Positions 1 through 64,000 of a stretch of 64,000 bases of DNA are shown here, one piece after another. Location of the stretch: positions 62,001 through 126,000 of IMG/VR virus record IMGVR_UViG_3300046501_000132; one strand, given 5' to 3'. The stretch is from a virus. A program made the translations under genes and the position numbers. The notes beneath the pieces were generated by a model that ran no database searches, was not told the origin of the DNA, and saw nothing but the letters and a program-made list of their open reading frames with translations. Numbering within the stretch: the first letter of the stretch is position 1; every line of letters starts with the position of its first letter.

Positions 1-57
1 GCGTGGACTTGCCGGACCCAGGAAGTCCACGCACAATCACCAAGGTGTTTTTGACAA
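1..57 (-). CDS. N-terminal fragment of a P-loop nucleotide kinase, cut by window edge
   Basis: Read on the minus strand, the first 19 residues end in a Walker A loop (GLPGSGKST) preceded by a hydrophobic beta strand (TLVIVR). This is the typical start of small P-loop kinases of the polynucleotide-kinase/AAA_33 type. The start is a TTG at 57, with a GTG one codon earlier at 60. Only the nucleotide-binding loop is visible, so the substrate cannot be named. In phages with hypermodified thymine, P-loop kinases that phosphorylate hydroxymethyl-uracil in DNA are known, so the rest of the gene is worth inspecting. Confidence 0.6.
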
Positions 58-93
58 CACGTGGCGCGCAAATACTCACTTCAAAACCGAGAC

Positions 94-489
94 TCAAAAT
101 TTTACTTCCTTATAGATTTTGAAATCGTCCCGCAGTTCCTTCAGGATTTCCCTAATAGGAGTGTCGCAAGATTCATTCAGAGAAAACACACCCTGCGTAC
201 AACGCCCATCAGAGGACTTGAACGCAAGCCATTTGTCTATTACCCCGCCGCTCAAACTTTCATGATGAAATTCTTCTACTCGCTTGGTAAGACGGTCATC
301 ACGCCAGAATAGAACCAACCTTGGATCTTTATCCAGTTTGGCGTTTAGCCTGTCGATGAAAGCCTTGGCGGCTTCCCAACGGGCTAGTTCACGTTTAGTA
401 TATGGCTTGTGCTCGTAGATCATTTTATTGTTTAAATCGAGTACCGCATTGAGGGCATTCACAAATACGTCTAGACAACCTACCGGCAC
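94..489 (-). CDS. hypothetical protein (131 aa)
   Basis: Open frame between the kinase fragment and a 40-aa ORF, reading in the same direction. The first available start is GTG at 489, since an in-frame stop lies a short way upstream and no ATG occurs between. The protein is charged and mostly helical in appearance, with Lys/Glu-rich ends and no recognisable catalytic motif. I do not recognise the family. It probably belongs to the same minus-strand transcript as UvsY. Confidence 0.6.
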   Translation of the reverse strand: MPVGCLDVFVNALNAVLDLNNKMIYEHKPYTKRELARWEAAKAFIDRLNAKLDKDPRLVLFWRDDRLTKRVEEFHHESLSGGVIDKWLAFKSSDGRCTQGVFSLNESCDTPIREILKELRDDFKIYKEVKF

Positions 490-513
490 GACGAATGTGC
501 AACGGCGTATCTC

Positions 514-636
514 TTAGATAACTAAGGGCTTTATCGAAGTCGCCTCAAACTCAGTCAAAACTATCTTACAGTCCATTATACTTTCGTTGGTCTCCGCCCG
601 TAGGCGGTAAACCATTTCAGCAGTAATTGCAGGCAT
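514..636 (-). CDS. small hypothetical protein (40 aa)
   Basis: ATG at 636 follows the TAA of the UvsY gene (637-639) directly, an arrangement typical of translational coupling in phage operons. The product (MPAITAEMVYRLR...) is acidic and has no recognisable motif. The contiguous position and start codon support it; there is no homology evidence. Confidence 0.45.
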   Translation of the reverse strand: MPAITAEMVYRLRAETNESIMDCKIVLTEFEATSIKPLVI

Positions 637-1080
637 TTATAGACCCAGCATCATCTTCCGATAGTCGATCGCATTCTTGATATCGAAACCGCGTTGACGG
701 AGTTGACCCTTAGCATCCTCAAGGAACTTCACCGTGCGCTCGGTTTCCTTCACAATAGTTCGCATCTCAACCACAAGCGGGTCGATGTTCATATGGCTGG
801 GAATATCGGTCTTCAGAATCGCCTCGGTTAGAGGCTCTTTCTTGTAGACTTCTGACGACTCTTTACCTGCGTAGTAACGCTGACGCTTGTGTTCGAGCTT
901 GTGAAGCGCTGTGTATAATTCACCGAGCTTCCGAGACTTGAGGATGTAAATTCGGTTAATACTCGTGAAGATTTTCGAGTTTCGAAGGGCTTCCCCGTCA
1001 AGATCATCAGGGTTGATAGCCAGAAGGCGATCAACTTCGCCCTCAATTTCTTCATACGTTGCTTCCTTGTGGTCCATCAT
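637..1080 (-). CDS. uvsY: UvsY-like recombination mediator
   Basis: In T4, UvsY loads the UvsX recombinase onto gp32-covered single-stranded DNA. The 147-aa length is close to T4 UvsY (137 aa). The second half has the same layout as I remember it: a Lys/Arg-rich helix leading to a YYAGK motif, then PLTEAILKTD, an FLEDAK helix, and a C-terminal RGFDIKNAIDYRK motif matching the RGF-IK--D-R pattern of T4. UvsW is encoded nearby on the opposite strand and gp32 elsewhere in the window, which fits the T4 recombination pathway. The start is one of two consecutive ATGs (1080 or 1077), inside the end of the upstream gene (29-base overlap). The assignment rests on motif and context. Confidence 0.8.
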   Translation of the reverse strand: MMDHKEATYEEIEGEVDRLLAINPDDLDGEALRNSKIFTSINRIYILKSRKLGELYTALHKLEHKRQRYYAGKESSEVYKKEPLTEAILKTDIPSHMNIDPLVVEMRTIVKETERTVKFLEDAKGQLRQRGFDIKNAIDYRKMMLGL

Positions 1081-1963
1081 TTTCCTTCAGTTTCACCTGG
1101 GCGATGATACTCTTGATCTTCGCGTTCAGGTCTTGGTTATCGAGTTCATAGTGAGTCCGGTGATCACCCAGAATCCCGGTGTAGCGGCGATAGCTGACAT
1201 GTGGTAGGAAAGTTTGGATGATCAGGTCATCCAGTTCCTTCTCCAGCTTCTCGCGCTCAGTCGCACCCTTCTTGGCGAAAGACAGTACGTTGGTCTCACG
1301 CTCCGATTCCAGACGCGCCTTGACGAATTCTAGACCCTTGGTTGTCAGCTTCGCAACGTTCGATTCACGCACACCCCTGTTATCGCTGATAACCGGGCGA
1401 GTACCATAGCATTGTTCCTTGAACCACTTCTTCCAGAACAGAGCGTTGTTGCTGACATAGCGCCCGGCATAGCCTTGTGCTACCAGCCAATCCGAAAGAG
1501 CACCAGCTGTCATATTCAGAGTCTTGGCTGCTTCCTTGATGCCAAGTAGAGTCGGAAGCGCAGCCGGCACATCCATATTTCGGAATACGGGAACGGCAGT
1601 ATTTTGCTTTGCAGACTTCACTGATTTCTTACGCGGCGTGGTCTTCTTCGAATGGTGTGCTGTCGGCTGGGATTGAGCGAGAGCAAGTACTTGATCAGTG
1701 ACTTGCTTTGCCCAGTTAGCAAACGGGGTCACGTTGATGTTGGATGCGTCACGACCAATCTTACCAAGCGTCTTCGCGCTAAGATAGATACCATCGAACA
1801 GATTAACCTCACGGTTCTTGCCCTTGGTGTGGTGACGAAGCGAGGCGGTGCGCGAATAGCCAGTGGCCGGCACACAGTCGATCAGGTTGAAAAGCACTTG
1901 ACCATTTTCGTAGGCACCACGAATCGTATGGCCGTTGTAGGTACGTTGGAAACGATTGCTCAT
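1052..1963 (-). CDS. phage antirepressor-like DNA-binding protein
   Basis: This 303-aa protein starts with a short beta-rich region (residues 5-55), has a Lys/Ser/Pro-rich linker around 105-125, and then a helical domain near 140-215 with LGIKEAAKTLNM...LSDWL and a later ...TTKGLEFVKARL segment. That second part resembles the KilAC-type C-terminal domain of phage antirepressors. The last about 80 residues are charged and probably coiled. It overlaps the uvsY start by 29 bases, so the two are likely co-translated. A sigma70-like promoter (1997-2025) lies just upstream. Its role in a lytic T4-type phage is unclear; it could regulate early genes or bind host DNA. Confidence 0.5.
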   Translation of the reverse strand: MSNRFQRTYNGHTIRGAYENGQVLFNLIDCVPATGYSRTASLRHHTKGKNREVNLFDGIYLSAKTLGKIGRDASNINVTPFANWAKQVTDQVLALAQSQPTAHHSKKTTPRKKSVKSAKQNTAVPVFRNMDVPAALPTLLGIKEAAKTLNMTAGALSDWLVAQGYAGRYVSNNALFWKKWFKEQCYGTRPVISDNRGVRESNVAKLTTKGLEFVKARLESERETNVLSFAKKGATEREKLEKELDDLIIQTFLPHVSYRRYTGILGDHRTHYELDNQDLNAKIKSIIAQVKLKENDGPQGSNV

Positions 1964-1996
1964 TTAGAAATTTCCATTCTATGTTAGGAAAGTCGT

Positions 1997-2025
1997 ATTC
2001 TATCCTGTCTAATATGTAAAGTCTA
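1997..2025 (-). promoter_or_regulatory. putative sigma70-like promoter (minus strand)
   Basis: On the minus strand, TAGACT (2025-2020), a 17-base spacer and TAGAAT (2002-1997) stand 34 bases before the antirepressor-like gene. The same -35 variant TAGACT occurs at 61623. Assigned by eye. Confidence 0.45.
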
Positions 2026-2071
2026 ATGATAGATATGAATAATGCCCCAGAGTTTCCCCTGAGGCTTGCTA

Positions 2072-2335
2072 TCAAAAGTTATTTACTTGTCTATCAAATT
2101 CATCATGAAATCTATTATAGTCTTCAACGCTTAATGGTAGCCATATTGGTCCTGTTAGATACTTCTCAGGATTGCGTTGGTACATAGATTTCAAATTATT
2201 CCCTGAAGGACACCAGTGTAGCTTGCCTCTACTATCCAATATGATATAGACACCCTGACCTTGCCCGCCTACATACTTTGGGTGATTATATGATTGTAGA
2301 ATATCCAGACTATCTCTAGGTATGAACTGACTCAT
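2072..2335 (-). CDS. hypothetical protein (87 aa)
   Basis: ATG start at 2335. The small protein has a beta-rich centre with Gly-rich turns (YVGGQGQGVYIILDSRGK) and an acidic, aromatic C terminus. No family recognised. It lies between the promoter of the antirepressor-like gene and the non-coding block 2341-2735. Codon usage and composition resemble the neighbours, which supports a real gene. Confidence 0.55.
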   Translation of the reverse strand: MSQFIPRDSLDILQSYNHPKYVGGQGQGVYIILDSRGKLHWCPSGNNLKSMYQRNPEKYLTGPIWLPLSVEDYNRFHDEFDRQVNNF

Positions 2336-2340
2336 TATTT

Positions 2341-2735
2341 CTTCCTACTATTCTTAATTCCCTTATTCCTCGGGAAGGTGAAATTCAGGATAAGATGGCC
2401 CAAGCCACTAGGGCTCAGATCCATAACGGAATCCTACCTAGCGGTTGAACCATTATCCCAGTGAACTCGTAAACGGAGCCAACACAGGCCGGAGGTTGGA
2501 CTGCTCCCCTCCAGTAGTCATATCCTCTTGCGCTGTCTAAACAGTTAAACAGTCGAACCCCCAGGATTACACCGGCCTAAAGCCTAGATTGCGGGGTGTG
2601 GCTAGTTCGATACACAGTAACCACGAACGAAATCAGCGTGCTGCCGTCTGCATACCGACCACGCTGATAGTAATACTTAGGTGCCGATTCTAACCTATTC
2701 GGCTATGGAAGTCTACCAGTCCTAAGTAACTTTAT
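2341..2735. other. 395-base non-coding block with several closed stems
   Basis: No credible ORF lies here, between a minus-strand and a plus-strand gene. Several paired segments are visible: GGATAA (2388) with TTATCC (2453), with GCCC/GGGC inside; AGGCCGG (2486) with CCGGCCT (2572); ATCAGCGTG with CACGCTGAT (about 2631-2669); and ACTTAGG (2675) with CCTAAGT (2721), enclosing the hairpin GCCGA/TCGGC. The stems look tRNA-like in size, but D-, anticodon- and T-arms cannot be placed correctly on either strand. It may be structured RNA, decayed tRNA genes or a replication or regulatory site. Strand unknown. Confidence 0.4.
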
Positions 2736-3014
2736 ATGAACCCTACTGAGAAAGCTATGAACCGCGAAACCCGCAAGGTCATGAAGGAACTGAAACAACG
2801 CCTGACCGATTTCTTCTTCATCTACTATGATCATAAGACTTCGCGTCACATATACAACCATCCTGAGAACGCAGTTCCGATGATTCGTGAAGCTATCTCT
2901 ACCGGAATCACCTCAAGGTCGCGTCTAGCCATCTACGGCACTGCTCTACGCGATTCTCTGGAGTACCAGCGCCTACTCCTGGAGGAAAACCAGCGGAAGG
3001 CTCTAGTGAGCTAA
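2736..3014 (+). CDS. hypothetical protein (92 aa)
   Basis: ATG start, first gene of the plus-strand block that continues into UvsW 38 bases downstream. The product is basic and helical, with RETRKVMKELKQRL near the N terminus and no cysteines or membrane segments. Not recognised. The ATG at 2757 (MNRETRKV) is an alternative start. Confidence 0.55.
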   Translation: MNPTEKAMNRETRKVMKELKQRLTDFFFIYYDHKTSRHIYNHPENAVPMIREAISTGITSRSRLAIYGTALRDSLEYQRLLLEENQRKALVS

Positions 3015-3052
3015 AAAGCGCATCTGCGCTCAACATATAATAAGGATAAGAA

Positions 3053-4567
3053 ATGACGGACATCGTTATCGAGCGTGCAAATGCTGCATTCATCAGAATC
3101 TACACGGAAGACAACGGCATCCGTCAGGATATTGATGATCACTTTTCTTACATGGAGCCGGGATTCGTTAAAAATCGCTGGACGAAGTGGAACGGTCAGG
3201 TAAGATTATTCAAGAGACGAGGTAACACCCTACCATATGGGTGCTTGTCGATGCTCTTGGAACTTGCGAAAGAACGAGGATGGAAGTTTGAGTTGGATAC
3301 TGCTTTCCGGAACGACATCACTAATGTCACCAGAGAACAGTTGGCCGATTGGGTGAATACTCTAGACCTACATACTGGTGGAATGTCCATTGATCCATAT
3401 CACTACCAGATGGATGCGTTGTATGAGGGAATTAAGTATAGTCGGCGCGTGATTCTTGCAGCTACCTCTGCTGGTAAGTCGTTGATCGCTTATATGCTGA
3501 CTCGGTACTACGAAATGATTAGCAATGAGGACGGAAAGAAGATTCTGATCTTGGTTCCATCACAGATGCTGGTTGATCAGATGTACGCGGACTTCCAGGA
3601 CTATTCAAGCCACAACGGATGGAAGGTTCACGAGAACGTTCACACCATTATGGAAGGTCGTCCGAAGAATGCTAATAAGATGGTCTACATCTCAACTTGG
3701 CAGTCGATCTTTGAAGAGGATGAAGAATACTTCAAGCAGTTCGGACGGATCATCAACGATGAAACCCACCTAGCCAGCGGGAAGTCGATCACCACTATCA
3801 TGAACCACGCCACCAACGCATATCAGCGTGTGGGTATGACTGGTACTCTGAAGGCCGAAAAGATCCACCCAATTTTGGTGATGAGCCTGTTTGGTCCCAT
3901 CAAGAGAGTGGTCACGACGAAACAGTTGATTGATGGCGGGCAGGCCACTGAGGTCGATATTAAGATGTTCCAGTTGGATTATCCGTCTGAGGAACGTCAG
4001 TATGTTGCCAAGTGTAATTACCAGAAGGAAATTGAATTCCTTGTTGCACACGAATATCGTAATCGCATTCTGGCCAATCTGGCTGCATCGGTAAAGGGTA
4101 ACACTCTAGTTATGTTTGATCGACTAGAGCATATTGAACACGTAAGGAGATTACTAGAAAAGATTGATCACGGTAAATCAGTCTACGTGATCACCGGTGA
4201 TGTTAACAAGGATGAGCGCGGAGCCATTAAGGCTATCGCTGAGCGGGAAGATGGTGTAATCGTGCTAGGCACGTCAGGATGCGTTTCGACGGGCCTATCC
4301 ATTAAGAAGCTACGAAACCTGATCTTCGCTCATCCTAGCAAGTCTATCATTAAGATTCTACAGGCTGTTGGTCGTATCCTCCGTCTGCATAACGAAAAGG
4401 GCGATGCTCACGTGTATGATCTTATTGATAACTTGTCATACGATGATAAACCAAACTATGCGCTGAAACACGCGATGGAGCGTTGGGGTATCTATAAGGA
4501 AAGTGAGTTCCCAGTTTCATTCAAGAAGATTGAAATGAAGTCTCACGCCTCGTTATTCAAGGATTAA
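3053..4567 (+). CDS. uvsW: UvsW-like superfamily 2 helicase
   Basis: UvsW of T4 (503 aa; here 504) unwinds R-loops and branched DNA and drives the switch to recombination-dependent replication. Visible motifs are Walker A (ATSAGKSLIAY, about residue 138), a DETH Walker B (INDETHL, about 236), the TGT motif III (GMTGTL), and in the second RecA-like domain GTSGCVSTGLSIK and QAVGRILR (motif VI). The about 110 residues before the helicase core match the extra N-terminal domain of UvsW. The start ATG has AAGGAT at a good distance. Next to UvsY and on the opposite strand. Confident from motifs and length. Confidence 0.9.
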   Translation: MTDIVIERANAAFIRIYTEDNGIRQDIDDHFSYMEPGFVKNRWTKWNGQVRLFKRRGNTLPYGCLSMLLELAKERGWKFELDTAFRNDITNVTREQLADWVNTLDLHTGGMSIDPYHYQMDALYEGIKYSRRVILAATSAGKSLIAYMLTRYYEMISNEDGKKILILVPSQMLVDQMYADFQDYSSHNGWKVHENVHTIMEGRPKNANKMVYISTWQSIFEEDEEYFKQFGRIINDETHLASGKSITTIMNHATNAYQRVGMTGTLKAEKIHPILVMSLFGPIKRVVTTKQLIDGGQATEVDIKMFQLDYPSEERQYVAKCNYQKEIEFLVAHEYRNRILANLAASVKGNTLVMFDRLEHIEHVRRLLEKIDHGKSVYVITGDVNKDERGAIKAIAEREDGVIVLGTSGCVSTGLSIKKLRNLIFAHPSKSIIKILQAVGRILRLHNEKGDAHVYDLIDNLSYDDKPNYALKHAMERWGIYKESEFPVSFKKIEMKSHASLFKD

Positions 4568-4568
4568 G

Positions 4569-4787
4569 ATGATTGAAGTTGAAGTGAAGGTAATAGGTCC
4601 GGGCGGTTGTGTCAACTTTCCGTATGAGCTCATTATGCGAGCACTACAGGCGGTTAATGCAGACGTGGAATATGTCAACGAGTATTACAAACCCAACATC
4701 TTCAGTCCCAACGAAGTGAAGACGGAAGACCTGTTGAAGAACTATAAGATCAAACTTGTAGCAGATCACCGCCCTTGGGGCGGATAA
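4569..4787 (+). CDS. hypothetical protein (72 aa)
   Basis: ATG one base after the uvsW stop, so probably translated by coupling. The product begins with a beta strand (MIEVEVKVIG) and has several tyrosines and no recognisable motif. T4 carries a small uvsW.1 gene directly after uvsW; the position is the same, but I cannot confirm similarity. An intrinsic terminator follows. Confidence 0.6.
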   Translation: MIEVEVKVIGPGGCVNFPYELIMRALQAVNADVEYVNEYYKPNIFSPNEVKTEDLLKNYKIKLVADHRPWGG

Positions 4788-4790
4788 GCA

Positions 4791-4822
4791 AAAAGCCCTC
4801 AGGATTTCTCCTGAGGGCTTTT
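4791..4822. terminator. bidirectional intrinsic terminator
   Basis: A perfect 14-base-pair stem (AAAAGCCCTCAGGA / TCCTGAGGGCTTTT) with loop TTTC has T-runs readable on both strands. It lies between the converging uvsW and gp26 transcripts. Confidence 0.85.
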
Positions 4823-4839
4823 CTTTTGATAATATAGAA

Positions 4840-5025
4840 TCACATACCACCGAGTTGTTCAATATTACTCTTCTGCTTCTTGAGACGCTCTGCTTGCTCG
4901 TCTAGGTCGCGCTGGATGAAGAGTAGTTTGATGTCTAACTGCCAAGGGGTCATATTCATAATCTCGGCCAGGCTCATCTGGTGGTCGCGAACTAGCACGT
5001 GTTGTACCTCCAGTCGGTCAATCAC
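4840..5025 (-). CDS. small hub-assembly protein candidate (gp51-like position)
   Basis: A 61-aa helical protein (MSLAEIMNMTPWQLDIKLLFIQRDLDEQ inside it, then a Lys/Gln-rich coil). It follows the gp26-like gene with 14 bases between its GTG and the upstream stop, and no clear ribosome binding site. In T4 the hub chaperone gene 51 neighbours gene 26, so the position suggests a similar role. The frame stays open upstream into the end of the gp26 frame in the -1 register, so a frameshift fusion is also possible. Function not shown by sequence. Confidence 0.5.
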   Translation of the reverse strand: MIDRLEVQHVLVRDHQMSLAEIMNMTPWQLDIKLLFIQRDLDEQAERLKKQKSNIEQLGGM

Positions 5026-5039
5026 AGTGCCGCCAATGA

Positions 5040-5771
5040 TTATTGAAAAACCTCTTGAACAGAGTTAAATTCAATCTCGTGTATAGTTCCACACTTGGGA
5101 CAAGTCACGGTCTGTGAGTAGAATAGATGAGGCATACCTGTGAAGAACTTATCATATACGTCCTTCTTTTGCATCAACGTAAGCTGATCCCAGAATTCCT
5201 TCAATTGATCTCTCGTATAATCGTCTGATGAGTAAACATTCTCCGCATCGAAGATGGTGTCAATGCAGCTGATAATCGTTTCGATTTCATTTGTAGTGTC
5301 CGTATCAGCAGCCTCAAATAGCGCGATAGAAGGATAGCGGAACTTAATACCAATAGGATCGGCAATAATGATCGTATTAGTATGTCCTTCCTCTTCAACA
5401 ATCTTAAACTCTCGTAGGTCGATCTGAATAGGGATCGTCTGTCCGCACTTTTTCTCATCTTCATCATTTACGGTTTGACATAGATAAGTCTGGTCAATAA
5501 GTTCGCCAATCGAATTTTGACGCAAGCGTAGGAAAATTTCTTCCACAAGGAACAGCGGGAGGGTTTCCACATCTAGACCAGGAGTTTGATTACAGGCTTG
5601 AACTACCTGCTTAATTGCTTGCATCTTTTCTCGGTCGTCTTCCGCATCCTTAACTTGAATCAAGATGTCTTCCAGACCTACAGTGAACGGCGTGAGCGTG
5701 ATCTTTCCTTTTGGAAGAAATTTGCTTTTTACATCAAATGTCTTCTTAGGGATGATTGGTAGAGCGTTCAT
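5040..5771 (-). CDS. 26: T4 gp26-like baseplate hub protein
   Basis: A 243-aa protein with the N-terminal PKKTFDVKSKFLPKGKITL...PFTVGLEDILIQ pattern typical of the T4 baseplate gp26 family, which takes part in assembling the central baseplate hub. It carries two pairs of cysteines (C-Q-T...KKC and CPKC near the C terminus) that suggest a zinc knot. It is about 35 residues longer than T4 gp26. A CTAAATT late-promoter-like box lies 30 bases upstream on the same strand. The following 61-aa ORF may be coupled or fused. Family assignment from motif and neighbour. Confidence 0.7.
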   Translation of the reverse strand: MNALPIIPKKTFDVKSKFLPKGKITLTPFTVGLEDILIQVKDAEDDREKMQAIKQVVQACNQTPGLDVETLPLFLVEEIFLRLRQNSIGELIDQTYLCQTVNDEDEKKCGQTIPIQIDLREFKIVEEEGHTNTIIIADPIGIKFRYPSIALFEAADTDTTNEIETIISCIDTIFDAENVYSSDDYTRDQLKEFWDQLTLMQKKDVYDKFFTGMPHLFYSQTVTCPKCGTIHEIEFNSVQEVFQ

Positions 5772-5800
5772 TAGAGTTTCTCATAGTGTTGTATATGAAT

Positions 5801-5807
5801 AATTTAG
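5801..5807 (-). promoter_or_regulatory. late-promoter-like box CTAAATT
   Basis: On the minus strand CTAAATTATTC precedes the gp26 start by 30 bases. It matches the CTAAAT(A/T) box seen before most virion genes in this window. Confidence 0.45.
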
Positions 5808-5815
5808 CCTTTCAG

Positions 5816-5844
5816 TTTACCGATCTCATAGGACGAGCTATACT
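5816..5844 (+). promoter_or_regulatory. sigma70-like promoter before nrdB
   Basis: TTTACC (5816) - 17 bases - TATACT (5839). It is followed by an inverted repeat GCCTAGTAT/ATACTAGGC (5878-5904) that encloses CTAAATACT, possibly a second, late start site. Confidence 0.6.
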
Positions 5845-5943
5845 AGAAAACGTTATCGAACACCAGGAAGTGCTTTTGCCTAGTATGGGGTCTAAATACT
5901 AGGCTAACAGCATTTCCAAAAACGTTTCAAGGTATGGTATGAA

Positions 5944-6951
5944 ATGATTATCACGAACACTCCAAAAATTAAAACTCCAACGGAGTCGTACACTAATAAG
6001 GATTACCCAGAGGCATTAGACTTTGCGGAAAAACAGAATAGTGTTTTCTGGCTCCATGGTGAAGTAAAAGTTGAGAAAGACAAGCAGGACTTGCTTGTAA
6101 ATGTGACCCCCTCTGAAAAGCATGGGGTCACAACTGTTTCTAAGTTGTTTACCCGTTACGAACTATTCATTGGTGAAGAGTATTGGGGCGAGATTGTAGC
6201 GAAGCGTTACCCGCGTCCTGAGATTGTCCGGATGGCTAATGCGTTTTCGTTCTTTGAACTTAACGTTCATGCTCCGTTTTACGCCAAGCTGAATGAAGAA
6301 CTCGGTATTGCAACTGACGAATTCTACACATCTTATGCGAATGACCCGGTCCTAGCTGACCGTATGGCCTTTATTGATGAGATGCTAAATAGCGACGACG
6401 AATTGTTGTCTCTTGCTGCATTCTCAATGATTGAAGGTGCTGTTCTTTATTCATCGTTTGCGTTTCTCAAGCATTTCCAGAGCAACGGTAAGAACAAGAT
6501 GATGAACCTGGTTCGCGGGATTAACTTCTCAGTCCGCGACGAAAACCTGCACGCTATGGCTGGAGCCTGGCTCTTCAAGAAGGTACTTGAGGAACTTGGA
6601 CTGACTACTCCACAGAAACATAAGCTATTTGAGAAAATTAAGAAGGTTGCTCAGCGAGTATATGAGCACGAATGTCGTATTGTAGACATGATCTTCGAAA
6701 AGGGCGAGATTCCCGGTATTAATGCGGAGGACTTGAAGGCATTCGTCCGTAGTCGCATTAATATCTGCCTGAGCAACCTAGGTGTGGATACGATCTTCAC
6801 TCTGGCTGAAACTCAAAATACGATTGACGCGTGGTTCTACCGCAGCATCAACAATTTCCAGTTCAATGACTTCTTCAGCGGTATGGGGAATCAATACAAT
6901 CGTAATTGGGAGAAAACTGGTTTTATCTGGCGTGGGAAGGATAAGAAATGA
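5944..6951 (+). CDS. nrdB: class I ribonucleotide reductase, radical (beta) subunit
   Basis: NrdB generates the radical that NrdA needs to reduce ribonucleotides. At 335 aa it has the ferritin-type helices: MIEGAVLYSSFAF (third-helix glutamate, as E204 in E. coli) and VRDENLHAMAG (E-x-x-H, as E238/H241). The first iron half-site reads FFELNVHAPFY: His and the radical-position Tyr keep the usual four-residue spacing, but the Glu is four residues before the His instead of three. The expected first-helix Asp is also not obvious. It precedes nrdA, with a long hairpin between them, and a glutaredoxin gene follows. A promoter is at 5816. Confidence 0.9.
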   Translation: MIITNTPKIKTPTESYTNKDYPEALDFAEKQNSVFWLHGEVKVEKDKQDLLVNVTPSEKHGVTTVSKLFTRYELFIGEEYWGEIVAKRYPRPEIVRMANAFSFFELNVHAPFYAKLNEELGIATDEFYTSYANDPVLADRMAFIDEMLNSDDELLSLAAFSMIEGAVLYSSFAFLKHFQSNGKNKMMNLVRGINFSVRDENLHAMAGAWLFKKVLEELGLTTPQKHKLFEKIKKVAQRVYEHECRIVDMIFEKGEIPGINAEDLKAFVRSRINICLSNLGVDTIFTLAETQNTIDAWFYRSINNFQFNDFFSGMGNQYNRNWEKTGFIWRGKDKK

Positions 6952-6979
6952 TTTCTAATAGGGTTGAGGCATCGGCCCT

Positions 6980-7018
6980 ATACTCCGATACCAAATATAT
7001 CAGATGGTATCGGAGTAT
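6980..7018 (+). promoter_or_regulatory. long hairpin between nrdB and nrdA
   Basis: A perfect 13-base-pair stem ATACTCCGATACC / GGTATCGGAGTAT with a 13-base loop. No T-run follows, so it is not a standard terminator. It may be an RNA-processing, stability or attenuation element between the two reductase genes. Confidence 0.5.
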
Positions 7019-7095
7019 CTGCGAAAGGTATGATGTTTCAGGACAGAAAGGGTCGCATAGACATCTAGGTCATAGTGATAAATGTAGAGAATTTT

Positions 7096-8796
7096 ATGGC
7101 AAGTAAACAACTTTCAAAATATGAAGAACTTTCTCAGCTTCGCAAAAAGATGCAAGCTGAAGGTGTTCTACCTGAGTGGTATACAACCGGCGGCCTTCAA
7201 ATGTTTTTGGACCGCTATCAATATGATGCAGCTACGCCTCGTGATCAATATGTGCGTATCGCTCGGACGGCTGCTCAACATACTAATAACCCAGCTCTTT
7301 GGAAAGAACGATTCTTTGAGCTATTGTGGAAAGGCTGGTTGAGTCCTTCGACTCCTGTTCTTGCTAACATGGGTACGAATCGCGGCATGCCGGTTAGTTG
7401 CTCGGGACAAAAGGTAGATGACTCTATCTACGGATTCAAGGCCGCTGAGCTGGAAACATGTGTTCTGACTCAAGAAGGTTTCGGCACATCCGGTTACCTT
7501 GGGGATATTCGTCCTCGCGGTTCAAAAATTTCTCGTGGAGGTAAGGCAAGTGGCATTCTTCCGGTCTATAAAGATTTCGTTCAATCGATGCGTGATGTGG
7601 CACAGGGAACTGCCCGTCGCGGCGCTTGGGCTGGATACCTTGAGCCGACCCATGGAGATTTTTATGAACTCATCGAGTTTATCAAGAATAACCCTGATGA
7701 TGCTAATATCGGCTGGTGTATTACTGATGACTTCATTGAAGGTCTCGATAGACAAGACGCAGACTACATCGACCGATATCAGACAATGATGTTGGTCAAG
7801 ATGATCACCGGGAAGGGATATTTCTTCTTCAATGATAAGGTGAATCGTCTTCGTCCTCCTGCCTACGTAAAGCACGATCTGTACGTCAAGGCAAGTAACC
7901 TGTGTTCTGAGATCGCGCTGTTCAGCGACGCGAATCACACCTTCACATGCGTATTGTCTTCGATGAACGCAGCGAAGTTTGATGAATGGAAGGATACTGA
8001 AGCAGCTTACTGGGCAACTGTGTTCCTGGATTGCGTCTGCTCCGAGTTTCTGGAGAAGGCTCGCACCATCCGTGGTCTGGAAAACGCTGTTCGCTTCACT
8101 GAGAAGGGACGTGCTCTGGGACTAGGCGTTGCCGGGTTCCACACGTATCTGCAATCCCATTCGATGCCGTTCGATAGTTTCGAAGCGATGCAGTTCAACG
8201 ATCAACTGTTCAGCCACATCCGTGGACAAGCAGATCGTGCGACTCGTGACCTAGCGATTGAATATGGTGAACCGGAATGGTGCGTTGGGCTGGGAGTTCG
8301 TAACACCCACCTGATGGCGATTGCTCCGACAAAGTCTACTGCTCTGATCATGGGCGGTATCTCTGAAGGTATCAATCCTGATCCGGCGATGACCTTCACG
8401 CAGATGACTGCTGCCGGTGAGGTTGATCGTGCGAATCCGATTCTTTTGGAGATCATGAAGTCTCGCGGCGTATACGACGACGCTCATATGCAACAACTGA
8501 CCGACTCGCAAGGCTCGGTACAGATGGTTGACTGGCTGACAGATCACGAAAAGGAAGTGTTCCGCAATGCCTTTGAGATCAACCAGAAGGCGATCATTCT
8601 GATGGCATCGGCTCGTCAGATGTATATTGACCAGAGCCAGTCGGTGAATCTGTTCTTCGATGCTAATGAGCTTGAAGCGTATATCTCTGAAATCCATGAG
8701 ATGGCCTTCAACGACCCGTTCATCTGCTCGCTATACTACAATTATTCTAAGGCTGGTATTACCGCTGCTAAAGGGGAATGCGAAAGTTGCATGTGA
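7096..8796 (+). CDS. nrdA: class I ribonucleotide reductase, catalytic (alpha) subunit
   Basis: NrdA reduces ribonucleoside diphosphates. Catalytic motifs are in order: SCSG (first redox cysteine), NLCSEI (thiyl-radical cysteine with Asn and Glu), CVLSSMN (second redox cysteine), the PTKSTALIMGGISEGINP loop, and LYYNYSK with the radical-transfer tyrosine pair. The C terminus ends in CESCM, a CxxC thioredoxin/glutaredoxin-reducible tail. The protein (566 aa from the ATG at 7096) is much shorter than E. coli NrdA and has no N-terminal ATP cone, so overall-activity regulation by dATP is probably lost. GTG 7075 is an alternative start. Confidence 0.93.
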   Translation: MASKQLSKYEELSQLRKKMQAEGVLPEWYTTGGLQMFLDRYQYDAATPRDQYVRIARTAAQHTNNPALWKERFFELLWKGWLSPSTPVLANMGTNRGMPVSCSGQKVDDSIYGFKAAELETCVLTQEGFGTSGYLGDIRPRGSKISRGGKASGILPVYKDFVQSMRDVAQGTARRGAWAGYLEPTHGDFYELIEFIKNNPDDANIGWCITDDFIEGLDRQDADYIDRYQTMMLVKMITGKGYFFFNDKVNRLRPPAYVKHDLYVKASNLCSEIALFSDANHTFTCVLSSMNAAKFDEWKDTEAAYWATVFLDCVCSEFLEKARTIRGLENAVRFTEKGRALGLGVAGFHTYLQSHSMPFDSFEAMQFNDQLFSHIRGQADRATRDLAIEYGEPEWCVGLGVRNTHLMAIAPTKSTALIMGGISEGINPDPAMTFTQMTAAGEVDRANPILLEIMKSRGVYDDAHMQQLTDSQGSVQMVDWLTDHEKEVFRNAFEINQKAIILMASARQMYIDQSQSVNLFFDANELEAYISEIHEMAFNDPFICSLYYNYSKAGITAAKGECESCM

Positions 8797-8800
8797 GATA

Positions 8801-8824
8801 AATGGGAGGCAATAGCCTCCCATT
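8801..8824 (+). terminator. hairpin after nrdA, probable terminator
   Basis: AATGGGAGGC - AATA - GCCTCCCATT, a 10-base-pair stem directly after nrdA. The T-run is short (ATTAT), so termination may be weak. Confidence 0.6.
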
Positions 8825-8902
8825 ATCAATCTGATGGTCGATAGTATTTAACGTGACGCCCGTGAGTAACCGCGCCTGCATGTAAACTAAATCATAGTAT
8901 AC

Positions 8903-8924
8903 GGGGTTAGCAACCGCTAACCCC
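8903..8924. other. second hairpin in the nrdA downstream gap
   Basis: GGGGTTAGC - AACC - GCTAACCCC, a 9-base-pair stem 19 bases before the next gene and without a T-run. It could act on the leader of the 140-aa gene. Confidence 0.4.
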
Positions 8925-8942
8925 TAATTAACTGAATAAGTA

Positions 8943-9365
8943 ATGAGTGATATTTCGATTCTGGACGCTAAGGTCCAACAACTGAAGGATGCTTTCCATA
9001 GTATTGACCCGAACCAAGATTTGGTGGTTGATGATAATGGTAATGGCGGCAAGCTGGTATATGGTCCATTTCCTTCGTTCATCGTATTGGTTGAGGAAGT
9101 GGGTCCGCTACGAGCACTGGTTCATGTAAATGCTGATGCTCCAAATATGGTGTTGTGTTTCCAGAAGTTCTTCAAAGAACTTGATATTGAATTTGACGGT
9201 CCCTTCGCTGTTGACAGCGACACCGGTGAATTGATTCAAGGTCAGGAAGCGTATGCGAAAAAGGAAGAAAATATTTTGATGTTTGCGGCTGATATCATCC
9301 AACGTCGTAAGGCATCAGAGCAGCAAGGTATAGTCGTGCCGGATAAAAAGATCATTCTTGCTTAA
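8943..9365 (+). CDS. hypothetical protein (140 aa)
   Basis: ATG start, first gene of a tight operon with glutaredoxin. The protein is acidic and alternates strands and helices, with LVYGPFPSFIVLVEEVGPLRALVHVN in its centre. No cofactor or catalytic motif is visible. The neighbours suggest redox or nucleotide metabolism, but no function can be assigned. Confidence 0.6.
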   Translation: MSDISILDAKVQQLKDAFHSIDPNQDLVVDDNGNGGKLVYGPFPSFIVLVEEVGPLRALVHVNADAPNMVLCFQKFFKELDIEFDGPFAVDSDTGELIQGQEAYAKKEENILMFAADIIQRRKASEQQGIVVPDKKIILA

Positions 9366-9374
9366 AGGAAACCT

Positions 9375-9620
9375 ATGCTAACCCTATATTCGAAAGATAA
9401 TTGCCCCCAGTGCCTACAACTAGAAAGCCTGCTGAAAGTTAAGGGCAAGACCTTTGAGGTCAAGAAGCTGGACAAAGACTATACCCGCGAAGACCTAGAC
9501 GCTGTTTTTGAACAGGCCGGTCTACCAGTCCCTCGATCATTCCCCATGCTGTTCAATGGATCGACCTTTGTTGGTACTTTGAATGAAGCTAAAATGGCGA
9601 TTGCTACCGGCAAGCTATGA
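9375..9620 (+). CDS. glutaredoxin-like thiol reductant
   Basis: An 81-aa thioredoxin-fold protein with N-terminal beta strand MLTLYSKDNCPQC (CPQC active site), a VPRSFPM cis-proline loop and GTLNEAKMA near the end. This is the size and layout of phage glutaredoxins such as T4 NrdC. It most likely re-reduces the CxxC tail of the NrdA encoded just upstream. An AAAGGAAAC ribosome binding site precedes the ATG. Confidence 0.88.
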   Translation: MLTLYSKDNCPQCLQLESLLKVKGKTFEVKKLDKDYTREDLDAVFEQAGLPVPRSFPMLFNGSTFVGTLNEAKMAIATGKL

Positions 9621-9769
9621 GTCTATTAAAATACAAGATGACCTGCGAGAGCGAAGATTGTGGTAAGTCCGTGATCATTCTCGTGGATCCGGAGGAAGAC
9701 AAAGCCCCGAATATCTGTCCGTTCTGTGGATCGGAGTCGTCAGAGAATCCAACTAAGTCGGAGGAATAA
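9617..9769 (+). CDS. small zinc-ribbon protein (50 aa)
   Basis: The ATG overlaps the glutaredoxin stop (ATGA). The product has C-x4-C (CESEDC) and CPFC pairs about 20 residues apart, which would form one zinc ribbon, followed by a Ser/Glu tail. Small zinc ribbons in phages often bind nucleic acid or other proteins; no specific role is evident. Confidence 0.65.
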   Translation: MSLLKYKMTCESEDCGKSVIILVDPEEDKAPNICPFCGSESSENPTKSEE

Positions 9770-9806
9770 TCAAGCTAAGTTCTCTATATCAACTAGAGAA
9801 CTGAAT

Positions 9807-10364
9807 ATGATTATCGCTGGAATCGACTATAGCTACACAAGCCCTGCCATCTGCGTCTATGATACGAAAAAGGAATTGATTTTTGAGAATCTATATTTCT
9901 TCAATATCAATGATAAGAAGAAACTCGCTGGACGGTATGGAAACATCGACATTGCGACCTTCCCTGAGTATAAGACTCAAGAGGAACGGTTCAGAAATAT
10001 TAGCATTTGGGCTAGTAATATCCTGAATATGTTCAAGGTTGAAGAGGCTTGTATCGAAGGATATAATTTTGGGGCTAGTTCAGGACTCGTTTTTAACATT
10101 GCTGAAAATGCGAGTCTGATTAAGCAGTATATGGACGTGAGTGGAATACCGTTTACAACGCCGACTCCATCTCAAGTCAAGAAGAATCATACAGGCAAAG
10201 GAAACGCTAAGAAAGATGTAATGGTGGATAAATTCCACGAAATCTTCCCGGTGAAGCTGCATGAGATTCTCGGTATTAAAGAAATGGCAAAGCCTATTGA
10301 TGACTTAGTGGACTCCTTCGCAGTCCTCAAGTGTCATGGCTCTTTTAGTGAGGTTAAACAATGA
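9807..10364 (+). CDS. RuvC-like RNase H-fold nuclease
   Basis: The start ATG at 9807 follows GAGAACTGA; upstream in-frame sequence lacks a good start. The N terminus (MIIAGIDYSYTSPAICVYD) has the RuvC-type first acidic strand. EEACIEGYNFG supplies the second acid, and a late MAKPIDDLVDSFAVLKC the final aspartates. This is the pattern of Holliday-junction resolvases and related phage nucleases. In a T4-type phage it could resolve branched DNA before packaging, the job of gp49 in T4. It is followed at an ATGA overlap by the 169-aa gene. Confidence 0.72.
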   Translation: MIIAGIDYSYTSPAICVYDTKKELIFENLYFFNINDKKKLAGRYGNIDIATFPEYKTQEERFRNISIWASNILNMFKVEEACIEGYNFGASSGLVFNIAENASLIKQYMDVSGIPFTTPTPSQVKKNHTGKGNAKKDVMVDKFHEIFPVKLHEILGIKEMAKPIDDLVDSFAVLKCHGSFSEVKQ

Positions 10365-10870
10365 GTGGATCGTCTTCAGCATTTCTGAATGGCTATCTGA
10401 GTGATAGAGAGGCAGCTTTGGTTAAGAAGCGTGACTTGGACCTAAGCGAACTGATTGAGCTTTGTGCTCAGCCGGCAAGCATTGATGATCGTGTGGCGGC
10501 AGTTAAGCGTTACAGCGCCATCTACCCTGAACTGAAGTATTTCCTGATTGTGGCGTATTTCTGTAAGGATGCTTTCAGTCAAGTCAACGAGCTGGGTCCG
10601 CTGGATTGGGCACCGTCAAGTGTTCCGAAGGGCGGAAGCGTAGAGACTCTACAGAGTATGTGGACTCAAGTTACGCGAATGTATGATACATTCCCATCTG
10701 GTCCTCGGATTAAGAGAGGTATTGCACATCAATTGCTTCCGACTCTACACGCGGATGATGCAGAACTAATCGCTCAAATTATTGCTGGTAAATACTATAG
10801 GAAGGAATTGAACGAAGTTGTTGTACAACGGGCCTTCCCGAAGGAAACCCCGCAGGACCCAAAAGCATAA
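10361..10870 (+). CDS. hypothetical protein (169 aa)
   Basis: Starts inside the stop of the RuvC-like gene (ATGA) and is therefore coupled to it. The protein is alpha-helical, with repeated short helices and no cysteines beyond two in the middle. I do not recognise it. Its constant neighbour suggests a partner in DNA processing, but that is only contextual. Confidence 0.6.
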   Translation: MSGSSSAFLNGYLSDREAALVKKRDLDLSELIELCAQPASIDDRVAAVKRYSAIYPELKYFLIVAYFCKDAFSQVNELGPLDWAPSSVPKGGSVETLQSMWTQVTRMYDTFPSGPRIKRGIAHQLLPTLHADDAELIAQIIAGKYYRKELNEVVVQRAFPKETPQDPKA

Positions 10871-10960
10871 AGCCTGCTCTGAGAACTAGACATTTCGAGT
10901 TTTGGAGAAAGGTCAAGTTGCGTCTGTTTAGGGCAGGCCGAAATAAATAATGAATTAATG

Positions 10961-10988
10961 AACAGGGAAACTTCGGTTTCCCTGTTTT
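10961..10988 (+). terminator. intrinsic terminator
   Basis: AACAGGGAAAC - TTCG - GTTTCCCTGTT, an 11-base-pair stem with the stable TTCG loop, followed by TTCC. It separates the RuvC operon from the hydrolase gene. Confidence 0.75.
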
Positions 10989-11002
10989 CCATTTTACGGG
11001 TA

Positions 11003-11031
11003 TTTACTTTACATATTAAGTCGGGTATAAT
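11003..11031 (+). promoter_or_regulatory. sigma70-like promoter before the SleB-type hydrolase
   Basis: TTTACT (11003) - 17 bases - TATAAT (11026), a near-perfect match to the class found at nine other places in the window. Confidence 0.7.
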
Positions 11032-11108
11032 ACCGTAATACTCAGCAACATTATCACCTAGGAAATACACTATAGCACCGCCCATCAATTATTACAAGGA
11101 GAATACAA

Positions 11109-11594
11109 ATGTTGGCTCAATTCAAAGCCCTAATAGTATCCATGTTCATGGCAGTTAATACGGGAATGTCCCAACCAGCCATTAACCTGGGTAGCGTAGA
11201 TGATCTGAAAGAAGTGGCTTGTCTATCTCAAGCTGTACACGGAGAAGCGGGTAATCAATCCATGCAAGGAAAGATCGCCGTGGCTCATGTGATCATCAAC
11301 CGTACAAAATCAGATAAGTTTCCCGCAGACGATGTTTGCGGAGTTGTAAAGCAAAAAGGTCAATTCGACTTCCTAAAGAAAGTTCGATGGATCAAAGAAA
11401 ACAAGCCTGAAGAGCGTAAGCAAATGGAGGAATCCATCACCGCTGCCTTTAAGGCGTTGCATGAGCCCGATCCAACCAACGGCGCTCTATATTTCGTAAA
11501 CCCACACCTCGCGGATATGAGTTGGTTGCGAGGGTTGAAGAAGACAGTGAAGATTGATGACCACGTCTTCTATAAACCGCGTCGAGACATGTGA
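11109..11594 (+). CDS. SleB-type cell-wall hydrolase, candidate endolysin
   Basis: Residues 35-150 match the SleB/hydrolase_2 pattern: CLSQAVHGEAGNQSMQGK with the catalytic Glu, AVAHVIINRTKSDKFP, VCGVVKQKGQFDF, and a C-terminal PTNGALYFVNP. These enzymes cut peptidoglycan glycan strands. The first about 25 residues are hydrophobic and may be a secretion or signal-arrest-release sequence. It stands alone between two sigma70-like promoters. With the Rz/Rz1 pair at 58178 it could complete lysis; two further wall hydrolases are virion-type. A holin was not identified with confidence. Confidence 0.78.
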   Translation: MLAQFKALIVSMFMAVNTGMSQPAINLGSVDDLKEVACLSQAVHGEAGNQSMQGKIAVAHVIINRTKSDKFPADDVCGVVKQKGQFDFLKKVRWIKENKPEERKQMEESITAAFKALHEPDPTNGALYFVNPHLADMSWLRGLKKTVKIDDHVFYKPRRDM

Positions 11595-11599
11595 TTCAG

Positions 11600-11628
11600 T
11601 TTACTTCTTCATCGTATGTAAGTATAAT
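11600..11628 (+). promoter_or_regulatory. sigma70-like promoter before the nucleotidyltransferase operon
   Basis: TTTACT (11600) - 17 bases - TATAAT (11623), with ATG of the next gene 38 bases further on. Confidence 0.7.
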
Positions 11629-11666
11629 CTGTAACTGTAGTCGATACTTACTAACGATGGAGAAAG

Positions 11667-12599
11667 ATGTCGGAATACGGTTTTAAGAGCAAGACAATCC
11701 GTAAGGTACTGCGTACTAAGTTGTCGGATTGGATTAGTTCGATTGATGATGTTGTGCTGAAGCGCCTCCTGGCCCGCGATGTTTTGGTCACAGGAGGCTC
11801 AATTACTTCCATGTTGATGGGGGATGATATCAAGGACTTTGATGTCTACTTCAAGACGGAAGAAACTACAAAGGCGGTGGCTGAATACTACTGCAAGAAG
11901 TTCCTGGAACTGAATCCGGATTATCACGTTACCCCAGAAGTGGTTGTTGATGAAGGCCGTGTGACTATCAAGGTTAGAGGCGACGGCGTTGCTGAGGCGT
12001 TTGATGCTAAAACCACTGATGAATTCACCTACGAGAATGATTTGGGTGAAGGTGGCTCAGATAAGGTTGCTGACTATATTCTGAAGCCACAAGCGACGGA
12101 TGAGGTCAAGAAACAGAAATATCGCCCGGTATTTCTGAGCATGAATGCGATTACCCTATCGGACAAAATCCAGCTGGTGATTCGCTTCTACGGTTCTGCT
12201 GAAGAAATCCACAAGAATTACGACTTCGAACACTGCAAGAACGTCTATGAGTTCTGCGGCGATAAGCTCACGCTGAACGCCAAGGCGATGGAAAGCATCC
12301 TGAGCAAGACTCTGCATTATACGGGTTCGCTCTATCCGATTTGCAGTCTATTCCGTGTTCGCAAGTTCATTGCTCGCGGTTGGCGTATTACGGCGGGAGA
12401 AATCCTGAAGATGGCTTGGCAGGTTAATGATCTTGACCTGAATGATATGAAGGTTGTGAAAGAGCAGCTGACCGGTTGTGATCAACTCTATATGCAGATG
12501 TTGATTGCCACAATGAATAATTCTCTGAAGCTTGAGCCGGATCGTAAGATCGACTCTCTTTATATCGTTGAACTTGTTGATAAGGTGTTTAACGAATGA
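11667..12599 (+). CDS. nucleotidyltransferase-fold protein
   Basis: Residues 35-60 (VLVTGGSITSMLMGDDIKDFDVYF) show the GG/S helix followed by D-x-D-x-Y/F that defines the pol-beta/CCA-adding type nucleotidyltransferase fold. The remainder (about 250 residues) is helical and unique to me. Such enzymes transfer nucleotides to RNA, proteins or small molecules. In this window it could repair tRNA, modify a host target, or take part in DNA-base chemistry; the sequence does not decide. It heads an operon of five overlapping genes that ends with the late co-activator gp33. Confidence 0.6.
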   Translation: MSEYGFKSKTIRKVLRTKLSDWISSIDDVVLKRLLARDVLVTGGSITSMLMGDDIKDFDVYFKTEETTKAVAEYYCKKFLELNPDYHVTPEVVVDEGRVTIKVRGDGVAEAFDAKTTDEFTYENDLGEGGSDKVADYILKPQATDEVKKQKYRPVFLSMNAITLSDKIQLVIRFYGSAEEIHKNYDFEHCKNVYEFCGDKLTLNAKAMESILSKTLHYTGSLYPICSLFRVRKFIARGWRITAGEILKMAWQVNDLDLNDMKVVKEQLTGCDQLYMQMLIATMNNSLKLEPDRKIDSLYIVELVDKVFNE

Positions 12600-12820
12600 A
12601 CCAAGTATGGATCATCGTCTATCCCGGTGGGGATATGACTAAGCTAACTCTTGCGCTGGCTTGGGATTATGAGTTCGACGAATATTGTCGAGCCTCCCGC
12701 AAGGAATGGAGTTACGAACAAGAGGATGAAGCCATCCGCTATGGTCGTGATCTCGCTAAGGAAAATCGTCTGGAGGCTGTGGGGAAACTCTATAGTCAAG
12801 AAGACAAGTTTTTGGATTGA
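12596..12820 (+). CDS. hypothetical protein (74 aa)
   Basis: ATG overlaps the upstream stop. Acidic, aromatic protein with a charged helical C terminus (EDEAIRYGRDLAKENR). Not recognised. Confidence 0.55.
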   Translation: MNQVWIIVYPGGDMTKLTLALAWDYEFDEYCRASRKEWSYEQEDEAIRYGRDLAKENRLEAVGKLYSQEDKFLD

Positions 12821-12821
12821 T

Positions 12822-13076
12822 ATGCCGCTGTATGGATTTCAATGCGCAAAATGCGATCATTCTTTCAGTGATGTTTTGAAGGTTGATGATCGCAACAAAC
12901 CGCTAGATGAGCCTTGCCCTAACTGCAAGGAATCGGGAGGCGTTACCAAGACTATTGGAGCGCCTCTCATTGTTTCTGGAGTGGGTGATTTCCGGAAGAA
13001 TGTACCTGATGTTTTCAAGGATCGTTTGCGAGAGATCAAGAAGACATCAGGTAGAGGTTGTACCATCGACGTATGA
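12822..13076 (+). CDS. FmdB-type zinc-ribbon protein
   Basis: The correct start is ATG 12822, one base after the upstream stop (TGATATG); an earlier in-frame start would overlap the whole preceding gene. MPLYGFQCAKCDHSF and CPNCKESGG give two CxxC pairs about 30 residues apart, the signature of the FmdB/CxxC-CxxC regulatory family (PLY-F-C--C). The C terminus is basic. Small FmdB ribbons are common in T4-like phages; function unknown, probably nucleic-acid or protein binding. Confidence 0.75.
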   Translation: MPLYGFQCAKCDHSFSDVLKVDDRNKPLDEPCPNCKESGGVTKTIGAPLIVSGVGDFRKNVPDVFKDRLREIKKTSGRGCTIDV

Positions 13077-13396
13077 TGGATTGTGAAGTTTACTCGGACC
13101 TGAGACCGATGATTATTGCTCTAGATTACGACGACACTTACACCCGCGATCCTGAATTTTGGGATCAAGTGGTGGCCCTTGCCAAGTCGCGCGGCCATAT
13201 GGTTGTATGCGCAACAATGCGTTCTAAAGCTGAAGGCACACAGGTTGTCCGTGATCTGTATAGTAAGGTGGATCAAATCTACTTTACTGACCGTAAGGCG
13301 AAGTGGGACTATGTCACCAAGAAGTTGGGGGTGACTCCGAGTGTTTGGATTGACGACAATCCATATCTTATTCTGATGGATGCGAGGAAAGACTGA
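13073..13396 (+). CDS. HAD-family hydrolase (small)
   Basis: Starts at ATG 13073 overlapping the FmdB stop (or ATG 13076). MIIALDYDDTYTRDP contains the DxDxT nucleophile motif, VVCATMRS the motif II strand, and SVWIDDNP the acidic motif IV pair. At about 107 aa it has almost no cap domain. Probably a phosphatase on a nucleotide or small molecule; similar short HAD proteins occur in many phages with unknown substrates. One of three HAD-like genes here. Confidence 0.72.
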   Translation: MMDCEVYSDLRPMIIALDYDDTYTRDPEFWDQVVALAKSRGHMVVCATMRSKAEGTQVVRDLYSKVDQIYFTDRKAKWDYVTKKLGVTPSVWIDDNPYLILMDARKD

Positions 13397-13397
13397 A

Positions 13398-13655
13398 ATG
13401 GAAGAACAAATTGTAGAAGTGGTTATTCCCACCGCTGAGGAATTCTCGCTTGAAGTGGAGAATCGCGTGTGGTCGGATAAGGATGAGGATTCGTACATCT
13501 TCCATACGTCCGCGTATCTGGAAGAACTTGGGCTTGATGCTCAAGAAGGTAAGAAGCTGATTAGTCCGTCTCTGCTTGATAAGATTAAGGTTGAGGCTAT
13601 GAATATGAAGCTGCTGAAAGAGCGGAATACCACTAGTTCAGTTCTGGGTTTCTAA
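13398..13655 (+). CDS. 33: gp33-like late transcription co-activator
   Basis: T4 gp33 bridges RNA polymerase and the gp45 clamp at late promoters. The segment AYLEELGLDAQEGKKLISPSLLDKIKVEAMNMKLLK aligns by eye with the conserved C-terminal half of T4 gp33 (AFLEEN...FIPSGIIEKIQSEAIDENLL), and both end in a short hydrophobic tail, here SSVLGF. The gene lies directly before gp32, as gene 33 lies close to 32 in T4. Start chosen at ATG 13398 because GAGGAAAG stands 8 bases before it. T4 gp33 is 112 aa; this is 85. Confidence 0.72.
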   Translation: MEEQIVEVVIPTAEEFSLEVENRVWSDKDEDSYIFHTSAYLEELGLDAQEGKKLISPSLLDKIKVEAMNMKLLKERNTTSSVLGF

Positions 13656-13695
13656 CACTCCGGTATAATTATGGGTCCGATGTAAAATCGGCGCT

Positions 13696-13702
13696 CTAAA
13701 TA
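13696..13702 (+). promoter_or_regulatory. late-promoter-like box CTAAATA before gp32
   Basis: CTAAATAAAG 102 bases before the gp32 ATG. A TATAAT-like hexamer also occurs at about 13664, so gp32 may have both early and late starts. Confidence 0.4.
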
Positions 13703-13803
13703 AAGGTATGCAACGGGAGAAGGTCAGAAGCTCACTAGTTGTTTTGATATCAAGAAAGAATGACGGAAACCTAAATGAAAACATATTTTGAAAGAGTAAT
13801 AAA

Positions 13804-14838
13804 ATGGCAATCGACTTTAACGCACTACGCGCTCGTAAGGGTACCAACTTCCAGTCTCTACAAACAAAGCTAGAAAAGACTGGTCAATCAGGCGGATTCA
13901 AGAAGGATGAACGTCTGTGGAAGCCTACGCGCAATGCAAAGGATAACAAGTCTGTAAACATCATCCGTTTCCTACCTATCGCATACGTTGATGAAGTTGG
14001 CGTGGAAGAAGGTAAGTACAAGGGTGAAGACCTGACCCCTATGGCTAAGATTCTCAAGCATGCCTTCCAAGGTCCCAAGGGATGGTATATCGAGAACAGT
14101 CTACAAACCTTCGGTGAAGATTGTCCTGTTCGTGCCTTCGATGGTCCTCTATGGGGAACTGCGAAGAAGAACAACGACGAAATCCTGAAGAACACTCTCA
14201 AGAAGCGTCTACCGAATACGACTTATTACGCCAACGTTCTGATTATCAAGGATGGTACTAATCCTGAGAACAACGGTAAGGTCATGATCTATGAGTTCGG
14301 TGAGACCGTGCGCAAGCTGCTTGAAAAGTGTAACAAGCCTGAATTTGACACCGATCCGATCTTCGACCCGTTTGATATGTTCGAAGGTGCTGATCTCTTG
14401 CTGAACCTTACTTACACCAAGAAGAAGATTGGTGAGAAGGAATTCGACGTTGCGAACTTTGACAGCGTCCGCTGGGCACCTCCTGCCCCGCTCGCCGGTG
14501 GCGATGAGCAAGAAATGGAACGTATTTGGAAGGCGGAACACTCTATCGCTGACTTCTATGACCGTAAGCACTTCAAGTCTTACGATGATCTGAAGGCCAA
14601 GTATGAAAAGGTTATGGGCCTGACCGACGGTGGTTCTAGCGCGCCTGCTGATACGGGTAAGCCGAAGACCGCTGAGCAAATGCTTAACGAAATGACCGGT
14701 GGTGGTAAGTCTACCGCTGAACCTGCAGAAGCAAAATCTGCGCCGGAACCGTCTGCTGGTAATACGGCAGAACCGGCAAAGCTGGCTGGCGATGACGACA
14801 GCATGGCTGAATTTGAAGCGTTGCTGAAGGGTATGTAA
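13804..14838 (+). CDS. 32: gp32-like single-stranded DNA-binding protein
   Basis: T4 gp32 coats ssDNA in replication, recombination and repair. At 344 aa it is somewhat longer than T4 gp32 (301). The N terminus is basic (MAIDFNALRARKG...SLQTKLEKT), like the cooperative domain. The core has many aromatic and basic residues, including VNIIRFLPI and a D-C-P motif at about 103. The C terminus is a long acidic, Ala/Glu-rich tail ending DDDSMAEFEALLKGM, the protein-interaction tail of this family. Position after gp33 supports it. Its own transcript ends at the hairpin 14843. Confidence 0.85.
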   Translation: MAIDFNALRARKGTNFQSLQTKLEKTGQSGGFKKDERLWKPTRNAKDNKSVNIIRFLPIAYVDEVGVEEGKYKGEDLTPMAKILKHAFQGPKGWYIENSLQTFGEDCPVRAFDGPLWGTAKKNNDEILKNTLKKRLPNTTYYANVLIIKDGTNPENNGKVMIYEFGETVRKLLEKCNKPEFDTDPIFDPFDMFEGADLLLNLTYTKKKIGEKEFDVANFDSVRWAPPAPLAGGDEQEMERIWKAEHSIADFYDRKHFKSYDDLKAKYEKVMGLTDGGSSAPADTGKPKTAEQMLNEMTGGGKSTAEPAEAKSAPEPSAGNTAEPAKLAGDDDSMAEFEALLKGM

Positions 14839-14842
14839 TCAG

Positions 14843-14873
14843 AAAGGGTCGCCTGAAAGGGTGGCCCTTTTTT
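14843..14873 (+). terminator. intrinsic terminator after gp32
   Basis: AAAGGGTCGCC / GGTGGCCCTTT (11 pairs, two wobble) followed by TTTTT. A TATAAT hexamer at about 14886 could start the next gene. Confidence 0.7.
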
Positions 14874-14914
14874 ACGTTTCCATAGTATAATAAAGACATC
14901 GTTATGGAGAATAT

Positions 14915-15523
14915 ATGTTTACCCTTGCAGTGGATGTTGATTTGACGGTTGTCGATACGCTGACTCCGTGGATGGAATGGTTTAAGCAATATACAGATGA
15001 GCCTGTGAAGAATGAGGACAAGGCTTATAATCTTGATCCGGAAATGCGTGTGATTCTGGCTCGTGCCGGTCGTTCCGATGTTGATCCAGTTGCATATTGG
15101 AAGAAGCCTGACCTATATGATAATCTGGATCCGATTCCAGGAGCGGTGGAGAATCTCAAGTATATCAGCGATAACTACAACGTAGCTGTAGTATTCGCCA
15201 GTACCTGCTTCCCGGAACATACCGCTTCCAAAGAACGCTTGATCAAGCGTTGCTTTCCTTTCGCAGATGGGTTTATCGCCACCCACGATAAGCATTTTAT
15301 CGGTTACGATGCTCTGATCGACGATAAGTTGCATCATATGCAGATGGGTCGTTTTTTCCGACCGAAAGCTCAGCATATTATCTTCACTGGAGTCCGCGCA
15401 GATGGGACGGACATCGACAGGTTGCCTTTGACCAAGATGAAAGATTGGAACAAGTTGGAACGAATTCTGGATCATACACGTCCCGCCAGCCGCTTTACTC
15501 CTGCCTTCGCATACGCTACTTGA
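14915..15523 (+). CDS. HAD-family 5'(3')-deoxyribonucleotidase-like protein
   Basis: Begins with TLAVDVDLTVVDTLTPW, the DxDxT nucleophile motif in a context typical of NT5C-type deoxyribonucleotidases. VVFASTCF is the motif II strand, RFFRPKAQH may carry the basic residue, and YDALIDDKLHHM provides the acidic motif IV. Length 202 aa fits a small-cap HAD. It precedes the predicted thymine-hypermodification enzyme by 50 bases. Phosphate removal from a nucleotide or modified base intermediate is plausible but not shown. Confidence 0.72.
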   Translation: MFTLAVDVDLTVVDTLTPWMEWFKQYTDEPVKNEDKAYNLDPEMRVILARAGRSDVDPVAYWKKPDLYDNLDPIPGAVENLKYISDNYNVAVVFASTCFPEHTASKERLIKRCFPFADGFIATHDKHFIGYDALIDDKLHHMQMGRFFRPKAQHIIFTGVRADGTDIDRLPLTKMKDWNKLERILDHTRPASRFTPAFAYAT

Positions 15524-15539
15524 TATGAATGCTGTTAGG

Positions 15540-15549
15540 CTAAATTTAG
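15540..15549 (+). promoter_or_regulatory. palindromic late-promoter-like box CTAAATTTAG
   Basis: Perfect 10-base palindrome containing CTAAATT, 26 bases before the next ATG. Same class as the boxes before virion genes. Confidence 0.4.
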
Positions 15550-15574
15550 TTTTCTAGCCTACAAGGGATTATAA

Positions 15575-16642
15575 ATGAAGAACCGAGCAAAAGACGTATT
15601 GTATTGTGGTGTGGATATGCACCGAATCCTCAACGCGAAGCCGACTCTGAACACTGAAGTCTTGGCGAGTCTGTATGAGTTCGTCAAGGATCGATATGAA
15701 ATTCACAAGAAGAAGGATGTGGAGAAGCTGCCAGCTCCATGGACGACCAATCCTATCTTCCTTCAGGTGAAGTTCACGAACGTCCGCCGCGAGCATGATC
15801 GTGAGTCGCGTAACGTGATTGAGAACATTTGTTCCAAGACTGGGTATAGTCTGAAGGATCGATTCTTCAATATCATCCTGATGCGCTTCTGGAACAAATT
15901 TGAATCATATCGCCTAGCCACTGGCGGTCAGATGCTAAAGTTCCCGTTGAGCGATGAGGACTTCGCTGCTTGTAATAAGCGCATCGAAGACAATCCTGAC
16001 CATACCTGGTGGAGCGGCGCGTACTATACCTGCCCGGTGCGCAGCTGGATGGAACGGATTCATTTCAAGAAGGAAGTCCCGACTGACGAACTGAACTTCA
16101 GCCAGTCGCCAATCTATTTTGCTAAGTATGCGCTTACCGACGAACTGTGGGCGGATATGGAAGCCGCGAAGTCTCCACTAGAGTTGTTCGAGCGTCTGAC
16201 GTCGATTCCTTGGATGGGCAAGTTCCTGGTTTATCAGTGGTTCGTGGACTTCACATACTGCGAGGATTACTGGTTCAGCGAGAATGAGTTCACAATCTCC
16301 GGTCCTGGATGTACGAAGGGTATCAACCTGTTGTTCGAGGATCGGGATGGAATGACGCACGAGGAATGTCTATTCTGGATGCGAAATAACCAGATGGATA
16401 TGTTCGGTCGATTCGGTTACAATCCGAATGAGCTGTTCAACGATCTTCCGGATCACGATCGTTTCATCAATATCATGTCTTTCGAGAACTTGATGTGTGA
16501 ACTTCAGAAGTATATGAAGGGCGTTGAGGCCGTCAAGACTGGAAAGAAGCCGCGCGGAAAAAGCTCTTATGATGGAAGTGGGGCAAAGGTCGCTAAGAAA
16601 GCGAAGAAGGTTGAACCAGTTGTGAACCTGTTTGATATCTAA
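15575..16642 (+). CDS. alpha-glutamyl/putrescinyl-thymine pyrophosphorylase-like DNA hypermodification enzyme
   Basis: The protein (355 aa) follows the pattern I remember for the aGPT-PPlase families predicted in phages such as phiW-14 and SP10. A PAPWTTNPIFLQVKFTNV segment leads to RREHDRESRNVIENI (W-T--PI, FTNV-RE-DR). FFNIILMRFWNKFES, WWSGAYYTCP and TSIPWMGKFLVYQWFVDFTY come next, then ENEFTISGPGCTKGI (GPG--GI). These helix-hairpin-helix, glycosylase-like proteins are thought to replace the pyrophosphate on activated hydroxymethyl-uracil in DNA with an amine such as putrescine or glutamate. The C-terminal 40 residues are Lys-rich. A HAD nucleotidase precedes it. Activity is inferred. Confidence 0.8.
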   Translation: MKNRAKDVLYCGVDMHRILNAKPTLNTEVLASLYEFVKDRYEIHKKKDVEKLPAPWTTNPIFLQVKFTNVRREHDRESRNVIENICSKTGYSLKDRFFNIILMRFWNKFESYRLATGGQMLKFPLSDEDFAACNKRIEDNPDHTWWSGAYYTCPVRSWMERIHFKKEVPTDELNFSQSPIYFAKYALTDELWADMEAAKSPLELFERLTSIPWMGKFLVYQWFVDFTYCEDYWFSENEFTISGPGCTKGINLLFEDRDGMTHEECLFWMRNNQMDMFGRFGYNPNELFNDLPDHDRFINIMSFENLMCELQKYMKGVEAVKTGKKPRGKSSYDGSGAKVAKKAKKVEPVVNLFDI

Positions 16643-16643
16643 T

Positions 16644-16814
16644 ATGAAAAAACTTCTGCTTGCTTTTGTAATGATCGCCGCTATGGGATCAATTAGTGGT
16701 TGCGTTGTAGCCCCGGCTCCTGCGTACCGTCCTGCCTACGTGACACAACCTTATTACTATCCGCACCAACGACCACCGGTGTACTACCATCACCGTCACC
16801 ACTATCGTTGGTAA
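16644..16814 (+). CDS. small outer-membrane lipoprotein
   Basis: ATG 16644 is two bases after the previous stop. A 16-residue signal (KKLLLAFVMIAAMGSISGC) ends in a lipobox (ISGC). The 38-residue mature part is rich in Tyr, Pro and His (PYYYPHQRPPVYYHHRHHYRW). This type of short Tyr/Pro/His lipoprotein is found in Gram-negative bacteria and looks like a host-derived or superinfection-related surface protein. His-rich ends may bind metal. Function unknown. Confidence 0.7.
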   Translation: MKKLLLAFVMIAAMGSISGCVVAPAPAYRPAYVTQPYYYPHQRPPVYYHHRHHYRW

Positions 16815-16836
16815 TCATTAACTAGGAATTGATTAA

Positions 16837-17436
16837 TTGAGTAAATCGCCATTTCAAGATCACTTTGCAGTGATCGATCTAGAAACCCTGGCAGCAGGAA
16901 GTGACGCCCCCATTCTGTCTCTAGGGTTGACAGTTGGTCGTTACGACGACACGGATCAGTCGTTCGACACGCTTATCGCGGGTGGACTATACCTGAAGTT
17001 CAATCTGAAGGAACAACTGGAGAAAGGTCGCAAACCTTCTGAGCGGGTAGTTAACTGGTGGTATCAGCAAGACGCCACGGCAAAGAAAGTTCTGGGTCCG
17101 GACCCGGCTAATGAAGTCTCGCTGTATGACATCAAAAGTCATCTGCTGAACTTCTTCCAATCTAAAGGATTGGATATCAAGCAGATCGATCTATATGACC
17201 GTAACTGCTTCGATATTTCCAAACTTCAGTATCTGGTTGAAGAGGAACTGAAGGAAGATGTGTTTTGGAATTATCATCAAACCTTCGACATCCCCACTGC
17301 TTTCCGATTCCTGGGTTTTGATCGTTACGGGGGTGTGCGTGTCTCGGACATCACTGGCGCGGTATACCACAATGCTCTTCACGACGCAGCCGTTGATCAA
17401 CTGCGTATCTATAAATGTCTACATTCTGAAGTATAA
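16837..17436 (+). CDS. dexA: DexA-like 3'-5' exonuclease
   Basis: DnaQ-fold exonuclease: AVIDLETLAAGSDAPILSLGL carries DxE of motif I, YDRNCFDISKLQYLVEE the second motif, and HNALHDAAVDQL the HxxxxD of motif III. GLYLKFNLKEQ followed by RKPSERVVNWWYQQDATAKK is very like T4 exonuclease A, which has KFDLK...STIEWWKNQSPEARK. 199 aa against 227 in T4. The start is a TTG at 16837 with AGGAATT before it. Probably degrades DNA ends or host DNA. Confidence 0.82.
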   Translation: MSKSPFQDHFAVIDLETLAAGSDAPILSLGLTVGRYDDTDQSFDTLIAGGLYLKFNLKEQLEKGRKPSERVVNWWYQQDATAKKVLGPDPANEVSLYDIKSHLLNFFQSKGLDIKQIDLYDRNCFDISKLQYLVEEELKEDVFWNYHQTFDIPTAFRFLGFDRYGGVRVSDITGAVYHNALHDAAVDQLRIYKCLHSEV

Positions 17437-17452
17437 ATGAATAGGAAACATC

Positions 17453-17632
17453 TTGGATCAATCAATCGTCTTGCCAATATGCATCGGGATCGCCTTCCTG
17501 GTAATGGTGCTAGGAGCGTATATCCAACTGCGGATTCTGGAGAAACACAAAGACAAATATTGGAGAGACGTGCAAAAGCATGTATGGGCGATGAAGAATA
17601 TGAGAGGCGGCAAACTGCGGCGAAGGAAGTGA
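17453..17632 (+). CDS. small single-span membrane protein (59 aa)
   Basis: TTG start after AGGAAAC. The sequence MDQSIVLPICIGIAFLVM and onward has one clear membrane helix (residues 5-26) followed by a basic, aromatic cytoplasmic-type tail ending GGKLRRRK. A longer ORF in another frame over the same bases reads as low-complexity charged sequence and is probably a shadow. Could be a holin-like or inner-membrane host-takeover protein; not determinable. Confidence 0.65.
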   Translation: MDQSIVLPICIGIAFLVMVLGAYIQLRILEKHKDKYWRDVQKHVWAMKNMRGGKLRRRK

Positions 17633-17643
17633 AGCACTGCATC

Positions 17644-17721
17644 ATGCCGCTACCTAAGTCAAATTACATCGTCGTGACAGACGCTAGTATGATTAAGCAG
17701 ATGGGAAAGAAAGTGGTGTGA
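17644..17721 (+). CDS. possible 25-aa peptide
   Basis: ATG 17644 opens MPLPKSNYIVVTDASMIKQM and five more residues. The upstream GGAAGTGAAG is rather distant as a ribosome binding site. Coding character is plausible but short length gives little support. Confidence 0.25.
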   Translation: MPLPKSNYIVVTDASMIKQMGKKVV

Positions 17722-17725
17722 CCCG

Positions 17726-17784
17726 TTCTCCGGTCTAAATTAATATAGGGAGTAAGAAAAGCCCTAGACAATTTAACCGGAGAA
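17726..17784 (+). promoter_or_regulatory. inverted repeat around a late-type box, covering a ribosome binding site
   Basis: TTCTCCGGT (17726-17734) is perfectly complementary to ACCGGAGAA (17776-17784). The second arm contains the GGAG ribosome binding site of the ClpP-like gene. CTAAAT (17735-17740) follows the first arm directly, so transcripts starting at a late box would exclude the first arm while read-through transcripts would hide the ribosome binding site. Confidence 0.4.
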
Positions 17785-17789
17785 TTGTA

Positions 17790-18413
17790 ATGAAGTACAC
17801 CAAAGAAGTTAAACCAGCAAGAGCGTCGGTGCCGGTGGTGTTGGCATCCCCAGACGTCAAATCATATTCTCCGATTGGGTATGAATCCCCATCGGTCCCG
17901 CCTGTCGTAATGTATATCTACGATGAGATTGGACCCGAAGTTGATTATGTAGATTTCGTGCACTCCCTGCGTTATGCTCCGGCCGGCCAGGATATCACCA
18001 TCCACATCAACTCCCCAGGCGGTAATCTAAATTCTTGCCTCTCCATTATCAATGCGATCGCAGCCTCTGAGGCTAACATCACAACGGTTGTGGATGGCGA
18101 AGCGGCCAGCGCAGCGGCTATGATTTGGCTAGCAGGTCATGCGAAACTGATCGCCTCTAGACATACGTTGGTTATGCTCCACGGGGCAAGCGTAGGCTAC
18201 AACCCTTCTAAAACTTCGGACATCGTGAATAGCACTAGCGCCACAAACAAGATTGTTGAGGCTTTACTAGATGAACTAACCGTTGATGTCCTGACGGAAC
18301 AAGAACGCGGAGACATCCGCAAGGGCGTGGACATCTACCTCACCGGTGGAGAACTAATCGACCGACTGTCTCTTGGCGAACAAGAGGAATATCCACAAGT
18401 TGACAATACTTAA
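17790..18413 (+). CDS. ClpP-like serine protease
   Basis: 207-aa protein with the ClpP/crotonase fold pattern: ITIHINSPGGNLNSCLSIINAI (oxyanion GG), VDGEAASAAAMIW with the catalytic Ser in A-A-S-A-A, LVMLHGASVGY with the catalytic His, and TGGELIDRLSLG where the Asp would sit. Phage ClpP-type proteases usually act on the prohead scaffold, but T4-type phages normally use the unrelated gp21. This one may be a processing protease or may act on host Clp substrates. A late-type box and an inverted repeat precede it; it overlaps the deaminase gene. Confidence 0.78.
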   Translation: MKYTKEVKPARASVPVVLASPDVKSYSPIGYESPSVPPVVMYIYDEIGPEVDYVDFVHSLRYAPAGQDITIHINSPGGNLNSCLSIINAIAASEANITTVVDGEAASAAAMIWLAGHAKLIASRHTLVMLHGASVGYNPSKTSDIVNSTSATNKIVEALLDELTVDVLTEQERGDIRKGVDIYLTGGELIDRLSLGEQEEYPQVDNT

Positions 18414-18894
18414 AGCAAAGTTTGCTTTCGCGCACGCGAAAGCAGCACGTAACTACGCAGATGAACTATCATATTGCGTACGCCGAAAGGTAGGCGCTGT
18501 TATTGTAAAAGATGACAGCATCATTTCTTTCGGCTACAACGGTATGCCATCAGGCGAACCGAACGTTTGTGAATTGGCAGACGGTTCAACAAATCCTAGA
18601 GTCAGACATGCAGAGATTAATGCTTTGCGTAAACTGATCCGGTCTAGTGAATCATCAATTGGTTCCATAATGTTTGTTACAGATTCCCCATGTCCCAACT
18701 GTGCTATTGAGATTGCGGAATCCGGAGTTGCGGCAGTTGTTTTTGAGCGCGAATACAGCGATGTTTCAGGTATCATACACCTATTGAACAAAGAAGTCAA
18801 AGTATATCGTGTTGATACGGAAGAACGGATTATTTGTAGGGTGATGGGCCACAACCTCACCGGCTCATATGAAGTCGATAGTATCATGTGTTAA
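18400..18894 (+). CDS. cd: dCMP deaminase
   Basis: Zinc cytidine-deaminase fold: RVRHAEINAL gives the His-Ala-Glu zinc/proton motif and DSPCPNCAIEI the paired cysteines. VRRKVGAVIV...GYNGMPSG is the standard start of dCMP deaminases such as T4 gpcd. It converts dCMP to dUMP, feeding thymidylate or hydroxymethyl-dUMP synthesis. Start chosen as TTG 18400, which has GAGGAA about 11 bases upstream; a TTG at 18373 would lengthen the N terminus without a ribosome binding site. Overlaps the protease gene by 14 bases. Confidence 0.87.
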   Translation: MTILKAKFAFAHAKAARNYADELSYCVRRKVGAVIVKDDSIISFGYNGMPSGEPNVCELADGSTNPRVRHAEINALRKLIRSSESSIGSIMFVTDSPCPNCAIEIAESGVAAVVFEREYSDVSGIIHLLNKEVKVYRVDTEERIICRVMGHNLTGSYEVDSIMC

Positions 18895-18932
18895 TTAAGG
18901 TCGAATTTGACCTCCCATTTTAAGGATTGGAT

Positions 18933-19721
18933 ATGGGAAAGAAGACTCGTGCCCCGCGTGCTGCTGCTCGTCGGGGAGGCAGGGAAGAATATGATCCACG
19001 CGGTTTGATCCGGGATAAACGAGGCGCGTTGCTAACGCCTGAAGAAATCCAGGATGCTCACAGACCGCAACCACGCACCCGGAATTTCCATTTGGAACCG
19101 AAGAATGATCGCCAAGATGCTATGATCAATGCGATTAACAACAGCGAAATCGTTGTTGCTGAGGCTCCTGCCGGTTGTGGTAAGACTTATATCTCAGGCG
19201 GTATGGCCGCCAAATTCCTGGCCGAAGGGCTTGTTGATAGAATCATCCTAACGCGTGCAAACGTCCATGTAGGTAAAACTCTTGGTATGTTGCCCGGCTC
19301 CGTCACCGATAAGATGGAACCTCTGCTAGCTCCAATCCTGGCAGTCCTACGTGAACGGATGGGTGATGGCGCATATGCTTACAATCTAGCTAAAGGCAAG
19401 ATTGTGATGCAGCCGCTGGAGTATATTCGGGGTAACTCGTTCAAGGATAGCTTCATTATTATTGATGAAGCCCAGAACTTGACGGTTGATGAAGTACAAG
19501 CATTGATTACACGTTATGAATCAGGGCGTATTCTGTTCCTTGGTGATAATTTCCAGACCGATATCAAGGGACAGAATGGACTTGATTGGCTTGAGAAGTT
19601 TGCTCAACGACATAACTTGAACTATCCGGTTATCAAGTTTGGTCTAGAGCATATCGTGCGTAGTTCGCTTGTGCGTGAATTTCTCGTCGCACTATACAAA
19701 GAAAAGGGCATGACGACCTAA
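18933..19721 (+). CDS. phoH: PhoH-like ATPase
   Basis: P-loop ATPase of the PhoH family: NDRQDAMINAI, AEAPAGCGKTYIS (Walker A), VGKTLGMLPGSVTDKMEPLLAP (the family-specific P-G-S/T segment), FIIIDEAQNLT (Walker B DEAQN) and FLGDNFQTD. The N terminus is Arg-rich and basic. Common in T4-type phages, especially marine ones; proposed roles are RNA-related or phosphate-stress functions. Start ATG 18933 has AAGGAT ahead. Ends at a terminator. Confidence 0.88.
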   Translation: MGKKTRAPRAAARRGGREEYDPRGLIRDKRGALLTPEEIQDAHRPQPRTRNFHLEPKNDRQDAMINAINNSEIVVAEAPAGCGKTYISGGMAAKFLAEGLVDRIILTRANVHVGKTLGMLPGSVTDKMEPLLAPILAVLRERMGDGAYAYNLAKGKIVMQPLEYIRGNSFKDSFIIIDEAQNLTVDEVQALITRYESGRILFLGDNFQTDIKGQNGLDWLEKFAQRHNLNYPVIKFGLEHIVRSSLVREFLVALYKEKGMTT

Positions 19722-19725
19722 AAGA

Positions 19726-19750
19726 AAATGCCTCCCAAAGGGAGGCATTT
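19726..19750. terminator. bidirectional terminator
   Basis: AAATGCCTCCC - AAA - GGGAGGCATTT, an 11-pair stem with A/T flanks, between converging phoH and the endonuclease gene. Confidence 0.8.
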
Positions 19751-19752
19751 GA

Positions 19753-20364
19753 TTATCTAGATTTGCATTTGTCTCCGTGCCACCGATTGAACATACCTGG
19801 TGCGGCAGTCTTACCGCAGTGGGGACATTCAATCCTGACTCTGTTTTTAGCAGCTTCAGACATTTCTTTGCGTCGTTCTTCAGAGAAGGTTTTACCGAAG
19901 TTGGGATTGTTCACTCCCTTTAAACTATCGCTGATCTTCTGTTTGGTGTTTTCGCTTTGGGTAGTTCCTTTGCGATATTCCGACATCTTAGCTTTTGATT
20001 CTTCTGTATGTTTGGGTTTGCGCATTTTCTGTTTAGCTTCCTCTGTATGGCAGTCGATTTTGAAGCGAGCCTTGCCGTGATAACAGCTACGGTTCAAGCA
20101 TAGCGGACTATCGAAATCCTCAGATATTAGTTTTTGTTCAAAATCATATGCGTCATTTCCGGCTTTTGTTCTATCGGGATCAGTAAATTCTGAGATAACA
20201 GCCCAATCGAAATTTTCGAAGCCGAGTTCAATAACGTCTCTAGATGAGGTAAAATATTTGTGACCTAAGTCTTTATGAGCAGGATCAATATTCTTTTTCC
20301 TGAAGCCTATGTAGAATTCTCCGGTATCGCGGTGGATTCCTTTATATACGTATGGGTAGTTCAT
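19753..20364 (-). CDS. GIY-YIG homing endonuclease with NUMOD repeats and zinc finger
   Basis: The N terminus YVYKGIHRDTGEFYIGFRKK is a GIY-YIG type nuclease core (Y-V-Y, 11-residue spacing, Y-I-G). The centre has two or three NUMOD3-like DNA-binding repeats (HTEESKAKMSEYRKG, NPNFGKTFSEERRKEMSEAAK). The C terminus is a zinc finger (CPHCGKTA...WHGDKC). This is a free-standing homing endonuclease of the Seg type, a selfish element in T4-type phages. A late-type box lies 19 bases before its ATG. It points against the surrounding plus-strand genes, consistent with insertion. Confidence 0.8.
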   Translation of the reverse strand: MNYPYVYKGIHRDTGEFYIGFRKKNIDPAHKDLGHKYFTSSRDVIELGFENFDWAVISEFTDPDRTKAGNDAYDFEQKLISEDFDSPLCLNRSCYHGKARFKIDCHTEEAKQKMRKPKHTEESKAKMSEYRKGTTQSENTKQKISDSLKGVNNPNFGKTFSEERRKEMSEAAKNRVRIECPHCGKTAAPGMFNRWHGDKCKSR

Positions 20365-20382
20365 TATTATCTCCTTCTAATA

Positions 20383-20389
20383 TATTTAG
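20383..20389 (-). promoter_or_regulatory. late-promoter-like box CTAAATA
   Basis: On the minus strand TTCTAAATATATTAG stands immediately before the ribosome binding site (AGGAGAT) of the homing endonuclease. Confidence 0.45.
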
Positions 20390-20440
20390 AAGTTGACTGA
20401 GCTGTATAACAAGAAGTAAGAAACATCTTAGGGGAACATC

Positions 20441-20530
20441 ATGAGCAGCACACAGGCTTTCTTTTATCTTGGATATTGGGTGGTATTGATTGTTGCAGTA
20501 TGGGCTGGAGTTTACTTGTATGAGAAATAA
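20441..20530 (+). CDS. 29-aa membrane peptide
   Basis: ATG after TTAGGGGAACATC opens a frame for 29 residues: MSSTQAFFYLGYWVVLIVAV and nine more ending YLYEK. It is almost entirely one membrane helix. The good ribosome binding site and clean helix support translation. Possibly a small membrane-acting phage peptide; no function assigned. Confidence 0.5.
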   Translation: MSSTQAFFYLGYWVVLIVAVWAGVYLYEK

Positions 20531-20577
20531 CAAAGACCTTCGACCCTATCATTGATGTGATCTACAAAGTAAAACTG

Positions 20578-20603
20578 AGCCGCCCTTCGGGGCGGCTTTT
20601 TTT
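20578..20603 (+). terminator. intrinsic terminator
   Basis: AGCCGCCC - TTCG - GGGCGGCT followed by seven T. Isolates the baseplate operon from upstream transcription. Confidence 0.85.
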
Positions 20604-20607
20604 GCGT

Positions 20608-20616
20608 TTAAATACT
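20608..20616 (+). promoter_or_regulatory. late-promoter-like box TTAAATACT
   Basis: TTTAAATACTAAG starts 38 bases before the first gene of the gp5 operon and just after a terminator. Confidence 0.45.
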
Positions 20617-20645
20617 AAGTATATGATTACCACTGTGAGGATATT

Positions 20646-20996
20646 ATGAAAGATTTACGCGACAAGAACCTGGACATCATTATCATGCACCGTGGTACTG
20701 ATGCTACGCACGAATTCCACTATACACTAGACAGCGGCTCAACTTTCGTACCGAGCCTATATACTATTCGGTGTGAAGGTCGTCTAGCCTATGCAAATGA
20801 GACCAAAGACTTTGAGTTTCCTGTGACAGAAGTCCTTGATGAAGATGACGTTAGTACGTTAGTGATTACTTTCCCAGCGTCGATTGTAACATCTAACATT
20901 CGAGAACAAAAGATTTACTACAAGGTATTCGCTACCCGTAACGTTGAAGGCGGTGAAACTATTGTTGTGAACTACGGCGAAGTGTGGCTTAAATAA
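20646..20996 (+). CDS. probable virion/baseplate protein (116 aa)
   Basis: All-beta protein with alternating short strands (SLYTIRCEGRLAY, TLVITFPASI, QKIYYKVFATRN), consistent with an Ig-like or baseplate beta-domain. It lies first in the operon and overlaps the gp5 gene by one base, so is probably a co-assembled baseplate part. I do not recognise the family. Confidence 0.55.
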   Translation: MKDLRDKNLDIIIMHRGTDATHEFHYTLDSGSTFVPSLYTIRCEGRLAYANETKDFEFPVTEVLDEDDVSTLVITFPASIVTSNIREQKIYYKVFATRNVEGGETIVVNYGEVWLK

Positions 20997-21955
20997 TGAT
21001 TCCAATGAACAGCGTATTCCTCTACGGTATTGTAGAGGACGTTATGGACCCTGTACAGCTAGGGCGTTTGAGAGTGCGCTGGCTAGGGGTACACACGGAC
21101 GATAAAACAAAGTTACCCACAGATAAGCTACCGTGGAGTAACGTGCTTGGTACAATCTATTCCGCCTTTATTTCCGGCGTGGGTTCGTCTCCGGTTGGAG
21201 TTGTTCCAGGCACTATGGTGTTCGGGATTCCGGCTGATGACGGAAAGCAAGAGTTCATCGTCTTCGGAACGATGGGTGGTAATCGTTCCGTTTACGGCAA
21301 TGGTACTCAAGGTTTCAATGACCCAAGCGGCCTATATCCTCGTGCTGATGTAGCAGGCGATATTAACAAGAAAGCGGGTGGTAATGGGGACACTGGATCA
21401 TCATACAACGTAACGGCTGATGTGATTCAATCTAGTATTCCCGGCGCTAAGGATCCAACTGTGCCCGATAAGGTTGAAGACCCGAAAGCCTATGGTGATG
21501 CTCCTTGGATGCCGGTAGCACAATCTCAGATCGGCATCAACGAGAAAGATAATCCTGATGTTGTGAAGACCTATCATCAGATCGGCGGCGGTCTAATGCG
21601 CGAGCCTACGGTTGCCTGGTGTGCTGCTTTCGTAGGTTGGTGTCTGGATAAGGTAGGAATCAAGGGCACTCGCAGCGCCTCAGCCCGGTCATATTTGAGC
21701 TATGGTAAGTCGGTCGGTAAGACCAACGTGCCATTTGGCGCTATCGCAGTATTTGGCGTGCCTAATTCCGGGTCTGGTCACGTTGCGTTTGTGGCTGAGG
21801 ATAAGGGCGATAAGCTCATTTGCATTGGGGGCAATCAATCTGATAAGTCGCTCCGCTCGGGTGGTATTGTGTCTAGAACAACCATTCCCAAGAACGGATC
21901 TAGCTTAGTCCTGTTGGACTGCGTATTCCCGACTAATTTGTCGGCTAAGGGGTAA
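20996..21955 (+). CDS. 5: gp5-like baseplate hub OB-fold protein fused to a CHAP-type wall hydrolase
   Basis: Residues 1-105 resemble the OB-fold start of T4 gp5 and VgrG-type hubs: VFLYGIVEDVMDPVQLGRLRVRW, then PWSNVL, PGTMVFGIPADDGKQEFIVFG. From about residue 165 a different enzyme follows: PWMPVAQSQIGI...TVAWCAAFVGWCLDKVG (catalytic Cys), GHVAFVAEDKGD (His), and GGNQSD. This is the CHAP/TIGR02594 amidase pattern. In T4 the hub carries a lysozyme instead. The beta-helix tail of gp5 is missing here and appears in the gene at 22349. It acts at the tail tip during DNA injection. Confidence 0.82.
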   Translation: MIPMNSVFLYGIVEDVMDPVQLGRLRVRWLGVHTDDKTKLPTDKLPWSNVLGTIYSAFISGVGSSPVGVVPGTMVFGIPADDGKQEFIVFGTMGGNRSVYGNGTQGFNDPSGLYPRADVAGDINKKAGGNGDTGSSYNVTADVIQSSIPGAKDPTVPDKVEDPKAYGDAPWMPVAQSQIGINEKDNPDVVKTYHQIGGGLMREPTVAWCAAFVGWCLDKVGIKGTRSASARSYLSYGKSVGKTNVPFGAIAVFGVPNSGSGHVAFVAEDKGDKLICIGGNQSDKSLRSGGIVSRTTIPKNGSSLVLLDCVFPTNLSAKG

Positions 21956-21959
21956 GTAA

Positions 21960-22349
21960 GTGGCTACTAACTACACATATAGAGATTTTGATCTCAGCTT
22001 CAGCACCCACCCTGTGACGGGTGATCTGGTAATGAAGACTGATATTTCCGCAATCATTCAGTCGGTAAAGAATTTGGTGGTGACCTCGGCGGGAGAAATC
22101 ATCTGGGAACCGACGATGGGTGGTGGGGTTGGACGTCTATTATTCGAACCCAACGACGCGATGATGCGGATGCAGTTGTATGATAAGATCGAAACAACTA
22201 TCAAACGATTTGAACCCAGGGTGGAACTTGTAGCTCTGGATATTCAGCGATTTGAAAATGGGTATGGTATCTATATCAATATTCAATTCTACGCTTTAAA
22301 TTATCCAGACGTTATTTCTGAAACAATTCCTGTAAAGAGGATTCGATAA
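21960..22349 (+). CDS. 25: gp25-like baseplate wedge protein
   Basis: 129-aa member of the GPW/gp25 lysozyme-like fold family, the inner wedge part that binds the sheath. Typical pattern: DISAIIQSVKNLVVTSAGEIIWEP...GGGVGRLLFEP, then RFEPRVELVALDI. GTG start at 21960 after GGGGTAAG. Close in length to T4 gp25 (132). Located between the two hub genes. Confidence 0.9.
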   Translation: MATNYTYRDFDLSFSTHPVTGDLVMKTDISAIIQSVKNLVVTSAGEIIWEPTMGGGVGRLLFEPNDAMMRMQLYDKIETTIKRFEPRVELVALDIQRFENGYGIYINIQFYALNYPDVISETIPVKRIR

Positions 22350-25069
22350 TGCAATTCAAACAAGGCCATTTGGTCAAAATCCTAGGTTGCTCTTCAGCAA
22401 CTGAAGCGAAGTGGCTAGACGCGATCAACGCGGCTTGCGCGAAGTACCAGATCAACACAAAGTTGCGCCTAGCAGCTTTTATTGCTCAAGTAGGACATGA
22501 GTCTGGTCGTCTAGCGGCTGTGACCGAAAACTTGAACTACTCTGCTGCGGGACTACAGGCCACGTGGCCTAACCGATTCGATGCTGCTAAGGCAGCGGCT
22601 TGCGCACGTAACCCAGAGAAGATTGCTAACGTAGTTTATAGCAACCGTATGGGCAACGGGTCTGAGGCTTCTGGCGAAGGCTGGAAGTATCGCGGTCGTG
22701 GATTGATCCAGTGCACTGGTAAGTCTAACTATCAAGCATTCTCTCAGTCGGCTGGCGTAGATGCAGTTAGCAATCCTGACGCTCTAGCCCAGCCCGCACT
22801 AGCGGCTTTGAGTGCTGGTTGGTTCTGGGATTCTAAAGGCTTGAACAGTTACGCAGATCGCAGCGACTTCCTGACTATCACCAAGCGTATTAACGGTGGT
22901 ACGAACGGTCAAGATGACCGTGAGATGCTTTACAAGAAGGCTATCATTGTTCTATCGGATGAACCAACGCCCACTGACGAGGAAGCAGCAAAAAAAGCTG
23001 ATCCGACACCGGACACGACAGCACCGGTGTCGGAGGAAAAGACCCCCGCTGCACAAAACACCTCTATTGTTGAACCTAAAGCCGCTTCTGGAGATACCGC
23101 AAAATATCCCTGGAACTTCGTTACTGAGTCGCGTTCTGGCCATTATACAGAAGTTGACGACACGCCGGGTAGCGAACGGTTGAATATGACCCACCGTACC
23201 GGGTCATACTGGGAAATCGGCCCAACTGGAACATTCACTTATAAAGCGGTTCTGGACGCATATAAGTTGACCAAGGGCGATTCCTACGATTACACCGGCG
23301 GAAACTATACACAACAAGTACAAGGACAGTCCTACCGTCAGTCTTCTGGGGATATGATCTTCAAGACCGGTGGTAACTATTTCGTCAATGCCTCTAAGGT
23401 TCAAATGAATACGGGTATGTTGTCGGTGTCGGGAGAAATCAACTCCCCATCGATCAACTCTCCCATGTTTGGAGGAATGTCTGGTGGAGCGTCTTTTGGT
23501 AATCTAGTGGCCAGGGAATCTTTGGTTGCCTATGATCTGGTGGATGGCGGCGCACCGATGGTTGGGGGTGCAATCGGCTTCACAGGCGGATCAGATGGAA
23601 GTGGTAGTGCGGATAACCTACTATCCAACAAACTATCTAAGCAGTCTCCGAACGGAACCCCGTGGGTAACTAATGGCGTTGCTCCAGGGTCTAGCAGCTC
23701 ATCTAACGGTGGATCTGGTAATGGTAGTGGTTCGGGTAGCTCTGGGTCAGGATCAGGCTCTAGCAGCTCATCTACGCTGGGAGGCAACGGCAACGATTAT
23801 GATGTTCCTCCGGAAGCCGGAAGTTCATTCAAGGTATCTGATCTGGTGAAGGTTGGGGTGGGTGCTGCTGCGGCTGCCGGTGCGGTTATGGGGATCATTC
23901 AGGCAACTGACCCTGATCCTGTGGTTGCTAACTCTATGGCATCAGCCGTAGGAAATTTGAACAGCAACACTTCAGCGAAAGATAGTCAGACACCTGTGTT
24001 CTTGAAGCATGTATCGTTCGATAAGCCTACGTTGTTCAGCCAGTCTACGGTTATTGATACTCCTGATCCTGCGTTGTATATGAATAACTATCACACCATC
24101 GTTGATAATGACGGTATTGGTCGTTTGTATATCAGTAATGGGCAAGAATGGGTTCTAGCGGCTGAAAATAAGGAACTCAAAGACTATATTGATGAGAAGA
24201 CCGATGGTCTTGCTGAGGATATCATCAACAACGCTGCGGCTCAAACCCAAGCGATTCTTGATGAAGCTGAGGCTAGACAACAAGCCATTGAGGCTGGTCT
24301 ATTGGCTGAAGCGACTGCACGTGGTGCGGCTGTAACGGCGGAAGCCACTGCCCGTCAAAACGAAGATGAATCATTGTCTAATCGTATTTTGACTCTGACA
24401 GCTTCTGTGGATGATAATGCTGCGGCGATTCAAGAGGAACAATCGGCAAGGGCAGATGCCATTACGGCGGAAGCGAATGCTAGATTGACTCTAGCAGCTA
24501 AAGTTGATGACAACACAGCGTCCATCATCACGGAGCAGACAACAAGAGCGAATGCTGATGAGGCGATCTCAACTCTATTGACTGAAGTCACGTCAACAAC
24601 CAATGGTAACACAGCGGCTATCTCGTCTGAAATTACCGCTCGTACAACGGCTGACTCTGCGTTGTCGAGTCGGATTGATGCGGTTGTTGCTACGGCTGGG
24701 GATAATACAGCGGCGATCATCACTGAACAAAATGCTCGGATTACAGATACCAATAATATCAAGGCCCAATGGGCCATCAAGACGAATGTTAATGGTCACG
24801 TATCTGGTATTGCTTTGGTGAACGATCTGATCAACGGCAATCCAACATCTTCGTTCACGGTATCAGCGGATGTGTTTAAGTTGGTTAAACCAGGCGCCCC
24901 AACTACGGTGGCGACTCCGTTTAGTGTTGATTCTAGTGGTAATGCAGTTTTTGGTGGGATGCTTACAGTCAAGTCTGCCGCGTCTGGACAGAGAACTGAG
25001 ATCGACAATAGTAGCATTCGAGTCTATGACTCTGCTGGTACTTTGCGAGTTAGATTGGGAGTTTGGTGA
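22349..25069 (+). CDS. tail protein: GH19 lysozyme domain, gp5-type beta region, Gly/Ser linker, coiled-coil fibre
   Basis: 906 aa with a clear mosaic. Residues 1-195 form a glycoside hydrolase 19 endolysin-type domain (AAFIAQVGHESGRL with catalytic Glu, GWKYRGRGLIQCTGKSNYQ, ITKRINGGTNG). About 235-300 contain EVDDTPGSERLNMTHRTGSY and EIGPTGTFTYK, the start of the gp5 C-terminal triple-helix domain. About 445-480 is Gly/Ser-rich. 620-820 is an Ala/Glu coiled coil with repeated DDNTAAI-type units. The end (DNSSIRVYDSAGTLRVRLGVW) is typical of tail-tip proteins such as lambda J. It would puncture and digest the wall. Confidence 0.78.
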   Translation: MQFKQGHLVKILGCSSATEAKWLDAINAACAKYQINTKLRLAAFIAQVGHESGRLAAVTENLNYSAAGLQATWPNRFDAAKAAACARNPEKIANVVYSNRMGNGSEASGEGWKYRGRGLIQCTGKSNYQAFSQSAGVDAVSNPDALAQPALAALSAGWFWDSKGLNSYADRSDFLTITKRINGGTNGQDDREMLYKKAIIVLSDEPTPTDEEAAKKADPTPDTTAPVSEEKTPAAQNTSIVEPKAASGDTAKYPWNFVTESRSGHYTEVDDTPGSERLNMTHRTGSYWEIGPTGTFTYKAVLDAYKLTKGDSYDYTGGNYTQQVQGQSYRQSSGDMIFKTGGNYFVNASKVQMNTGMLSVSGEINSPSINSPMFGGMSGGASFGNLVARESLVAYDLVDGGAPMVGGAIGFTGGSDGSGSADNLLSNKLSKQSPNGTPWVTNGVAPGSSSSSNGGSGNGSGSGSSGSGSGSSSSSTLGGNGNDYDVPPEAGSSFKVSDLVKVGVGAAAAAGAVMGIIQATDPDPVVANSMASAVGNLNSNTSAKDSQTPVFLKHVSFDKPTLFSQSTVIDTPDPALYMNNYHTIVDNDGIGRLYISNGQEWVLAAENKELKDYIDEKTDGLAEDIINNAAAQTQAILDEAEARQQAIEAGLLAEATARGAAVTAEATARQNEDESLSNRILTLTASVDDNAAAIQEEQSARADAITAEANARLTLAAKVDDNTASIITEQTTRANADEAISTLLTEVTSTTNGNTAAISSEITARTTADSALSSRIDAVVATAGDNTAAIITEQNARITDTNNIKAQWAIKTNVNGHVSGIALVNDLINGNPTSSFTVSADVFKLVKPGAPTTVATPFSVDSSGNAVFGGMLTVKSAASGQRTEIDNSSIRVYDSAGTLRVRLGVW

Positions 25070-25377
25070 TGGGAATTGGTTTGGAGGTATATAACGCCAG
25101 CGGTCAAAGAACTTTGGCTACTGGCGACTACCTTCCTCGTTTTTTGGGGAAGTTCTTTATTAACAGTACGCCAGGGTCAGTTGTTGATGGTAACTTATCT
25201 ACCCCCGGCACGGTTCCATTTTTTATGTTCTTCCCTGGTAACTCAGCAGGATTCAAAACCAATGCAATCAATTGTCCATATATTACCATATCTGGAAATA
25301 CGATTAGTTGGAATTGGGCTGATGATGGCAATACTGCTTATCATATGGGTGGGATCGTGATTTATGGATTACGGTAA
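25069..25377 (+). CDS. tail-tip/fibre-associated protein (102 aa)
   Basis: ATG at 25069 overlaps the stop of the large tail gene (TGATG). MGIGLEVYNASGQRTL opens with the same LxVYNxxG motif as the minus-strand neighbour. The rest is beta-rich with many Gly/Asn/Pro. Probably a small tip protein that caps the fibre or contacts the receptor. Overlaps the converging gene by 9 bases. Confidence 0.65.
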   Translation: MGIGLEVYNASGQRTLATGDYLPRFLGKFFINSTPGSVVDGNLSTPGTVPFFMFFPGNSAGFKTNAINCPYITISGNTISWNWADDGNTAYHMGGIVIYGLR

Positions 25378-26130
25378 GTAGACATTGGTTACATCAACTG
25401 CAAATAGATTGCCGCCGACTGGCTGTTGTCGATTAATAGAAGTTGATGTGGCGGCCCAAGTGGGATCATACGCACCGGTTGCCACTCCGGGAACCGAAGC
25501 GGCGTTGTTAATGTAGATAGTTTGCATCCACTGTCTACCATCAACACCTGTGTATGGGTCAGCGGTGACGTATGATTTAGGATTATCAAATGCCGCGGCT
25601 AATTTCTGTCCAGCAAATGTTCCGTCGATATTATATGTACCAACTCCATATCCATCAACTGGAGTACCATACGGAATACTAGCAAAACCGATGATTCTCA
25701 TCGGTTCGTAGTCCGAACTGAATGTGACCCGCCCTGTAGCATCGTAAGTGACCAACCCATATGCCGGAGCAATATTTGGTTGGACGTCATACACGTAATA
25801 GGATACGGCAGCGCCCCACCCAGCTGGCGTTTGAGAAGAAACCCAGAACTCATGAAGATAACGACCTGGATTTTCAATATCATCACCTTCGCTTCTTGAG
25901 ATAACTGAACACGCCCCATTTTGGTATCCGTAATAACCATTCGAATACGCAACTACCATGATTGGAGCAGTCCAGCCAGTATTGGTGAATGTGACTTTGC
26001 GGATATTCACCGGAGGTGTTGCTGAAGCTGGGAAGTTAATATATCCACGAGAGACTAGAACGTAATTTGTAAATTGTGAGTCGATCTGGATCGTTCCATT
26101 ACTGTTATAAACCTGTAGTGCTGCTGGCAT
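25369..26130 (-). CDS. tail-tip/receptor-binding candidate (253 aa)
   Basis: Begins MPAALQVYNSNGTIQIDSQF, the same N-terminal motif as the preceding plus-strand protein, then a long beta-rich region full of Tyr, Gly and Asn, as in tail-tip and adhesin proteins. It lies tail-to-tail with the 25069 gene. The similar starts suggest that both share an anchoring point on the tail. Opposite strand placement might allow exchange or regulated expression of tips. No promoter box of the late class was found directly upstream on its strand. Confidence 0.62.
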   Translation of the reverse strand: MPAALQVYNSNGTIQIDSQFTNYVLVSRGYINFPASATPPVNIRKVTFTNTGWTAPIMVVAYSNGYYGYQNGACSVISRSEGDDIENPGRYLHEFWVSSQTPAGWGAAVSYYVYDVQPNIAPAYGLVTYDATGRVTFSSDYEPMRIIGFASIPYGTPVDGYGVGTYNIDGTFAGQKLAAAFDNPKSYVTADPYTGVDGRQWMQTIYINNAASVPGVATGAYDPTWAATSTSINRQQPVGGNLFAVDVTNVYLP

Positions 26131-26141
26131 TCAAATGCTCC

Positions 26142-26151
26142 GATAAATAAT
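26142..26151 (+). promoter_or_regulatory. late-promoter-like box GATAAATAAT
   Basis: CGATAAATAATAG 51 bases before the 26202 gene; closest match in the window to the classical T4 late box TATAAATA. Confidence 0.45.
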
Positions 26152-26201
26152 AGTGTTACCAATGAAGTATTTAATATCTATAACACGAGGTTGGAGGCGA
26201 T

Positions 26202-26648
26202 ATGGTTACGGTTGCTTTTTATAAAGGGCGTGGCTCAGCCTGGGATAACTTTTGGGCTGATTTGATCAGATGGTGGACCGGTGGTCCATATTCCCACGTT
26301 GAGGTAATTACAAAGACTAATGCGGAAGGTCAATCATTCTGCTACTCGTCTGTCTTCAAAGAGAAGGGCATTCGAGGTAAGTGGAGAGATTTGGCTGTTG
26401 GTGATTGGGACTTCGTTGATGTGGATGTAGATCCACTGCAGGTAGAAGCCTGGTTCGTTGCACACGCTGGGGCTAAATACGATTTGCTTGGTCTTCTTGG
26501 CTTTGTCTTCCGACGCGAAGAATATGACCACAATAAATACTTTTGTTCCGAGGCAGTAGCAGATGCTATTGGACTTGGGGAGGGTTGGAGATACGATCCT
26601 AATGCCCTCAAACCTATTGTTGATTTTCTTTCAAAATACAAGGATTAA
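26202..26648 (+). CDS. permuted NlpC/P60-type papain-fold hydrolase
   Basis: 148 aa with WWTGGPYSHVEVITKT (His after a Gly-Pro-Tyr-Ser turn) near the N terminus and KYFCSEAVADAIGL (catalytic Cys) near the end. This His-before-Cys order marks the permuted papain-like amidases/peptidases (YiiX/LRAT-like). Substrate may be a wall peptide or a lipid-linked bond. It starts a three-gene late operon that ends with a head-targeted protein, so it may be packaged in the virion. Confidence 0.65.
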   Translation: MVTVAFYKGRGSAWDNFWADLIRWWTGGPYSHVEVITKTNAEGQSFCYSSVFKEKGIRGKWRDLAVGDWDFVDVDVDPLQVEAWFVAHAGAKYDLLGLLGFVFRREEYDHNKYFCSEAVADAIGLGEGWRYDPNALKPIVDFLSKYKD

Positions 26649-26650
26649 AA

Positions 26651-27022
26651 ATGGCACGTTTTGAACCCACTGACCTAGCCCATAAAGAGGCACTAAAGGC
26701 TCGCGCAGAAAAGCTGAAACCCAATGCTTTCAATCTAGTGGCTACGGCACGCGGCTGGGAACAGTCTCGCCCCAATGGCACTCTAGAACTATTGGTTTGT
26801 TTCGCAGGTCTAGATGAACTGCTAGGCGATAATGCCCCGGCTGAAGTTGTGGGTGAGCCTGTTGAGGTTGTAGTTCCTACTGTGGTTGAGGAAACCGCTA
26901 AAGAGACGGTAGTTGACGCCACCCCTCCGGTAGAAACCAAGCCTGCTGAAGTAGTGAAGGCTCCGGCTAAGAAGACTGGCGGGCGTCCAAAGAAGGTTGT
27001 TGAAGATAAGGCGGCTGAATAA
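26651..27022 (+). CDS. acidic/basic low-complexity protein with AT-hook-like end
   Basis: 123 aa. The first 60 residues look folded (RFEPTDLAHKEALKARAEKL). The second half is a Val/Glu/Pro-rich stretch that ends KTGGRPKKVVEDK, a GRP core of the AT-hook type. This could bind DNA inside the capsid. Overlaps the next gene by one base (TAATG). Confidence 0.55.
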   Translation: MARFEPTDLAHKEALKARAEKLKPNAFNLVATARGWEQSRPNGTLELLVCFAGLDELLGDNAPAEVVGEPVEVVVPTVVEETAKETVVDATPPVETKPAEVVKAPAKKTGGRPKKVVEDKAAE

Positions 27023-27300
27023 TGAAGACCGTATCTGACTACATCAAGCTTGTTGAAAGTGAAGGCGCTGTAAACACGGTTAGTTCTGGCGCTATTGCAG
27101 GTAAGGACGTACCTTTGGGTAAGGTTCAAAAGCGCAAGGTTCAGGAATCGGATGCTTATGAGGGTGAGAATCCTTTGGCTGACGCAGCAGGTGATATTCC
27201 GTTGCTGACGGTGTATGCCCCTGAGTCTCCTACTACTCAATGTGATCCACATCGCTTCCATCAGAAGCAACAATACAATAACGACTCCATGTCGTCTTGA
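27022..27300 (+). CDS. candidate internal head protein with capsid-targeting peptide
   Basis: Begins MKTVSDYIKLVESEG, strikingly like the T4 capsid-targeting sequence MKTYQEFIAEA of internal proteins and Alt. The LVE at residues 10-12 matches the L/I-x-E cleavage rule of the T4 prohead protease, giving an 80-residue mature protein beginning SEGAVNTV. The remainder is basic-acidic without a known fold. Late operon position agrees. The gene at 51362 has a similar N terminus. Confidence 0.6.
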   Translation: MKTVSDYIKLVESEGAVNTVSSGAIAGKDVPLGKVQKRKVQESDAYEGENPLADAAGDIPLLTVYAPESPTTQCDPHRFHQKQQYNNDSMSS

Positions 27301-27302
27301 TC

Positions 27303-27334
27303 AAAATCCCTCAGAGAAATCTGGGGGATTTTTC
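27303..27334 (+). terminator. intrinsic terminator
   Basis: AAAATCCCTCAGA - GAAA - TCTGGGGGATTTTT, one mismatch in a 13-pair stem, ending the late operon. Confidence 0.8.
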
Positions 27335-27345
27335 ATTTACCATGG

Positions 27346-27374
27346 TTTACTTTCCATACTAAACATACTATAAT
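27346..27374 (+). promoter_or_regulatory. sigma70-like promoter before DNA polymerase
   Basis: TTTACT (27346) - 17 bases - TATAAT (27369), 48 bases before the polymerase ATG. Confidence 0.72.
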
Positions 27375-27421
27375 TATCCCCTTAGATAATGGTTGGACCG
27401 GACAATATTTGGAGTTAGCGG

Positions 27422-30163
27422 ATGAGTGATAGCTGGTACACGAACGTAGATGTTCGTGGTAATAAGGTTTTTCTGCGGTACGTTGAAGGCGACCAACACA
27501 AGATGGAAGTCGTTGAATTCGGCCCTGAGCTGTATATTCGTACAAACGATGCTTCTAAAGCCGACGCAATGTCGATGCATGATGAACCCCTAGAAGCCGT
27601 ACAATTCCAAGATCACCGTGAGATGCGGAAGTTCATTGAGTCATATAAGGACGTTGATGGATTCTCTGTTTATGGTACTGAGAGTATCATGAACCAATTC
27701 GTGTCTAGGGCTTATGCAGGTGAAATCAAATATGACGGTCAAAAGATTCGCGGCGCGATTCTGGATATTGAAACTTTCTCGGGTGATATCGAAGTTGATG
27801 AATATGGGACGGTAAATCCTGTTGATGGTCCCTTCCCCGATCCGTATGAGGCGAGTCATCCGATCAACTTGATCACCGTTTATTCTACTGTTGAGAAGAA
27901 GTTCTATTCTTGGGGTCTGGAGTATTTCAAGGATCAATTCATAGGAACCTACGTACATAATCCTGAGCATGACCGCGTGGGTAAACTGAATGTGACCTAC
28001 AAGGGCTTCAAGGATGAGTACGCGATGTTGAATGACTTCGTGGCTTGGTGGCAAGTACAAGGATTCAACTATTGGTCCGGCTGGCACATTGAGGGCTTCG
28101 ATAATCCGTATCTAACGAATCGTATTGAGAAGGTTTGTGGAGAAGCAGCAAAGAAGAAACTTAGTGTCTGGAACATGATCAGCAAGCATACCTTCACCAA
28201 CGACTTCGGTGAAGAAATGACTGTGTTTGAATGGTTTGGTACTCAGATGCTGGACTATAAGCAATTGTTCGAGAAACACGGGTTTATGAACCCTGAGGAC
28301 AAGAAGCTAGACACGGTGGCGAGGCTGATCCTGGGTGAAGGTAAGGTTGACTATAAGGCTGAAGGTAATCTCAACACTTTGTATATCCGCAACTATCAAA
28401 AGTCTGTGGAATATAACATCGTTGACGTTGATCTGATCGTCCGGATGAACAACAAGAAACGCTTCTTTGAACTCACATTCATTCTAGCGTATCTATGTAA
28501 GGCCAACTATGTTGATACGCTTGGAACGGTAAAGCCCTGGTCGGCTCTGACGTATTCGATGCTTTGTGAGAAGGGACAGCGTCCTAAGATCAAGTCTGTG
28601 TATGAAGGTGACGTTCAGTTCGGCGGTGGCTTTGTTCGTGAAATGAAGGGCGGTCGGTTTCGTTGGGTTGTATCTTGTGACTTGAACTCTCTTTATCCTC
28701 ACTTGATCCAACAATACAACCTCGGTGCTGAGACGATTATCGAGCCTGAGGATTTGCCTGCTGAGGTTAGAGCACTTCCTGCCTTCACGATGGATGATCT
28801 TGTTAACCAACGAGTCGATCTATCTGTGTTGAAGAAGTATAACATTTGTATGACTGCAAACCGAGCATTCTTCAAGCGCGGTAAGAAGTCTATCTTCAAC
28901 GAAAAGACGCGGGAGATTTACGACACGCGGAAGAAGGTGAAGAAGCAGATGTTGGTCTTTGAACAGCAAGAGGTCGATCTTCAGGCTAAGATTGGGGACC
29001 GTGAACCGACTGCCGAAGAACAAGCGACACTGGATGACTTGGCAATCAAGATTTCGACATACGATGTCCATCAGCACTCGCTGAAGATTCTGATGAACTC
29101 GCTGTTTGGTGCAATCGGAAACAAGTGGTTCAAGGAATGTTTTGATGTTCGAGTCGCTGAAGGGATTACACTATCTGGTAAGCTGTCGATTCTGTGGATT
29201 GCTCGTAAGCTAGATGAGTATCTGAACAAGATTCTCGGTACTGGTGAGACGAAACACAAGATTCATCACGTATCGAAACCTGCATCGACGAAGCTAGAAG
29301 TATTGGGCGGTAAGAACTACGCGATTTATCAGGACACTGACTCGTGTTATCTGGATATGTCTGGTCTTGTGGACAAGATGTTCACCGCAGAGCAGCAGAA
29401 GGAAGACCCTGAGAAGATTGTTAATTTCTTGGATAAGCTGTTCAACGATAAGATCGAACCGTTCATCAACAAGTGCTATGAGGAACTGGCCGACTACGTG
29501 AACGCTGATGACCAGCGTATGTTCATGAAGCGAGAAGTTATTGCTACGGATGCAATCTGGGCAGCCAAGAAGCGTTACACGATGCTTGTTGCTGACTCGG
29601 AAGGCGTGCGGTATTGGCCGAAGATGTATCACAAGACGGTGGGTCTGGATGCGGTGAAAACCGAAGCCCCGAAACTGTGTCGTGAGTGGATGCTAGATTG
29701 TTACAAGATTGCTCTGAGTGGGACCGAACAGGAACTACAAGACTATTGCGCTGAGCGTAAGAAAGAGTATTTCGCTTTGCCTATTGAAAAGATGGCTAAG
29801 GTGTCCGGCGTGAACGGGATTGAAAAATATTCAGACCCTAACACGATGTACATCAAGGGTACGCCAAAGCACGTGAAGGCGGCGATCTGGCATAATCACT
29901 TGGTCGATAAGTTGGGTATCAAGGGTCTGTCTAAGGTTCAATCCGGAGACAAGATTATGTATGTTGACTTGAAGATGCCCAATCCTTATATGTGCGAGAC
30001 CATCGCCTTCCAAGGTAAGATTCCGCCCGATTTTAAGTTGGATAAGTATGTAAACTACGAAGCGAACTATGAGAAGTTGTTCATTGGTTATCTGAACAAC
30101 CTTATCAACGTAGTCAACTGGTCTGCGGTTCGTCGCGCATCGGTCATGGACTGGTTCGCGTAA
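27422..30163 (+). CDS. 43: family B DNA polymerase, T4 gp43-like
   Basis: 913 aa (T4 gp43: 898). The exonuclease domain has ILDIETFSGD (Exo I D-x-E), a GWHIEGFDNPYL (Exo II region, N-x-x-x-D type) and VEYNIVDVDLIVRM (Exo III Y-x3-D). Polymerase motifs: SCDLNSLYPHLIQQ (motif A), KILMNSLFGAIGNKWF (motif B, K-x3-NSLFG) and YQDTDSCYL (motif C, DTD). The end of T4 gp43 binds the clamp; here the C terminus is WSAVRRASVMDWFA. Single uninterrupted gene with its own promoter and terminator. Confidence 0.95.
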   Translation: MSDSWYTNVDVRGNKVFLRYVEGDQHKMEVVEFGPELYIRTNDASKADAMSMHDEPLEAVQFQDHREMRKFIESYKDVDGFSVYGTESIMNQFVSRAYAGEIKYDGQKIRGAILDIETFSGDIEVDEYGTVNPVDGPFPDPYEASHPINLITVYSTVEKKFYSWGLEYFKDQFIGTYVHNPEHDRVGKLNVTYKGFKDEYAMLNDFVAWWQVQGFNYWSGWHIEGFDNPYLTNRIEKVCGEAAKKKLSVWNMISKHTFTNDFGEEMTVFEWFGTQMLDYKQLFEKHGFMNPEDKKLDTVARLILGEGKVDYKAEGNLNTLYIRNYQKSVEYNIVDVDLIVRMNNKKRFFELTFILAYLCKANYVDTLGTVKPWSALTYSMLCEKGQRPKIKSVYEGDVQFGGGFVREMKGGRFRWVVSCDLNSLYPHLIQQYNLGAETIIEPEDLPAEVRALPAFTMDDLVNQRVDLSVLKKYNICMTANRAFFKRGKKSIFNEKTREIYDTRKKVKKQMLVFEQQEVDLQAKIGDREPTAEEQATLDDLAIKISTYDVHQHSLKILMNSLFGAIGNKWFKECFDVRVAEGITLSGKLSILWIARKLDEYLNKILGTGETKHKIHHVSKPASTKLEVLGGKNYAIYQDTDSCYLDMSGLVDKMFTAEQQKEDPEKIVNFLDKLFNDKIEPFINKCYEELADYVNADDQRMFMKREVIATDAIWAAKKRYTMLVADSEGVRYWPKMYHKTVGLDAVKTEAPKLCREWMLDCYKIALSGTEQELQDYCAERKKEYFALPIEKMAKVSGVNGIEKYSDPNTMYIKGTPKHVKAAIWHNHLVDKLGIKGLSKVQSGDKIMYVDLKMPNPYMCETIAFQGKIPPDFKLDKYVNYEANYEKLFIGYLNNLINVVNWSAVRRASVMDWFA

Positions 30164-30170
30164 ATCATAG

Positions 30171-30204
30171 AGAAGCCCGGAGATTCATAGTCTCCGGGCT
30201 TTAC
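30171..30204 (+). terminator. intrinsic terminator after DNA polymerase
   Basis: AAGCCCGGAGA - TTCATAG - TCTCCGGGCTTT. The T-run merges into the -35 TTTACC of the next promoter. Confidence 0.8.
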
Positions 30205-30228
30205 CGTTTACATTTACATAGGTATAAT
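30200..30228 (+). promoter_or_regulatory. sigma70-like promoter before the topoisomerase operon
   Basis: TTTACC (30200) - 17 bases - TATAAT (30223). The -35 overlaps the preceding terminator tail, a compact punctuation. Confidence 0.7.
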
Positions 30229-30270
30229 GTAGCCTTACCCGATAACCTTAAAAGAGTAAAGGTGTAGAGA

Positions 30271-30867
30271 ATGGAAGACGTGTTGGTTTTGGAAGATACT
30301 GAAGTAAATGCTCGTGAGCGTCTGCTGAGCCTGTTCGATTTGTCTGACGAAGTCAAGGAAAATATTCTGCGAGTGAATGACGAATATGGTCCTTTCGGTG
30401 ATTGGTATCTTCGCGGCGCGTCCTTCCGCGAGATCAATACGCTTGAAGAGTTCAAGCGTCAGTTCGAAGCCGGTGAGGTGGAAAATTTCGTGTACTTCCG
30501 CCCCGGCGATCTGGTCTTCAATTCTCTGCACTACGGCAACCACCAAACTTTCATGGGTGGACTGTATATTCTGTATCGCCTGAGCACCGGTTGGATTCCT
30601 ACCGAAGCCGATATGAAGTGCACTGATGGTGCGATGAAGTATATGGAGAACTGGGGTTTGTGTTCCAGCGGCGAGCAAGACTGGAATAACTACGGGAATC
30701 AGGATGACTACCTGAAATCGGCTCTGGGTATCTATCAATCTGGTTGTGGTCGGACGTTTTATCGTCACAAGAACTTCGAAATGAACGCTCGGGAATATAA
30801 CACGTTCCAGAGCCTGGCGAAAGTTGGCGGCACGCACAGCAATGGTTGGGATATTGCTACCCACTGA
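30271..30867 (+). CDS. hypothetical protein (198 aa)
   Basis: First gene of the topoisomerase operon. Acidic N-terminal helix (RERLLSLFDLSDEVKENI), then many aromatic residues and a cluster DWNNYGNQDDYL. Four cysteines are spread without a zinc pattern. Not recognised. Operon position suggests a replication or nucleotide-related role but that is speculative. Confidence 0.6.
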   Translation: MEDVLVLEDTEVNARERLLSLFDLSDEVKENILRVNDEYGPFGDWYLRGASFREINTLEEFKRQFEAGEVENFVYFRPGDLVFNSLHYGNHQTFMGGLYILYRLSTGWIPTEADMKCTDGAMKYMENWGLCSSGEQDWNNYGNQDDYLKSALGIYQSGCGRTFYRHKNFEMNAREYNTFQSLAKVGGTHSNGWDIATH

Positions 30868-30881
30868 ATAAGAAGGAAAGA

Positions 30882-32732
30882 ATGAGCAGTACGGATTTGA
30901 GTAAATACGTCCTCCTGGACGAACTTGATATGATTCTGCTCCGCCCCGACACTTTCGTCGGGGCGTTGGAAAGCAAGACTATCAATTCATATATCTTCGA
31001 GGACAACGGCGCGGTGCCGGAGTATCGGGATATCACCTACAACCCAGCGCTTCTGAAGATTTTCGATGAGGTGCTTCAAAACTGTTACGATCATTCGAAG
31101 CGGCCTGAAGGTAAGGCGCTGACGCGGATTGACGTAACTGCAGACCCGATTACTGGGACAATCTCCGTAGCAGACAATGCAGGCATTCCGGTGGCAAAGC
31201 ACCCGGAGCTTGGTATTTATATTCCTTGTCTGATTTTCGGAATGTTGCGATCCAGTAGCAACTACAACGACGACGATCAACGCGAAGGCGGCGGGCGTAA
31301 TGGTCTTGGTTCTAAGCTGACGAATATCTTTTCTACCTATTTCAAGGTTGAGACGTGCGACGGTAAGAACAAGTATGAGAAGACCTACGAGAACAACCGT
31401 CGCACCGAGTCGGAACCGAAGGTCAGCCCTGGTAAGACGAAGGGCACTCGCATTACGTTTGTTCCCGATTATGATCGCCTGGGTTGCTCTCTGAACGAGG
31501 ACAATTATGGTATGATCGTGACTCGGGTTTACGAGATTGCGGCTTGCGCTCCTGGGATTGATGTATATCTGAACGGTAAGAAAGTTGACGTAAAGGGGTT
31601 CAAGCCTTTCGTCAATAAGTTCGGTGATGGTCTATACATCGAGAATAATCACTGGCGTATCGGTCTGCATCAAAGTGCTGTGGGATTCCGACACATTAGC
31701 TTCTGTAACGCGACGCATACCTGGCTCGGTGGAACTCACGTAGACTACCTAGCTGATCAACTGGTTGTCGGCGTCCGCGACTATATCAAGAAGAAGACGA
31801 AGCAGGACATAAAGCCTGCTGATATCAAGAATCATTTCTTCCTGATGGTGGACTGTACGGTCTATAATCCCAAGTTCTCGTCTCAGACGAAGGAACATAT
31901 GAACTTGGCAGTTAAGGACTACGGTACATCATTCCGGTTCGATGATGCGTTCTTTAAGAAGTTGGTGAAGTCTCCGATCATCCAAGAGATCATCGAGTGG
32001 GCCATCAACCGTAAGAAGTTGCAGGACATGGCCGATGAGCGTAGGCTCGGTAAGGCTGCGGCTAGGGCTTCGGTCAAGACCATCGAGAAGTATGAGCCTG
32101 CGTCGCAACGAACGAATCGTGAAGAGTGTATCCTGTTCATCTGCGAAGGGGACTCTGCCGCGAATCCGCTGATTAGCGCGCGTGATCCGAAGAAGCACGG
32201 CGTATTTGCTCTGAAGGGTAAGCCTCTGAATCTGGGGAATGCTAAGATTGAGCAGGTCAAGAAGAATGTCGAGATTCAGAATCTGATGGCTGCATTGGGT
32301 CTGGAGTTCGGCAAGCCAGCTGAGAATCTGCGTTATGGTAAGATCGTTCTGGCTACCGACGCGGATATGGATGGTATGCACATCCGGGCGCTGATCCTGA
32401 ACAACTTCTATCACAAGTGGCCGAATATGCTGAGCGAGGGTAAGGTATATTTCCTGAACTCGCCTATCGTTCGTGCAACTAAGGGGAAGGATAAATTTGA
32501 ATTCTTCAATGAAGAGGAATTCGAGGAATGGATTGCGAAGCCTGGTAACTCCAAGGCTTCGGTGAAGTACCTGAAGGGTCTGGGTGGTAACTCTACAGCG
32601 GACTTCAAGAAATTCATGTTTGACGAACAATTCATGGTCCCGCTTACGTGGGAAGATGACCGAGACATCGAATTGCTGAATCTGGCGTTCGGTAACGCGG
32701 ATGATAAAAAGGTGTGGTTGGATCTTGAATAA
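30882..32732 (+). CDS. 39: type II DNA topoisomerase large subunit (T4 gp39 plus gp60 in one chain)
   Basis: The GHKL ATPase part has EVLQNCYDHS (Asn of motif N), ISVADNAGIPV (DxG-x-G variant) and GGGRNGLGSKLTNIFS (glycine lid). The second part has a TOPRIM domain: LFICEGDSAANPL (EGDS) and VLATDADMDGMHI (DxD). At 616 aa this corresponds to T4 gp39 and gp60 joined, so the T4 gene split is absent. It relaxes supercoils with gp52. Start ATG 30882 after AAGGAAAG; an upstream in-frame ATG lies inside the previous gene. Confidence 0.93.
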   Translation: MSSTDLSKYVLLDELDMILLRPDTFVGALESKTINSYIFEDNGAVPEYRDITYNPALLKIFDEVLQNCYDHSKRPEGKALTRIDVTADPITGTISVADNAGIPVAKHPELGIYIPCLIFGMLRSSSNYNDDDQREGGGRNGLGSKLTNIFSTYFKVETCDGKNKYEKTYENNRRTESEPKVSPGKTKGTRITFVPDYDRLGCSLNEDNYGMIVTRVYEIAACAPGIDVYLNGKKVDVKGFKPFVNKFGDGLYIENNHWRIGLHQSAVGFRHISFCNATHTWLGGTHVDYLADQLVVGVRDYIKKKTKQDIKPADIKNHFFLMVDCTVYNPKFSSQTKEHMNLAVKDYGTSFRFDDAFFKKLVKSPIIQEIIEWAINRKKLQDMADERRLGKAAARASVKTIEKYEPASQRTNREECILFICEGDSAANPLISARDPKKHGVFALKGKPLNLGNAKIEQVKKNVEIQNLMAALGLEFGKPAENLRYGKIVLATDADMDGMHIRALILNNFYHKWPNMLSEGKVYFLNSPIVRATKGKDKFEFFNEEEFEEWIAKPGNSKASVKYLKGLGGNSTADFKKFMFDEQFMVPLTWEDDRDIELLNLAFGNADDKKVWLDLE

Positions 32733-32946
32733 TCAACTCGCAGCAATTAGAGCCATTCGTAAGCAGATCATGGTCCTCAACGGAATGATCACTAAGATTC
32801 AAGACGAATGTAAGCACGAGAACGTTACCAAGGTCGCGGGTTCCGATACCGGAAACTGGGACAGGGGAACCGATTCATATTGGGATGACTGCAAGTGTGA
32901 AGATTGCGGTAAGACCTGGCGCGATTGGAAAGAGGTTAGCTGGTAA
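32725..32946 (+). CDS. small zinc-finger-like protein (73 aa)
   Basis: TTG start inside the end of gp39 (overlap 8 bases). An N-terminal helix (LAAIRAIRKQIMVLNGMI) is followed by CKHEN...CKCEDCGKTW, a plausible zinc-binding set. It ends one base into gp52. This position between the two topoisomerase genes suggests co-expression; function unknown. Confidence 0.55.
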   Translation: MNNQLAAIRAIRKQIMVLNGMITKIQDECKHENVTKVAGSDTGNWDRGTDSYWDDCKCEDCGKTWRDWKEVSW

Positions 32947-34292
32947 TGAAGATCGGTGACTTTATCAATATGGGTTTCCGTGAGTATGCCAACTACGACA
33001 ACAAGCGTAGTATCCCGCATCTCATGGACGGTCTGAAGATCACTGAGCGTAAGGTGTTGTTTGCGTTTGTGGATAATATCGGCTATCAATCCATTGTGGT
33101 GGATAAGGCTGGTATGCGTGCTGCGGATTTGAGCTACTATCAGCACGGCGCAACTTCGATGATCGGGGTTCTGACCAATATGAACCAGGACTTCCCTGGC
33201 ACGAACAATATGCCATTGTTCGAGAAGGATGGTCAGTTCGGGACACGCCTAAATCATAAGGCTTCGTCGGAGCGTTATATTTCCACGAAGCTGGGTGATA
33301 CGTACAAGAAGCTGTTCGATCCGGCCGACAACGACATTCTGGTGGATTTATACTTCCGGGGCGATAAGATCGAACCGTTGTACTATCTGCCCAAACTTCC
33401 GATGCTTCTGATCAACGGGAGTCTCGGAACGGGCAACGGTTACGCATCACACGTCTTGCAATATGATCCTGTCGAAGTCCAACAGGCCGTCCAGGAAGTT
33501 CTGAAGACAGGTTTGGTTCAGACTAAGCTGACTCCGTTTATGAACAACTACTACGGAGCGATAAGCAAAAATCACGAAACGGGTCAGGTAACGTTCGAAG
33601 GCGAGATTGAGCGGAAAGGTGCTAATACGCTCATTATCACCGAGTTAACGCCAGATCGCCAGCTAGACGACTATAAAGAAATTCTCAACGCTCTAATGAG
33701 TGATAAGACTGGTCCTAATAAGGATGCGCCCCCACTCATTAAGGATTACGACAACGAGTCTACCGAAGAAGGCTGGCGATTCGTATTAGATGTCCCGCGT
33801 AGTACGATGCAGCTGGATGATGCGGAGTTGCGAGTTAAGCTGAAGCTGATCCAGCGGGAAACTGAAAATCTGACGGTGTGGTTGCCGAATGGTAAATTGA
33901 AGCGTTTCAAGACGGTAGAAGCGCTGATTGAGGAATGGGTAAGGCTACGGCTGGATTACTACGAGATTCGCCGCCTAGACCAGATTGAGCAGATCGCCGC
34001 TCAGTTGGAATGGCTGGTTGTAAAGATCAACTTCATCCGCTGGTGGAACCAACAGTCTCAGGCTCTGGTTAAGATGTCTAAAGATCGTTTGATCTCCGAG
34101 ATCAAGTTGGCTGTGACTCAGAATGATGAATATATCAGTCGTTTGCTCGCAATTCGGATTAGCAACCTTGGAATCGAGGAAGTCACCGAACTGGAGAAGG
34201 AAATTCAGACGATTGAAAAGCAAAAGACTGATCTGGAAAATACGACGAACAAGAAGATGATGTCGTCAGAAGTTAAAGCGCTGAAACTCTGA
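32946..34292 (+). CDS. 52: type II DNA topoisomerase medium subunit, gp52-like
   Basis: 448 aa (T4 gp52: 442). N-terminal NYDNKRSIPHLMDGLKITERKVLFA matches the GyrA-type R-x-P-x-x-x-D-G-L-K--R--L motif. The active-site tyrosine lies in SSERYISTKLG. A long coiled-coil tower (KINFIRWWNQQSQ... to the end ENTTNKKMMSSEVKAL) follows. Cuts and religates DNA together with the gp39 subunit upstream. Confidence 0.93.
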   Translation: MKIGDFINMGFREYANYDNKRSIPHLMDGLKITERKVLFAFVDNIGYQSIVVDKAGMRAADLSYYQHGATSMIGVLTNMNQDFPGTNNMPLFEKDGQFGTRLNHKASSERYISTKLGDTYKKLFDPADNDILVDLYFRGDKIEPLYYLPKLPMLLINGSLGTGNGYASHVLQYDPVEVQQAVQEVLKTGLVQTKLTPFMNNYYGAISKNHETGQVTFEGEIERKGANTLIITELTPDRQLDDYKEILNALMSDKTGPNKDAPPLIKDYDNESTEEGWRFVLDVPRSTMQLDDAELRVKLKLIQRETENLTVWLPNGKLKRFKTVEALIEEWVRLRLDYYEIRRLDQIEQIAAQLEWLVVKINFIRWWNQQSQALVKMSKDRLISEIKLAVTQNDEYISRLLAIRISNLGIEEVTELEKEIQTIEKQKTDLENTTNKKMMSSEVKALKL

Positions 34293-34299
34293 CTCTCAT

Positions 34300-34328
34300 T
34301 TTACCTAACGCATAGTAGGCGATATAAT
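34300..34328 (+). promoter_or_regulatory. sigma70-like promoter before clamp/clamp-loader genes
   Basis: TTTACC (34300) - 17 bases - TATAAT (34323). Confidence 0.7.
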
Positions 34329-34354
34329 ATCCCTACTATGTAAAGGAAACGAAG

Positions 34355-34564
34355 ATGCCTCATTTCGCAGTTGAATTCCCGTCGAAGCCCAACACTAAGT
34401 TGGTTTCTGTATCGCAGAACGAGGAAGGCGATCTTGTGATTCGCCGGTATCAAGGTAGTAAGAATATGGGGGAAGCAGTTGTTGCACTTGGCTCTGACCC
34501 CGAAGTAGACCTGGATGGTAATGCTGTCCGGGAGTTGATTGAGAATTATCGAACCCTTCAATAA
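34355..34564 (+). CDS. hypothetical protein (69 aa)
   Basis: ATG after AAAGGAAAC. Beta-rich start (HFAVEFPSKPNTKLVSVSQN) and a C-terminal helix. Six bases before gp45. In T4 the small RpbA-type proteins lie near here, but no similarity is evident. Not recognised. Confidence 0.55.
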   Translation: MPHFAVEFPSKPNTKLVSVSQNEEGDLVIRRYQGSKNMGEAVVALGSDPEVDLDGNAVRELIENYRTLQ

Positions 34565-34570
34565 GGAAAC

Positions 34571-35257
34571 ATGAGCAGCAAGGTAGTAAAACTGTCGCAG
34601 GATACCCTGCAAGTGCTGAAGATTGCACATACCATTAATAAGTCCCTAGTCTTTAAGGCGGGCAACGAAATCAAGACCGTATCGGCTACCGGCGCAATCG
34701 TTATGGAAGCGACTGTTGCTGAAACTTTCCCGGCTGATTTTGCGATTTACGAGTTGAATAAGCTGCTTGGTGTTCTAGCCCTGCCAGCGTTCAAGGATGC
34801 GGAACTGGTCTTCGAAGATGGCGTTGATACGCATATGACGATCAAGGCCGGTGACTCCAAGATCAAATACTTCTACACCTCCGAAGACTTTGCTCAGCAC
34901 CCCGGCCGCACCATCGTGCTCCCGAAGGTGGATGTGGAAGCGAATGTGAACCGCGATACGCTGGAAGGCTTCGAAAAGGCCGCTGCGGCTCTTGGTCACA
35001 AGGTGATGAAGTTCCAGGTGAAGGACAAGGTTCTATCTCTGATCGCTACGACTCCGGAAATCGACACCTCCAACGATTATGTCGTTGAACTGGGTGAATC
35101 GGATAGCGACGATTACGAGGCGCTGATCAAGCTGGAAAACCTGAAGTTGGTTCCAGGCGATTTCAAGGTCACGCTTCTGAAGATGAACGGTCGCGGTATC
35201 TCCCGTTGGGAACACCAGCAACGCAAGATTAATACTTTCATTGGGCTGGAACTGTAA
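34571..35257 (+). CDS. 45: gp45-like sliding clamp
   Basis: 228 aa, same as T4 gp45. It carries the repeated beta-alpha-beta layout of processivity clamps: KVVKLSQDTLQVLKIAHTIN at the start, FPADFAIYELNKLLGVLAL, a central IKYFYTSEDF, and the C-terminal VVELGES...LKLVPGDFKVTLL. It tethers the polymerase and, in T4, activates late transcription with gp33 and gp55. Gene order 45-44-62-regA is exactly that of T4. Confidence 0.92.
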   Translation: MSSKVVKLSQDTLQVLKIAHTINKSLVFKAGNEIKTVSATGAIVMEATVAETFPADFAIYELNKLLGVLALPAFKDAELVFEDGVDTHMTIKAGDSKIKYFYTSEDFAQHPGRTIVLPKVDVEANVNRDTLEGFEKAAAALGHKVMKFQVKDKVLSLIATTPEIDTSNDYVVELGESDSDDYEALIKLENLKLVPGDFKVTLLKMNGRGISRWEHQQRKINTFIGLEL

Positions 35258-35291
35258 GTAACTCCGGGGCTTCGCGGCCCCGCTCTATATC

Positions 35292-35465
35292 ATGAACCTG
35301 AAGTACGCAGTTTTGAACGTTACCCGTAACACTTTTGTTCCGCTGGACAACATCGACTACTTGCATACTTCAGACTTCGAAACCGCCAACGCGGTTTTCG
35401 AGGATTTGGTAGTAAGACGCAAGTCCGAAGAATTCCGCTTGGTTAAGGTAGAAACCCTGCATTAA
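35292..35465 (+). CDS. small hypothetical protein (57 aa)
   Basis: ATG 35292, stop 35465, between gp45 and gp44. Sequence MNLKYAVLNVTRNTFVPL continues with an acidic helix and a charged end. A GC-rich hairpin (CCGGGGC-TTCG-GGCCCCG, about 35263-35281) precedes it. The compact operon and good codon content favour a real gene. Not recognised. Confidence 0.5.
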   Translation: MNLKYAVLNVTRNTFVPLDNIDYLHTSDFETANAVFEDLVVRRKSEEFRLVKVETLH

Positions 35466-35480
35466 CCGGAACCCTATATA

Positions 35481-36437
35481 ATGAGTCAAGCATACATCTG
35501 GGCTGAAGTCTTCCGCCCCTCCAATCTGGATGAAGTCATCATCCCGGATTCGGTCAAAACTCAATTCCTAAAATTCATTGAAGATGGCCAACTGCCGAAT
35601 CTTCTTCTGACGTCTGCGTCTCCTGGTACGGGTAAGACGACTACTGCCCGTGCCCTGTGTAACGCAATCGGCGTCAAGCCCCTGTTTATCAACGCCTCAC
35701 TCAATAATAGTATTGACGACATCCGGATGATCGTGATGCAATACGCAACGACTTCTGCGGTGTCGATGTTCGGTGATGAGAAGGCAAACCACAAGGTTGT
35801 GATTTTCGATGAGGCTGACCGCCTCTCCGCTAACGCGATGGATGCGCTGAAGGGGATTATCGAAGAAACGCACAAGAACTGCCGCTTCATTCTGACGGCG
35901 AACAACAAGAACAAAATCATTGCACCGCTGCAGTCGCGGTTGACTAATATCGAGTTCCGGTTCACCAAGTCTGATTCGGATAAGATGATGGCGAAGATGC
36001 TGAAGCGCGTCTTTGACATTCTGGAACAGACGCAGACGAAATATAATAAGGCCGCCGTGGCCGGTATCGTCAAGACGTTCTTCCCGGACAACCGTGGTCT
36101 TCTGACGTTCCTTCAGATGGAAGCCCAACTGGGTGAGATCAACGAGGGTTCGCTGGCTAAGGCGGCATCCGCCAGCCCGGAGACTCTGATTGAGTCGATG
36201 AAGGCTAAGAAGTACAAGGAAGTCCAAGCTTGGGTGCTTGGTAACGCCGACCGTCTGGGTGAAGACTTCTATGAGAAGTTGTTCAAGGTTCTTGAACCGC
36301 AGATCACCGATCAATCTCTACCTCAGTTGGTTCTGATTCTCGGAGAAGCCCAGAAGTATGATAGCGTGGTTGCAAGTCGCTTTCTGCACTTCTTCGCGGT
36401 GGCGACTGAGGTGATGATGCAGGTGCAGTTCAAATGA
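35481..36437 (+). CDS. 44: gp44-like clamp loader large subunit (AAA+ ATPase)
   Basis: 318 aa (T4 gp44: 319). Walker A TSASPGTGKTTTARAL, Walker B VVIFDEADRLS (DEAD), sensor 1 FILTANNKNK and the SRC-like QSRLTNIEF. Four gp44 and one gp62 open and close the gp45 clamp on primed DNA. Preceded by the clamp gene and followed by gp62. Confidence 0.93.
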   Translation: MSQAYIWAEVFRPSNLDEVIIPDSVKTQFLKFIEDGQLPNLLLTSASPGTGKTTTARALCNAIGVKPLFINASLNNSIDDIRMIVMQYATTSAVSMFGDEKANHKVVIFDEADRLSANAMDALKGIIEETHKNCRFILTANNKNKIIAPLQSRLTNIEFRFTKSDSDKMMAKMLKRVFDILEQTQTKYNKAAVAGIVKTFFPDNRGLLTFLQMEAQLGEINEGSLAKAASASPETLIESMKAKKYKEVQAWVLGNADRLGEDFYEKLFKVLEPQITDQSLPQLVLILGEAQKYDSVVASRFLHFFAVATEVMMQVQFK

Positions 36438-36471
36438 TCTGGGATATTCTGAAGTGGTATTGGAGGAAATA

Positions 36472-36879
36472 ATGCCGGGATTATTTGAGTGGTTGGACGG
36501 TATTAATACCAAGACAAATCTAGAGCTTGATGAAGACGATCCTTACAAGGATTATGTTCCTTTCCAGATTAACAATGGTATGGCGCAATTCCTGGATACG
36601 GTTCTACTAGCGAACGAAATGAATAAGCGTCCTTGGTTGACTAAGGAAATGCAGTTCAAGTTCTATCATGGAGCCGTGACCAAGAAGAAACGAATGGGGA
36701 AGTGGGCGAAGGTTGAGGAGGTAAACAAGGATGACGTTGAAGTTGTTGCTACCCACTACGGAATCAATCATCAGACAGCCTCTGTATACCTGAAATTGAT
36801 GAAGCCTGAGGAATTCACCGCGCTGAAGAAAGCCGGTGATACCGGAGGGGCGGAAGCGAAGCGAGGAAGGAAGAAATAA
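36472..36879 (+). CDS. 62: gp62-like clamp loader small subunit
   Basis: The start ATG 36472 has a strong GGAGGAAATA site. 135 aa, shorter than T4 gp62 (187). MPGLFEWLDGINTKTNLELDEDDP is followed by YVPFQINNGMAQFLDTVLLANEMN, reminiscent of gp62 (YPPFVVNKGLS...). The C terminus is Lys/Gly-rich. The position directly between gp44 and regA is as in T4, and this carries much of the assignment. Confidence 0.78.
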   Translation: MPGLFEWLDGINTKTNLELDEDDPYKDYVPFQINNGMAQFLDTVLLANEMNKRPWLTKEMQFKFYHGAVTKKKRMGKWAKVEEVNKDDVEVVATHYGINHQTASVYLKLMKPEEFTALKKAGDTGGAEAKRGRKK

Positions 36880-36900
36880 TGGGTATGAGCAGGAAGTAAG

Positions 36901-37353
36901 ATGTCGGCAGTAGCAATAGTAGGCTCGAATGCAAAAGGGGATCAAGTGATCCCCTTTTTGGTTGAGGTAGAGTTAGTAAGTGCTAACTTCTTAGCGGTGA
37001 AGGAATCGCTTGAGAGGATTGGCCTGCCTGGGAAGCCGAATGATATTGACGGATTCCCGACTCTACATCAAACCTGTCATATTCTATACAAGCGAGGTCG
37101 ATACTATATCTGCCACTATAAGCATCTATTCGCCCTAGATGGAAAGGATACGACGCTGAGTAGGGCGGATATTGCTAGACAGAATACAATCATTGCCCTA
37201 CTAGAAGAATGGGGATTGATTCGTGTGGTAAGTCCGATGATGATTCAGAAACCGACTTGTTCATTGAGGACTTTGAAGGTAGTTAAACACAAGGAAAGGC
37301 ATGAATGGAAATTTGTTAGCCGATATGATCTTGGATCCCAGCGAAACGTATAA
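36901..37353 (+). CDS. regA: RegA-like translational repressor
   Basis: T4 RegA represses early phage mRNAs, including its own and those of the 45-44-62 cluster, by binding near start codons. VEVELVSANFLAVKESLERIG, TCHILYKRGRYYICHYKHLFALDGK, RQNTIIALLEEWGLIRVV and HEWKFVSRYDLG match the T4 protein along its whole length. The ATG at 36901 has a good AGGA, but T4-like similarity starts only after residue 16-20. A GTG at 36946 and a TTG at 36958 are alternatives, and a strong hairpin lies between (36933-36958). Overlaps the next gene. Confidence 0.9.
   Translation: MSAVAIVGSNAKGDQVIPFLVEVELVSANFLAVKESLERIGLPGKPNDIDGFPTLHQTCHILYKRGRYYICHYKHLFALDGKDTTLSRADIARQNTIIALLEEWGLIRVVSPMMIQKPTCSLRTLKVVKHKERHEWKFVSRYDLGSQRNV
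36933..36958 (+). promoter_or_regulatory. perfect hairpin over the regA start region
   Basis: AAAAGGGGATC - AAGT - GATCCCCTTTTT: an 11-pair stem ending in T5. It has the form of an intrinsic terminator inside the reading frame and would also bury an AAGGGG ribosome binding site and the GTG start at 36946. Candidate attenuator or autoregulatory element. Confidence 0.6.
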
Positions 37354-37657
37354 CAAGATCAAGAGGTATGATGGAGATTTGTCGGATGGCGAAATTCGAG
37401 CGGAAGGTTATAAGTGGTCTGTTTGTCCAAATACGTTTGAATTCGACCAAGGCGACTTTGTGGACTTCTGTCGTGCACTAATTATGAAGCACGAACAGAA
37501 GCGCGGTGAGGTTGTAATCACTTCGACTCGCAGTGGTGAGCCGCTGGTTGTGACTCGCCAGAATGAGGAAGGGCAGATTGTGAAGGTTATTTGGGAGAAG
37601 AACCACCCGCAACCTTCACTGTTGGATAGAGTAAGGAGCAACTATGACTACGAGTAA
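37301..37657 (+). CDS. hypothetical protein (118 aa)
   Basis: Starts within the end of regA (ATG 37301 with AAGGAAAGGC). Mixed alpha/beta protein with YKWSVCPNTFEFDQGDFVDFCRAL. Overlaps the MazG-like gene by 14 bases. Not recognised; T4 has small genes with the same position after regA, but no similarity seen. Confidence 0.6.
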   Translation: MNGNLLADMILDPSETYNKIKRYDGDLSDGEIRAEGYKWSVCPNTFEFDQGDFVDFCRALIMKHEQKRGEVVITSTRSGEPLVVTRQNEEGQIVKVIWEKNHPQPSLLDRVRSNYDYE

Positions 37658-37961
37658 TAAGCTAACCGCCGCTCAAGAAGAACGGCTGACGTTGCTGATT
37701 GAGGAATGTTCTGAAGTGATTAAATGCGCAACGAAGGTGCTGCGCTTTGGTTATGATTCGATCAATCCTTATGCGCCACAGGATGGGACAAATCTGAATC
37801 AGCTACAGCTTGAACTGGGCGATCTATTCGCTATCAAGCGTCTGATGGCCAATAATGAAGATATTGATGTAAAGGCAATTGCTGGACGAGCAGTTTCCAA
37901 ATATAATAAACTACATACGTATCTACGTCAACAACACAACTTTGAAGGAAGCGATAAGTAA
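37644..37961 (+). CDS. MazG-like all-alpha NTP pyrophosphohydrolase
   Basis: 105 aa with LTLLIEECSEVIKCATKVLRFG (E-E-x-x-E metal motif), then QLELGDLFAIKRLM (E-x-x-D) and helical remainder. This is the two-helix metal core of the MazG/dUTPase-2 superfamily. Such enzymes hydrolyse (d)NTPs to monophosphates, so it could remove unmodified dNTPs. Followed immediately by a second protein of the same fold. Confidence 0.72.
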   Translation: MTTSNKLTAAQEERLTLLIEECSEVIKCATKVLRFGYDSINPYAPQDGTNLNQLQLELGDLFAIKRLMANNEDIDVKAIAGRAVSKYNKLHTYLRQQHNFEGSDK

Positions 37962-38512
37962 TGATCAGTATGTTTCAAGCAGTAAGCGATTTGAATGTAG
38001 CCTATGGTAATTCTAAGGGCGATCCGACTAATCCGGATTGGGCGCGACTGGAGAGTCAAGCCAAGAATATTCTGGACGAATACAACGAACTGATGGATGA
38101 TGGTATCTCGGTCAAGAATATCACTGAGGTCCGTGATGCCATCTGCGACATTCTCGTATTCACTCTTGGTCTAGCGCATATGGCTGGTCTTCCGGTTGAA
38201 GAAGATATGGAAGCGGTGGATGCTTCGAATCGTACCAAGTTCTGCCGGAATAATGATGAGCTGGGTCAGACCGCTGCGAAGTATCGTGATCTGGGAGTTG
38301 AGGTCTACGTAGAAGGTTCGTTCCCTTCGATGCGGGTCAAATCTCTGAAAGATCAAGTTGGTTTAGATGGTAAGAACTATCCCGCTAACAAGATGCTGAA
38401 GTCTGTGGCATTTGTTGAGCCGATGCTCAAGCCTCTGGTTTCGTCGTTTGATCTCAACAAAGTCCTGGATGAAGTAGAAGCCGGGGCTGAGTTGCATCCT
38501 CTGGTGGTATGA
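37961..38512 (+). CDS. second MazG-like/phosphoribosyl-ATP-pyrophosphohydrolase-type protein
   Basis: 183 aa. RLESQAKNILDEYNELMDD (E-x-x-E) and TEVRDAICDILVFTLGLAHMAG (R-D-x-x-D) form the metal core. The C-terminal half contains a substrate-type loop SNRTKF...PSMRVKSLKDQVGLDGKNYPANKMLKS. T4-type phages carry such proteins as nucleotide house-cleaners. Start ATG shares one base with the upstream stop. Confidence 0.7.
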   Translation: MISMFQAVSDLNVAYGNSKGDPTNPDWARLESQAKNILDEYNELMDDGISVKNITEVRDAICDILVFTLGLAHMAGLPVEEDMEAVDASNRTKFCRNNDELGQTAAKYRDLGVEVYVEGSFPSMRVKSLKDQVGLDGKNYPANKMLKSVAFVEPMLKPLVSSFDLNKVLDEVEAGAELHPLVV

Positions 38513-38625
38513 CGCGAATCGACCTTGATAAGAACAACCGAATGCTCCGCATCGGCTTCGGTAAGAATGAAGGTCGATGGTTCTTTCGCGTTGACCTTTG
38601 GTTCGTAGGTTTCCGACTGAGTTGA
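38509..38625 (+). CDS. small conserved phage protein (38 aa)
   Basis: ATG overlaps the previous stop (ATGAC); stop overlaps the next ATG (TGATG). The sequence MTRIDLDKNNRMLRIGFG, then GRWFFRVDLWFVGFRLS, matches a short protein type I recall from many tailed phages (R-I-D-L-D-x-N-x-R-M-L-R-I-G). Function unknown. Confidence 0.6.
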   Translation: MTRIDLDKNNRMLRIGFGKNEGRWFFRVDLWFVGFRLS

Positions 38626-38894
38626 TGGCACCAGATAAAGGACTATCATCAAGTTTCCGTAGGAACGTTCCAGAAGACCGGAACAAGTCCTACGGCTGGA
38701 AGACTCCAGCAGAGCAGTGGCCTGGATTAGATTTCTCCTGGTATCGTCAGCAACAGGTGGGGGTGCCGCTGTTCTGGATGCCTGTGATGACAATTATTCC
38801 GACTTCAGTGGCCAGCGAGTTTATAGGCGTTCAACCTTTGGCGGAACCAATGGGTTTAATATTCTCAATGAGGATGAATTATGAAGACAAGTAA
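38625..38894 (+). CDS. orphan gp23-like capsid segment (89 aa)
   Basis: The C-terminal stretch VPLFWMPVMTIIPTSVASEF with IGVQPLAEPMGLIFSMRMNY resembles the P-N-L-V-A-HE-VGVQPM-GP-GLIFAMR segment of T4 major capsid protein gp23. There is no room for the rest of a capsid protein. The gene is intact, overlapping both neighbours, so it looks like a retained domain and not a broken gp23. It might be a capsid decoy, an assembly factor or a chance family relative. The start was placed at ATG 38625. Confidence 0.55.
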   Translation: MAPDKGLSSSFRRNVPEDRNKSYGWKTPAEQWPGLDFSWYRQQQVGVPLFWMPVMTIIPTSVASEFIGVQPLAEPMGLIFSMRMNYEDK

Positions 38895-39405
38895 GCAGTG
38901 GTGGCAAGAAACGAAGACTGATTCAGCAAAGTTGAATGCTTGGCTCCTGAAGCAATATACCGGTGAAGTGACAGCAGCGCAGCGTATCCTGGATTTGCGG
39001 GATAAATTCAAAGCGATAGGTAGTGATCACAAGATTCTGACCTTTATTGCAAACCAGGAACAGAAACACGCCATGTGGATTCTGGAACTGCTTCAGAATC
39101 GCGGTATTGAACCTGAGATCGGTGATCCTAATAAGAGATACTGGAAGGAAACTCTACAAGGCATCGAAGACCTGGAAACTGGTGCTGCGGTTGGCGCTCA
39201 CGCCGAAGCGATGCGGTTGGATCGGATTCGTGAGATTGCTTATGATGTAACAGCCCCTCATGATATTGTGACCAAGTTCAGCAAAATCCTAATTGATGAG
39301 ATTGGGCACGAGAAGATGTTTCGCAAGCTATCGTCGCCAGAAGCCTTGGAGGCGACGCGAGCGAATCATGAATCAGGAGCCGCTGCTTTGGGTCTGGTAT
39401 CCTAA
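38881..39405 (+). CDS. ferritin-like diiron protein
   Basis: 174 aa, fully helical. FIANQEQKHAMWILELLQNRG and DEIGHEKMFRKL give two E-x-x-H motifs about 100 residues apart, with a further Glu in GAHAEAMRLDRI. This matches the four-helix ferritin/rubrerythrin diiron fold. Iron storage is unlikely for one small gene; an oxidase or hydroxylase on a nucleotide, tRNA or DNA base is possible. Follows the gp23-like gene with a 14-base overlap. Confidence 0.68.
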   Translation: MKTSKQWWQETKTDSAKLNAWLLKQYTGEVTAAQRILDLRDKFKAIGSDHKILTFIANQEQKHAMWILELLQNRGIEPEIGDPNKRYWKETLQGIEDLETGAAVGAHAEAMRLDRIREIAYDVTAPHDIVTKFSKILIDEIGHEKMFRKLSSPEALEATRANHESGAAALGLVS

Positions 39406-39408
39406 ATA
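39402..39408 (+). promoter_or_regulatory. late-promoter-like box CTAAATA
   Basis: CTAAATAGTCC at the stop codon of the ferritin-like gene, 32 bases before the ParB-like gene. A TATAAT at about 39425 is also present. Confidence 0.45.
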
Positions 39409-39439
39409 GTCCTATTAGACACTTATATAATAGGGCACC

Positions 39440-39892
39440 ATGAAACTCCCAGTACATCACTTTATTGATATTCAGAAGTATCAGAAAAACAACTTGATCC
39501 TTGCTCCCACCGGGCACTTGGGAGTTTCTCGGTCGGAAATGCCGCAGATTGATGGGAAGTATCGGGAGGATTTCATCAATTGGATTCGGAGTCAAGGGAT
39601 CAAAGTCCGTGATGTTCGAATTCCCGCCAAGTCGGTTAAGCTAGTGCAGGGCGAGTACAACCGGGATAAGGTCGGCGCAATTATCGACTCCGGGAATACG
39701 GAAGGATCACCGATCTTTGTTAGCAAGGACGGCTACGTGATTGATGGAAATCATCGGCTAATTGCTCATCTTAACCTACCCGGCGCGAGTCGGTATATTA
39801 GGGTGACGGAGCTAGGGCAGGACGCCAAGACGCTGCTGGATACGATTGCTGAATATCCTAATGTAAGGTATCGAAACTTAAACAATATCTGA
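39440..39892 (+). CDS. ParB/sulfiredoxin-fold protein
   Basis: 150 aa. PIFVSKDGYVIDGNHRLIAHL contains the D-G-N/H-H-R-L motif of the ParB/Srx domain. Phage proteins of this fold can act as nucleases, DNA-binding proteins or kinases of small molecules. No helix-turn-helix segment follows, so it is only the core domain. Function not determined. Confidence 0.68.
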   Translation: MKLPVHHFIDIQKYQKNNLILAPTGHLGVSRSEMPQIDGKYREDFINWIRSQGIKVRDVRIPAKSVKLVQGEYNRDKVGAIIDSGNTEGSPIFVSKDGYVIDGNHRLIAHLNLPGASRYIRVTELGQDAKTLLDTIAEYPNVRYRNLNNI

Positions 39893-39908
39893 TCATAAAA
39901 TATTCATA

Positions 39909-39929
39909 AGAAATTTCTTAGAAATTTCT
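39909..39929. promoter_or_regulatory. two tandem palindromes upstream of a promoter
   Basis: AGAAATTTCT occurs at 39909-39918 and again at 39920-39929, each a perfect 10-base palindrome, spaced by one helical turn (11 bases). They lie 10 bases before the -35 of the promoter at 39939, where a regulator or an UP-element would bind. Confidence 0.5.
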
Positions 39930-39938
39930 AATAAACGC

Positions 39939-39967
39939 TTTACTTTCCTGAAACCTATATATATACT
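39939..39967 (+). promoter_or_regulatory. sigma70-like promoter with long leader
   Basis: TTTACT (39939) - 17 bases - TATACT (39962). The about 115-base leader contains the hairpin GCGTTA-CGAAAGA-TAACGC and a direct repeat ACGGGGAGTT at about 40008 and 40024. Confidence 0.65.
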
Positions 39968-40090
39968 TCGTTCATAGGCGTTACGAAAGATAACGCTGAA
40001 GAGTACACGGGGAGTTGTTGATACGGGGAGTTCTCTGGCCGCAGCAAGGCCATTCTTGTAAACATAAGAAAACTGACAGAGGAAAGCACC

Positions 40091-40693
40091 ATGCAAGCAC
40101 AAGCTCAAACCATCAAGATGATCGCGTCGTTCAACCGTGGGATCTACGTCCCTCTGATCGGGCGGAACGAGCAGCCGGCCAACGTTCACAACTTCCTGAA
40201 GGAAAAGGGAGCGCGGCTGAGCCTGGACCACATCAAGGCGATGATGGAAGGCCGCGAGCAGACGTTCAAGGACTTCGAACTGCTCGAAGTCTCGGGACAT
40301 CACGGTGGTGTCCAACAAGTCGAACCCGAAGCGCCCCGGCGCGGGGTTCCGGGTCGTTTGGCCCAGGCTCAAAACACTCCGCAAAAGGCGGACCTGAGGT
40401 CTACCGCCCCTGCGGTGGCTCGTGGCCGTGGTCGGGAGTACCCGCCGAGCGGTGATGATATCAAGCCGCTGAAGCGCGGAACGGTCTATGCGAACCTCAT
40501 GGAAATGCTCTTGAAGGGCGCGACCATGAAGGAAATGCTGGAATCGACCACCAACGCGACGGCTGGCGGAGTCAATGATGTTCTGTCGTGGCAGGTCAAG
40601 CATCGGGGCTATGGTCTCCGCTTCGACCAAGAAACCGGCAAGTATCACCTCGTGCTGCCGAAGGGCCACAAGGGGCTGACGTACCAGGGCTAA
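40091..40693 (+). CDS. GC-rich accessory protein with DUF3489-like C-terminal domain
   Basis: 200 aa. The first 80 residues are basic-acidic (IYVPLIGRNEQPANVHNFL). The middle is Pro/Arg/Ala-rich linker. The last 60 residues (VYANLMEMLLKGATMKEMLE, then NDVLSWQVKHRGYGLRFDQETGKYHLVLP) look like the winged-helix DUF3489-type domain. Base composition is clearly richer in GC than neighbouring genes, suggesting recent transfer or heavy expression. It has its own promoter and terminator. A DNA-binding role is likely. Confidence 0.62.
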   Translation: MQAQAQTIKMIASFNRGIYVPLIGRNEQPANVHNFLKEKGARLSLDHIKAMMEGREQTFKDFELLEVSGHHGGVQQVEPEAPRRGVPGRLAQAQNTPQKADLRSTAPAVARGRGREYPPSGDDIKPLKRGTVYANLMEMLLKGATMKEMLESTTNATAGGVNDVLSWQVKHRGYGLRFDQETGKYHLVLPKGHKGLTYQG

Positions 40694-40709
40694 CCAGCCA
40701 AATGAAAGG

Positions 40710-40736
40710 GCGACGCTTAGGCGTCGCTTTTTCTTT
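40710..40736 (+). terminator. intrinsic terminator
   Basis: GCGACGC - TTAG - GCGTCGC then TTTTTCTTT. Confidence 0.85.
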
Positions 40737-40747
40737 AGAGGCTGATC

Positions 40748-41074
40748 ATGAATCAACCCAGAAGTATTGAACAATACCTGTTATCAAAAGGGTGGGGAGA
40801 GTTTTTGCCCCACACGCGGGCGTTGTTCCTTGACGACGATATAGAGCGGGTAGGAGTATTTCTGGTCAGACGCACGGTCGTCTGGTTAGCAACAATAAAT
40901 AAGTTGATAAAGTTCTACGTGTGCTATAAAACGTACACCAAAGAACATCTGACTCTTGTTGACGGGCTAACGGGTGCTGAGATCGTGACGTTTCACTACA
41001 CGGTCGATACGCGGGAGATCAAGAATGTTATACTTGATTTCCTCTCCGACAACTGTCATGGAGTAGGGACGTGA
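40748..41074 (+). CDS. hypothetical protein (108 aa)
   Basis: ATG start after the terminator. Contains RTVVWLATINKLIKFYVCYKTYTK and a C-terminal helix with DFLSDNC. Not recognised. Overlaps the next gene by four bases (GTGA). Confidence 0.55.
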   Translation: MNQPRSIEQYLLSKGWGEFLPHTRALFLDDDIERVGVFLVRRTVVWLATINKLIKFYVCYKTYTKEHLTLVDGLTGAEIVTFHYTVDTREIKNVILDFLSDNCHGVGT

Positions 41075-41271
41075 TTGTATATCATATAAATACACAATCT
41101 GTTCTTGAATTGGCGGAAATAATCGCCCGTATCAAGAAGCAGATCAACCCGCACAGTTGGTGTGTGACCAGAGACTGGGATAGTGACCAAAGCGATTCCG
41201 GTGTGCTCGCGTTCTTTGATCGCGAGGGACTGCGTATTGCTGAAATCCGAGAAGGAGAACGAAAACGCTAG
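41071..41271 (+). CDS. hypothetical protein (66 aa)
   Basis: GTG overlapping the previous stop. Short alpha/beta protein (ELAEIIARIKKQINPHSW, GVLAFFDREGLRIAEI). Not recognised. Confidence 0.5.
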   Translation: MIVYHINTQSVLELAEIIARIKKQINPHSWCVTRDWDSDQSDSGVLAFFDREGLRIAEIREGERKR

Positions 41272-41306
41272 TCAGGACTCACGCGCCACCAGTATTTGTT
41301 CTTAAT

Positions 41307-41329
41307 GGGCGCGGGAAGGTTTCGCGCCC
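41307..41329 (+). other. hairpin before the 41349 gene
   Basis: GGGCGCG - 9-base loop - CGCGCCC, without a T-run, ends 19 bases before the ATG. Possible translational control or weak terminator in a 77-base gap. Confidence 0.35.
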
Positions 41330-41348
41330 CTGATGAGTGGAGAAGTTC

Positions 41349-41936
41349 ATGAGTTCCTGGGTGGAAAATCAGCGTAAGGAGACGTTTCTGTTGTACCAGC
41401 GGTATCTAGGGTTAGTCCTGCATTTTCAGGACGGTTCTAGCTACGATTACACGCTATATAACGGAGGCACACGCGCTACCCTAGCGGCTTTCCTAAAGAA
41501 GCCAAAGACCGAGATAGCGAAGTTCATGCAGTTAAAGAACAAGCTGTCAGGAATCACGGCGGAAGAATTTCTGTTCGCCAATGCCCGATACGATAACCTT
41601 GAGATCAACAAGCTGTTACTACCGGACGCAATGCATAAGTATAGGGTGTGGAAACTACAGTATGGTGAGCCCGAATACTTCAAAGAAAGTGTCACCTTGC
41701 AGTTACAACACATGGTCAATACCCTCGGACCTAACACCGAGATAGCCGCCGTAGCAACTCGAATTCTTGATATGGGGAATGATCGCGGTTTGGAGCTGCT
41801 GGCTTGGCTCCTTCAAGAGAACCCGATCATCATCACCGACCTACGCCGCGAGGCGGAACAGAACGTCTTGAGAAAGATGTTACTGACGAAGGTCATCAAG
41901 GCCCAGAAGTTCTACAGTTACCTTTGTTTGATCTAA
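41349..41936 (+). CDS. alpha-helical protein; possible gp59-like helicase loader
   Basis: 195 aa, start chosen at ATG 41349 with GGAG at good spacing. An N-terminal YQRYLGLVLHFQDGSSYDY is followed by KFMQLKNKLSGITAEEFLFAN and a long helical region. T4 gp59 (217 aa) has a comparable layout: a short beta/basic start, then FFQKLSEKYKLKELALIFISN. The similarity by eye is weak and the gene is far from gp32, so I give the function only as a possibility. A bidirectional terminator follows. Confidence 0.45.
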   Translation: MSSWVENQRKETFLLYQRYLGLVLHFQDGSSYDYTLYNGGTRATLAAFLKKPKTEIAKFMQLKNKLSGITAEEFLFANARYDNLEINKLLLPDAMHKYRVWKLQYGEPEYFKESVTLQLQHMVNTLGPNTEIAAVATRILDMGNDRGLELLAWLLQENPIIITDLRREAEQNVLRKMLLTKVIKAQKFYSYLCLI

Positions 41937-41940
41937 AAGC

Positions 41941-41968
41941 AAAAGCCACCCCAACTGGGGTGGCTTTT
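41941..41968. terminator. bidirectional terminator
   Basis: AAAAGCCACCCC - AACT - GGGGTGGCTTTT between converging genes. Confidence 0.85.
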
Positions 41969-41974
41969 CGCGTC

Positions 41975-42496
41975 TTACGCTTTCGGAATAATCGAGACTG
42001 GCGGAGCCCAGTTAGAATCTCGATTTGTGATATCCACAAAGTCAAATCCTGTGTAGGCAAACGTCGCCGTGCAGCTTACGTCGGTGTCGCGTCCGTCCGT
42101 ATCTAGTTCTAGGCTAGACAGAGAAATCGGGAAAGCGTCATAAAATTCCACCTCAATCCCTTGGAATCGTTTATCGTTCCCCACAAAGTGGACGAAAACT
42201 GAAGTAGAATCCTCTATCCCTCGCTGGGTATTTGAGCGCATCCACTTGAACATCTTGACGTAATTCAGCAAATTCTCATCAATTAGAAATTCAACTTCCA
42301 GATTATCGAACTGTAGGTGGTCCCCTGAGGTCTGCATGACAAACTCTCTACGGTTTCCGATTGCGGTAACTCCTGCGTTCACTTCCGGTAGTTGGAACTT
42401 GGTCAGCTTGATCACCAGTTCCTCTTGACCTGGGATGAAGGCGATCCAGTTTGCACCGCCCATATTGTTTAGAGTAGGGGTGTTAATGTTAGCCAT
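41975..42496 (-). CDS. 19: tail tube-like protein (gp19 type)
   Basis: 173 aa (T4 gp19: 163). FIPGQEELVIKLTKFQLPEV, then GNRREFVMQTSGDHLQFDNL with EVEFLIDENLLNYVKMFKWM, is the tube-fold pattern: a beta-barrel with LEVEFLVDE--NNY--L-RW. C-terminal FYDAFPISLSSLEL ends with a CTATFAYTGFDF strand. It could be the main tube or a tube-like baseplate protein; gp48 and gp54, the other tube-fold members, are found elsewhere, which favours gp19. Isolated from the other tail genes. A late box lies 68 bases before it. Confidence 0.75.
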   Translation of the reverse strand: MANINTPTLNNMGGANWIAFIPGQEELVIKLTKFQLPEVNAGVTAIGNRREFVMQTSGDHLQFDNLEVEFLIDENLLNYVKMFKWMRSNTQRGIEDSTSVFVHFVGNDKRFQGIEVEFYDAFPISLSSLELDTDGRDTDVSCTATFAYTGFDFVDITNRDSNWAPPVSIIPKA

Positions 42497-42535
42497 TTAT
42501 TGTTCCTATTACATACGGTTCTCATATGAACCATA

Positions 42536-42570
42536 TTTACTTTTTACATAGACGCATATATAATATTTAG
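42536..42570. promoter_or_regulatory. divergent promoter region (early plus, late minus)
   Basis: Plus: TTTACT (42536) - 17 bases - TATAAT (42559). Minus: CTAAATATTATATA (box 42570-42564) overlapping the same -10. The two cannot easily be occupied at once, so the site may itself switch from early accessory genes to the tail tube. Confidence 0.6.
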
Positions 42571-42636
42571 ACGGTCGGATAAGAAAATGTAATAACCTTC
42601 GACTGGTGTAATTTTCTGTGAGTTAAACAATTTCTA

Positions 42637-43335
42637 ATGTCGTCGCTACGTGAAGCCCTGAAGTCTGTCAAGAGTAATATCCATGTTTTGCCTTCCGCTC
42701 CCAGGAAACCTGCTACGCGGCAACCGAAGAAGGCGGAAGTTGTACCTATTAGGCCAAAGCAGTACGTCTGCGGGCAAGAAGTTCAGTGGGCTTCGTATGA
42801 GGGTCAACGCCAAAAGGTTCCCTTTGTGAAGAAGGATGGTGATTGTGGGTTCTATGTAACCTATCCCACCAAGAACGAAGATATCAAGCTGCCTGAAGGA
42901 ACGGTAAGGGCTAGCTACAACTTCGAGAAGAAACGAGTTGAGTTCTTTAAGGCGGGATCGAAAGAACCGATCCGCTATGTGAACAATGCTCGTCATGAAC
43001 CGCTCCCGGTCCCTGCGTATATGTCAGACCTGGAGAAAATTGAGGAAGTCTTTGACATCGACCTGGAAACGGGCGAGATCACTGATGAACTCCGGATTGA
43101 TGTACTACCGGAAGGGGTCCACTGGAAGCTACGATTGCAAGAGTTTGAAGCTCAGCAGATCAAGGCCGGTGTGGAACAAAAGGCAATCACTTTCCGTCTT
43201 CAACGGTATCTCAAGAACCTGGAAGCCCTGCGAGGCGTGACGGTTGAGATGCTGGCCGCGCCGATTCCCGATGGTGTCAAGGATGCAATCGAGTATTCGG
43301 AAAAGAAACGACACGCTATTGCTGTGGGAAAGTAA
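42637..43335 (+). CDS. hypothetical protein (232 aa)
   Basis: N-terminal 45 residues are basic and Pro-rich (SAPRKPATRQPKKAEVVPIRP). A beta-rich centre contains FVKKDGDCGFYVTYPTK and the C-terminal 100 residues are helical and charged. First gene of a seven-gene accessory operon. Not recognised. Confidence 0.58.
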   Translation: MSSLREALKSVKSNIHVLPSAPRKPATRQPKKAEVVPIRPKQYVCGQEVQWASYEGQRQKVPFVKKDGDCGFYVTYPTKNEDIKLPEGTVRASYNFEKKRVEFFKAGSKEPIRYVNNARHEPLPVPAYMSDLEKIEEVFDIDLETGEITDELRIDVLPEGVHWKLRLQEFEAQQIKAGVEQKAITFRLQRYLKNLEALRGVTVEMLAAPIPDGVKDAIEYSEKKRHAIAVGK

Positions 43336-43755
43336 ATGGAAATCAAAGAGACTCCGCTGGATCTGAACGCTCTGCCGAAGAAGTTCTACATCTTCGTGCC
43401 GGATATGTCGGCTTTTGGTACGGCTCAACAAGTACTCAACGGCCTGATCGGCGCGCGTTGGAGGGGCCTGGAGCCCAAATGGTTGGAGAAACCGTTTGAG
43501 ACTCAATATCTGTATCAGACGGATGCGCATTATTTGTTCTGTGAATATAATGATGTATACAAGACGTGGGTGTTGACTTGGAGTCATGAGCTTGGATATT
43601 GTAATTCCGATCTGCCTGAAGTTGTGATTGGTCACAAGTATTTCTTGTCGGAAAAGACGGAACTCATTGATGTTGGCGGGACGATGTATCCGCTACGTGA
43701 CGTTAAGTCGGCGCTGGAATTCCTTCAGGTGAGTCCTGCGAAAGATGTTCAATAA
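43336..43755 (+). CDS. hypothetical protein (139 aa), paralogue of 44324
   Basis: ATG directly after the previous stop. LNALPKKFYIFVPD, followed by AQQVLNGLIGARW, echoes the neighbour at 44324 (LPKKFAIVVGD...VQHILFDMGVSW), and both end with an L-DV/EGKVLEAL-type helix. The pair looks like a diverged duplication. Rich in Tyr/Trp. Function unknown. Confidence 0.58.
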   Translation: MEIKETPLDLNALPKKFYIFVPDMSAFGTAQQVLNGLIGARWRGLEPKWLEKPFETQYLYQTDAHYLFCEYNDVYKTWVLTWSHELGYCNSDLPEVVIGHKYFLSEKTELIDVGGTMYPLRDVKSALEFLQVSPAKDVQ

Positions 43756-43939
43756 GGAATGGGCGTTTGCCGTATCCGAGACTTTGAGGAATGACCCACA
43801 AGGGCGGGTCGCCTCTGAAGTAATCTTTGAGGCCAAGGGTTATAAGCCTCGTATGCCCGATGACGTCTATTTGCCCATTGACTGGGCAGAACCAAAGGAA
43901 GAAGATTTAACCGATGACTATCCAAAAGATGAATCCTGA
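43745..43939 (+). CDS. small acidic protein (64 aa)
   Basis: Overlaps both neighbours by 11 and 26 bases. EWAFAVSETLRNDPQGRVASEVI then an acidic Pro-rich tail. Not recognised. Confidence 0.5.
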   Translation: MFNKEWAFAVSETLRNDPQGRVASEVIFEAKGYKPRMPDDVYLPIDWAEPKEEDLTDDYPKDES

Positions 43940-44324
43940 AGTCAAGTCCCTATGGCTGGCTGCGTTGCGTAGTGGTCAGTTCGAGCAGGGCCGTGACAAT
44001 CTGTGTAATAATGGGCAATATTGTTGTCTTGGTGTATTGGCCCAGTTGCACCACAATGCTAACCCGGAAGCTGTGATTCTGTCGAAAAGAGGTGTGATCA
44101 TTGAACGGATTTATTTCAATGATGAAGATGCCATTCTACCGAAGGCAACCAAGGCATGGGCAGGCTTGAATGGGTCGAATCCTGATATCATGTACAATGG
44201 TGGTCGTACTCAGATCACGGTATTGAACGATGGTGGTCACGCCACCAACGGATTGGGCGTGCCTGAGGCGATCATGCCGCTGTCGTTCAAAGAAATCGCT
44301 GACCTTATTGAGGTGCAATTCTGA
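43914..44324 (+). CDS. conserved phage hypothetical with CCLGVL motif (136 aa)
   Basis: Contains AALRSGQFEQGRDNLCNNGQYCCLGVLAQL and a C-terminal AGLNGSNP...GLGVPEAIMPLSFKEIADLIE. I recall this pattern (W--AL-SG-Y-QG---L-----CCLGVL) as a widespread phage/plasmid hypothetical of unknown role. The paired Cys and fixed motif suggest metal binding or a small enzyme. Confidence 0.65.
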   Translation: MTIQKMNPEVKSLWLAALRSGQFEQGRDNLCNNGQYCCLGVLAQLHHNANPEAVILSKRGVIIERIYFNDEDAILPKATKAWAGLNGSNPDIMYNGGRTQITVLNDGGHATNGLGVPEAIMPLSFKEIADLIEVQF

Positions 44325-44725
44325 TGAGCGCAGTAGAATTGAAGAAGATTCCGCTGACCGACGATAATTTGCCTAAGAAGTTTGCAATTGTTGTTGGGGA
44401 TCGTGAGACTTCGAAGGCAGTCCAGCATATCCTGTTTGATATGGGAGTCAGTTGGAACTCTGGTTACGCCAGGCCAAATTATCTGGATGCTGAGGTTCTC
44501 TTTGTGACAGAGCGTGTCCACCACGGCTACCAATTTTCCTATGGTGATCTTTCCTATTACAAGCGTGAGTGGGAAGGCAAGTATCCCACCATCCAAGTTG
44601 AGAAGGAAGTTATCACCAACTATTCGTTGATGTTGGAATCGCGCCAAGTCGTCATTGACGGCAAGGCGTATGATGAGGGCAAGGTACTGGAAGCCCTGCG
44701 TGATATGGGAGTAGAGCCGCTGTGA
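44324..44725 (+). CDS. hypothetical protein (133 aa), paralogue of 43336
   Basis: ATG overlaps the previous stop (TGATG). The N-terminal LPKKFAIVVGD and VVIDGKAYDEGKVLEALRDMG parallel the 43336 product. Not recognised. Confidence 0.58.
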   Translation: MSAVELKKIPLTDDNLPKKFAIVVGDRETSKAVQHILFDMGVSWNSGYARPNYLDAEVLFVTERVHHGYQFSYGDLSYYKREWEGKYPTIQVEKEVITNYSLMLESRQVVIDGKAYDEGKVLEALRDMGVEPL

Positions 44726-45153
44726 GCAAATTTGAACATACCCGCAAGGCGTTTGAGGATCGTACATTCAACCGAAGATTCCTCTGCGGCATCACGAAGG
44801 TTAGTGATAGTCAGTTCGCATTTGCAGTGAACTGCCCTCCGCAGCACGAGTTTGTGCAACGCGGTGATGATGGCGAATATCTGGATGAAACGCTCCGGAT
44901 TATGTGGTGGGCCTGGAATGAGGCAATGGAAGAATCCACCAAGCTGAAACCGTTCTTCGCCAACTTCGAAGGTCGTTATCTAGGCGCCACTGCGTTTGTG
45001 GTCGCTAAGAACAAAGAAGATGCGTTGTCGATTATTAATGATCATCGCGTATTGAACGGCATTTCGGATAAGACCGCCCCCTCGCCTGACGAGGTTGAAG
45101 AAGTTGTCCTGACCGTCGAGGGATGTCCATATTTTGATAATGGAGATTATTGA
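44722..45153 (+). CDS. hypothetical protein (143 aa)
   Basis: GTG start overlapping the previous stop (GTGA). Contains an FLCGITKVSDSQFAFAVNCPPQHE start and an acidic C terminus. GATAFVVAKNKEDALSIIND resembles a ferredoxin-like strand-helix. Not recognised. Confidence 0.55.
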   Translation: MSKFEHTRKAFEDRTFNRRFLCGITKVSDSQFAFAVNCPPQHEFVQRGDDGEYLDETLRIMWWAWNEAMEESTKLKPFFANFEGRYLGATAFVVAKNKEDALSIINDHRVLNGISDKTAPSPDEVEEVVLTVEGCPYFDNGDY

Positions 45154-45380
45154 TGCGGTTGAATACAACTTTTGAGGGAGAACCTGAAGAACGTGGTTAT
45201 CTAACCCGGAAGATCACAGTGGATCCATTCAAGGTGACTTCTGTTGAAACGAATGAATGTGGTAAGAATATCATCAGGCTGGACAATGGTGATGGATTCA
45301 TTGTGAATTCCAAAGTTCCTGTGACCGAGATTCTTCAAAAGATCGAAGATGGTCGCAACGCTATCGTCCGTAGGCTGTAA
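45153..45380 (+). CDS. hypothetical protein (75 aa)
   Basis: ATG one base into the previous stop. Beta-rich (RKITVDPFKVTSVETN, NIIRLDNGDGFIVNS). The RLDNG-x-x-FIV arrangement recalls small phage Srp/DUF modules, but without confidence. Last gene before a terminator. Confidence 0.55.
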   Translation: MRLNTTFEGEPEERGYLTRKITVDPFKVTSVETNECGKNIIRLDNGDGFIVNSKVPVTEILQKIEDGRNAIVRRL

Positions 45381-45384
45381 AGCA

Positions 45385-45414
45385 AAAATGACCGGGAGAA
45401 ATCCCGGTCATTTT
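45385..45414. terminator. bidirectional terminator
   Basis: AAAATGACCGGGA - GAAA - TCCCGGTCATTTT between converging genes. Confidence 0.85.
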
Positions 45415-45416
45415 GT

Positions 45417-46187
45417 TTAGATCATAGCAAGAACCCTGCCTGTGACAACCAGGTTGGGTAGCGTCGTTGTTACGACTAGATTGACGTTGTTTCCGCTAAT
45501 CGAAGATGAAAGGCTGTAGAGGTTGGAGACATTCCCAACTTCATTGTATACGGAAATGTATGTGTCCGATCCGATCACAGTAACAATCGCTTCCTGGATC
45601 TGACGTTGAGAGCCAACTGAGTTCGAAACCGATACCAGAACCTTCATCGTATTGTAACGATCCTTGCGGAATGAGAATAAGTTGTTTGGTCCAGCAGAGA
45701 CAATCGTTGTCGGAGTCGTTCCACCAGTATTATACAACCTGATCTTCGCCCAAGATGATGTTGTCGTGTCCCAACGCGAGAATTCTGATAGTCCATCCCC
45801 AGATCCATCGTCTTGGATAAACGTTACCTCATTTCCGGTATAGCCTGTATATTCAGAAGACAACGCCGCAGTACGTTCAGCTGCGTTCGTGAACACACCT
45901 CTAAATGAAGTGGAGCGAGTTAGATAATTGATCTTGCTATACTCAGCATCGGTTAGGACGTGGGTATTTGCATTCGAAAGCAACTGAGTCTTAATGTTGG
46001 CTGGAAGGTTATTGGCGTCAACCATTCCCTTCAGAATCTTAGCCAACTCAGCGGATGCAACCTTCTGAGTTCCGCCTGAGAAGTCGTTCACGATAAGCGA
46101 AGCACTCAACGCTCCGCGCATTTCGGCAATCGCCTGGTCAATTTCTTGTCCAGTGAATACTGAGATATACTTTTGTGGTGTAGCCAT
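45417..46187 (-). CDS. virion structural protein candidate, fibre/tail-associated (256 aa)
   Basis: Ser/Thr/Asn/Val-rich beta protein. N-terminal ISVFTGQEIDQAIAEMRGAL helix and an Ala/Asn-rich middle (AERTAALSSEYTGYTGNEV) precede VTFIQDDGSGDGLSEFSRWD; the last 100 residues are strands with SSSISGNNVNLVVTTTLPNL. The ADE-type capping sequence resembles tail fibre and neck-whisker-like proteins. A CTAAATA box lies 64 bases upstream. Single-gene transcription unit pointing against neighbours. Confidence 0.58.
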   Translation of the reverse strand: MATPQKYISVFTGQEIDQAIAEMRGALSASLIVNDFSGGTQKVASAELAKILKGMVDANNLPANIKTQLLSNANTHVLTDAEYSKINYLTRSTSFRGVFTNAAERTAALSSEYTGYTGNEVTFIQDDGSGDGLSEFSRWDTTTSSWAKIRLYNTGGTTPTTIVSAGPNNLFSFRKDRYNTMKVLVSVSNSVGSQRQIQEAIVTVIGSDTYISVYNEVGNVSNLYSLSSSISGNNVNLVVTTTLPNLVVTGRVLAMI

Positions 46188-46250
46188 TATTGGTCCTTAA
46201 AGGTCTGACCCTTCATTTCCAGGCCATAAATTCATAGTGAGTGATATTAA

Positions 46251-46257
46251 TATTTAG
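46251..46257 (-). promoter_or_regulatory. late-promoter-like box CTAAATA
   Basis: Minus strand CTAAATATTAATATC, 64 bases before the structural gene at 46187. Confidence 0.5.
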
Positions 46258-46265
46258 TTTTTAGC

Positions 46266-46294
46266 TTTACTATGCTATGTAAACGTAGTAGACT
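46266..46294 (+). promoter_or_regulatory. sigma70-like promoter before the glycosyltransferase cluster
   Basis: TTTACT (46266) - 17 bases - TAGACT (46289), 29 bases before the first ATG. The -10 is weaker than others in the class. Confidence 0.55.
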
Positions 46295-46322
46295 AGAGTT
46301 TAAGATATGGAGAATATGTAAT

Positions 46323-47549
46323 ATGAAAATTGCGGCTATCTATTGGCCCACTTCCTCGGTTGGAGGAATTAACTCGGTGCTCGTCGCTCTCCGGAAGGAA
46401 GCAGAGGCCAACGGAGACACTTTTGATGTGATCCGTTGTGGGAATCTGAAGACGATCAACCCGACCAAATTCGATGAACCGCAGCTGATTCGCGGCGGCG
46501 ACACGTTCATCACCGTCCATGGCGAGTGCTCTCACCACCCGGACAAAGTTCAAGGCACGGTCAAGTTCTTGGAAGAGAACTATGACGCGCTATACTTCGC
46601 ATACATCTGTCCTCATGCCAATAAGGCTTATGGGGATGATCCGGTATTCTTGCCGATCTATACTGACACCAAACTCCCGAAGGTCGCATTCATCACGGAT
46701 GCTTACTGGGACACATACAAAGACTGGGGCCTGATGTGCCTCCCTCACGTCAAGAAGACGTTGGTGACTCAACCCGCCTACGCGGAGCCGCTTCTGAAGT
46801 ATGGACTGCCGGTTCAAGCAATTGATGCGCCGATCTTTCCTCAAGACGTAAGTCACATCAAGCGTTCGGAAGAACCGCTGGTGGTCTGGACTTCCCAATG
46901 GAAGAACATCAAGGGAATTACCAAGCTGATGCCGGTAATTCCCGAGATCACCAAGGTCGCCAAGATGGATATGTTCTCCAATGGTATCCTGTATTACCAG
47001 ATGCGAGAAACCGATGAGTGGAAGGCGGCAATCGGTCGAGATCACTTCAAGGGATTCGATGGTCAAGGTGAAGCAGATTTCTTTGGCTATGTTCCCCTGG
47101 AGCAAATTCCTGAGATTCTGAAGCACTCGTGGTTCATGATTGACCTTCAGGGAATCGGCAATCCGAAATTCAAGGCATATACGCAAGGTGCGTATAATAT
47201 CACGACAATCGAAGCGCTGTTGTATGGCTCGTGCCCGATCCTAGCCGATCAAGCCAAGCGTTCGATCATCCCTAATGAATTCTTCCTGACCGTTGAAGAC
47301 GCGCGTCAGATTCCGGACCTGATCAAGAATAATCTGAAGTTCGCTCGCGATCAAGATCGTATCGCCGCTGCGCGGGAATGGGTTCTGGAACGCCATTCGT
47401 CCAGCAATATGTATAAGCAAGTGATCGATGCTCTGAACGGGCCGGACCCAGAACCGTTCGATCCAAGCAAGATCGTAGAAGCCGCGCCTGAACCGGAAAA
47501 GAAGCCGGAACCTGCCGCTGCTATGGATATGTTCAATATGTTTGTGTGA
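46323..47549 (+). CDS. GT-B type glycosyltransferase
   Basis: 408 aa. N-terminal MKIAAIYWPTSSVGGINSVLVAL is a first Rossmann strand with the GG loop of GT-B enzymes. PLVVWTSQWKNIKGITKLMPVI (start of the second domain) and TIEALLYGSCPILADQAKRS (E-A-x-x-G donor-site motif) complete the fold. The last 40 residues are Pro/Glu-rich. Start placed at ATG 46323 with TATGGAGAAT. First of a GT-deacetylase-GT set; likely acceptors are modified DNA bases, but a cell-surface target is possible. Confidence 0.72.
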   Translation: MKIAAIYWPTSSVGGINSVLVALRKEAEANGDTFDVIRCGNLKTINPTKFDEPQLIRGGDTFITVHGECSHHPDKVQGTVKFLEENYDALYFAYICPHANKAYGDDPVFLPIYTDTKLPKVAFITDAYWDTYKDWGLMCLPHVKKTLVTQPAYAEPLLKYGLPVQAIDAPIFPQDVSHIKRSEEPLVVWTSQWKNIKGITKLMPVIPEITKVAKMDMFSNGILYYQMRETDEWKAAIGRDHFKGFDGQGEADFFGYVPLEQIPEILKHSWFMIDLQGIGNPKFKAYTQGAYNITTIEALLYGSCPILADQAKRSIIPNEFFLTVEDARQIPDLIKNNLKFARDQDRIAAAREWVLERHSSSNMYKQVIDALNGPDPEPFDPSKIVEAAPEPEKKPEPAAAMDMFNMFV

Positions 47550-47552
47550 TCT

Positions 47553-48116
47553 ATGACGACATTTTACGTGCTGGAAGCCCACATTGACGATTCGTTCTTG
47601 TCGATGCACCGTCATATGACGGATTGGATCAAACAGGGCCATACCGTGATCATCGGTTCAGTCTACACCGGAGGTCGGAAACGCGACACGGAAATCAAGG
47701 CTTACGCTGAGCTCATAGGAGCCTCTACGCACTGCTATTTCCATGACCCTGAGCTAGACCCAGACCTGGGTGAGTTCACGCTCCCTAGCTCATTTATGCT
47801 GGGCCGTGAAGCACTCACAATCGTATGTCCTATCGCTATCCAGAACCACCAGCACGTGAAGCTGAGGGAATGGGTGGAGAAGTCGGTCAAGCCCGATCTG
47901 TATTACTTGGACATTCCGTACTACACCAAGGCCAAGAACGAAGACGAGGTCAACGAGAAGCTGAAAGGCTTCAAGATTGTGAGTGTGAAGAAGCCAACTC
48001 ACATGAAGGGCAAGGACAAGTACTGGAAGTGCTTCAAAGGACAATCCAAGTATTTCTTCTATAACCCGCCTGAGAGTTGGGTTCAGATTCCGGAAATCCT
48101 ATTGGAGAAAGAATGA
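47553..48116 (+). CDS. LmbE/PIG-L-type N-acetylglucosaminyl deacetylase-like protein
   Basis: 187 aa. FYVLEAHIDDSFLSMHRHM holds the A-H-x-D-D zinc motif and VIIGSVYTGGRKRDTEIKAYAELIGA matches the (V-T-x-G--R--E---A---LG) second part of the family. HHVK-type third His lies near IAIQNHQHVKLREW. PIG-L-type enzymes remove acetyl from GlcNAc-linked substrates (GPI, mycothiol, bacillithiol, lincosamide). Between two glycosyltransferases it suggests making a free amino sugar on an intermediate. Overlaps the next gene by four bases. Confidence 0.78.
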   Translation: MTTFYVLEAHIDDSFLSMHRHMTDWIKQGHTVIIGSVYTGGRKRDTEIKAYAELIGASTHCYFHDPELDPDLGEFTLPSSFMLGREALTIVCPIAIQNHQHVKLREWVEKSVKPDLYYLDIPYYTKAKNEDEVNEKLKGFKIVSVKKPTHMKGKDKYWKCFKGQSKYFFYNPPESWVQIPEILLEKE

Positions 48117-49348
48117 AGATCATTATCTATGATAACTTCGTTTGCTCTCCGATGGAAGGTCGTGGTGCGGCGGGTGGTCTGGAGAAGGTGGCGAAGGATG
48201 ATGCTTTCAATCTGACTCGCGCTGGTCATGATGTGATCTTCTTGTATGCGGGACATCAATGCAAGTATGACTTCCCGTTCCGGACGATGCAAGTTCACGA
48301 GAAGTCGAAAGAAGACGTCATCGAGCAAGACGGTAGCATCGTCGCTTGGCAGAATCGGGTCGTGGCGAATGTGATCAACATTATCAAGCGTGAAGAGCCT
48401 GATATCATGTTGTATCATAGTCATACGACTTCCCCGGCCAAGAAGATCATCAAGGAAACTGGAATCCCGACGCTGATGACGATTCACGGGTTCCTGACGG
48501 GCAATCTGTTTATCGACACCGGGCGGATCACCGCCTATCGTGAACTTTGTGAAATGGGCGCGTATCTGGTCACCAATACAGAAGCCACCGGAAAGCGCAT
48601 CTTCAAGCAGGCAAAGTTGGTTCGTGATCGCTACGTCAAGAACGAGCAGGATTATTGGAACTTCGTCCGAATCATTGATGATCAGCTTCCGTTCTATCAT
48701 GACTTCCACCGGACATTCATGTTCGTGGAAGAAGAATTTGAGATCAAGGAATCGAGCGGGCGGGCGATCACCGCATCCCGCGCCGATCCTCTGAAGCTGA
48801 CCCACAAGTTCAAGGACATCAAGCACCCGCTGGACATCTTCTGGAAGTCGTTCCCATCGACAAGTAAGACTTATCCCAAGTGGCTTGAAACCAACCGTGG
48901 ATACTTCGGGGATAATCCTGATATCAAGTTCTATTGGAATTGGAAGTATAGCGGTATCATGGATACGTTCTCTCAAGCCAAGGCGTGTCTGATTACCTGG
49001 CCGGATGAGACTTTCGGATTGACTGCATTCGAAGCCGCACAAAAGGGCGTGCCGTCGATCTGTATGCATAAGGGTGAACTCAGTTGTACGGCTGAGTTCC
49101 TGTCGCGTGTTAGCAAGCCAGTTCTCATCGACTATCGGGACAAGAACTTCGTCGATCAAGTTGTAGATGCGCTCAATAATATCGATGATAGTCTTCATAC
49201 TCGTCAGGCTTTCGCAGAGGACTTCCGTACATACTTCAGCTATACTAGCTGGGTGAATGAGAAAGAGGAATTTATGCGCAGAGCGATCAATATGATGAAA
49301 GAGGTTGGTCGGCCTGAACCGAGTTCCCTGTTTAACGATTGGAGCTGA
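48113..49348 (+). CDS. GT4-like glycosyltransferase
   Basis: 411 aa. MKIIIYDNFVCSPMEGRGAAGG (GG loop), DIMLYHSHTTSPAKKI with GIPTLMTIHGFLTGN (GT4 H-x-H and T-x-H-G pattern), SGRAITASRADPLKLTHKF and the donor-site PDETFGLTAFEAAQKGVPSI (E-x-F-G-L-x-x-x-E-A--GVP) are all typical of family 4. Start ATG 48113 overlaps the deacetylase stop. Second sugar-transfer step of the cluster. Confidence 0.8.
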   Translation: MKIIIYDNFVCSPMEGRGAAGGLEKVAKDDAFNLTRAGHDVIFLYAGHQCKYDFPFRTMQVHEKSKEDVIEQDGSIVAWQNRVVANVINIIKREEPDIMLYHSHTTSPAKKIIKETGIPTLMTIHGFLTGNLFIDTGRITAYRELCEMGAYLVTNTEATGKRIFKQAKLVRDRYVKNEQDYWNFVRIIDDQLPFYHDFHRTFMFVEEEFEIKESSGRAITASRADPLKLTHKFKDIKHPLDIFWKSFPSTSKTYPKWLETNRGYFGDNPDIKFYWNWKYSGIMDTFSQAKACLITWPDETFGLTAFEAAQKGVPSICMHKGELSCTAEFLSRVSKPVLIDYRDKNFVDQVVDALNNIDDSLHTRQAFAEDFRTYFSYTSWVNEKEEFMRRAINMMKEVGRPEPSSLFNDWS

Positions 49349-49349
49349 T

Positions 49350-49793
49350 GTGAGTGTTCTGAATGCAGTGAAGCGCGCCTATGGGGTCATGGAACAACGT
49401 GGGTGGGATACGGTCTATTGGGCTGTCGATCTCCACGGTGTATGTCTGGAATCCAACTACAAGCAGGGTGGTTACCAGTGGATCAACCAGACCGCGAAAG
49501 AGACGCTTCAGTTGATTTCGATGCTCCCCGAGAGCAAGATCATCCTCTGGTCGTCGGTACACGCCAATGAACAATACGATATTATCAAGTTCTTTCGGGA
49601 TGCAGATATTGCAGTTTTCGATTTCAATCAAAACCGATTCGAGAAAAGCAATCACTGTTCCAACTTCGATGAGAAGTTCTACTTCAGCGTTTTGCTGGAT
49701 GATAAGGCTGGATTTGATCCGAAAACAGATTGGGCTGAGATTAACACGTATTTGACGTTGCAAGCGTATGGAAGAGGGTTGTTCAATGAATGA
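49350..49793 (+). CDS. HAD-like phosphatase protein
   Basis: 147 aa from GTG 49350. VYWAVDLHGVCLESNYK gives the D-x-H-G variant of the HAD nucleophile loop, SKIILWSSVHANE the motif II Ser, and FYFSVLLDDKAGFDP the acidic end motif. The second Asp of DxD is replaced by His, so catalysis may be altered. Located at the end of the sugar cluster, it may act on a sugar phosphate or a phosphorylated base intermediate. Confidence 0.62.
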   Translation: MSVLNAVKRAYGVMEQRGWDTVYWAVDLHGVCLESNYKQGGYQWINQTAKETLQLISMLPESKIILWSSVHANEQYDIIKFFRDADIAVFDFNQNRFEKSNHCSNFDEKFYFSVLLDDKAGFDPKTDWAEINTYLTLQAYGRGLFNE

Positions 49794-49962
49794 ACATGAA
49801 GAAGAACTGAAGAAGCAACGCGAGTCGGTGGGTGAGATCATTGCCGACATCGTAGAAGGTGCGGTTGAAGTAGCAGGCGACGTGATCGGTGGTTTCATCG
49901 AAGGCGTTGGTAATGTATGCGGCGCCATTTCTGAAGCCGCAAGTGAATGTACTTTGGACTAA
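49786..49962 (+). CDS. small Gly-zipper-like protein (58 aa)
   Basis: ATG 49786 overlaps the HAD stop. Charged start (MNEHEEELKKQRES) then a Gly/Val/Ile-rich amphipathic stretch (GAVEVAGDVIGGFIEGVGNV) and two cysteines at the end. May associate with membrane. Not recognised. Confidence 0.5.
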   Translation: MNEHEEELKKQRESVGEIIADIVEGAVEVAGDVIGGFIEGVGNVCGAISEAASECTLD

Positions 49963-49973
49963 GGAGTCAATCA

Positions 49974-50234
49974 ATGAGTATGAGTCAGTACGCGACAAAG
50001 GAAGAATACCAAGCGTCGCAAAACAATAAGCCGGTGGTGCATTTTCTCAATGAGGCCACTTTCGAAGACAACTGGATGGGAACCGGCTGTAAGGTTGCCC
50101 ATTGTGTGGTGATCGATCACCCGCGTCTTGGTCAGAGTGATGTACGCACGAGTGCAGTCATCAAGATCAATGAGGATGGTTCGTTCGAAACTCGCAATAG
50201 CATCTACCAACCGATTCAACAACTGAACGGTTAA
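49974..50234 (+). CDS. hypothetical protein (86 aa)
   Basis: ATG 49974 after AAGGAG. Beta-rich with CKVAHCVVIDHPRLGQSDVRTS. Not recognised. Ends overlapping the next gene (TAATG). Confidence 0.55.
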   Translation: MSMSQYATKEEYQASQNNKPVVHFLNEATFEDNWMGTGCKVAHCVVIDHPRLGQSDVRTSAVIKINEDGSFETRNSIYQPIQQLNG

Positions 50235-50734
50235 TGGCTGGGCGGGTAGTTAAACCGCCAGTCAGACGAGAAAACGCTTACACAGAGGTGAGCGTTTTTC
50301 TTGCTGGCAGCATCGAAATGGGCAAGGCGGTCGATTGGCAGTACGCACTAGGCGAATCTCTGACCTACTTCCACGAAGTGGGTAATATATACAATCCAAG
50401 GCGTGACGACTGGGACTCCAGTTGGGAACAGCGCAAGGATAATCCTCAGTTCAACGAACAAGTCACTTGGGAGTTGGATCATATTGAGGATGCAGACATC
50501 GTATTCTTCAACTTTATCCCCGATACGCAATCCCCCATCACTCTCCTAGAGCTGGGATTTGCGCTGGGTCAGATGAAGGAAGTCATCGTTTGTTGTCCTC
50601 CAGGCTTCTGGCGTAAGGGAAATATCGACATCCTTTGTGATCGTGAGTCGGTGACAGTTTATGATGACTACACGCAGGCAATCGCTGCACTATATAAGAG
50701 GATACACGGAATCTATGAGGAAATGAAACAATGA
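50234..50734 (+). CDS. nucleoside 2-deoxyribosyltransferase-like protein
   Basis: 166 aa. SVFLAGSIEMGKAVDWQ, YNPRRDDWDSSWEQ, NEQVTWELDHIEDADIVFFNF and SPITLLELGFALGQ follow the family closely (F-L-A-G-P/S, N-P-R-R-x-D-W, Q-x-x-W-E, SPI-L-EL/G with the catalytic Glu). These enzymes exchange bases on deoxyribose or cleave the glycosidic bond of deoxynucleotides. In this cluster it could supply or remove an unusual nucleoside. Confidence 0.8.
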   Translation: MAGRVVKPPVRRENAYTEVSVFLAGSIEMGKAVDWQYALGESLTYFHEVGNIYNPRRDDWDSSWEQRKDNPQFNEQVTWELDHIEDADIVFFNFIPDTQSPITLLELGFALGQMKEVIVCCPPGFWRKGNIDILCDRESVTVYDDYTQAIAALYKRIHGIYEEMKQ

Positions 50735-50973
50735 ATATTGAAGTGCAAATCGCATTGCTAGAAAAACGCAAGCGTGAAATCGAACTTGATTATGAGGCTG
50801 ATGATAATCGCCTCCAAGGACTTCTGGCTGAAGGTCGGAAGATTGCCAAGATTGTAGACGCCAAGAAAGAAAAAGCCCAACATCTGGAATTCGCCATCAC
50901 CAATCTTCGCGCTCTGCATGACATTGAGGTTGAGGAAGCGGTCCCTGAGGAAGACCCTTGGGGTGATGATTGA
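50731..50973 (+). CDS. coiled-coil protein (80 aa)
   Basis: ATG overlaps the previous stop (ATGA). Nearly all heptad-like, with Glu/Lys (IALLEKRKREIELDYEADD) and an acidic end (EEAVPEEDPWGDD). Likely dimerises. Not recognised. Confidence 0.55.
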   Translation: MNIEVQIALLEKRKREIELDYEADDNRLQGLLAEGRKIAKIVDAKKEKAQHLEFAITNLRALHDIEVEEAVPEEDPWGDD

Positions 50974-51337
50974 CATCACCAAGTTTCATAATCGGGCCAA
51001 ACTGATATTCGACCGAGAGAATCTAGGCAACTACAAGCAGCGCGTAGTTGCTTTTGTCTTAGATTCCAAAGGTCGGATACTCACAGAAGGATGGAATTCT
51101 TATACCAAGACGCATCCAGTCCAACAACAAGCTGCCTTGGCTCATGACGAGAAGAAGTGTTTTCTCCACGCTGAGATCCACGCTCTCACTCGACTGCGGT
51201 ATAAGCAGTTGTCTAAGCAAGAAACAATTGTGGTGCTTCGGATGGACGTTAGTAAACGCTTACTTCCGGGCGCGCCCTGTAGCATTTGTCAAGATGTTAT
51301 CTCTCAGTTCGGGATCACGAACATCGTGCATTCCTAA
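50966..51337 (+). CDS. CDA-fold deaminase (second in window)
   Basis: 123 aa from ATG 50966. FLHAEIHALTRL supplies the H-A-E motif and LPGAPCSICQDVI the paired cysteines (P-C-S-I-C), as in cytidine/deoxycytidylate deaminases. KGRILTEGWNSYTKTHP is the substrate strand. Sequence differs from the dCMP deaminase at 18400, so the substrate may be different (nucleoside, nucleotide or base in nucleic acid). Adjacent deoxyribosyltransferase-like gene suggests nucleoside chemistry. Confidence 0.75.
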   Translation: MIDITKFHNRAKLIFDRENLGNYKQRVVAFVLDSKGRILTEGWNSYTKTHPVQQQAALAHDEKKCFLHAEIHALTRLRYKQLSKQETIVVLRMDVSKRLLPGAPCSICQDVISQFGITNIVHS

Positions 51338-51340
51338 ATA
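51334..51340 (+). promoter_or_regulatory. late-promoter-like box CTAAATA
   Basis: CTAAATACAAG at the deaminase stop and 22 bases before the head-targeted protein gene. Confidence 0.5.
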
Positions 51341-51361
51341 CAAGATATACTGGGAGAATCT

Positions 51362-51610
51362 ATGAAGACCGTCCAAGAATACCTAGAACTACTTGAAGTC
51401 AACCGGATCATTCAAGGTCTATCCAAGCGCAGTGGGAAGCCCGCCGACCATATCAATTCGATTTGGAAGGATACCGAGAAGGAAGTGCTGACTAAGCACA
51501 AATTCGGAGTTACGGATAAGTACAAAGAGATCGGTAAGCTAGTCCGTTCCAAGCTGGGCGTTGAGCCAAGCGATAAGGAAAAGGAAGACGAGGCAGATAC
51601 AAAGAAGTAA
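51362..51610 (+). CDS. candidate internal head protein with capsid-targeting peptide
   Basis: MKTVQEYLELLEVNRIIQ resembles the T4 capsid-targeting sequence MKTYQEFIAEA. LLE at 10-12 gives a plausible L-x-E cut by the prohead protease, leaving a basic 70-residue protein (VNRIIQGLSKRSGKPADHIN...). Its own late-type box and terminator isolate it as a late gene. In T4 such proteins are injected with DNA to counter host nucleases. Similar start to the 27022 product but otherwise different. Confidence 0.6.
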   Translation: MKTVQEYLELLEVNRIIQGLSKRSGKPADHINSIWKDTEKEVLTKHKFGVTDKYKEIGKLVRSKLGVEPSDKEKEDEADTKK

Positions 51611-51615
51611 TCATA

Positions 51616-51645
51616 AAGAGTCCATATTTCTATGGACTCTTTTTC
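51616..51645 (+). terminator. intrinsic terminator
   Basis: AAGAGTCCATA - TTTC - TATGGACTCTT then TTTTC; stem of 11 pairs. Confidence 0.82.
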
Positions 51646-51673
51646 TTTACTTCTGCTATGTAAAGCGTATAAT
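51646..51673 (+). promoter_or_regulatory. sigma70-like promoter
   Basis: TTTACT (51646) - 16 bases - TATAAT (51668), immediately after the terminator and 53 bases before the next ATG. Confidence 0.65.
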
Positions 51674-51725
51674 AGTCCCTATCGAAACGTTTTACATAGT
51701 ACGAACTTCCTACCGGAGATATATC

Positions 51726-51950
51726 ATGAAGAACCTGCTCGCAACCCTGTGGTCGATGTTCACGCCGGAAGTCAAGACGACTCACGTCAACAGCGTCTAT
51801 GACTTGGGCTTCAAGGAAGAATCTGCCGAGTTGGCCGCCAAGCGCGCCGCTGCTCAAAAGAATCTGGAAACCTGGGGTCGGAAACCGTTACTGAAGGGCG
51901 GTGCGTTCTCCCGTAATAATTCGGTTCTCCGCACTCAAGACCAATCGTAA
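51726..51950 (+). CDS. hypothetical protein (74 aa)
   Basis: Start ATG 51726 after CGGAGATAT. MKNLLATLWSMFTPEVK is an amphipathic N terminus, then an Ala/Glu/Lys helix and a Ser/Gln-rich end. Single-gene unit with its own promoter and terminator, typical of an early host-takeover protein. Not recognised. Confidence 0.58.
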   Translation: MKNLLATLWSMFTPEVKTTHVNSVYDLGFKEESAELAAKRAAAQKNLETWGRKPLLKGGAFSRNNSVLRTQDQS

Positions 51951-51987
51951 GCGAATCTGTACTCACGTTAGGGTAAACCCTGATCAG

Positions 51988-52017
51988 AAGTGACGTCATA
52001 AAATACGTCGCTTTTTT
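51988..52017 (+). terminator. intrinsic terminator
   Basis: AAGTGACGT - CATAAAAT - ACGTCGCTT (one wobble) followed by T5. Confidence 0.65.
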
Positions 52018-52040
52018 ACTACGTTACGTTTAGTTACGCT

Positions 52041-52068
52041 TTTCTTTCGGAACTATAGGACGTATAAT
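52041..52068 (+). promoter_or_regulatory. sigma70-like promoter with a 160-base leader
   Basis: TTTCTT (52041) - 16 bases - TATAAT (52063). The leader to ATG 52228 has no ORF; it includes GCGCGG-TTTT-CGCGGC type pairing at about 52109. Confidence 0.5.
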
Positions 52069-52227
52069 AGACCCTGTCGAATCGAGAAAACGAGCACTTA
52101 CTTAATAGCGCGGTTTTCGCGGCGACGAAGCACTAAGTTTTAATCTGTATAGCTGGGGTCAAGGGTATAAGGCAATACCGCCGGTGTACCTATCTCATCA
52201 ACCTTTTCAGGTAAAGGTATTAACAAC

Positions 52228-52611
52228 ATGTTCGCCGTTGAAGCCCAAGAAGTTGTGAATTCGGACGTTCAATCCCAAGCTGTAACCGAAGTTTTTCTGT
52301 CGCACGGGTTCGGGGTATCGTTTCTGGATGACAATTCCGTTGCCCAGAACGGAGCGGTTCTTGAAGCGCTGGAGCGTATCGGCGCGGTAGAGCCGGGTGA
52401 TATTGTGAAGGATAACGGCCTCACGTCCTTCACGGTCAATGCAGTTGAGCTGGCACAATTCCTCCACCTGGTGTATTGCAGCACCCCGGAAGGAAAGAAA
52501 CTGGTTGTGGAATTTGACGGACTTTTCCCGTTCCAATCCTACGATACCAGCGGCGTGTCGCGCAACTTCAATGCCCAGCTGATCACCATCAGCGAGCAGA
52601 CGGTACAATAA
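52228..52611 (+). CDS. hypothetical protein (127 aa)
   Basis: Alpha/beta protein rich in Val/Ala/Asp (EVVNSDVQSQAVTEVFLSHG, LVYCSTPEGKKLVVEFDGL). Single gene between its promoter and two terminator hairpins. Base composition is a little richer in GC. Probably an early accessory protein. Not recognised. Confidence 0.58.
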   Translation: MFAVEAQEVVNSDVQSQAVTEVFLSHGFGVSFLDDNSVAQNGAVLEALERIGAVEPGDIVKDNGLTSFTVNAVELAQFLHLVYCSTPEGKKLVVEFDGLFPFQSYDTSGVSRNFNAQLITISEQTVQ

Positions 52612-52644
52612 AGCCGTCCTCAAAAAGAGAGACAACATACAAAA

Positions 52645-52666
52645 AGCCGCCCCTTTTGGGGCGGCT
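52645..52666 (+). terminator. intrinsic terminator (plus strand)
   Basis: AGCCGCCCC - TTTT - GGGGCGGCT, 9 GC-rich pairs, ending the 52228 gene. Confidence 0.75.
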
Positions 52667-52670
52667 ATTA

Positions 52671-52701
52671 AAAATGCCCGGTCGGTAAAACCGGGCATTT
52701 T
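52671..52701. terminator. terminator hairpin between converging units
   Basis: AAAATGCCCGGT - CGGTAAA - ACCGGGCATTTT; reads as a terminator on the minus strand for the tape-measure operon and as back-up on plus. Confidence 0.8.
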
Positions 52702-52704
52702 GTA

Positions 52705-54798
52705 TTACCACAACTTCGGCTTATCGTCGTTGCGTGTGGTTAGCGGCTGACTGACGATGGTTGTAGAGTTCTGACGGACGCTGTTATCCGACACAACTTG
52801 CACATTCGACTTTCCGGCCTTAGACGCTTCAACATCATCCTTCAAGTTGTTCACTGCGGCGGTCTTATCGACCACAGCCGCCGCTTGACTTGCCTGATTC
52901 GGCTGAATTGATCCGGTCGGCGCGCTCGCGTATTCCTTCATGGACTTCGCTACACCGCCCATCCCCGGAATATACTTCAATAGATCAGCGATTCCGCCCA
53001 CCACACCTTTGAAGCAGTCGATGATCTTGTCGAACAGAGCCACCGCTTTCTGTTTGAATCCCCCAGCAAGATCAGTATCAAATCCCAACCATCCCGCTAC
53101 CGTATCAAACAATCCCAGGATCGAACTCACCACATTAGTGAAGCCTGCGTAGACTCTTTTAGTGTAGTTGTCGTCTTCAACCTTCTCACCAAAGATGCTA
53201 GATGCGTCGTTGAATCCTTCCAAGAAGCTGAAGATACCGCCGATCACAGCAGATACTCCCGCGATCACCGGTAGGAATCGACCAACTCCCATCACCAACG
53301 AACCTACCTTCCCGAAAGCCCCGACGATTCCGGAGAATAGCGAGCCGATCCCGGAGATAATACCTGAGACTCCAGGGATCATCCCCAGTAGCCCGCCGAA
53401 CATGCCCCCTCCGGAGCTATTAGCAGCAGCAGGCGCGTTCGAAGCCCCGTTAGCTGGGGGAGGGGCTACCTTTCCGCTCGGAGCCGCCTTAGCGGTGCTA
53501 TTCGAGTGCTGTAGCGTGTTGCGTTGCTTCTTGGCTTTATTCTGAGCAAGAAGTCCCTTAACACCCTTGAAGACTTCCACCCCAGCCGCTGCTACGGGAT
53601 TCGCTTCGAAGAACCCGGACTTCAACGTGTCCTTGAACTTATCGGCGTCTCTATTTGACTTGGCTTCCTTCTTTGATTGATCTGCCAGTTGCTTTCTTAA
53701 CGCCGCCTTACGGATGATTCCTTCGCCCTTGGCATCGTCTTCGATTTTCTTCAAACGAGCCTTATGTTCGATTCCGAGTTCACGAATCTTTTGGATCCGA
53801 TCCTTGTTCCGTTGTAGTTGATCTGCCTTCTGTTGAGCAATATCAGACTTGTGCTTAGTCACCTTCAACTGGTAATCATTACGCAAATCGGACTTCAGCT
53901 GCTTGATCTTCCCTGCAGCAACTGCTCGATCAGTCCTCAGTTGATCCTGATCTTGTTGAACCTTAACCTTATGATCAACCTTGTCTTGATCCAACTTCTT
54001 CCTACGAATATCCGCTTGATCCTTTAATTGGGTCTTCAAATTATCGTAGTGTTGGGCCATTGCAACCGACTGGTCCTTAAGGTCTTGTTTTTTCTTCTCA
54101 AGCGTTACCTTATGATCGGCTTTATCTTGTTGAAGCTTCAGCTTAGCACGCTCAATCGTTTCCTTCTGGGCTTGCACTAGATTCTCAAGACGTTGCTTCT
54201 GCTCCATCTTGAGTTCTTTCAGCTTGCTAGACTTTTCCTCAAACAGCGCCTTGGATTTCAGCTTCGATTCATCCGTAATTTGGCGTGCCTTGGCTGTGGC
54301 CTCGGCAACCAAATTCTTATGAAAGGCGTCCGACTTTTCCTTAGTCATCTTGGCTTCGTTCTTAGCCGAATCCTTGATGAGCTGTGCTTGGTTCCGAGCG
54401 ATACTGATCATCATCACAGCGGCATTCTTGGTATCCAAGTTGACACTATCAATCTGTCTCAGTAGTGAGGCACGGCGCGATTCCGTTACCTTCTGCGTTT
54501 GCTCAACGAAGTTACGGAATTCAACCAACGCCTTAGTCGCTTCCCGCTTAAAGGCGGCAGAATCCGACTTCTGGGATTTGGCGACCATTCTGATCGTGTC
54601 CTTGGCGAAGGCAGTAATGTCCTTGGAAGTCTCAGGCGAGTTCTTGGCGTTCAGGGCTTGAGCCAGCGCACGTAAATCCTTCGCTTCTTGAGTTGCTGCC
54701 GCGTTAGTCTTCGGGGTCGCGGGTTCGCTGCGTGATGATTTCTTAGGCGATTCCTTCTTTGTATTAGACTTGGCGACTTGATTAGGTTCACGTGCCAT
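52705..54798 (-). CDS. 29: tape measure-like protein (gp29 position)
   Basis: 697 aa. Residues 1-60 are basic/Ser-rich; about 70-390 are a long Lys/Gln/Asp coiled coil; 430-470 a Pro/Ala/Ser linker; 470-610 contain several hydrophobic, Gly-rich segments (GGGMFGGLLGMIPGVSGIIS, GRFLPVIAGVSAVIGGIFSF) able to enter membranes. This layout is that of tail length-determining proteins. The gene closes a minus operon gp48-gp53-gp27-this gene. T4 gp29 is 590 aa and the sequences need not be close. The coiled part would set tail length. Confidence 0.7.
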   Translation of the reverse strand: MAREPNQVAKSNTKKESPKKSSRSEPATPKTNAAATQEAKDLRALAQALNAKNSPETSKDITAFAKDTIRMVAKSQKSDSAAFKREATKALVEFRNFVEQTQKVTESRRASLLRQIDSVNLDTKNAAVMMISIARNQAQLIKDSAKNEAKMTKEKSDAFHKNLVAEATAKARQITDESKLKSKALFEEKSSKLKELKMEQKQRLENLVQAQKETIERAKLKLQQDKADHKVTLEKKKQDLKDQSVAMAQHYDNLKTQLKDQADIRRKKLDQDKVDHKVKVQQDQDQLRTDRAVAAGKIKQLKSDLRNDYQLKVTKHKSDIAQQKADQLQRNKDRIQKIRELGIEHKARLKKIEDDAKGEGIIRKAALRKQLADQSKKEAKSNRDADKFKDTLKSGFFEANPVAAAGVEVFKGVKGLLAQNKAKKQRNTLQHSNSTAKAAPSGKVAPPPANGASNAPAAANSSGGGMFGGLLGMIPGVSGIISGIGSLFSGIVGAFGKVGSLVMGVGRFLPVIAGVSAVIGGIFSFLEGFNDASSIFGEKVEDDNYTKRVYAGFTNVVSSILGLFDTVAGWLGFDTDLAGGFKQKAVALFDKIIDCFKGVVGGIADLLKYIPGMGGVAKSMKEYASAPTGSIQPNQASQAAAVVDKTAAVNNLKDDVEASKAGKSNVQVVSDNSVRQNSTTIVSQPLTTRNDDKPKLW

Positions 54799-54799
54799 A

Positions 54800-56014
54800 T
54801 TATGCTCCCATTGTATTCACATCTACGTCGAACGAATCCTTGGTCAATTCGCACACCATAGAGTATGTTGTCTTTGTAATTAGATGCTTGATAGACCGAA
54901 CCAACCACTTTCCTGAAGAGAATTTCTCAGAGTCAACGCCTAGACCCGAGCGGGAAGGAATCTCCATCCAAACGATCTTACCGCTAGTCAAATTGCTATC
55001 ACCGGGCAGACTCACTAGGACTCTGAGGTTATCCATCAAAGTCATAGAAGACAAGCGATTAAAGGCAGATAGATGAGACTGATCAGTGCGGTAAGGAATA
55101 TACCCATCAATATTACGGATGCTTTTTGCTTCGTCATTCAGCGCATACTTATTCAACTTAATATCTGCTCTACTGAACAAATCATCATATGAATTCGTTG
55201 TCTTAGTGATCCGCTTGTTAGTCAGGTCCATCGAGAAGAAACCCCCGCCAAAGGCTTCCGCCTCATATTGCGTTAGGCGGTCGTTCCCTTCCTTATATTC
55301 AAAATCATATGCGGTATTGAATAGTCGGTCGCCTGAGTCACCACCTACCATATTGCGACTACCTATGTAGATGTACTTGTCATATGCAGTCCGGTAGATT
55401 TCCTTCAGACTCTTGAAATGATAGCCATCCGTACTTTCCCAAAAGAACATTGGAGATAGTGTCTTGCTATTTGCACGAGAAGCGCAAAACTTAATGGCCT
55501 GGAATAGACCGCAAGACGGAGTAACATAGTTGACGATTCCAACTGATTCCTCTGCTGATACTTTCTTCTTGGATTTACTCTCAGCCAGCAACTTCTGAAT
55601 GATGTCGCTGTAGGTGCCGGTGTAAGCCGCACTCATATCATTGTTCGCCGCCCACCAGACTTCCGGGGTGCAGAGAGACAACTCATTGATTTGAATGTTT
55701 TCGGTGCTATTGCTTAGACCGCGATCACCTATCTTGTATACAACAAAGTCCAGAGTGCGCGTGTCGGCGTAGATCGGTGTTTTGAATGTAATGCTCACTT
55801 GTTCACCGCCCGTGATCGGAAACGTACCAACCAAGTTAATCTGATCCCGAATCAGTAACTTGGCGGACAACGCACCTTGGAACATATCCTCATAGATGAT
55901 GAATTGTTCCATGATCGGGAAGATATCAAGAATTGTGTTCTTTGAAGGTTTCTTGATTGTGAGCATCTGAACTTCAATCGGTTGATTGATGTCGTAGTTA
56001 TCGGATGCGCTCAT
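54800..56014 (-). CDS. 27: gp27-like baseplate hub protein
   Basis: 404 aa (T4 gp27: 391). PIMEQFIIYEDMFQGALSAKLLI and EQVSITFKTPI are the first tube-like domain; YTGTYSDIIQKLLAESKSKK with PSCGLFQAIKFCASRANSK...FFWESTDGYHFKS and a C-terminal WLVRSIKHLITKTTYSMVCEL complete the D/gp27-type hub pattern (F-ED/N--F-WE---G-HF-S). Forms the trimeric hub that holds gp5. Ends one base from the tape-measure gene. Confidence 0.82.
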   Translation of the reverse strand: MSASDNYDINQPIEVQMLTIKKPSKNTILDIFPIMEQFIIYEDMFQGALSAKLLIRDQINLVGTFPITGGEQVSITFKTPIYADTRTLDFVVYKIGDRGLSNSTENIQINELSLCTPEVWWAANNDMSAAYTGTYSDIIQKLLAESKSKKKVSAEESVGIVNYVTPSCGLFQAIKFCASRANSKTLSPMFFWESTDGYHFKSLKEIYRTAYDKYIYIGSRNMVGGDSGDRLFNTAYDFEYKEGNDRLTQYEAEAFGGGFFSMDLTNKRITKTTNSYDDLFSRADIKLNKYALNDEAKSIRNIDGYIPYRTDQSHLSAFNRLSSMTLMDNLRVLVSLPGDSNLTSGKIVWMEIPSRSGLGVDSEKFSSGKWLVRSIKHLITKTTYSMVCELTKDSFDVDVNTMGA

Positions 56015-56562
56015 TATGTCTCCGGGTTCATGGCGGTCTCAAACTGAGTCTGGACCGAAGCGATATAGTCAGGATCAATAAGAATGATCTTACGTTTCGA
56101 TTCGTTTAATCCAATCTCAAATTCCTCAATTGAAACGGTTTCCAGTTCAGCTTGATCAATTACATCATCGTCAACGGTCAGGTCAAGTTCGATTCTCAGA
56201 GAAAGAAGATCAGCGATTAGACCGTTAGGATTGATATAGTGATGAACATCGGTTAGATTCTTGCCTGGATACTTCCGTTCAATATAGTCATTTAGTTGTG
56301 ATGGGTTGCGAGGCCACTGATTGTCGAAGTCGTAGATGTTGTTCATCATCAAGATCGTCCACCAGTAGTCTACCGTCCCATACAAACGGTAGGAGATCAT
56401 ATGTGGAAGCTCACCATCACGGATTTCATAAGGAATCTGGACACGAGCATCCTTCTTCCATTCATCCGTGATATTTGCGTAAGCTGTAATATCATTGATC
56501 AGAGTAGTAGAGCCATCAGGAAACGTATACCAGACGTTTCCCAAGTGTGTGAAGAATGCCAT
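56014..56562 (-). CDS. 53: gp53-like baseplate wedge protein
   Basis: 182 aa (T4 gp53: 196). DEWKKDARVQIPYEIRDGEL and PHMISYRLYGTVDYWWTILM, then NNIYDFDNQWPRN, match the conserved RP--I-YR-YG--DYWWL---N-I-DP-WP pattern. The LysM-like second half (QLNDYIERKYPGK...DVHHYIN) is also typical. Starts 9 bases after the gp48 stop. Confidence 0.9.
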   Translation of the reverse strand: MAFFTHLGNVWYTFPDGSTTLINDITAYANITDEWKKDARVQIPYEIRDGELPHMISYRLYGTVDYWWTILMMNNIYDFDNQWPRNPSQLNDYIERKYPGKNLTDVHHYINPNGLIADLLSLRIELDLTVDDDVIDQAELETVSIEEFEIGLNESKRKIILIDPDYIASVQTQFETAMNPET

Positions 56563-56571
56563 TTGTTATCC

Positions 56572-57546
56572 TTAGAATGTAGTTCCAGTATTGTTGGAGT
56601 CAGAACCAACCAAATCTTTGTGTAGAATACTCAATTCGCGGAACGTCAAGCTCAGCTGATATGATTGAGGAGATCCACTAACAGTCTTGATATAGCTTCC
56701 GCCTGGAGTGTAATTTGTCGACATGTTCGTCAGCGCACAAGTGCTAATACGAGGAATGTAGCGATTTGGAGACCCATCCTGCCAGAATACGATATCAAAG
56801 CTAGACGGATACAACAAGTAAGCATTCCCGTTTCCGATGTCGCTGCGGAATTCCGGCAGCATGTGGAAACGTAGCAAACGAAGCATATTATCCAAAGTCT
56901 CAGCTTCCTTCGCATTACGCGGGGTAAGAGTCCAAGACCAGTTGAATGTACGATTATCCACACTCTTGAATAGCGTCTCAGCATACTGATTTTCAACCGT
57001 AGCCGTAGCCAATGATGCAAGTTCCTTAGCTTTCAATGCCCCGCCGGCCAGCTTAGAAGCCATAGAGCCAACTGTGCTCAAGGCTAAGTATCCAGCCAAC
57101 TTAGCACCAGAGGCGGCGTTCATCTTACTCAAATCGGAGCCTTGGTCAATGGCCATACCAACTTGACCGAAGTCGGTCTGAGTCCATTGAGCCGCTTGAC
57201 TGAAAGATAGACCTGCAGGCAGCGGCAGGGTGATCGACTGATTAGAGCGTTCAAACGTATTAGAGAAAACCTTGACTCCACCGTTGTCCTTCTGAAGTCC
57301 GGTAGAGACTTGATGTACTACAGGCATTTCCCCGTATGCAGAGGTCAATGCGTTCTTAGGAGTAGACAACCCGCCGTTGAAAGTGATCTGAGCTTTGCTG
57401 TTCTTAATCGTGTTGATAAAGAAGGTCATGCAAGATAGGTCTTGACCAGGGTTCAGCAGGTCGGCTGGGAACATCAAGTTGCTTGACTTAGAATCAAATT
57501 CTTGTCCCTTTAGTTTGTCCACCTTAGATTGTGTAGAAGTAGCCAT
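56572..57546 (-). CDS. 48: gp48-like baseplate tail-tube cap protein
   Basis: 324 aa (T4 gp48: 364). DLLNPGQDLSCMTFFINTIKN at the start, LPLPAGLSFSQAAQWTQTDFG, then FKSVDNRTFNWSWTLTPRNAKEAE and LRLLRFHMLPEF...YLLYPSSFDIVFW are typical (P-S-FDI-F). It sits between baseplate hub and tube. A CTAAATA box lies 38 bases upstream on this strand; first gene of the operon. Confidence 0.85.
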   Translation of the reverse strand: MATSTQSKVDKLKGQEFDSKSSNLMFPADLLNPGQDLSCMTFFINTIKNSKAQITFNGGLSTPKNALTSAYGEMPVVHQVSTGLQKDNGGVKVFSNTFERSNQSITLPLPAGLSFSQAAQWTQTDFGQVGMAIDQGSDLSKMNAASGAKLAGYLALSTVGSMASKLAGGALKAKELASLATATVENQYAETLFKSVDNRTFNWSWTLTPRNAKEAETLDNMLRLLRFHMLPEFRSDIGNGNAYLLYPSSFDIVFWQDGSPNRYIPRISTCALTNMSTNYTPGGSYIKTVSGSPQSYQLSLTFRELSILHKDLVGSDSNNTGTTF

Positions 57547-57583
57547 ATATGACCCCTGTTAAATTAGTAAATAGACATACAAT

Positions 57584-57590
57584 TATTTAG
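57584..57590 (-). promoter_or_regulatory. late-promoter-like box CTAAATA
   Basis: Minus strand CTAAATAATTG 38 bases before the gp48 ATG. On plus, GTAAATAGAC (57567) may serve gp4. Confidence 0.5.
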
Positions 57591-57605
57591 TAAAGGACAA
57601 GCAAA

Positions 57606-58094
57606 ATGAGTAATAATCGTTGGCTCAAGGGGCGCTATCGTCCCCAGAACCCTAACAAGTATAAGGGTGATATTGATAAGATTGTTTATCGCTCCAGCTG
57701 GGAGAGAACGTTCATGGTTTGGGCAGATACCGATGAAGACATCTTAGCCTGGTCGTCTGAGGAAACTAAGATTCAATACTTCGATCCGGTAAAGAAATGC
57801 GGTCGCATATATGTTGTAGATTTCAAGATTCTAACCCGCAAGCCGGATGGCGGATACCAAGTCATCCTCATCGAGATCAAGCCTGAGAAGCAGACGAAGA
57901 AGCCGCGCGATAGTCGCAATAAGGCTGAGAAGACGCTGCTGCTGGAACAAGCCACTTATCAGACGAATGTGGCTAAGTGGAGGGCCGCAATTAAATTCTG
58001 TGATGATCGGGGATGGAAATTCAAGATTCTGACTGAAGTGGACCTGTTTGGAGGGATCGACCGAGGCTATAAGCCGCAGAAGCCTGCTAGATGA
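57606..58094 (+). CDS. 4: gp4-like head completion protein
   Basis: 162 aa (T4 gp4: 150). NRWLKGRYRPQNPNKYKGDI, then YRSSWERTFMVWADTDEDILAWSSEE and YVVDFKILTRKPDGG...LIEIKPEKQT follow the family: R-S-WE--F--W-D----I--W-SE, DF (second acid) and IE-KP. The D-F/E-x-K residues look like a restriction-nuclease-like core. Needed before tail joining. Ends at a terminator. Confidence 0.9.
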   Translation: MSNNRWLKGRYRPQNPNKYKGDIDKIVYRSSWERTFMVWADTDEDILAWSSEETKIQYFDPVKKCGRIYVVDFKILTRKPDGGYQVILIEIKPEKQTKKPRDSRNKAEKTLLLEQATYQTNVAKWRAAIKFCDDRGWKFKILTEVDLFGGIDRGYKPQKPAR

Positions 58095-58108
58095 GCGTAG
58101 GAACGAAA

Positions 58109-58142
58109 GAAAAGGGCAGGAGCTATACGCCCCTGCCCTTTC
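58109..58142. terminator. bidirectional terminator
   Basis: GAAAAGGGCAGG - 11-base loop - CCTGCCCTTTC between gp4 and the spanin genes. Confidence 0.75.
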
Positions 58143-58177
58143 GCTAAACATCGCTTATATCACATTTAAACTGGTGA

Positions 58178-58711
58178 TCAGTCATTCACTTCTTTCTGAA
58201 GGTTCATGTAGAACTCTTGTAGTCCGTCAAGACGGCGGGCGCACTCGTAGTAGGATTGGTAATTACGGGTGATGACGCCGATGGCTTGACCCGCAGTAAC
58301 TCCAGATTCACCGGCTTCACCATCAGGTCCGCTGGCGCGTCCGGCAATCGTATCCTGATCGTTGGCTCTGGCTGCAGCGTCGTGCAGGCGGATAAACTCA
58401 GGATCAAGAAACTCACTAGCAACAGGAGTCGTTTCATATTTGATGACCTCTTTCGTGATGGTGTTGTACTTCGTTATGATTCTGTCCTTGTAGATGACTT
58501 GTTGTTCATCTTGTTTATCGGACACTTCTTGTAGTTTATCGTTCTTCTCAACAACCTTTTCATTGGCCTTCAGTTGAGCTTCGATATAGATTTGCTTCTG
58601 ATGATCAACACCTTTGTTGTAGGCGTAGAATCCCACACCAACCAGCGCCGCGCCTGAAATGATAGCGACCAAAAGCCACTTTTGAATAAATGCTATAATA
58701 CTTGCGATCAT
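58178..58711 (-). CDS. Rz-like i-spanin
   Basis: 177 aa. An N-terminal membrane helix (LLVAIISGAALVGVGFYAY) is followed by a long Lys/Glu/Gln coiled coil (KANEKVVEKNDKLQEVSDKQ) and a helical C terminus with a cysteine. This is the standard topology of inner-membrane spanins. The outer-membrane partner is encoded inside this gene in another frame. The pair fuses the membranes in lysis. Lies between gp54 and the gp4 terminator. Confidence 0.85.
   Translation of the reverse strand: MIASIIAFIQKWLLVAIISGAALVGVGFYAYNKGVDHQKQIYIEAQLKANEKVVEKNDKLQEVSDKQDEQQVIYKDRIITKYNTITKEVIKYETTPVASEFLDPEFIRLHDAAARANDQDTIAGRASGPDGEAGESGVTAGQAIGVITRNYQSYYECARRLDGLQEFYMNLQKEVND
58204..58437 (-). CDS. Rz1-like o-spanin lipoprotein, embedded
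   Basis: 77 aa, wholly within the Rz-like gene in a different frame. A signal MKRLLLLVSFLILSLSAC ends in the lipobox LSAC. The mature part is Pro-rich (PEPTIRIRLPDAPADL, SASSPVITNPTT), as in Rz1. The nested arrangement is itself diagnostic of this two-component spanin system. Confidence 0.88.
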   Translation of the reverse strand: MKRLLLLVSFLILSLSACTTLQPEPTIRIRLPDAPADLMVKPVNLELLRVKPSASSPVITNPTTSAPAVLTDYKSST

Positions 58712-58713
58712 GA

Positions 58714-59736
58714 TTATCTCTGTGGGTAATTCTTGAAGTTGTTTATCTCGCCTTTTAGGCTTCCTAGTTGTGACTTAGTATCATTGACGACTGCAACAAC
58801 TTCCTTCTTGACATCATTGGGGATGTTCTTGATGGCCTTAACATCCTTCACTACTCCCTGAAGAACCTTGACGCCGTCTAGGGCTTGCATCTTCGCATCA
58901 CGGACTTGTTCCCGAACGTCACGAGCGACGGCCAGAACTCCATCCAGTTGACCCTTGAATTCCTTAACAGTATTTACTGTCTCTTTTACAGCGTCACTAA
59001 ACGAATCTAGCCCTGGAATCGGCAATAGACGATTCTTACCAGAACCAACTCCAGGAATCGCAACAGGCGGAATGCCGTTACCAGCGAGTTTGCCTAGGGA
59101 ACCCGAATCTGGTTCAGCGCCATAGGTGACTTTGTGAAAGGCCCAGTTGACGTCAATAACCATTTGTTGATTCTGAGCGGTGCGATCTAGACGAATTGCT
59201 CCAACAGCAGACGGCCAAGCTTCAGTCAAGGTGAACTGATATACTGTCTTGTCTTGACTATCAAGACATTCTACAATGATACTGGAAATGTAATCATCAT
59301 AGAAGTTGACCGCATGTTGGGATTCATCAACGATGAGGTTGTGCCATTGATCAAATAACGTCTTTTCTGCATAGTTGCCTGTAACTAGAAACGTTGTATT
59401 AACGTCACTATATTGACGACCGTTGGCAATCTTACGTGTATAGTTGCCGTATGAGATTTCAGTATTCGTTTCTTGAACCGCAGGAATATCGACCATCAGA
59501 CACGTTAAGGAAATCGTCTTAGAGACATCAGTGGTGCTGTTGATCGCAGAGGCGATGTCTTCCGCAGACGCAAACTGCGATGAGATAGCATTGGTCTGAT
59601 CGGTATTGTTCGCCCGATTTGAAGCCTTTGCTCCTAATCCAGCAGGTAGGTTGAATGTAATCTTGAATCGGTTAACGCGGGCAATGTTCTGCTTCTTAAC
59701 AAGAGCCAGAAAATCCCCAAGAGCAGTCTTAGCCAT
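58714..59736 (-). CDS. 54: gp54-like tail-tube initiator
   Basis: 340 aa (T4 gp54: 320). RVNRFKITFNLPAGL at the start, ISLTCLMVDIPAVQETNTEI, YTRKIANGRQYSDVNTTFLV with FDQWHNLIVDESQHAVNFYDDY, then VYQFTLTEAWPSAVGAIRLD are the tube-fold motifs. A C-terminal coiled region (VKEFKGQLDGVLAVARDV) is an extra. It nucleates tube polymerisation on the baseplate. Late box 37 bases upstream; spanin gene follows by two bases. Confidence 0.83.
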   Translation of the reverse strand: MAKTALGDFLALVKKQNIARVNRFKITFNLPAGLGAKASNRANNTDQTNAISSQFASAEDIASAINSTTDVSKTISLTCLMVDIPAVQETNTEISYGNYTRKIANGRQYSDVNTTFLVTGNYAEKTLFDQWHNLIVDESQHAVNFYDDYISSIIVECLDSQDKTVYQFTLTEAWPSAVGAIRLDRTAQNQQMVIDVNWAFHKVTYGAEPDSGSLGKLAGNGIPPVAIPGVGSGKNRLLPIPGLDSFSDAVKETVNTVKEFKGQLDGVLAVARDVREQVRDAKMQALDGVKVLQGVVKDVKAIKNIPNDVKKEVVAVVNDTKSQLGSLKGEINNFKNYPQR

Positions 59737-59772
59737 GTTCTCTCCGAGTTAAATAGTTGTGAGTGTACTTAA

Positions 59773-59779
59773 TATTTAG
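59773..59779 (-). promoter_or_regulatory. late-promoter-like box CTAAATA
   Basis: Minus strand CCTAAATATTAAG 37 bases before the gp54 ATG. GTTAAATAG on plus (59748) could serve the divergent 59790 gene. Confidence 0.5.
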
Positions 59780-59789
59780 GGATCAGACT

Positions 59790-60488
59790 ATGGCAGCTAT
59801 TGACGTCGATGAAGACGACTTCATGAGACCGGAGATCATCCAGTCCTATATCGACAAGTTTCAGAAGGCGACTAGCAGCGGCGCGACTATGGAACGGCAC
59901 AGCCGTGAGAGCCTAGACTGGTTTCGCAAGCGGGTGGGTAAGGACTTGAAGTACAACCGTAGGCGTCTGATCAAGGACAACGGTGACTACAAGATTCGGA
60001 AAGGTCGTGAGAACAAGACCCTAGTGGGAAGACTATATTACTTTGAATATGATGCTAAGGAAGCGGGGGACCGTGAACTAGGCGTCTATGACCGATTCCC
60101 AATGGTATTTGTGTTTAACACTTCGATCTCCAATGATGGAGCGAAGCTGATCCACGCTATCAATATGCACTATCTGGTTCCGCGCGAACGGATGCTTGTA
60201 TATCTGAAGCTAATGAAGCTACGAAACAAGAAGGGTTGGACTCATGCAACGAAACTCAGGGCCAGCTGGGCCCTGTTGAAGTCGGTCGCAGAACACAATC
60301 TATTGAAGCGTGCAGTTCATACTTACCGCGTTGATCGTGTGGTCGGTTCCAGAATGGTAGAGATTCACGCAGCAGATTGGGAAATCGCTACATTCCTACG
60401 ATTGGAAGACTGGCGCAAGCCCGACTCTACGGCAGCTAACCAAAAGAGCGTTCGTAGGTCACATCTGGCTAAGTCGAAAGGTAAATAA
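59790..60488 (+). CDS. virion-associated protein candidate (232 aa), YDRFP family
   Basis: Start ATG 59790. The protein is basic; RLYYFEYDAKEAGDRELGVYDRFPMVFVFN and GAKLIHAINMHYLVPRERMLVYLKL form a pattern I recall from T4-type phage proteins annotated as DNA end-protector-like or structural (Y-YDAK---LPYYDRFPL---, G-N-HYLP---R). The C terminus is Lys/Arg-rich. It may bind DNA ends at packaging (a gp2-type job), but this is uncertain. Diverges from gp54. Confidence 0.5.
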   Translation: MAAIDVDEDDFMRPEIIQSYIDKFQKATSSGATMERHSRESLDWFRKRVGKDLKYNRRRLIKDNGDYKIRKGRENKTLVGRLYYFEYDAKEAGDRELGVYDRFPMVFVFNTSISNDGAKLIHAINMHYLVPRERMLVYLKLMKLRNKKGWTHATKLRASWALLKSVAEHNLLKRAVHTYRVDRVVGSRMVEIHAADWEIATFLRLEDWRKPDSTAANQKSVRRSHLAKSKGK

Positions 60489-60490
60489 AC

Positions 60491-60523
60491 AAAAGCCCCT
60501 CAGAGAAATCTGAGGGGCTTTTT
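60491..60523. terminator. bidirectional terminator
   Basis: AAAAGCCCCTCAGA - GAAA - TCTGAGGGGCTTTTT, 14 pairs, between converging genes. Confidence 0.88.
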
Positions 60524-60663
60524 CATTGGTACATCGGCTCAACGTGGATCATCCGGACTTCCACATCTTTGTGTCTCAACATAATGGCCCGGAAGTACAC
60601 AGTATAATCCACGGTTTTCCAGTCGTGAGTCGGACCCCACTTTACTTGATATATCACGTGCAT
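60523..60663 (-). CDS. small hypothetical protein (46 aa)
   Basis: ATG at 60663 with GAGGAAAC just ahead. The product MHVIYQVKWGPTHDWKTV and onward ends IHVEPMYQ. Compact alpha/beta, with a His/Trp-rich start. Last gene of the minus cluster before the terminator. Not recognised. Confidence 0.5.
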   Translation of the reverse strand: MHVIYQVKWGPTHDWKTVDYTVYFRAIMLRHKDVEVRMIHVEPMYQ

Positions 60664-60669
60664 GTTTCC

Positions 60670-60741
60670 TCACACAGCAATCGGATAGGGACATACTTCT
60701 TGCAGTTCTTCAACCCAGCGCAAATAGTCGGCTTGTTGCAT
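60670..60741 (-). CDS. possible 23-aa peptide
   Basis: ATG at 60741 after GAGGATGTGAT, product MQQADYLRWVEELQEVCPYP plus three residues. Good ribosome binding site and tight spacing with both neighbours; short length limits confidence. Confidence 0.35.
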   Translation of the reverse strand: MQQADYLRWVEELQEVCPYPIAV

Positions 60742-60742
60742 A

Positions 60743-60964
60743 TCACATCCTCAAATGTTCGATGGGTCGGGAACCGTAGGACTGCGCCAGGAGAACCAGC
60801 TTGTACGCTAGCAATGCTTCTTGTACATCCCCAACATACATCCCACTCTCTTGAGCCGTATACAGCAACTCGTTGAGATGTGTAGGTTCGGCTACTTCAA
60901 TCTTTTTCAGTTCCTCACGGAGACGATCACCGGGTTGTATATCATCTTCGCGCGCCCAGATACT
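60743..60964 (-). CDS. open frame continuing in register after the metallopeptidase stop (73 codons)
   Basis: Directly after the TGA at 60967-60965, the same frame stays open for 73 codons: SIWAREDDIQPGDRLREELK, then an acidic helix and LLAYKLVLLAQSYGSRPIEHLRM. It looks like real protein sequence but has no ATG, GTG or TTG start near its beginning. The first is TTG in its middle. Either TGA is read through, an unusual start is used, or only the C-terminal about 40 residues are made. Confidence 0.45.
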   Translation of the reverse strand, partial: SIWAREDDIQPGDRLREELKKIEVAEPTHLNELLYTAQESGMYVGDVQEALLAYKLVLLAQSYGSRPIEHLRM

Positions 60965-61567
60965 TCACTTTTTGTTCTTGATCCAATTTTCCATCCTTTC
61001 AAAAACCTTAGCAGGAGCACCCATCGCCTCCAGAATATCCTCAGCCGACATATTAGCTATTGGCTTGAGACCTTCAGCCAACAGTGCATTGTAGGCACGC
61101 GGGCGAATCCGTTGGAGCAGGTCCGGATTGGTCACAAACAGACGGAAGATTTCAGCAAACCATTCCATCGTGTTCGGAGCATAGGACGTGATCGGCTTCT
61201 CACCAGAGATCGCCCGGATACGGTCTGAGAAGAAGGAACCAGCGCGGGTTCGGTAGACGTTCACGCCAGACTTGACTTCATCGACGTGGTGACCGAGTTC
61301 ATGTTGGATGACGCCAAGCGGCGTCCGATCAGATATGAACGTTGGCCAGCTATACGAAGGATTGGGATGAGCGCAGAGCGGGACCGCAACCGTGATCTTG
61401 TTCGAGCGGTAATAGCCACAGGTACCAATGCGCTGGATGAGAGCGCACTCTTTATCGGTCTTATCGTAGATGATATTGAGGACCGGCTGGGGAATCTCGT
61501 TGACATCGCAAAACTTCTGGCAGATCAAGATTCCCAGCTTGGTCTGCCCGATTCGTTCCTGGTTCAT
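60965..61567 (-). CDS. zinc metallopeptidase-like protein (HELGH)
   Basis: 200 aa. LGVIQHELGHHVDEVKSG has the H-E-x-x-H motif of zincin peptidases and NTMEWFAEIFRLF, 50 residues later, offers the third ligand (Glu). Four cysteines in the first 60 residues. No signal peptide is visible, so it would act in the cytoplasm or virion. It has a minus-strand promoter (61595-61623). Its frame continues beyond the TGA (see 60743-60964). Function unknown; host protein targets are possible. Confidence 0.7.
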   Translation of the reverse strand: MNQERIGQTKLGILICQKFCDVNEIPQPVLNIIYDKTDKECALIQRIGTCGYYRSNKITVAVPLCAHPNPSYSWPTFISDRTPLGVIQHELGHHVDEVKSGVNVYRTRAGSFFSDRIRAISGEKPITSYAPNTMEWFAEIFRLFVTNPDLLQRIRPRAYNALLAEGLKPIANMSAEDILEAMGAPAKVFERMENWIKNKK

Positions 61568-61594
61568 TTCCGGCTCCGTTTAATCCATAACTCT

Positions 61595-61623
61595 ATTATA
61601 CCTGAGCTATGTGATGAAGTCTA
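61595..61623 (-). promoter_or_regulatory. sigma70-like promoter (minus strand)
   Basis: Minus strand TAGACT (61623-61618) - 17 bases - TATAAT (61600-61595), 28 bases before the metallopeptidase ATG and overlapping the end of the previous gene. Confidence 0.6.
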
Positions 61624-61830
61624 GAACTTTCTTTCGATGGAACCTATGGACAGATAGAAGTCAAACGCCTCATGGATCATAGTCTGAGTACCGAGCATGA
61701 TGAATTTGGTGCCCAAGATATTATAGGAAAAAGCCGGGGCTGAGCACCCGGCTCTCAGAACGGTTTGAGGAATATCCTTAACAACTCGATACTCCGCAAT
61801 CTCGTAAGCGTTACACAACCACTTCAACAT
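61621..61830 (-). CDS. hypothetical protein (69 aa)
   Basis: ATG at 61830 within the end of the upstream gene. MLKWLCNAYEIAEYRVVKDI with a hydrophobic middle (SYNILGTKFIMLGTQTMIHE). Not recognised. Confidence 0.5.
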   Translation of the reverse strand: MLKWLCNAYEIAEYRVVKDIPQTVLRAGCSAPAFSYNILGTKFIMLGTQTMIHEAFDFYLSIGSIERKF

Positions 61831-62104
61831 TGGGTTCAAACTCCATAACGGGGAACATCAGAGCAGCAGTCGCATTCGCTTGTTCGGAGGTACGGGAGGT
61901 TTCAACCGTTTCCTGACCGTATAGGTATCGCTTGCGCTTTACCACTTGTAGAGTCACACCATTGGTCGTCTCACGCACCGCACGACCGATGGTGACATAA
62001 ATCCAACCGGACTTCGACACCGAGTAGCCATACAGCTTGCCTTCGATGATCGGATTGCCTATGGCATCCAGCTTCTCAAACTTATTCACGGAAGACGTAT
62101 CCAT
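61811..62104 (-). CDS. hypothetical protein (97 aa)
   Basis: Start placed at ATG 62104; overlaps neighbours on both sides. Beta-rich (GKLYGYSVSKSGWIYVTIG, VTLQVVKRKRYLYGQ). The alternating strands and lack of charged clusters suggest a small domain. Not recognised. Confidence 0.55.
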   Translation of the reverse strand: MDTSSVNKFEKLDAIGNPIIEGKLYGYSVSKSGWIYVTIGRAVRETTNGVTLQVVKRKRYLYGQETVETSRTSEQANATAALMFPVMEFEPNVEVVV

Positions 62105-62360
62105 ATTGATACTTCGTTGCGTTTTCTTCAAGCCAAATCTGAGCAGTGTTCAGCTTCTGGATCAGTTCAGGCAACCAGTAGGTCGATATGCCACCGCCTG
62201 CTTTATCAAACCAACCCCCGTCATCTTCAACGAGGATATGGAAGCAGACGTGTTGATCATCCGTTAGACCCATCCCGCCACGAGGACGCAGGCCGACTCC
62301 CAAACACTTCCCCAGGAACACAACCTTGAAGTCTTTATTTACATCCACAAGCTTGCTCAT
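62082..62360 (-). CDS. hypothetical protein (92 aa)
   Basis: ATG overlapping the previous stop. Gly-rich loop region (GGMGLTDDQHVCFHILVEDD) and a C-terminal helix (LPELIQKLNTAQIWLEENA). Not recognised. Confidence 0.55.
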   Translation of the reverse strand: MSKLVDVNKDFKVVFLGKCLGVGLRPRGGMGLTDDQHVCFHILVEDDGGWFDKAGGGISTYWLPELIQKLNTAQIWLEENATKYQYGYVFRE

Positions 62361-62476
62361 CCAAACCTCTTCACTACGTTACCCGACACCAGGTATGTCT
62401 TTCCAAAGAAATTCACAACCGTCTTGCCGGTGATCACACTTTGTAGAATGATCAGGTGGTACTTAATCGTGTTCAC
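62357..62476 (-). CDS. hypothetical protein (39 aa)
   Basis: GTG at 62476 overlaps the preceding stop (GTGA). Product MNTIKYHLIILQSVITGKTV and a beta-rich end. Not recognised; chosen over a longer version lacking a ribosome binding site. Confidence 0.45.
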   Translation of the reverse strand: MNTIKYHLIILQSVITGKTVVNFFGKTYLVSGNVVKRFG

Positions 62477-62658
62477 GGCACTACTACCCTCAAATTTGAA
62501 CCGGCTTCCTTGATCATGTCGTAGGCGCGGGCAGTAGCACAACTGAAGGCCACCGGGTGTTCTTTACCTTGGTGATGACAACGTTCGCTCATCCCACACT
62601 CTACGAGAAAGGGACATTCCGTTTGTGCCGGAATTTTGCCCGCGACTAGTTGGCTCAT
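62473..62658 (-). CDS. Cys-rich small protein (61 aa)
   Basis: ATG 62658 follows the upstream stop by one base. ECPFLVECGMSERCHHQGKE has three closely spaced cysteines and a His pair, with a fourth Cys in FSCATARAY. Probably binds zinc or an iron-sulfur cluster. Not recognised. Confidence 0.55.
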   Translation of the reverse strand: MSQLVAGKIPAQTECPFLVECGMSERCHHQGKEHPVAFSCATARAYDMIKEAGSNLRVVVP

Positions 62659-62659
62659 G

Positions 62660-62887
62660 TCAGTCCCAGCTTCCGCCGCAGCTACCAGAGTCCGAAGAAC
62701 TGGACGAATCACACGACGATGAATAACCACTATCACCGCCGCCACTGAACGAATCGTTCAGAATTGCAAAGGCGCTGACTGGATCGGTATCGCTGCTATG
62801 CGAACTACCGTTGGTGCCTGAAAACCGCGAAGCCGGACGACCTTGGATCTTTTGCCCCGGCTTTTTCTTGTTTGCGTTATAACTCAT
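62660..62887 (-). CDS. Ser/Gly-rich low-complexity protein (75 aa)
   Basis: ATG 62887 with GGAGTG upstream. Basic start (MSYNANKKKPGQKIQGRPAS) followed by a Ser/Gly/Asp/Cys-rich tail (SSSCDSSSSSDSGSCGGSWD). Likely disordered. Not recognised. Confidence 0.55.
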   Translation of the reverse strand: MSYNANKKKPGQKIQGRPASRFSGTNGSSHSSDTDPVSAFAILNDSFSGGGDSGYSSSCDSSSSSDSGSCGGSWD

Positions 62888-62937
62888 ATCAATCACTCCA
62901 TTTGATGAGGAAAGTAGATCTGAAATTACCGACAACT

Positions 62938-63240
62938 TCAGTCGCCCCACTTTCCATAAAATAGAACCCCTTCGGGTTCATCTTGAGTCAGTACAGTCAA
63001 TCGGTTGATATACTCACGACCGGAGAGAACTGTAATGGCTTCCGATCCCAATTGCTCCGGCTTGGTGCCAATCCAGCTAACGTCTTCAGCACCTTCCGAG
63101 ATTTCCTTGATTGCCGCCTCTCGGGTTGTGTAACCTTCAAAGCTGCCAGCAAGAAACCCACTATCACCGAACCCGTAGAACATCGCCTCGTAAATCTTGG
63201 CTCCGGTGGGTTCATCGTGAAAAGGCCAGTTTCCTTCCAT
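62938..63240 (-). CDS. hypothetical protein (100 aa)
   Basis: ATG start. PFHDEPTGAKIYEAMFYGFG and a DVSWIGTKPEQLGSEAITVL domain-like stretch. Starts three bases after the stop of the prepilin-like gene, so likely coupled. Not recognised. Confidence 0.58.
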   Translation of the reverse strand: MEGNWPFHDEPTGAKIYEAMFYGFGDSGFLAGSFEGYTTREAAIKEISEGAEDVSWIGTKPEQLGSEAITVLSGREYINRLTVLTQDEPEGVLFYGKWGD

Positions 63241-63243
63241 CGA

Positions 63244-63372
63244 TCACCAGAATTTTGCGATGAAATGAACAGCTACATAAATAGCACTGCCGATCAGACT
63301 CAGAAGGAACAGGAACCAAAACGTCAGCAAAAGTTCAATCAGGGTAAACCCGCCTTGTTGTTTGCTTTTCAT
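63244..63372 (-). CDS. type IV prepilin-like peptide (42 aa)
   Basis: ATG at 63372 overlaps the previous stop (TATGA). The sequence opens MKSKQQGGFTLIELLLTFWF, an almost canonical prepilin leader: basic residues, Gly at the cut site, then FTLIEL with the Glu at +5. It continues as a single hydrophobic helix and ends FIAKFW. There is no pilin head domain. If processed by host prepilin peptidase and inserted, it could jam or mask host pili or secretion pseudopili. Confidence 0.7.
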   Translation of the reverse strand: MKSKQQGGFTLIELLLTFWFLFLLSLIGSAIYVAVHFIAKFW

Positions 63373-63554
63373 ACCTTCACCTTGGCTTGTTCTTCCTCCC
63401 AGGCGACGTATTCTTCATACGACTGGAAAGAGGGATACTGCTTTTGTTGCTTTTCGAAGTTTGTATTGGCCAACATTGCCACGTTCTTGCTCATCGTGAC
63501 TCGTCCAACCGGAGTTTGACGAATCCAACCACCACTTACACGACTGATAACCAT
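63369..63554 (-). CDS. hypothetical protein (61 aa)
   Basis: ATG 63554; its stop overlaps the prepilin-like ATG by four bases. Basic start (MVISRVSGGWIRQTPVGRV), Gln/Glu/Tyr-rich end. Not recognised. Confidence 0.52.
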   Translation of the reverse strand: MVISRVSGGWIRQTPVGRVTMSKNVAMLANTNFEKQQKQYPSFQSYEEYVAWEEEQAKVKV

Positions 63555-63606
63555 TTGGGCCTCGAATTGAACTACAAAGAAAGCGCCTCGAAGGGCGCCC
63601 TATTAC

Positions 63607-64000
63607 TTACACAGCCGAAGCAGCGGCAATAGCTTGCTTCGCGGCGGTACGAGCTTTGAATGCATTGCTCTTCACAGCCAGATTTGCGTTGTCCAATGCG
63701 ACCTGACACGATTTCGCATACAAGCGGAAGTCTTCAACGTCGGCTTCCGGACGATATTCCACACGATTGTCACCGAACATCAGACGAGTACGCACTTGTT
63801 CTTCGTACCAGTTGGAACCCATGACTTCCGTCAGGTCTTGATCATAGGTCAGTTCGCAGAACTTTTCGGTCAGTTCGGCGCGAGCGAACGGCGTCAGCGT
63901 CGGGAAGTTCATCACCACGATGCCGGCCGAGGCAGCGACATTCCGCAGGTTCTGCTTCGGAATGTAGAAATATGCCGGCTTGTTTTCCAGATTTTCCAGG
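63607..64000 (-). CDS. hypothetical protein, N-terminal part beyond the window edge
   Basis: The frame remains open to the right edge (KPAYFYIPKQNLRNVAASAG before the internal VVMNFPTL), so the gene starts outside. The visible 130 residues include an acidic helix (EQVRTRLMFGDNRVEYR) and an Ala/Lys-rich C terminus. No motif recognised. Slightly GC-richer than the window average. Confidence 0.55.
   Translation of the reverse strand, partial: LENLENKPAYFYIPKQNLRNVAASAGIVVMNFPTLTPFARAELTEKFCELTYDQDLTEVMGSNWYEEQVRTRLMFGDNRVEYRPEADVEDFRLYAKSCQVALDNANLAVKSNAFKARTAAKQAIAAASAV

Follow-up and report, generated by a model that had tools for sequence, protein, structure and literature searches.

An HMUDK_hel gene of a T4-like phage and the possible fate of its thymine-hypermodification pathway

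What task falls to a thymine-hypermodification protein in a phage genome in which its partner enzymes are not detected? The question is raised by an open reading frame at 15575-16642(+) of a 64,000-nucleotide window, the whole stretch of DNA analyzed here, which corresponds to positions 62001-126000 of a 170,684-bp virus record. The two ends of the record share 175 bp, with a single mismatch, and it is therefore probably complete. Approximately 60 of its proteins have homologs in phage ViI (Vi01), several core proteins are nearer to those of Delftia phage phiW-14, and a tRNA scan found none. The initial annotation spoke of a T4-type phage; this holds if T4-like is understood broadly, but among the phages compared the record is closest to Ackermannviridae and phiW-14. 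We favor, with a probability of roughly 0.6, the reading that the encoded protein (hereafter hel) is the helical DNA-handling component of a 5-hmdU DNA kinase system, that the kinase/amino-acid module has been lost, and that the phage DNA would contain 5-hmdU, bare or decorated.

Family, conservation, and predicted fold of hel

The frame starts with ATG, is open across exactly this interval, and encodes 355 amino acids. In a profile search, these match Pfam family PF18723 (HMUDK_hel) over positions 1-273 of 281 at 215.8 bits (E 1e-63; curated cut-off, 25 bits), which confirms, at the level of sequence, a real gene and a PF18723 member. PF18723 represents the helical domain or subunit of 5-hmdU DNA kinase. 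In PHROGs, hel falls in phrog_2396 ("unknown function"; E 1e-81), and by sequence comparison it is the ortholog of ViI orf160 (36% identity). Searched by tblastn, it matches 388 phage records, mostly Ackermannviridae and Vibrio phages at ~35-50% identity. Versions in four environmental contigs are 75-81% identical, and a sequence search of solved structures gave no match.

The initial annotation had placed this protein in the "aGPT-PPlase" group of thymine-hypermodification enzymes, a pyrophosphorylase name that is the older label for the hel group. The family assignment is borne out, and the ordered motifs that were quoted for it coincide with the conserved columns of the family. The pyrophosphorylase function is not, as current models place the clade of hel as the helical part of 5-hmdU DNA kinase, and they do not make it a transferase either.

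Conserved family columns in hel comprise R40, F67, N69, R72, D75, R104, N107, F217, and D225, together with GPG 243-245 and C308-E309-K312; all columns that are invariant in a 44-sequence family alignment (9/9) are kept. Relative to three relatives, pN is 0.13-0.17 and pS is 0.72-0.87, and with pN well below pS, hel is under purifying selection. This strong conservation argues for the original DNA-base task. An AF2 model of hel (pLDDT 89) is all-helical, with residues 1-330 well folded and residues 330-355 forming a disordered tail. In a Foldseek search of BFVD, the model matches the 637-aa SP10 5-hmdU DNA kinase (E 1e-10; TMq 0.68) as well as proteins of phiW-14, phiRSL1, and Microbacterium phage Lucky3 that carry the helical-domain name. 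Furthermore, a P-loop kinase directly adjoins hel in YuA (gp13/gp14) and Bustleton (gp54/gp53). The best PDB match of the model, a weak one, is the 5-PmdU glycinyltransferase PUGT (8z2n; prob 0.96, E 0.08, TMt 0.45), and hel and ADDT may therefore share an ancestral fold.

Hydroxymethylase, neighboring genes, and the search for partners

The absence of a hydroxymethylase noted by the initial annotation applies to the window only. A dUMP-hydroxymethylase-type ThyA is encoded outside it, at record 141755-142840(-) (phrog_3676; E 1e-85). In an ML tree, this enzyme is nested among the dUMP hydroxymethylases of phages whose DNA is derived from 5-hmdU, namely SP8, SP82G, ViI, phiW-14, and YuA (96/93, 99/99), and the canonical ThyA proteins are set apart in a group of their own with full support; its nearest neighbor is phiW-14 (support 89/79), a finer placement that is uncertain given the long branches of the tree. 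The enzyme has PCN as its signature and retains Asn177, where canonical enzymes have PCH and dCMP-type enzymes have PCT/Asp177. The order thyA-dNMP kinase-dUTPase-uvsX-gp41 is the same in ViI. We consider 5-hmdU likely to be present in the DNA of this phage. The dNMP kinase of the block (record 140842-141813(-); L008:14842-15813) has an N-terminal extension of ~140 aa that resembles a phage HNH-associated segment and is a possible mobile-element fusion.

A different ThyA-family state occurs elsewhere. Asp replaces Asn177, with PCT, in the hel-bearing IMG/VR contigs L026, L038, L057, and L064, and likewise, with ICT, in Microbacterium phage Bustleton (L024). This PCT/Asp177 state is like that of T4 dCMP hydroxymethylase, and in these genomes the substrate of the hel system may be 5-hm-dC.

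Upstream of hel lie a gp32-like single-strand DNA-binding protein (13804-14838(+); 50% identity to ViI ssb) and a HAD/NT5C-type deoxyribonucleotidase (14915-15523(+); PF06941, 2.8e-10). The 51-bp junction between the latter and hel (15524-15574) is similarly short in four related contigs (L016-L019). In phiW-14 a homolog of the HAD protein adjoins gp32, and in ViI one is encoded in the vicinity of orf243/orf247. The gene order in phiA8-29 is polymerase-(two genes)-HMUD2-ADDT-hel, in which hel is directly preceded by HMUD2 and ADDT. Downstream are a DexA-like exonuclease (16837-17436(+); PF16473, 3.5e-14; 31% to ViI dexA), a dCMP deaminase for dUMP supply (18373-18894(+); PF00383, 2.2e-18; 41% to ViI dCMP deaminase), and a homolog of the ViI orf161 MazG-like pyrophosphatase (37961-38512(+); 34% identity, 8e-22). 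The HAD nucleotidase directly upstream and the nearby dCMP deaminase were thus correctly recognized in the initial annotation. It also named MazG-like proteins in the plural, of which one is listed here, and a P-loop kinase at the left edge, which was not found; the left-edge frames include UvsY and an ANT-domain-like protein.

In ViI, Pfam assigns orf67 (HMUD1) to PF18748, 5-hmdU DNA kinase; orf160 to PF18723; orf243 (HMUD2) to PF18747, 5-hmdU DNA kinase 2; orf247 (ADDT) to PF18724; and orf226 to a PLP-type enzyme. The roles given here to these reconstituted pathway genes follow the Pfam names, and PF18724 (amino acid:DNA transferase) is a family separate from PF18723. Across the whole record, PF18748, PF18747, and PF18724 have zero matches at E up to 10, and PF18751 and PF00291 have zero matches at E up to 1. 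Searched against the record by tblastn, ViI HMUD1, HMUD2, ADDT, and PLP proteins give no significant match, and of the pathway proteins of phiA8-29, D503, YuA, phiW-14, and Bustleton, hel alone matches. Maximum-sensitivity searches with custom profiles, built from four HMUD1-type kinases and from five ADDTs, recover no kinase or transferase in the record; their only match is a remote one (0.012) between the home-made ADDT profile and hel itself.

A six-frame Walker-A scan of the record returned helicases, PhoH, gp44, the dNMP kinase, an AAA-type ATPase, and a single small P-loop protein of the AAA_28 type (record 2135-2698). Within the window, the only genuine Walker-A proteins are UvsW, PhoH, and gp44, and an extra pattern match falls within the C-terminal linker of hel. 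Neither a P-loop kinase domain in hel nor a partner HMUD1 gene was found by profiles or Walker-A scan in the whole record. The AAA_28 protein has relatives in phages of Caulobacter, Erwinia, and Prevotella, and its resemblance to gp67, YuA gp13, and the phiW-14 kinase stops at the P-loop. The relative G004, a 116.8-kb fragment, has no PF18748, PF18747, or PF18724 match either.

Of the two enzymes for which the initial annotation had pointed to the full genome, the ThyA-like hydroxymethylase is therefore present and the 5-hmdU DNA kinase was not found. Its proposal that genomic thymine may be replaced by amine-bearing derivatives is not supported as far as the known route is concerned, since searches of this complete-looking genome detected neither HMUD1 and HMUD2 nor ADDT nor the PLP enzyme. 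The missing partners suggest instead a cut-down pathway or a different chemistry, possibly involving sugars. Absence of a profile match is not proof that a kinase is absent, because phiW-14, which makes PPmdU, likewise lacks PF18748 and PF18747 matches. In phiW-14, a 267-aa P-loop protein at NC_013697 31329-32129 (L135:11329-12129) is related to YuA gp13 at 2e-8 and is the probable 5-hmdU DNA kinase of that phage, overlooked by PF18748; no counterpart of this Walker-A kinase-like frame was found in the present genome. A G004 match to the phiW-14 kinase (0.003) was rejected as a 128-aa protein without a P-loop.

C-terminal tails, the sliding clamp, and a glycosyltransferase operon

The tails of T4 gp43, gp33, and gp55 are interchangeable clamp-binding motifs (PMC2988020), and T4 alpha-glucosyltransferase binds gp45 (PMC13216743). 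The window encodes a homolog of the ViI gp45 sliding clamp (34571-35257(+)) and a Family B DNA polymerase (27422-30163(+)) whose tail, RRASVMDWFA, is similar to KASLDFLFG, with which T4 gp43 ends. The tail of hel, VEPVVNLFDI (16610-16639(+)), is a candidate sliding-clamp-binding peptide, and relatives end in VNLFEGF or VNLFEFNE. Ranked for likeness to the polymerase tail of the same phage, the hel tail (VVNLFDI) stands at 92 of 238, or 31 of 91 on ortholog pairs, and is not significant. This rank test was designed after the pattern had been seen and uses ORF sets from our own greedy calls.

In several relatives, the match is closer. The ViI polymerase ends in RRVNLLSMMGKKG, orf160 in SVNLLDRLKKPE, orf243 in SVSLLGLMRKA, and orf247 in SVNLMSLLKR; the hel, ADDT, and HMUD2 tails of ViI rank 4, 2, and 3 of 194, with a joint chance (the probability of all three enzymes ranking that high) of ~3e-6. 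In Vibrio phage D503, a basic-LW ending is common to the polymerase, HMUD2, ADDT, and hel, and hel, ADDT, and HMUD2 rank 2, 1, and 4 of 196 (joint chance ~3e-6); in G011 they rank 2, 3, and 9 of 209 (~6e-5). Similarly, in phiW-14 (polymerase tail LGAFF), ADDT ranks 3 and hel 7 of 205, and the kinase-like frame has the polymerase-like ending LGGFFKG. A common acidic-W-hydrophobic tail occurs in L052, L058, L065, and L066. phiA8-29 differs, as KKLW-type tails are common to its three enzymes but unlike the polymerase tail; gp55 of this phage, which belongs to a known class of clamp clients, ranks 3 of 181. This lineage-specific match of hel, HMUD2, and ADDT to the polymerase points to gp45, and we infer that the 5-hmdU hypermodification enzymes of these relatives are tethered to the sliding clamp. 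Such covariation offers a testable reason for modification following replication, in that the enzymes would ride the clamp.

Two other proteins have comparable tails. In Vi01, the 70-aa orf00053 (L011:30355-30567(-)) ends in KVNLLSLMRK, which matches the ViI polymerase tail better than any other tail does, and is a candidate small clamp client. A homolog of the ViI exonuclease at record 59416-60174(-), which adjoins UvsY, has the polymerase-like tail SSVFDFC (DLFAMFA in G004) and is a possible clamp client.

Polymerase-like tails also occur in an operon further along the window. It encodes GT1 (46323-47549(+)), glycosyltransferase-like as judged by sequence and operon, with the tail AAAMDMFNMFV; a PIG-L-like deacetylase (47553-48116(+)) with an AHxDD motif and a weak PF02585 match (E 0.02); and a GT4 glycosyltransferase (48113-49348(+); PF13439, 4.5e-8; 2f9f mannosyltransferase, 4e-4) with the tail SSLFNDWS. 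All three are conserved in G004 (80% for GT1, 89% for PIG-L, and 70% for GT4), where GT1 ends in FDMFNMFG. Among viral contigs, relatives of GT1 and GT4 were found in G004 only, and the phages collection gave none; GT1 has no profile match, and its predicted structure has a pLDDT of 32. Against the polymerase tail (ASVMDWFA), the GT1 and GT4 tails rank 2 and 8 of 238, and 2 and 4 of 91 on ortholog pairs. A regular-expression test with the pattern in both orthologs gave 6/92 relative to 1.9 expected, a value reached in 13 of 2000 shuffles. With polymerase-like tails in a conserved operon, sugar hypermodification is a live rival, and the operon would point to a sugar-on-thymine chemistry. A promoter motif common to the regions upstream of hel and GT1 was considered and dropped (one window match, 0.6 expected). 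Just downstream of the operon, at 50234-50731(+), is a nucleoside 2-deoxyribosyltransferase-like gene (PF15891, 2.7e-33).

Possible pathways and their known counterparts

Under the favored reading, the dCMP deaminase would yield dUMP, the ThyA-type enzyme would turn it into 5-hm-dUMP, the dNMP kinase and host kinases would raise this to the triphosphate, and the T4-like polymerase would build it into DNA. Hel would then bind the 5-hmdU sites of new DNA, probably held at the fork through its clamp-binding tail; in relatives, it would position the base for the P-loop kinase. In the present lineage, the kinase/amino-acid module would have been lost and hel retained, either as a scaffold for another modifying enzyme, with the tailed GT pair as the leading candidate, or in the service of a kinase too divergent to recognize. 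The expected DNA would contain 5-hmdU, bare or further decorated, and not the aminoethoxy-methyl-dU of ViI. If this is true, hel can act without its kinase, and the contribution of the helical partner itself becomes addressable. As modified thymine is one phage route past restriction, the predicted base also bears on phage-host defense.

The glycosyltransferases may have a larger part. GT1, PIG-L, and GT4 could together glycosylate 5-hmdU, with hel as a DNA-binding partner, all clamp-held by their tails, and with PIG-L as a possible means of freeing an amine on the sugar. This tentative alternative draws on the conservation of operon and tails in G004, the ranks of the GT tails, the binding of gp45 by the T4 enzyme (PMC13216743), and some pelagiphages in which aGPT-PPlase1 and TS occur together with a 5'-deoxynucleotidase and a putative HMC glucosyltransferase (PMC9599517). 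However, GT1 lacks a profile match and a confident model, the sole solved relative of GT4 is a mannosyltransferase, the tail statistics are post hoc and modest, and the GTs could target the host envelope or virion proteins. The broader proposal that a sugar module replaced the kinase/amino-acid module in a T4-related lineage, that clamp-tethered hel and GTs decorate 5-hmdU, and that hypermodification enzymes are generally clamp clients is possible, though speculative. We regard as unlikely a hidden but full amino-acid hypermodification, with a kinase and transferase too divergent to detect or with AAA_28 as the kinase of hel. The phiW-14 kinase does escape Pfam models, hel is kept under strong selection, and a small P-loop protein is present; yet the custom profiles recover only hel, the AAA_28 protein is unlike HMUD1 beyond its P-loop and has relatives in phages of other groups, and the gap between HAD and hel is short in five contigs.

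Loss of all partner genes beside a retained hydroxymethylase would also fit a relic or repurposed hel (e.g., in generic DNA binding or repair) in plain 5-hmdU DNA as in SP8/SPO1. We find this doubtful given the 75-81% identity across relatives, the low pN relative to pS, and the retention of every family-invariant residue. Finally, hel itself could be an amino-acid:DNA transferase-like enzyme with a fold in common with PUGT/ADDT. The 8z2n match and the weak ADDT-profile match favor such a role, but hel is a separate protein in the examined ADDT-bearing genomes, has no PF18724 match, and would need a phosphorylated substrate whose source was not detected; we consider it very improbable.

The present phage shares with the 5-NeOmdU pathway of ViI the orf160 ortholog, ThyA-type enzyme, dNMP kinase, dUTPase, dCMP deaminase, MazG-like protein, and thyA-dnk-dUTPase-uvsX-gp41 order, whereas counterparts of orf67, orf243, orf247, and orf226 were not detected. 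With phiW-14 (alpha-putrescinylthymine) it shares close core genes, the nearest ThyA-type enzyme, a HAD gene beside gp32, and the hel family, but phiW-14 has ADDT and the kinase-like frame, and its hel is only ~24% identical. The YuA/M6-type Pseudomonas phages (5-NedU) are alike in the hel family and a dUMP-hydroxymethylase-type enzyme; in these phages, however, hel adjoins a P-loop kinase, ADDT and annotated threonine-dehydratase-like (PLP) and photolyase-like genes are present, and there is no polymerase-like C-terminal tail. HTVC023P-type pelagiphages (PMC9599517) are similar in their reduced gene content (TS, aGPT-PPlase1, 5'-deoxynucleotidase, and putative glucosyltransferase) but are podoviruses. 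With T4 alpha-glucosyltransferase on gp45, there is a precedent for sliding-clamp binding by an enzyme that modifies DNA, although the T4 enzyme acts on 5-hmC and T4 is without HMUDK_hel.

Elsewhere in the record, at 47244-49779 (L002:5244-7779, minus strand), adjacent NAMPT-like and NMNAT/NadR-type genes, seen by inspection of the sequence, are a possible NAD salvage pair. In addition, hel homologs of 36-38% identity occur in L182 and L183, contigs binned as Nanoarchaeota/Woesearchaeota MAGs, which would represent either archaeal viruses or mis-binned phages.
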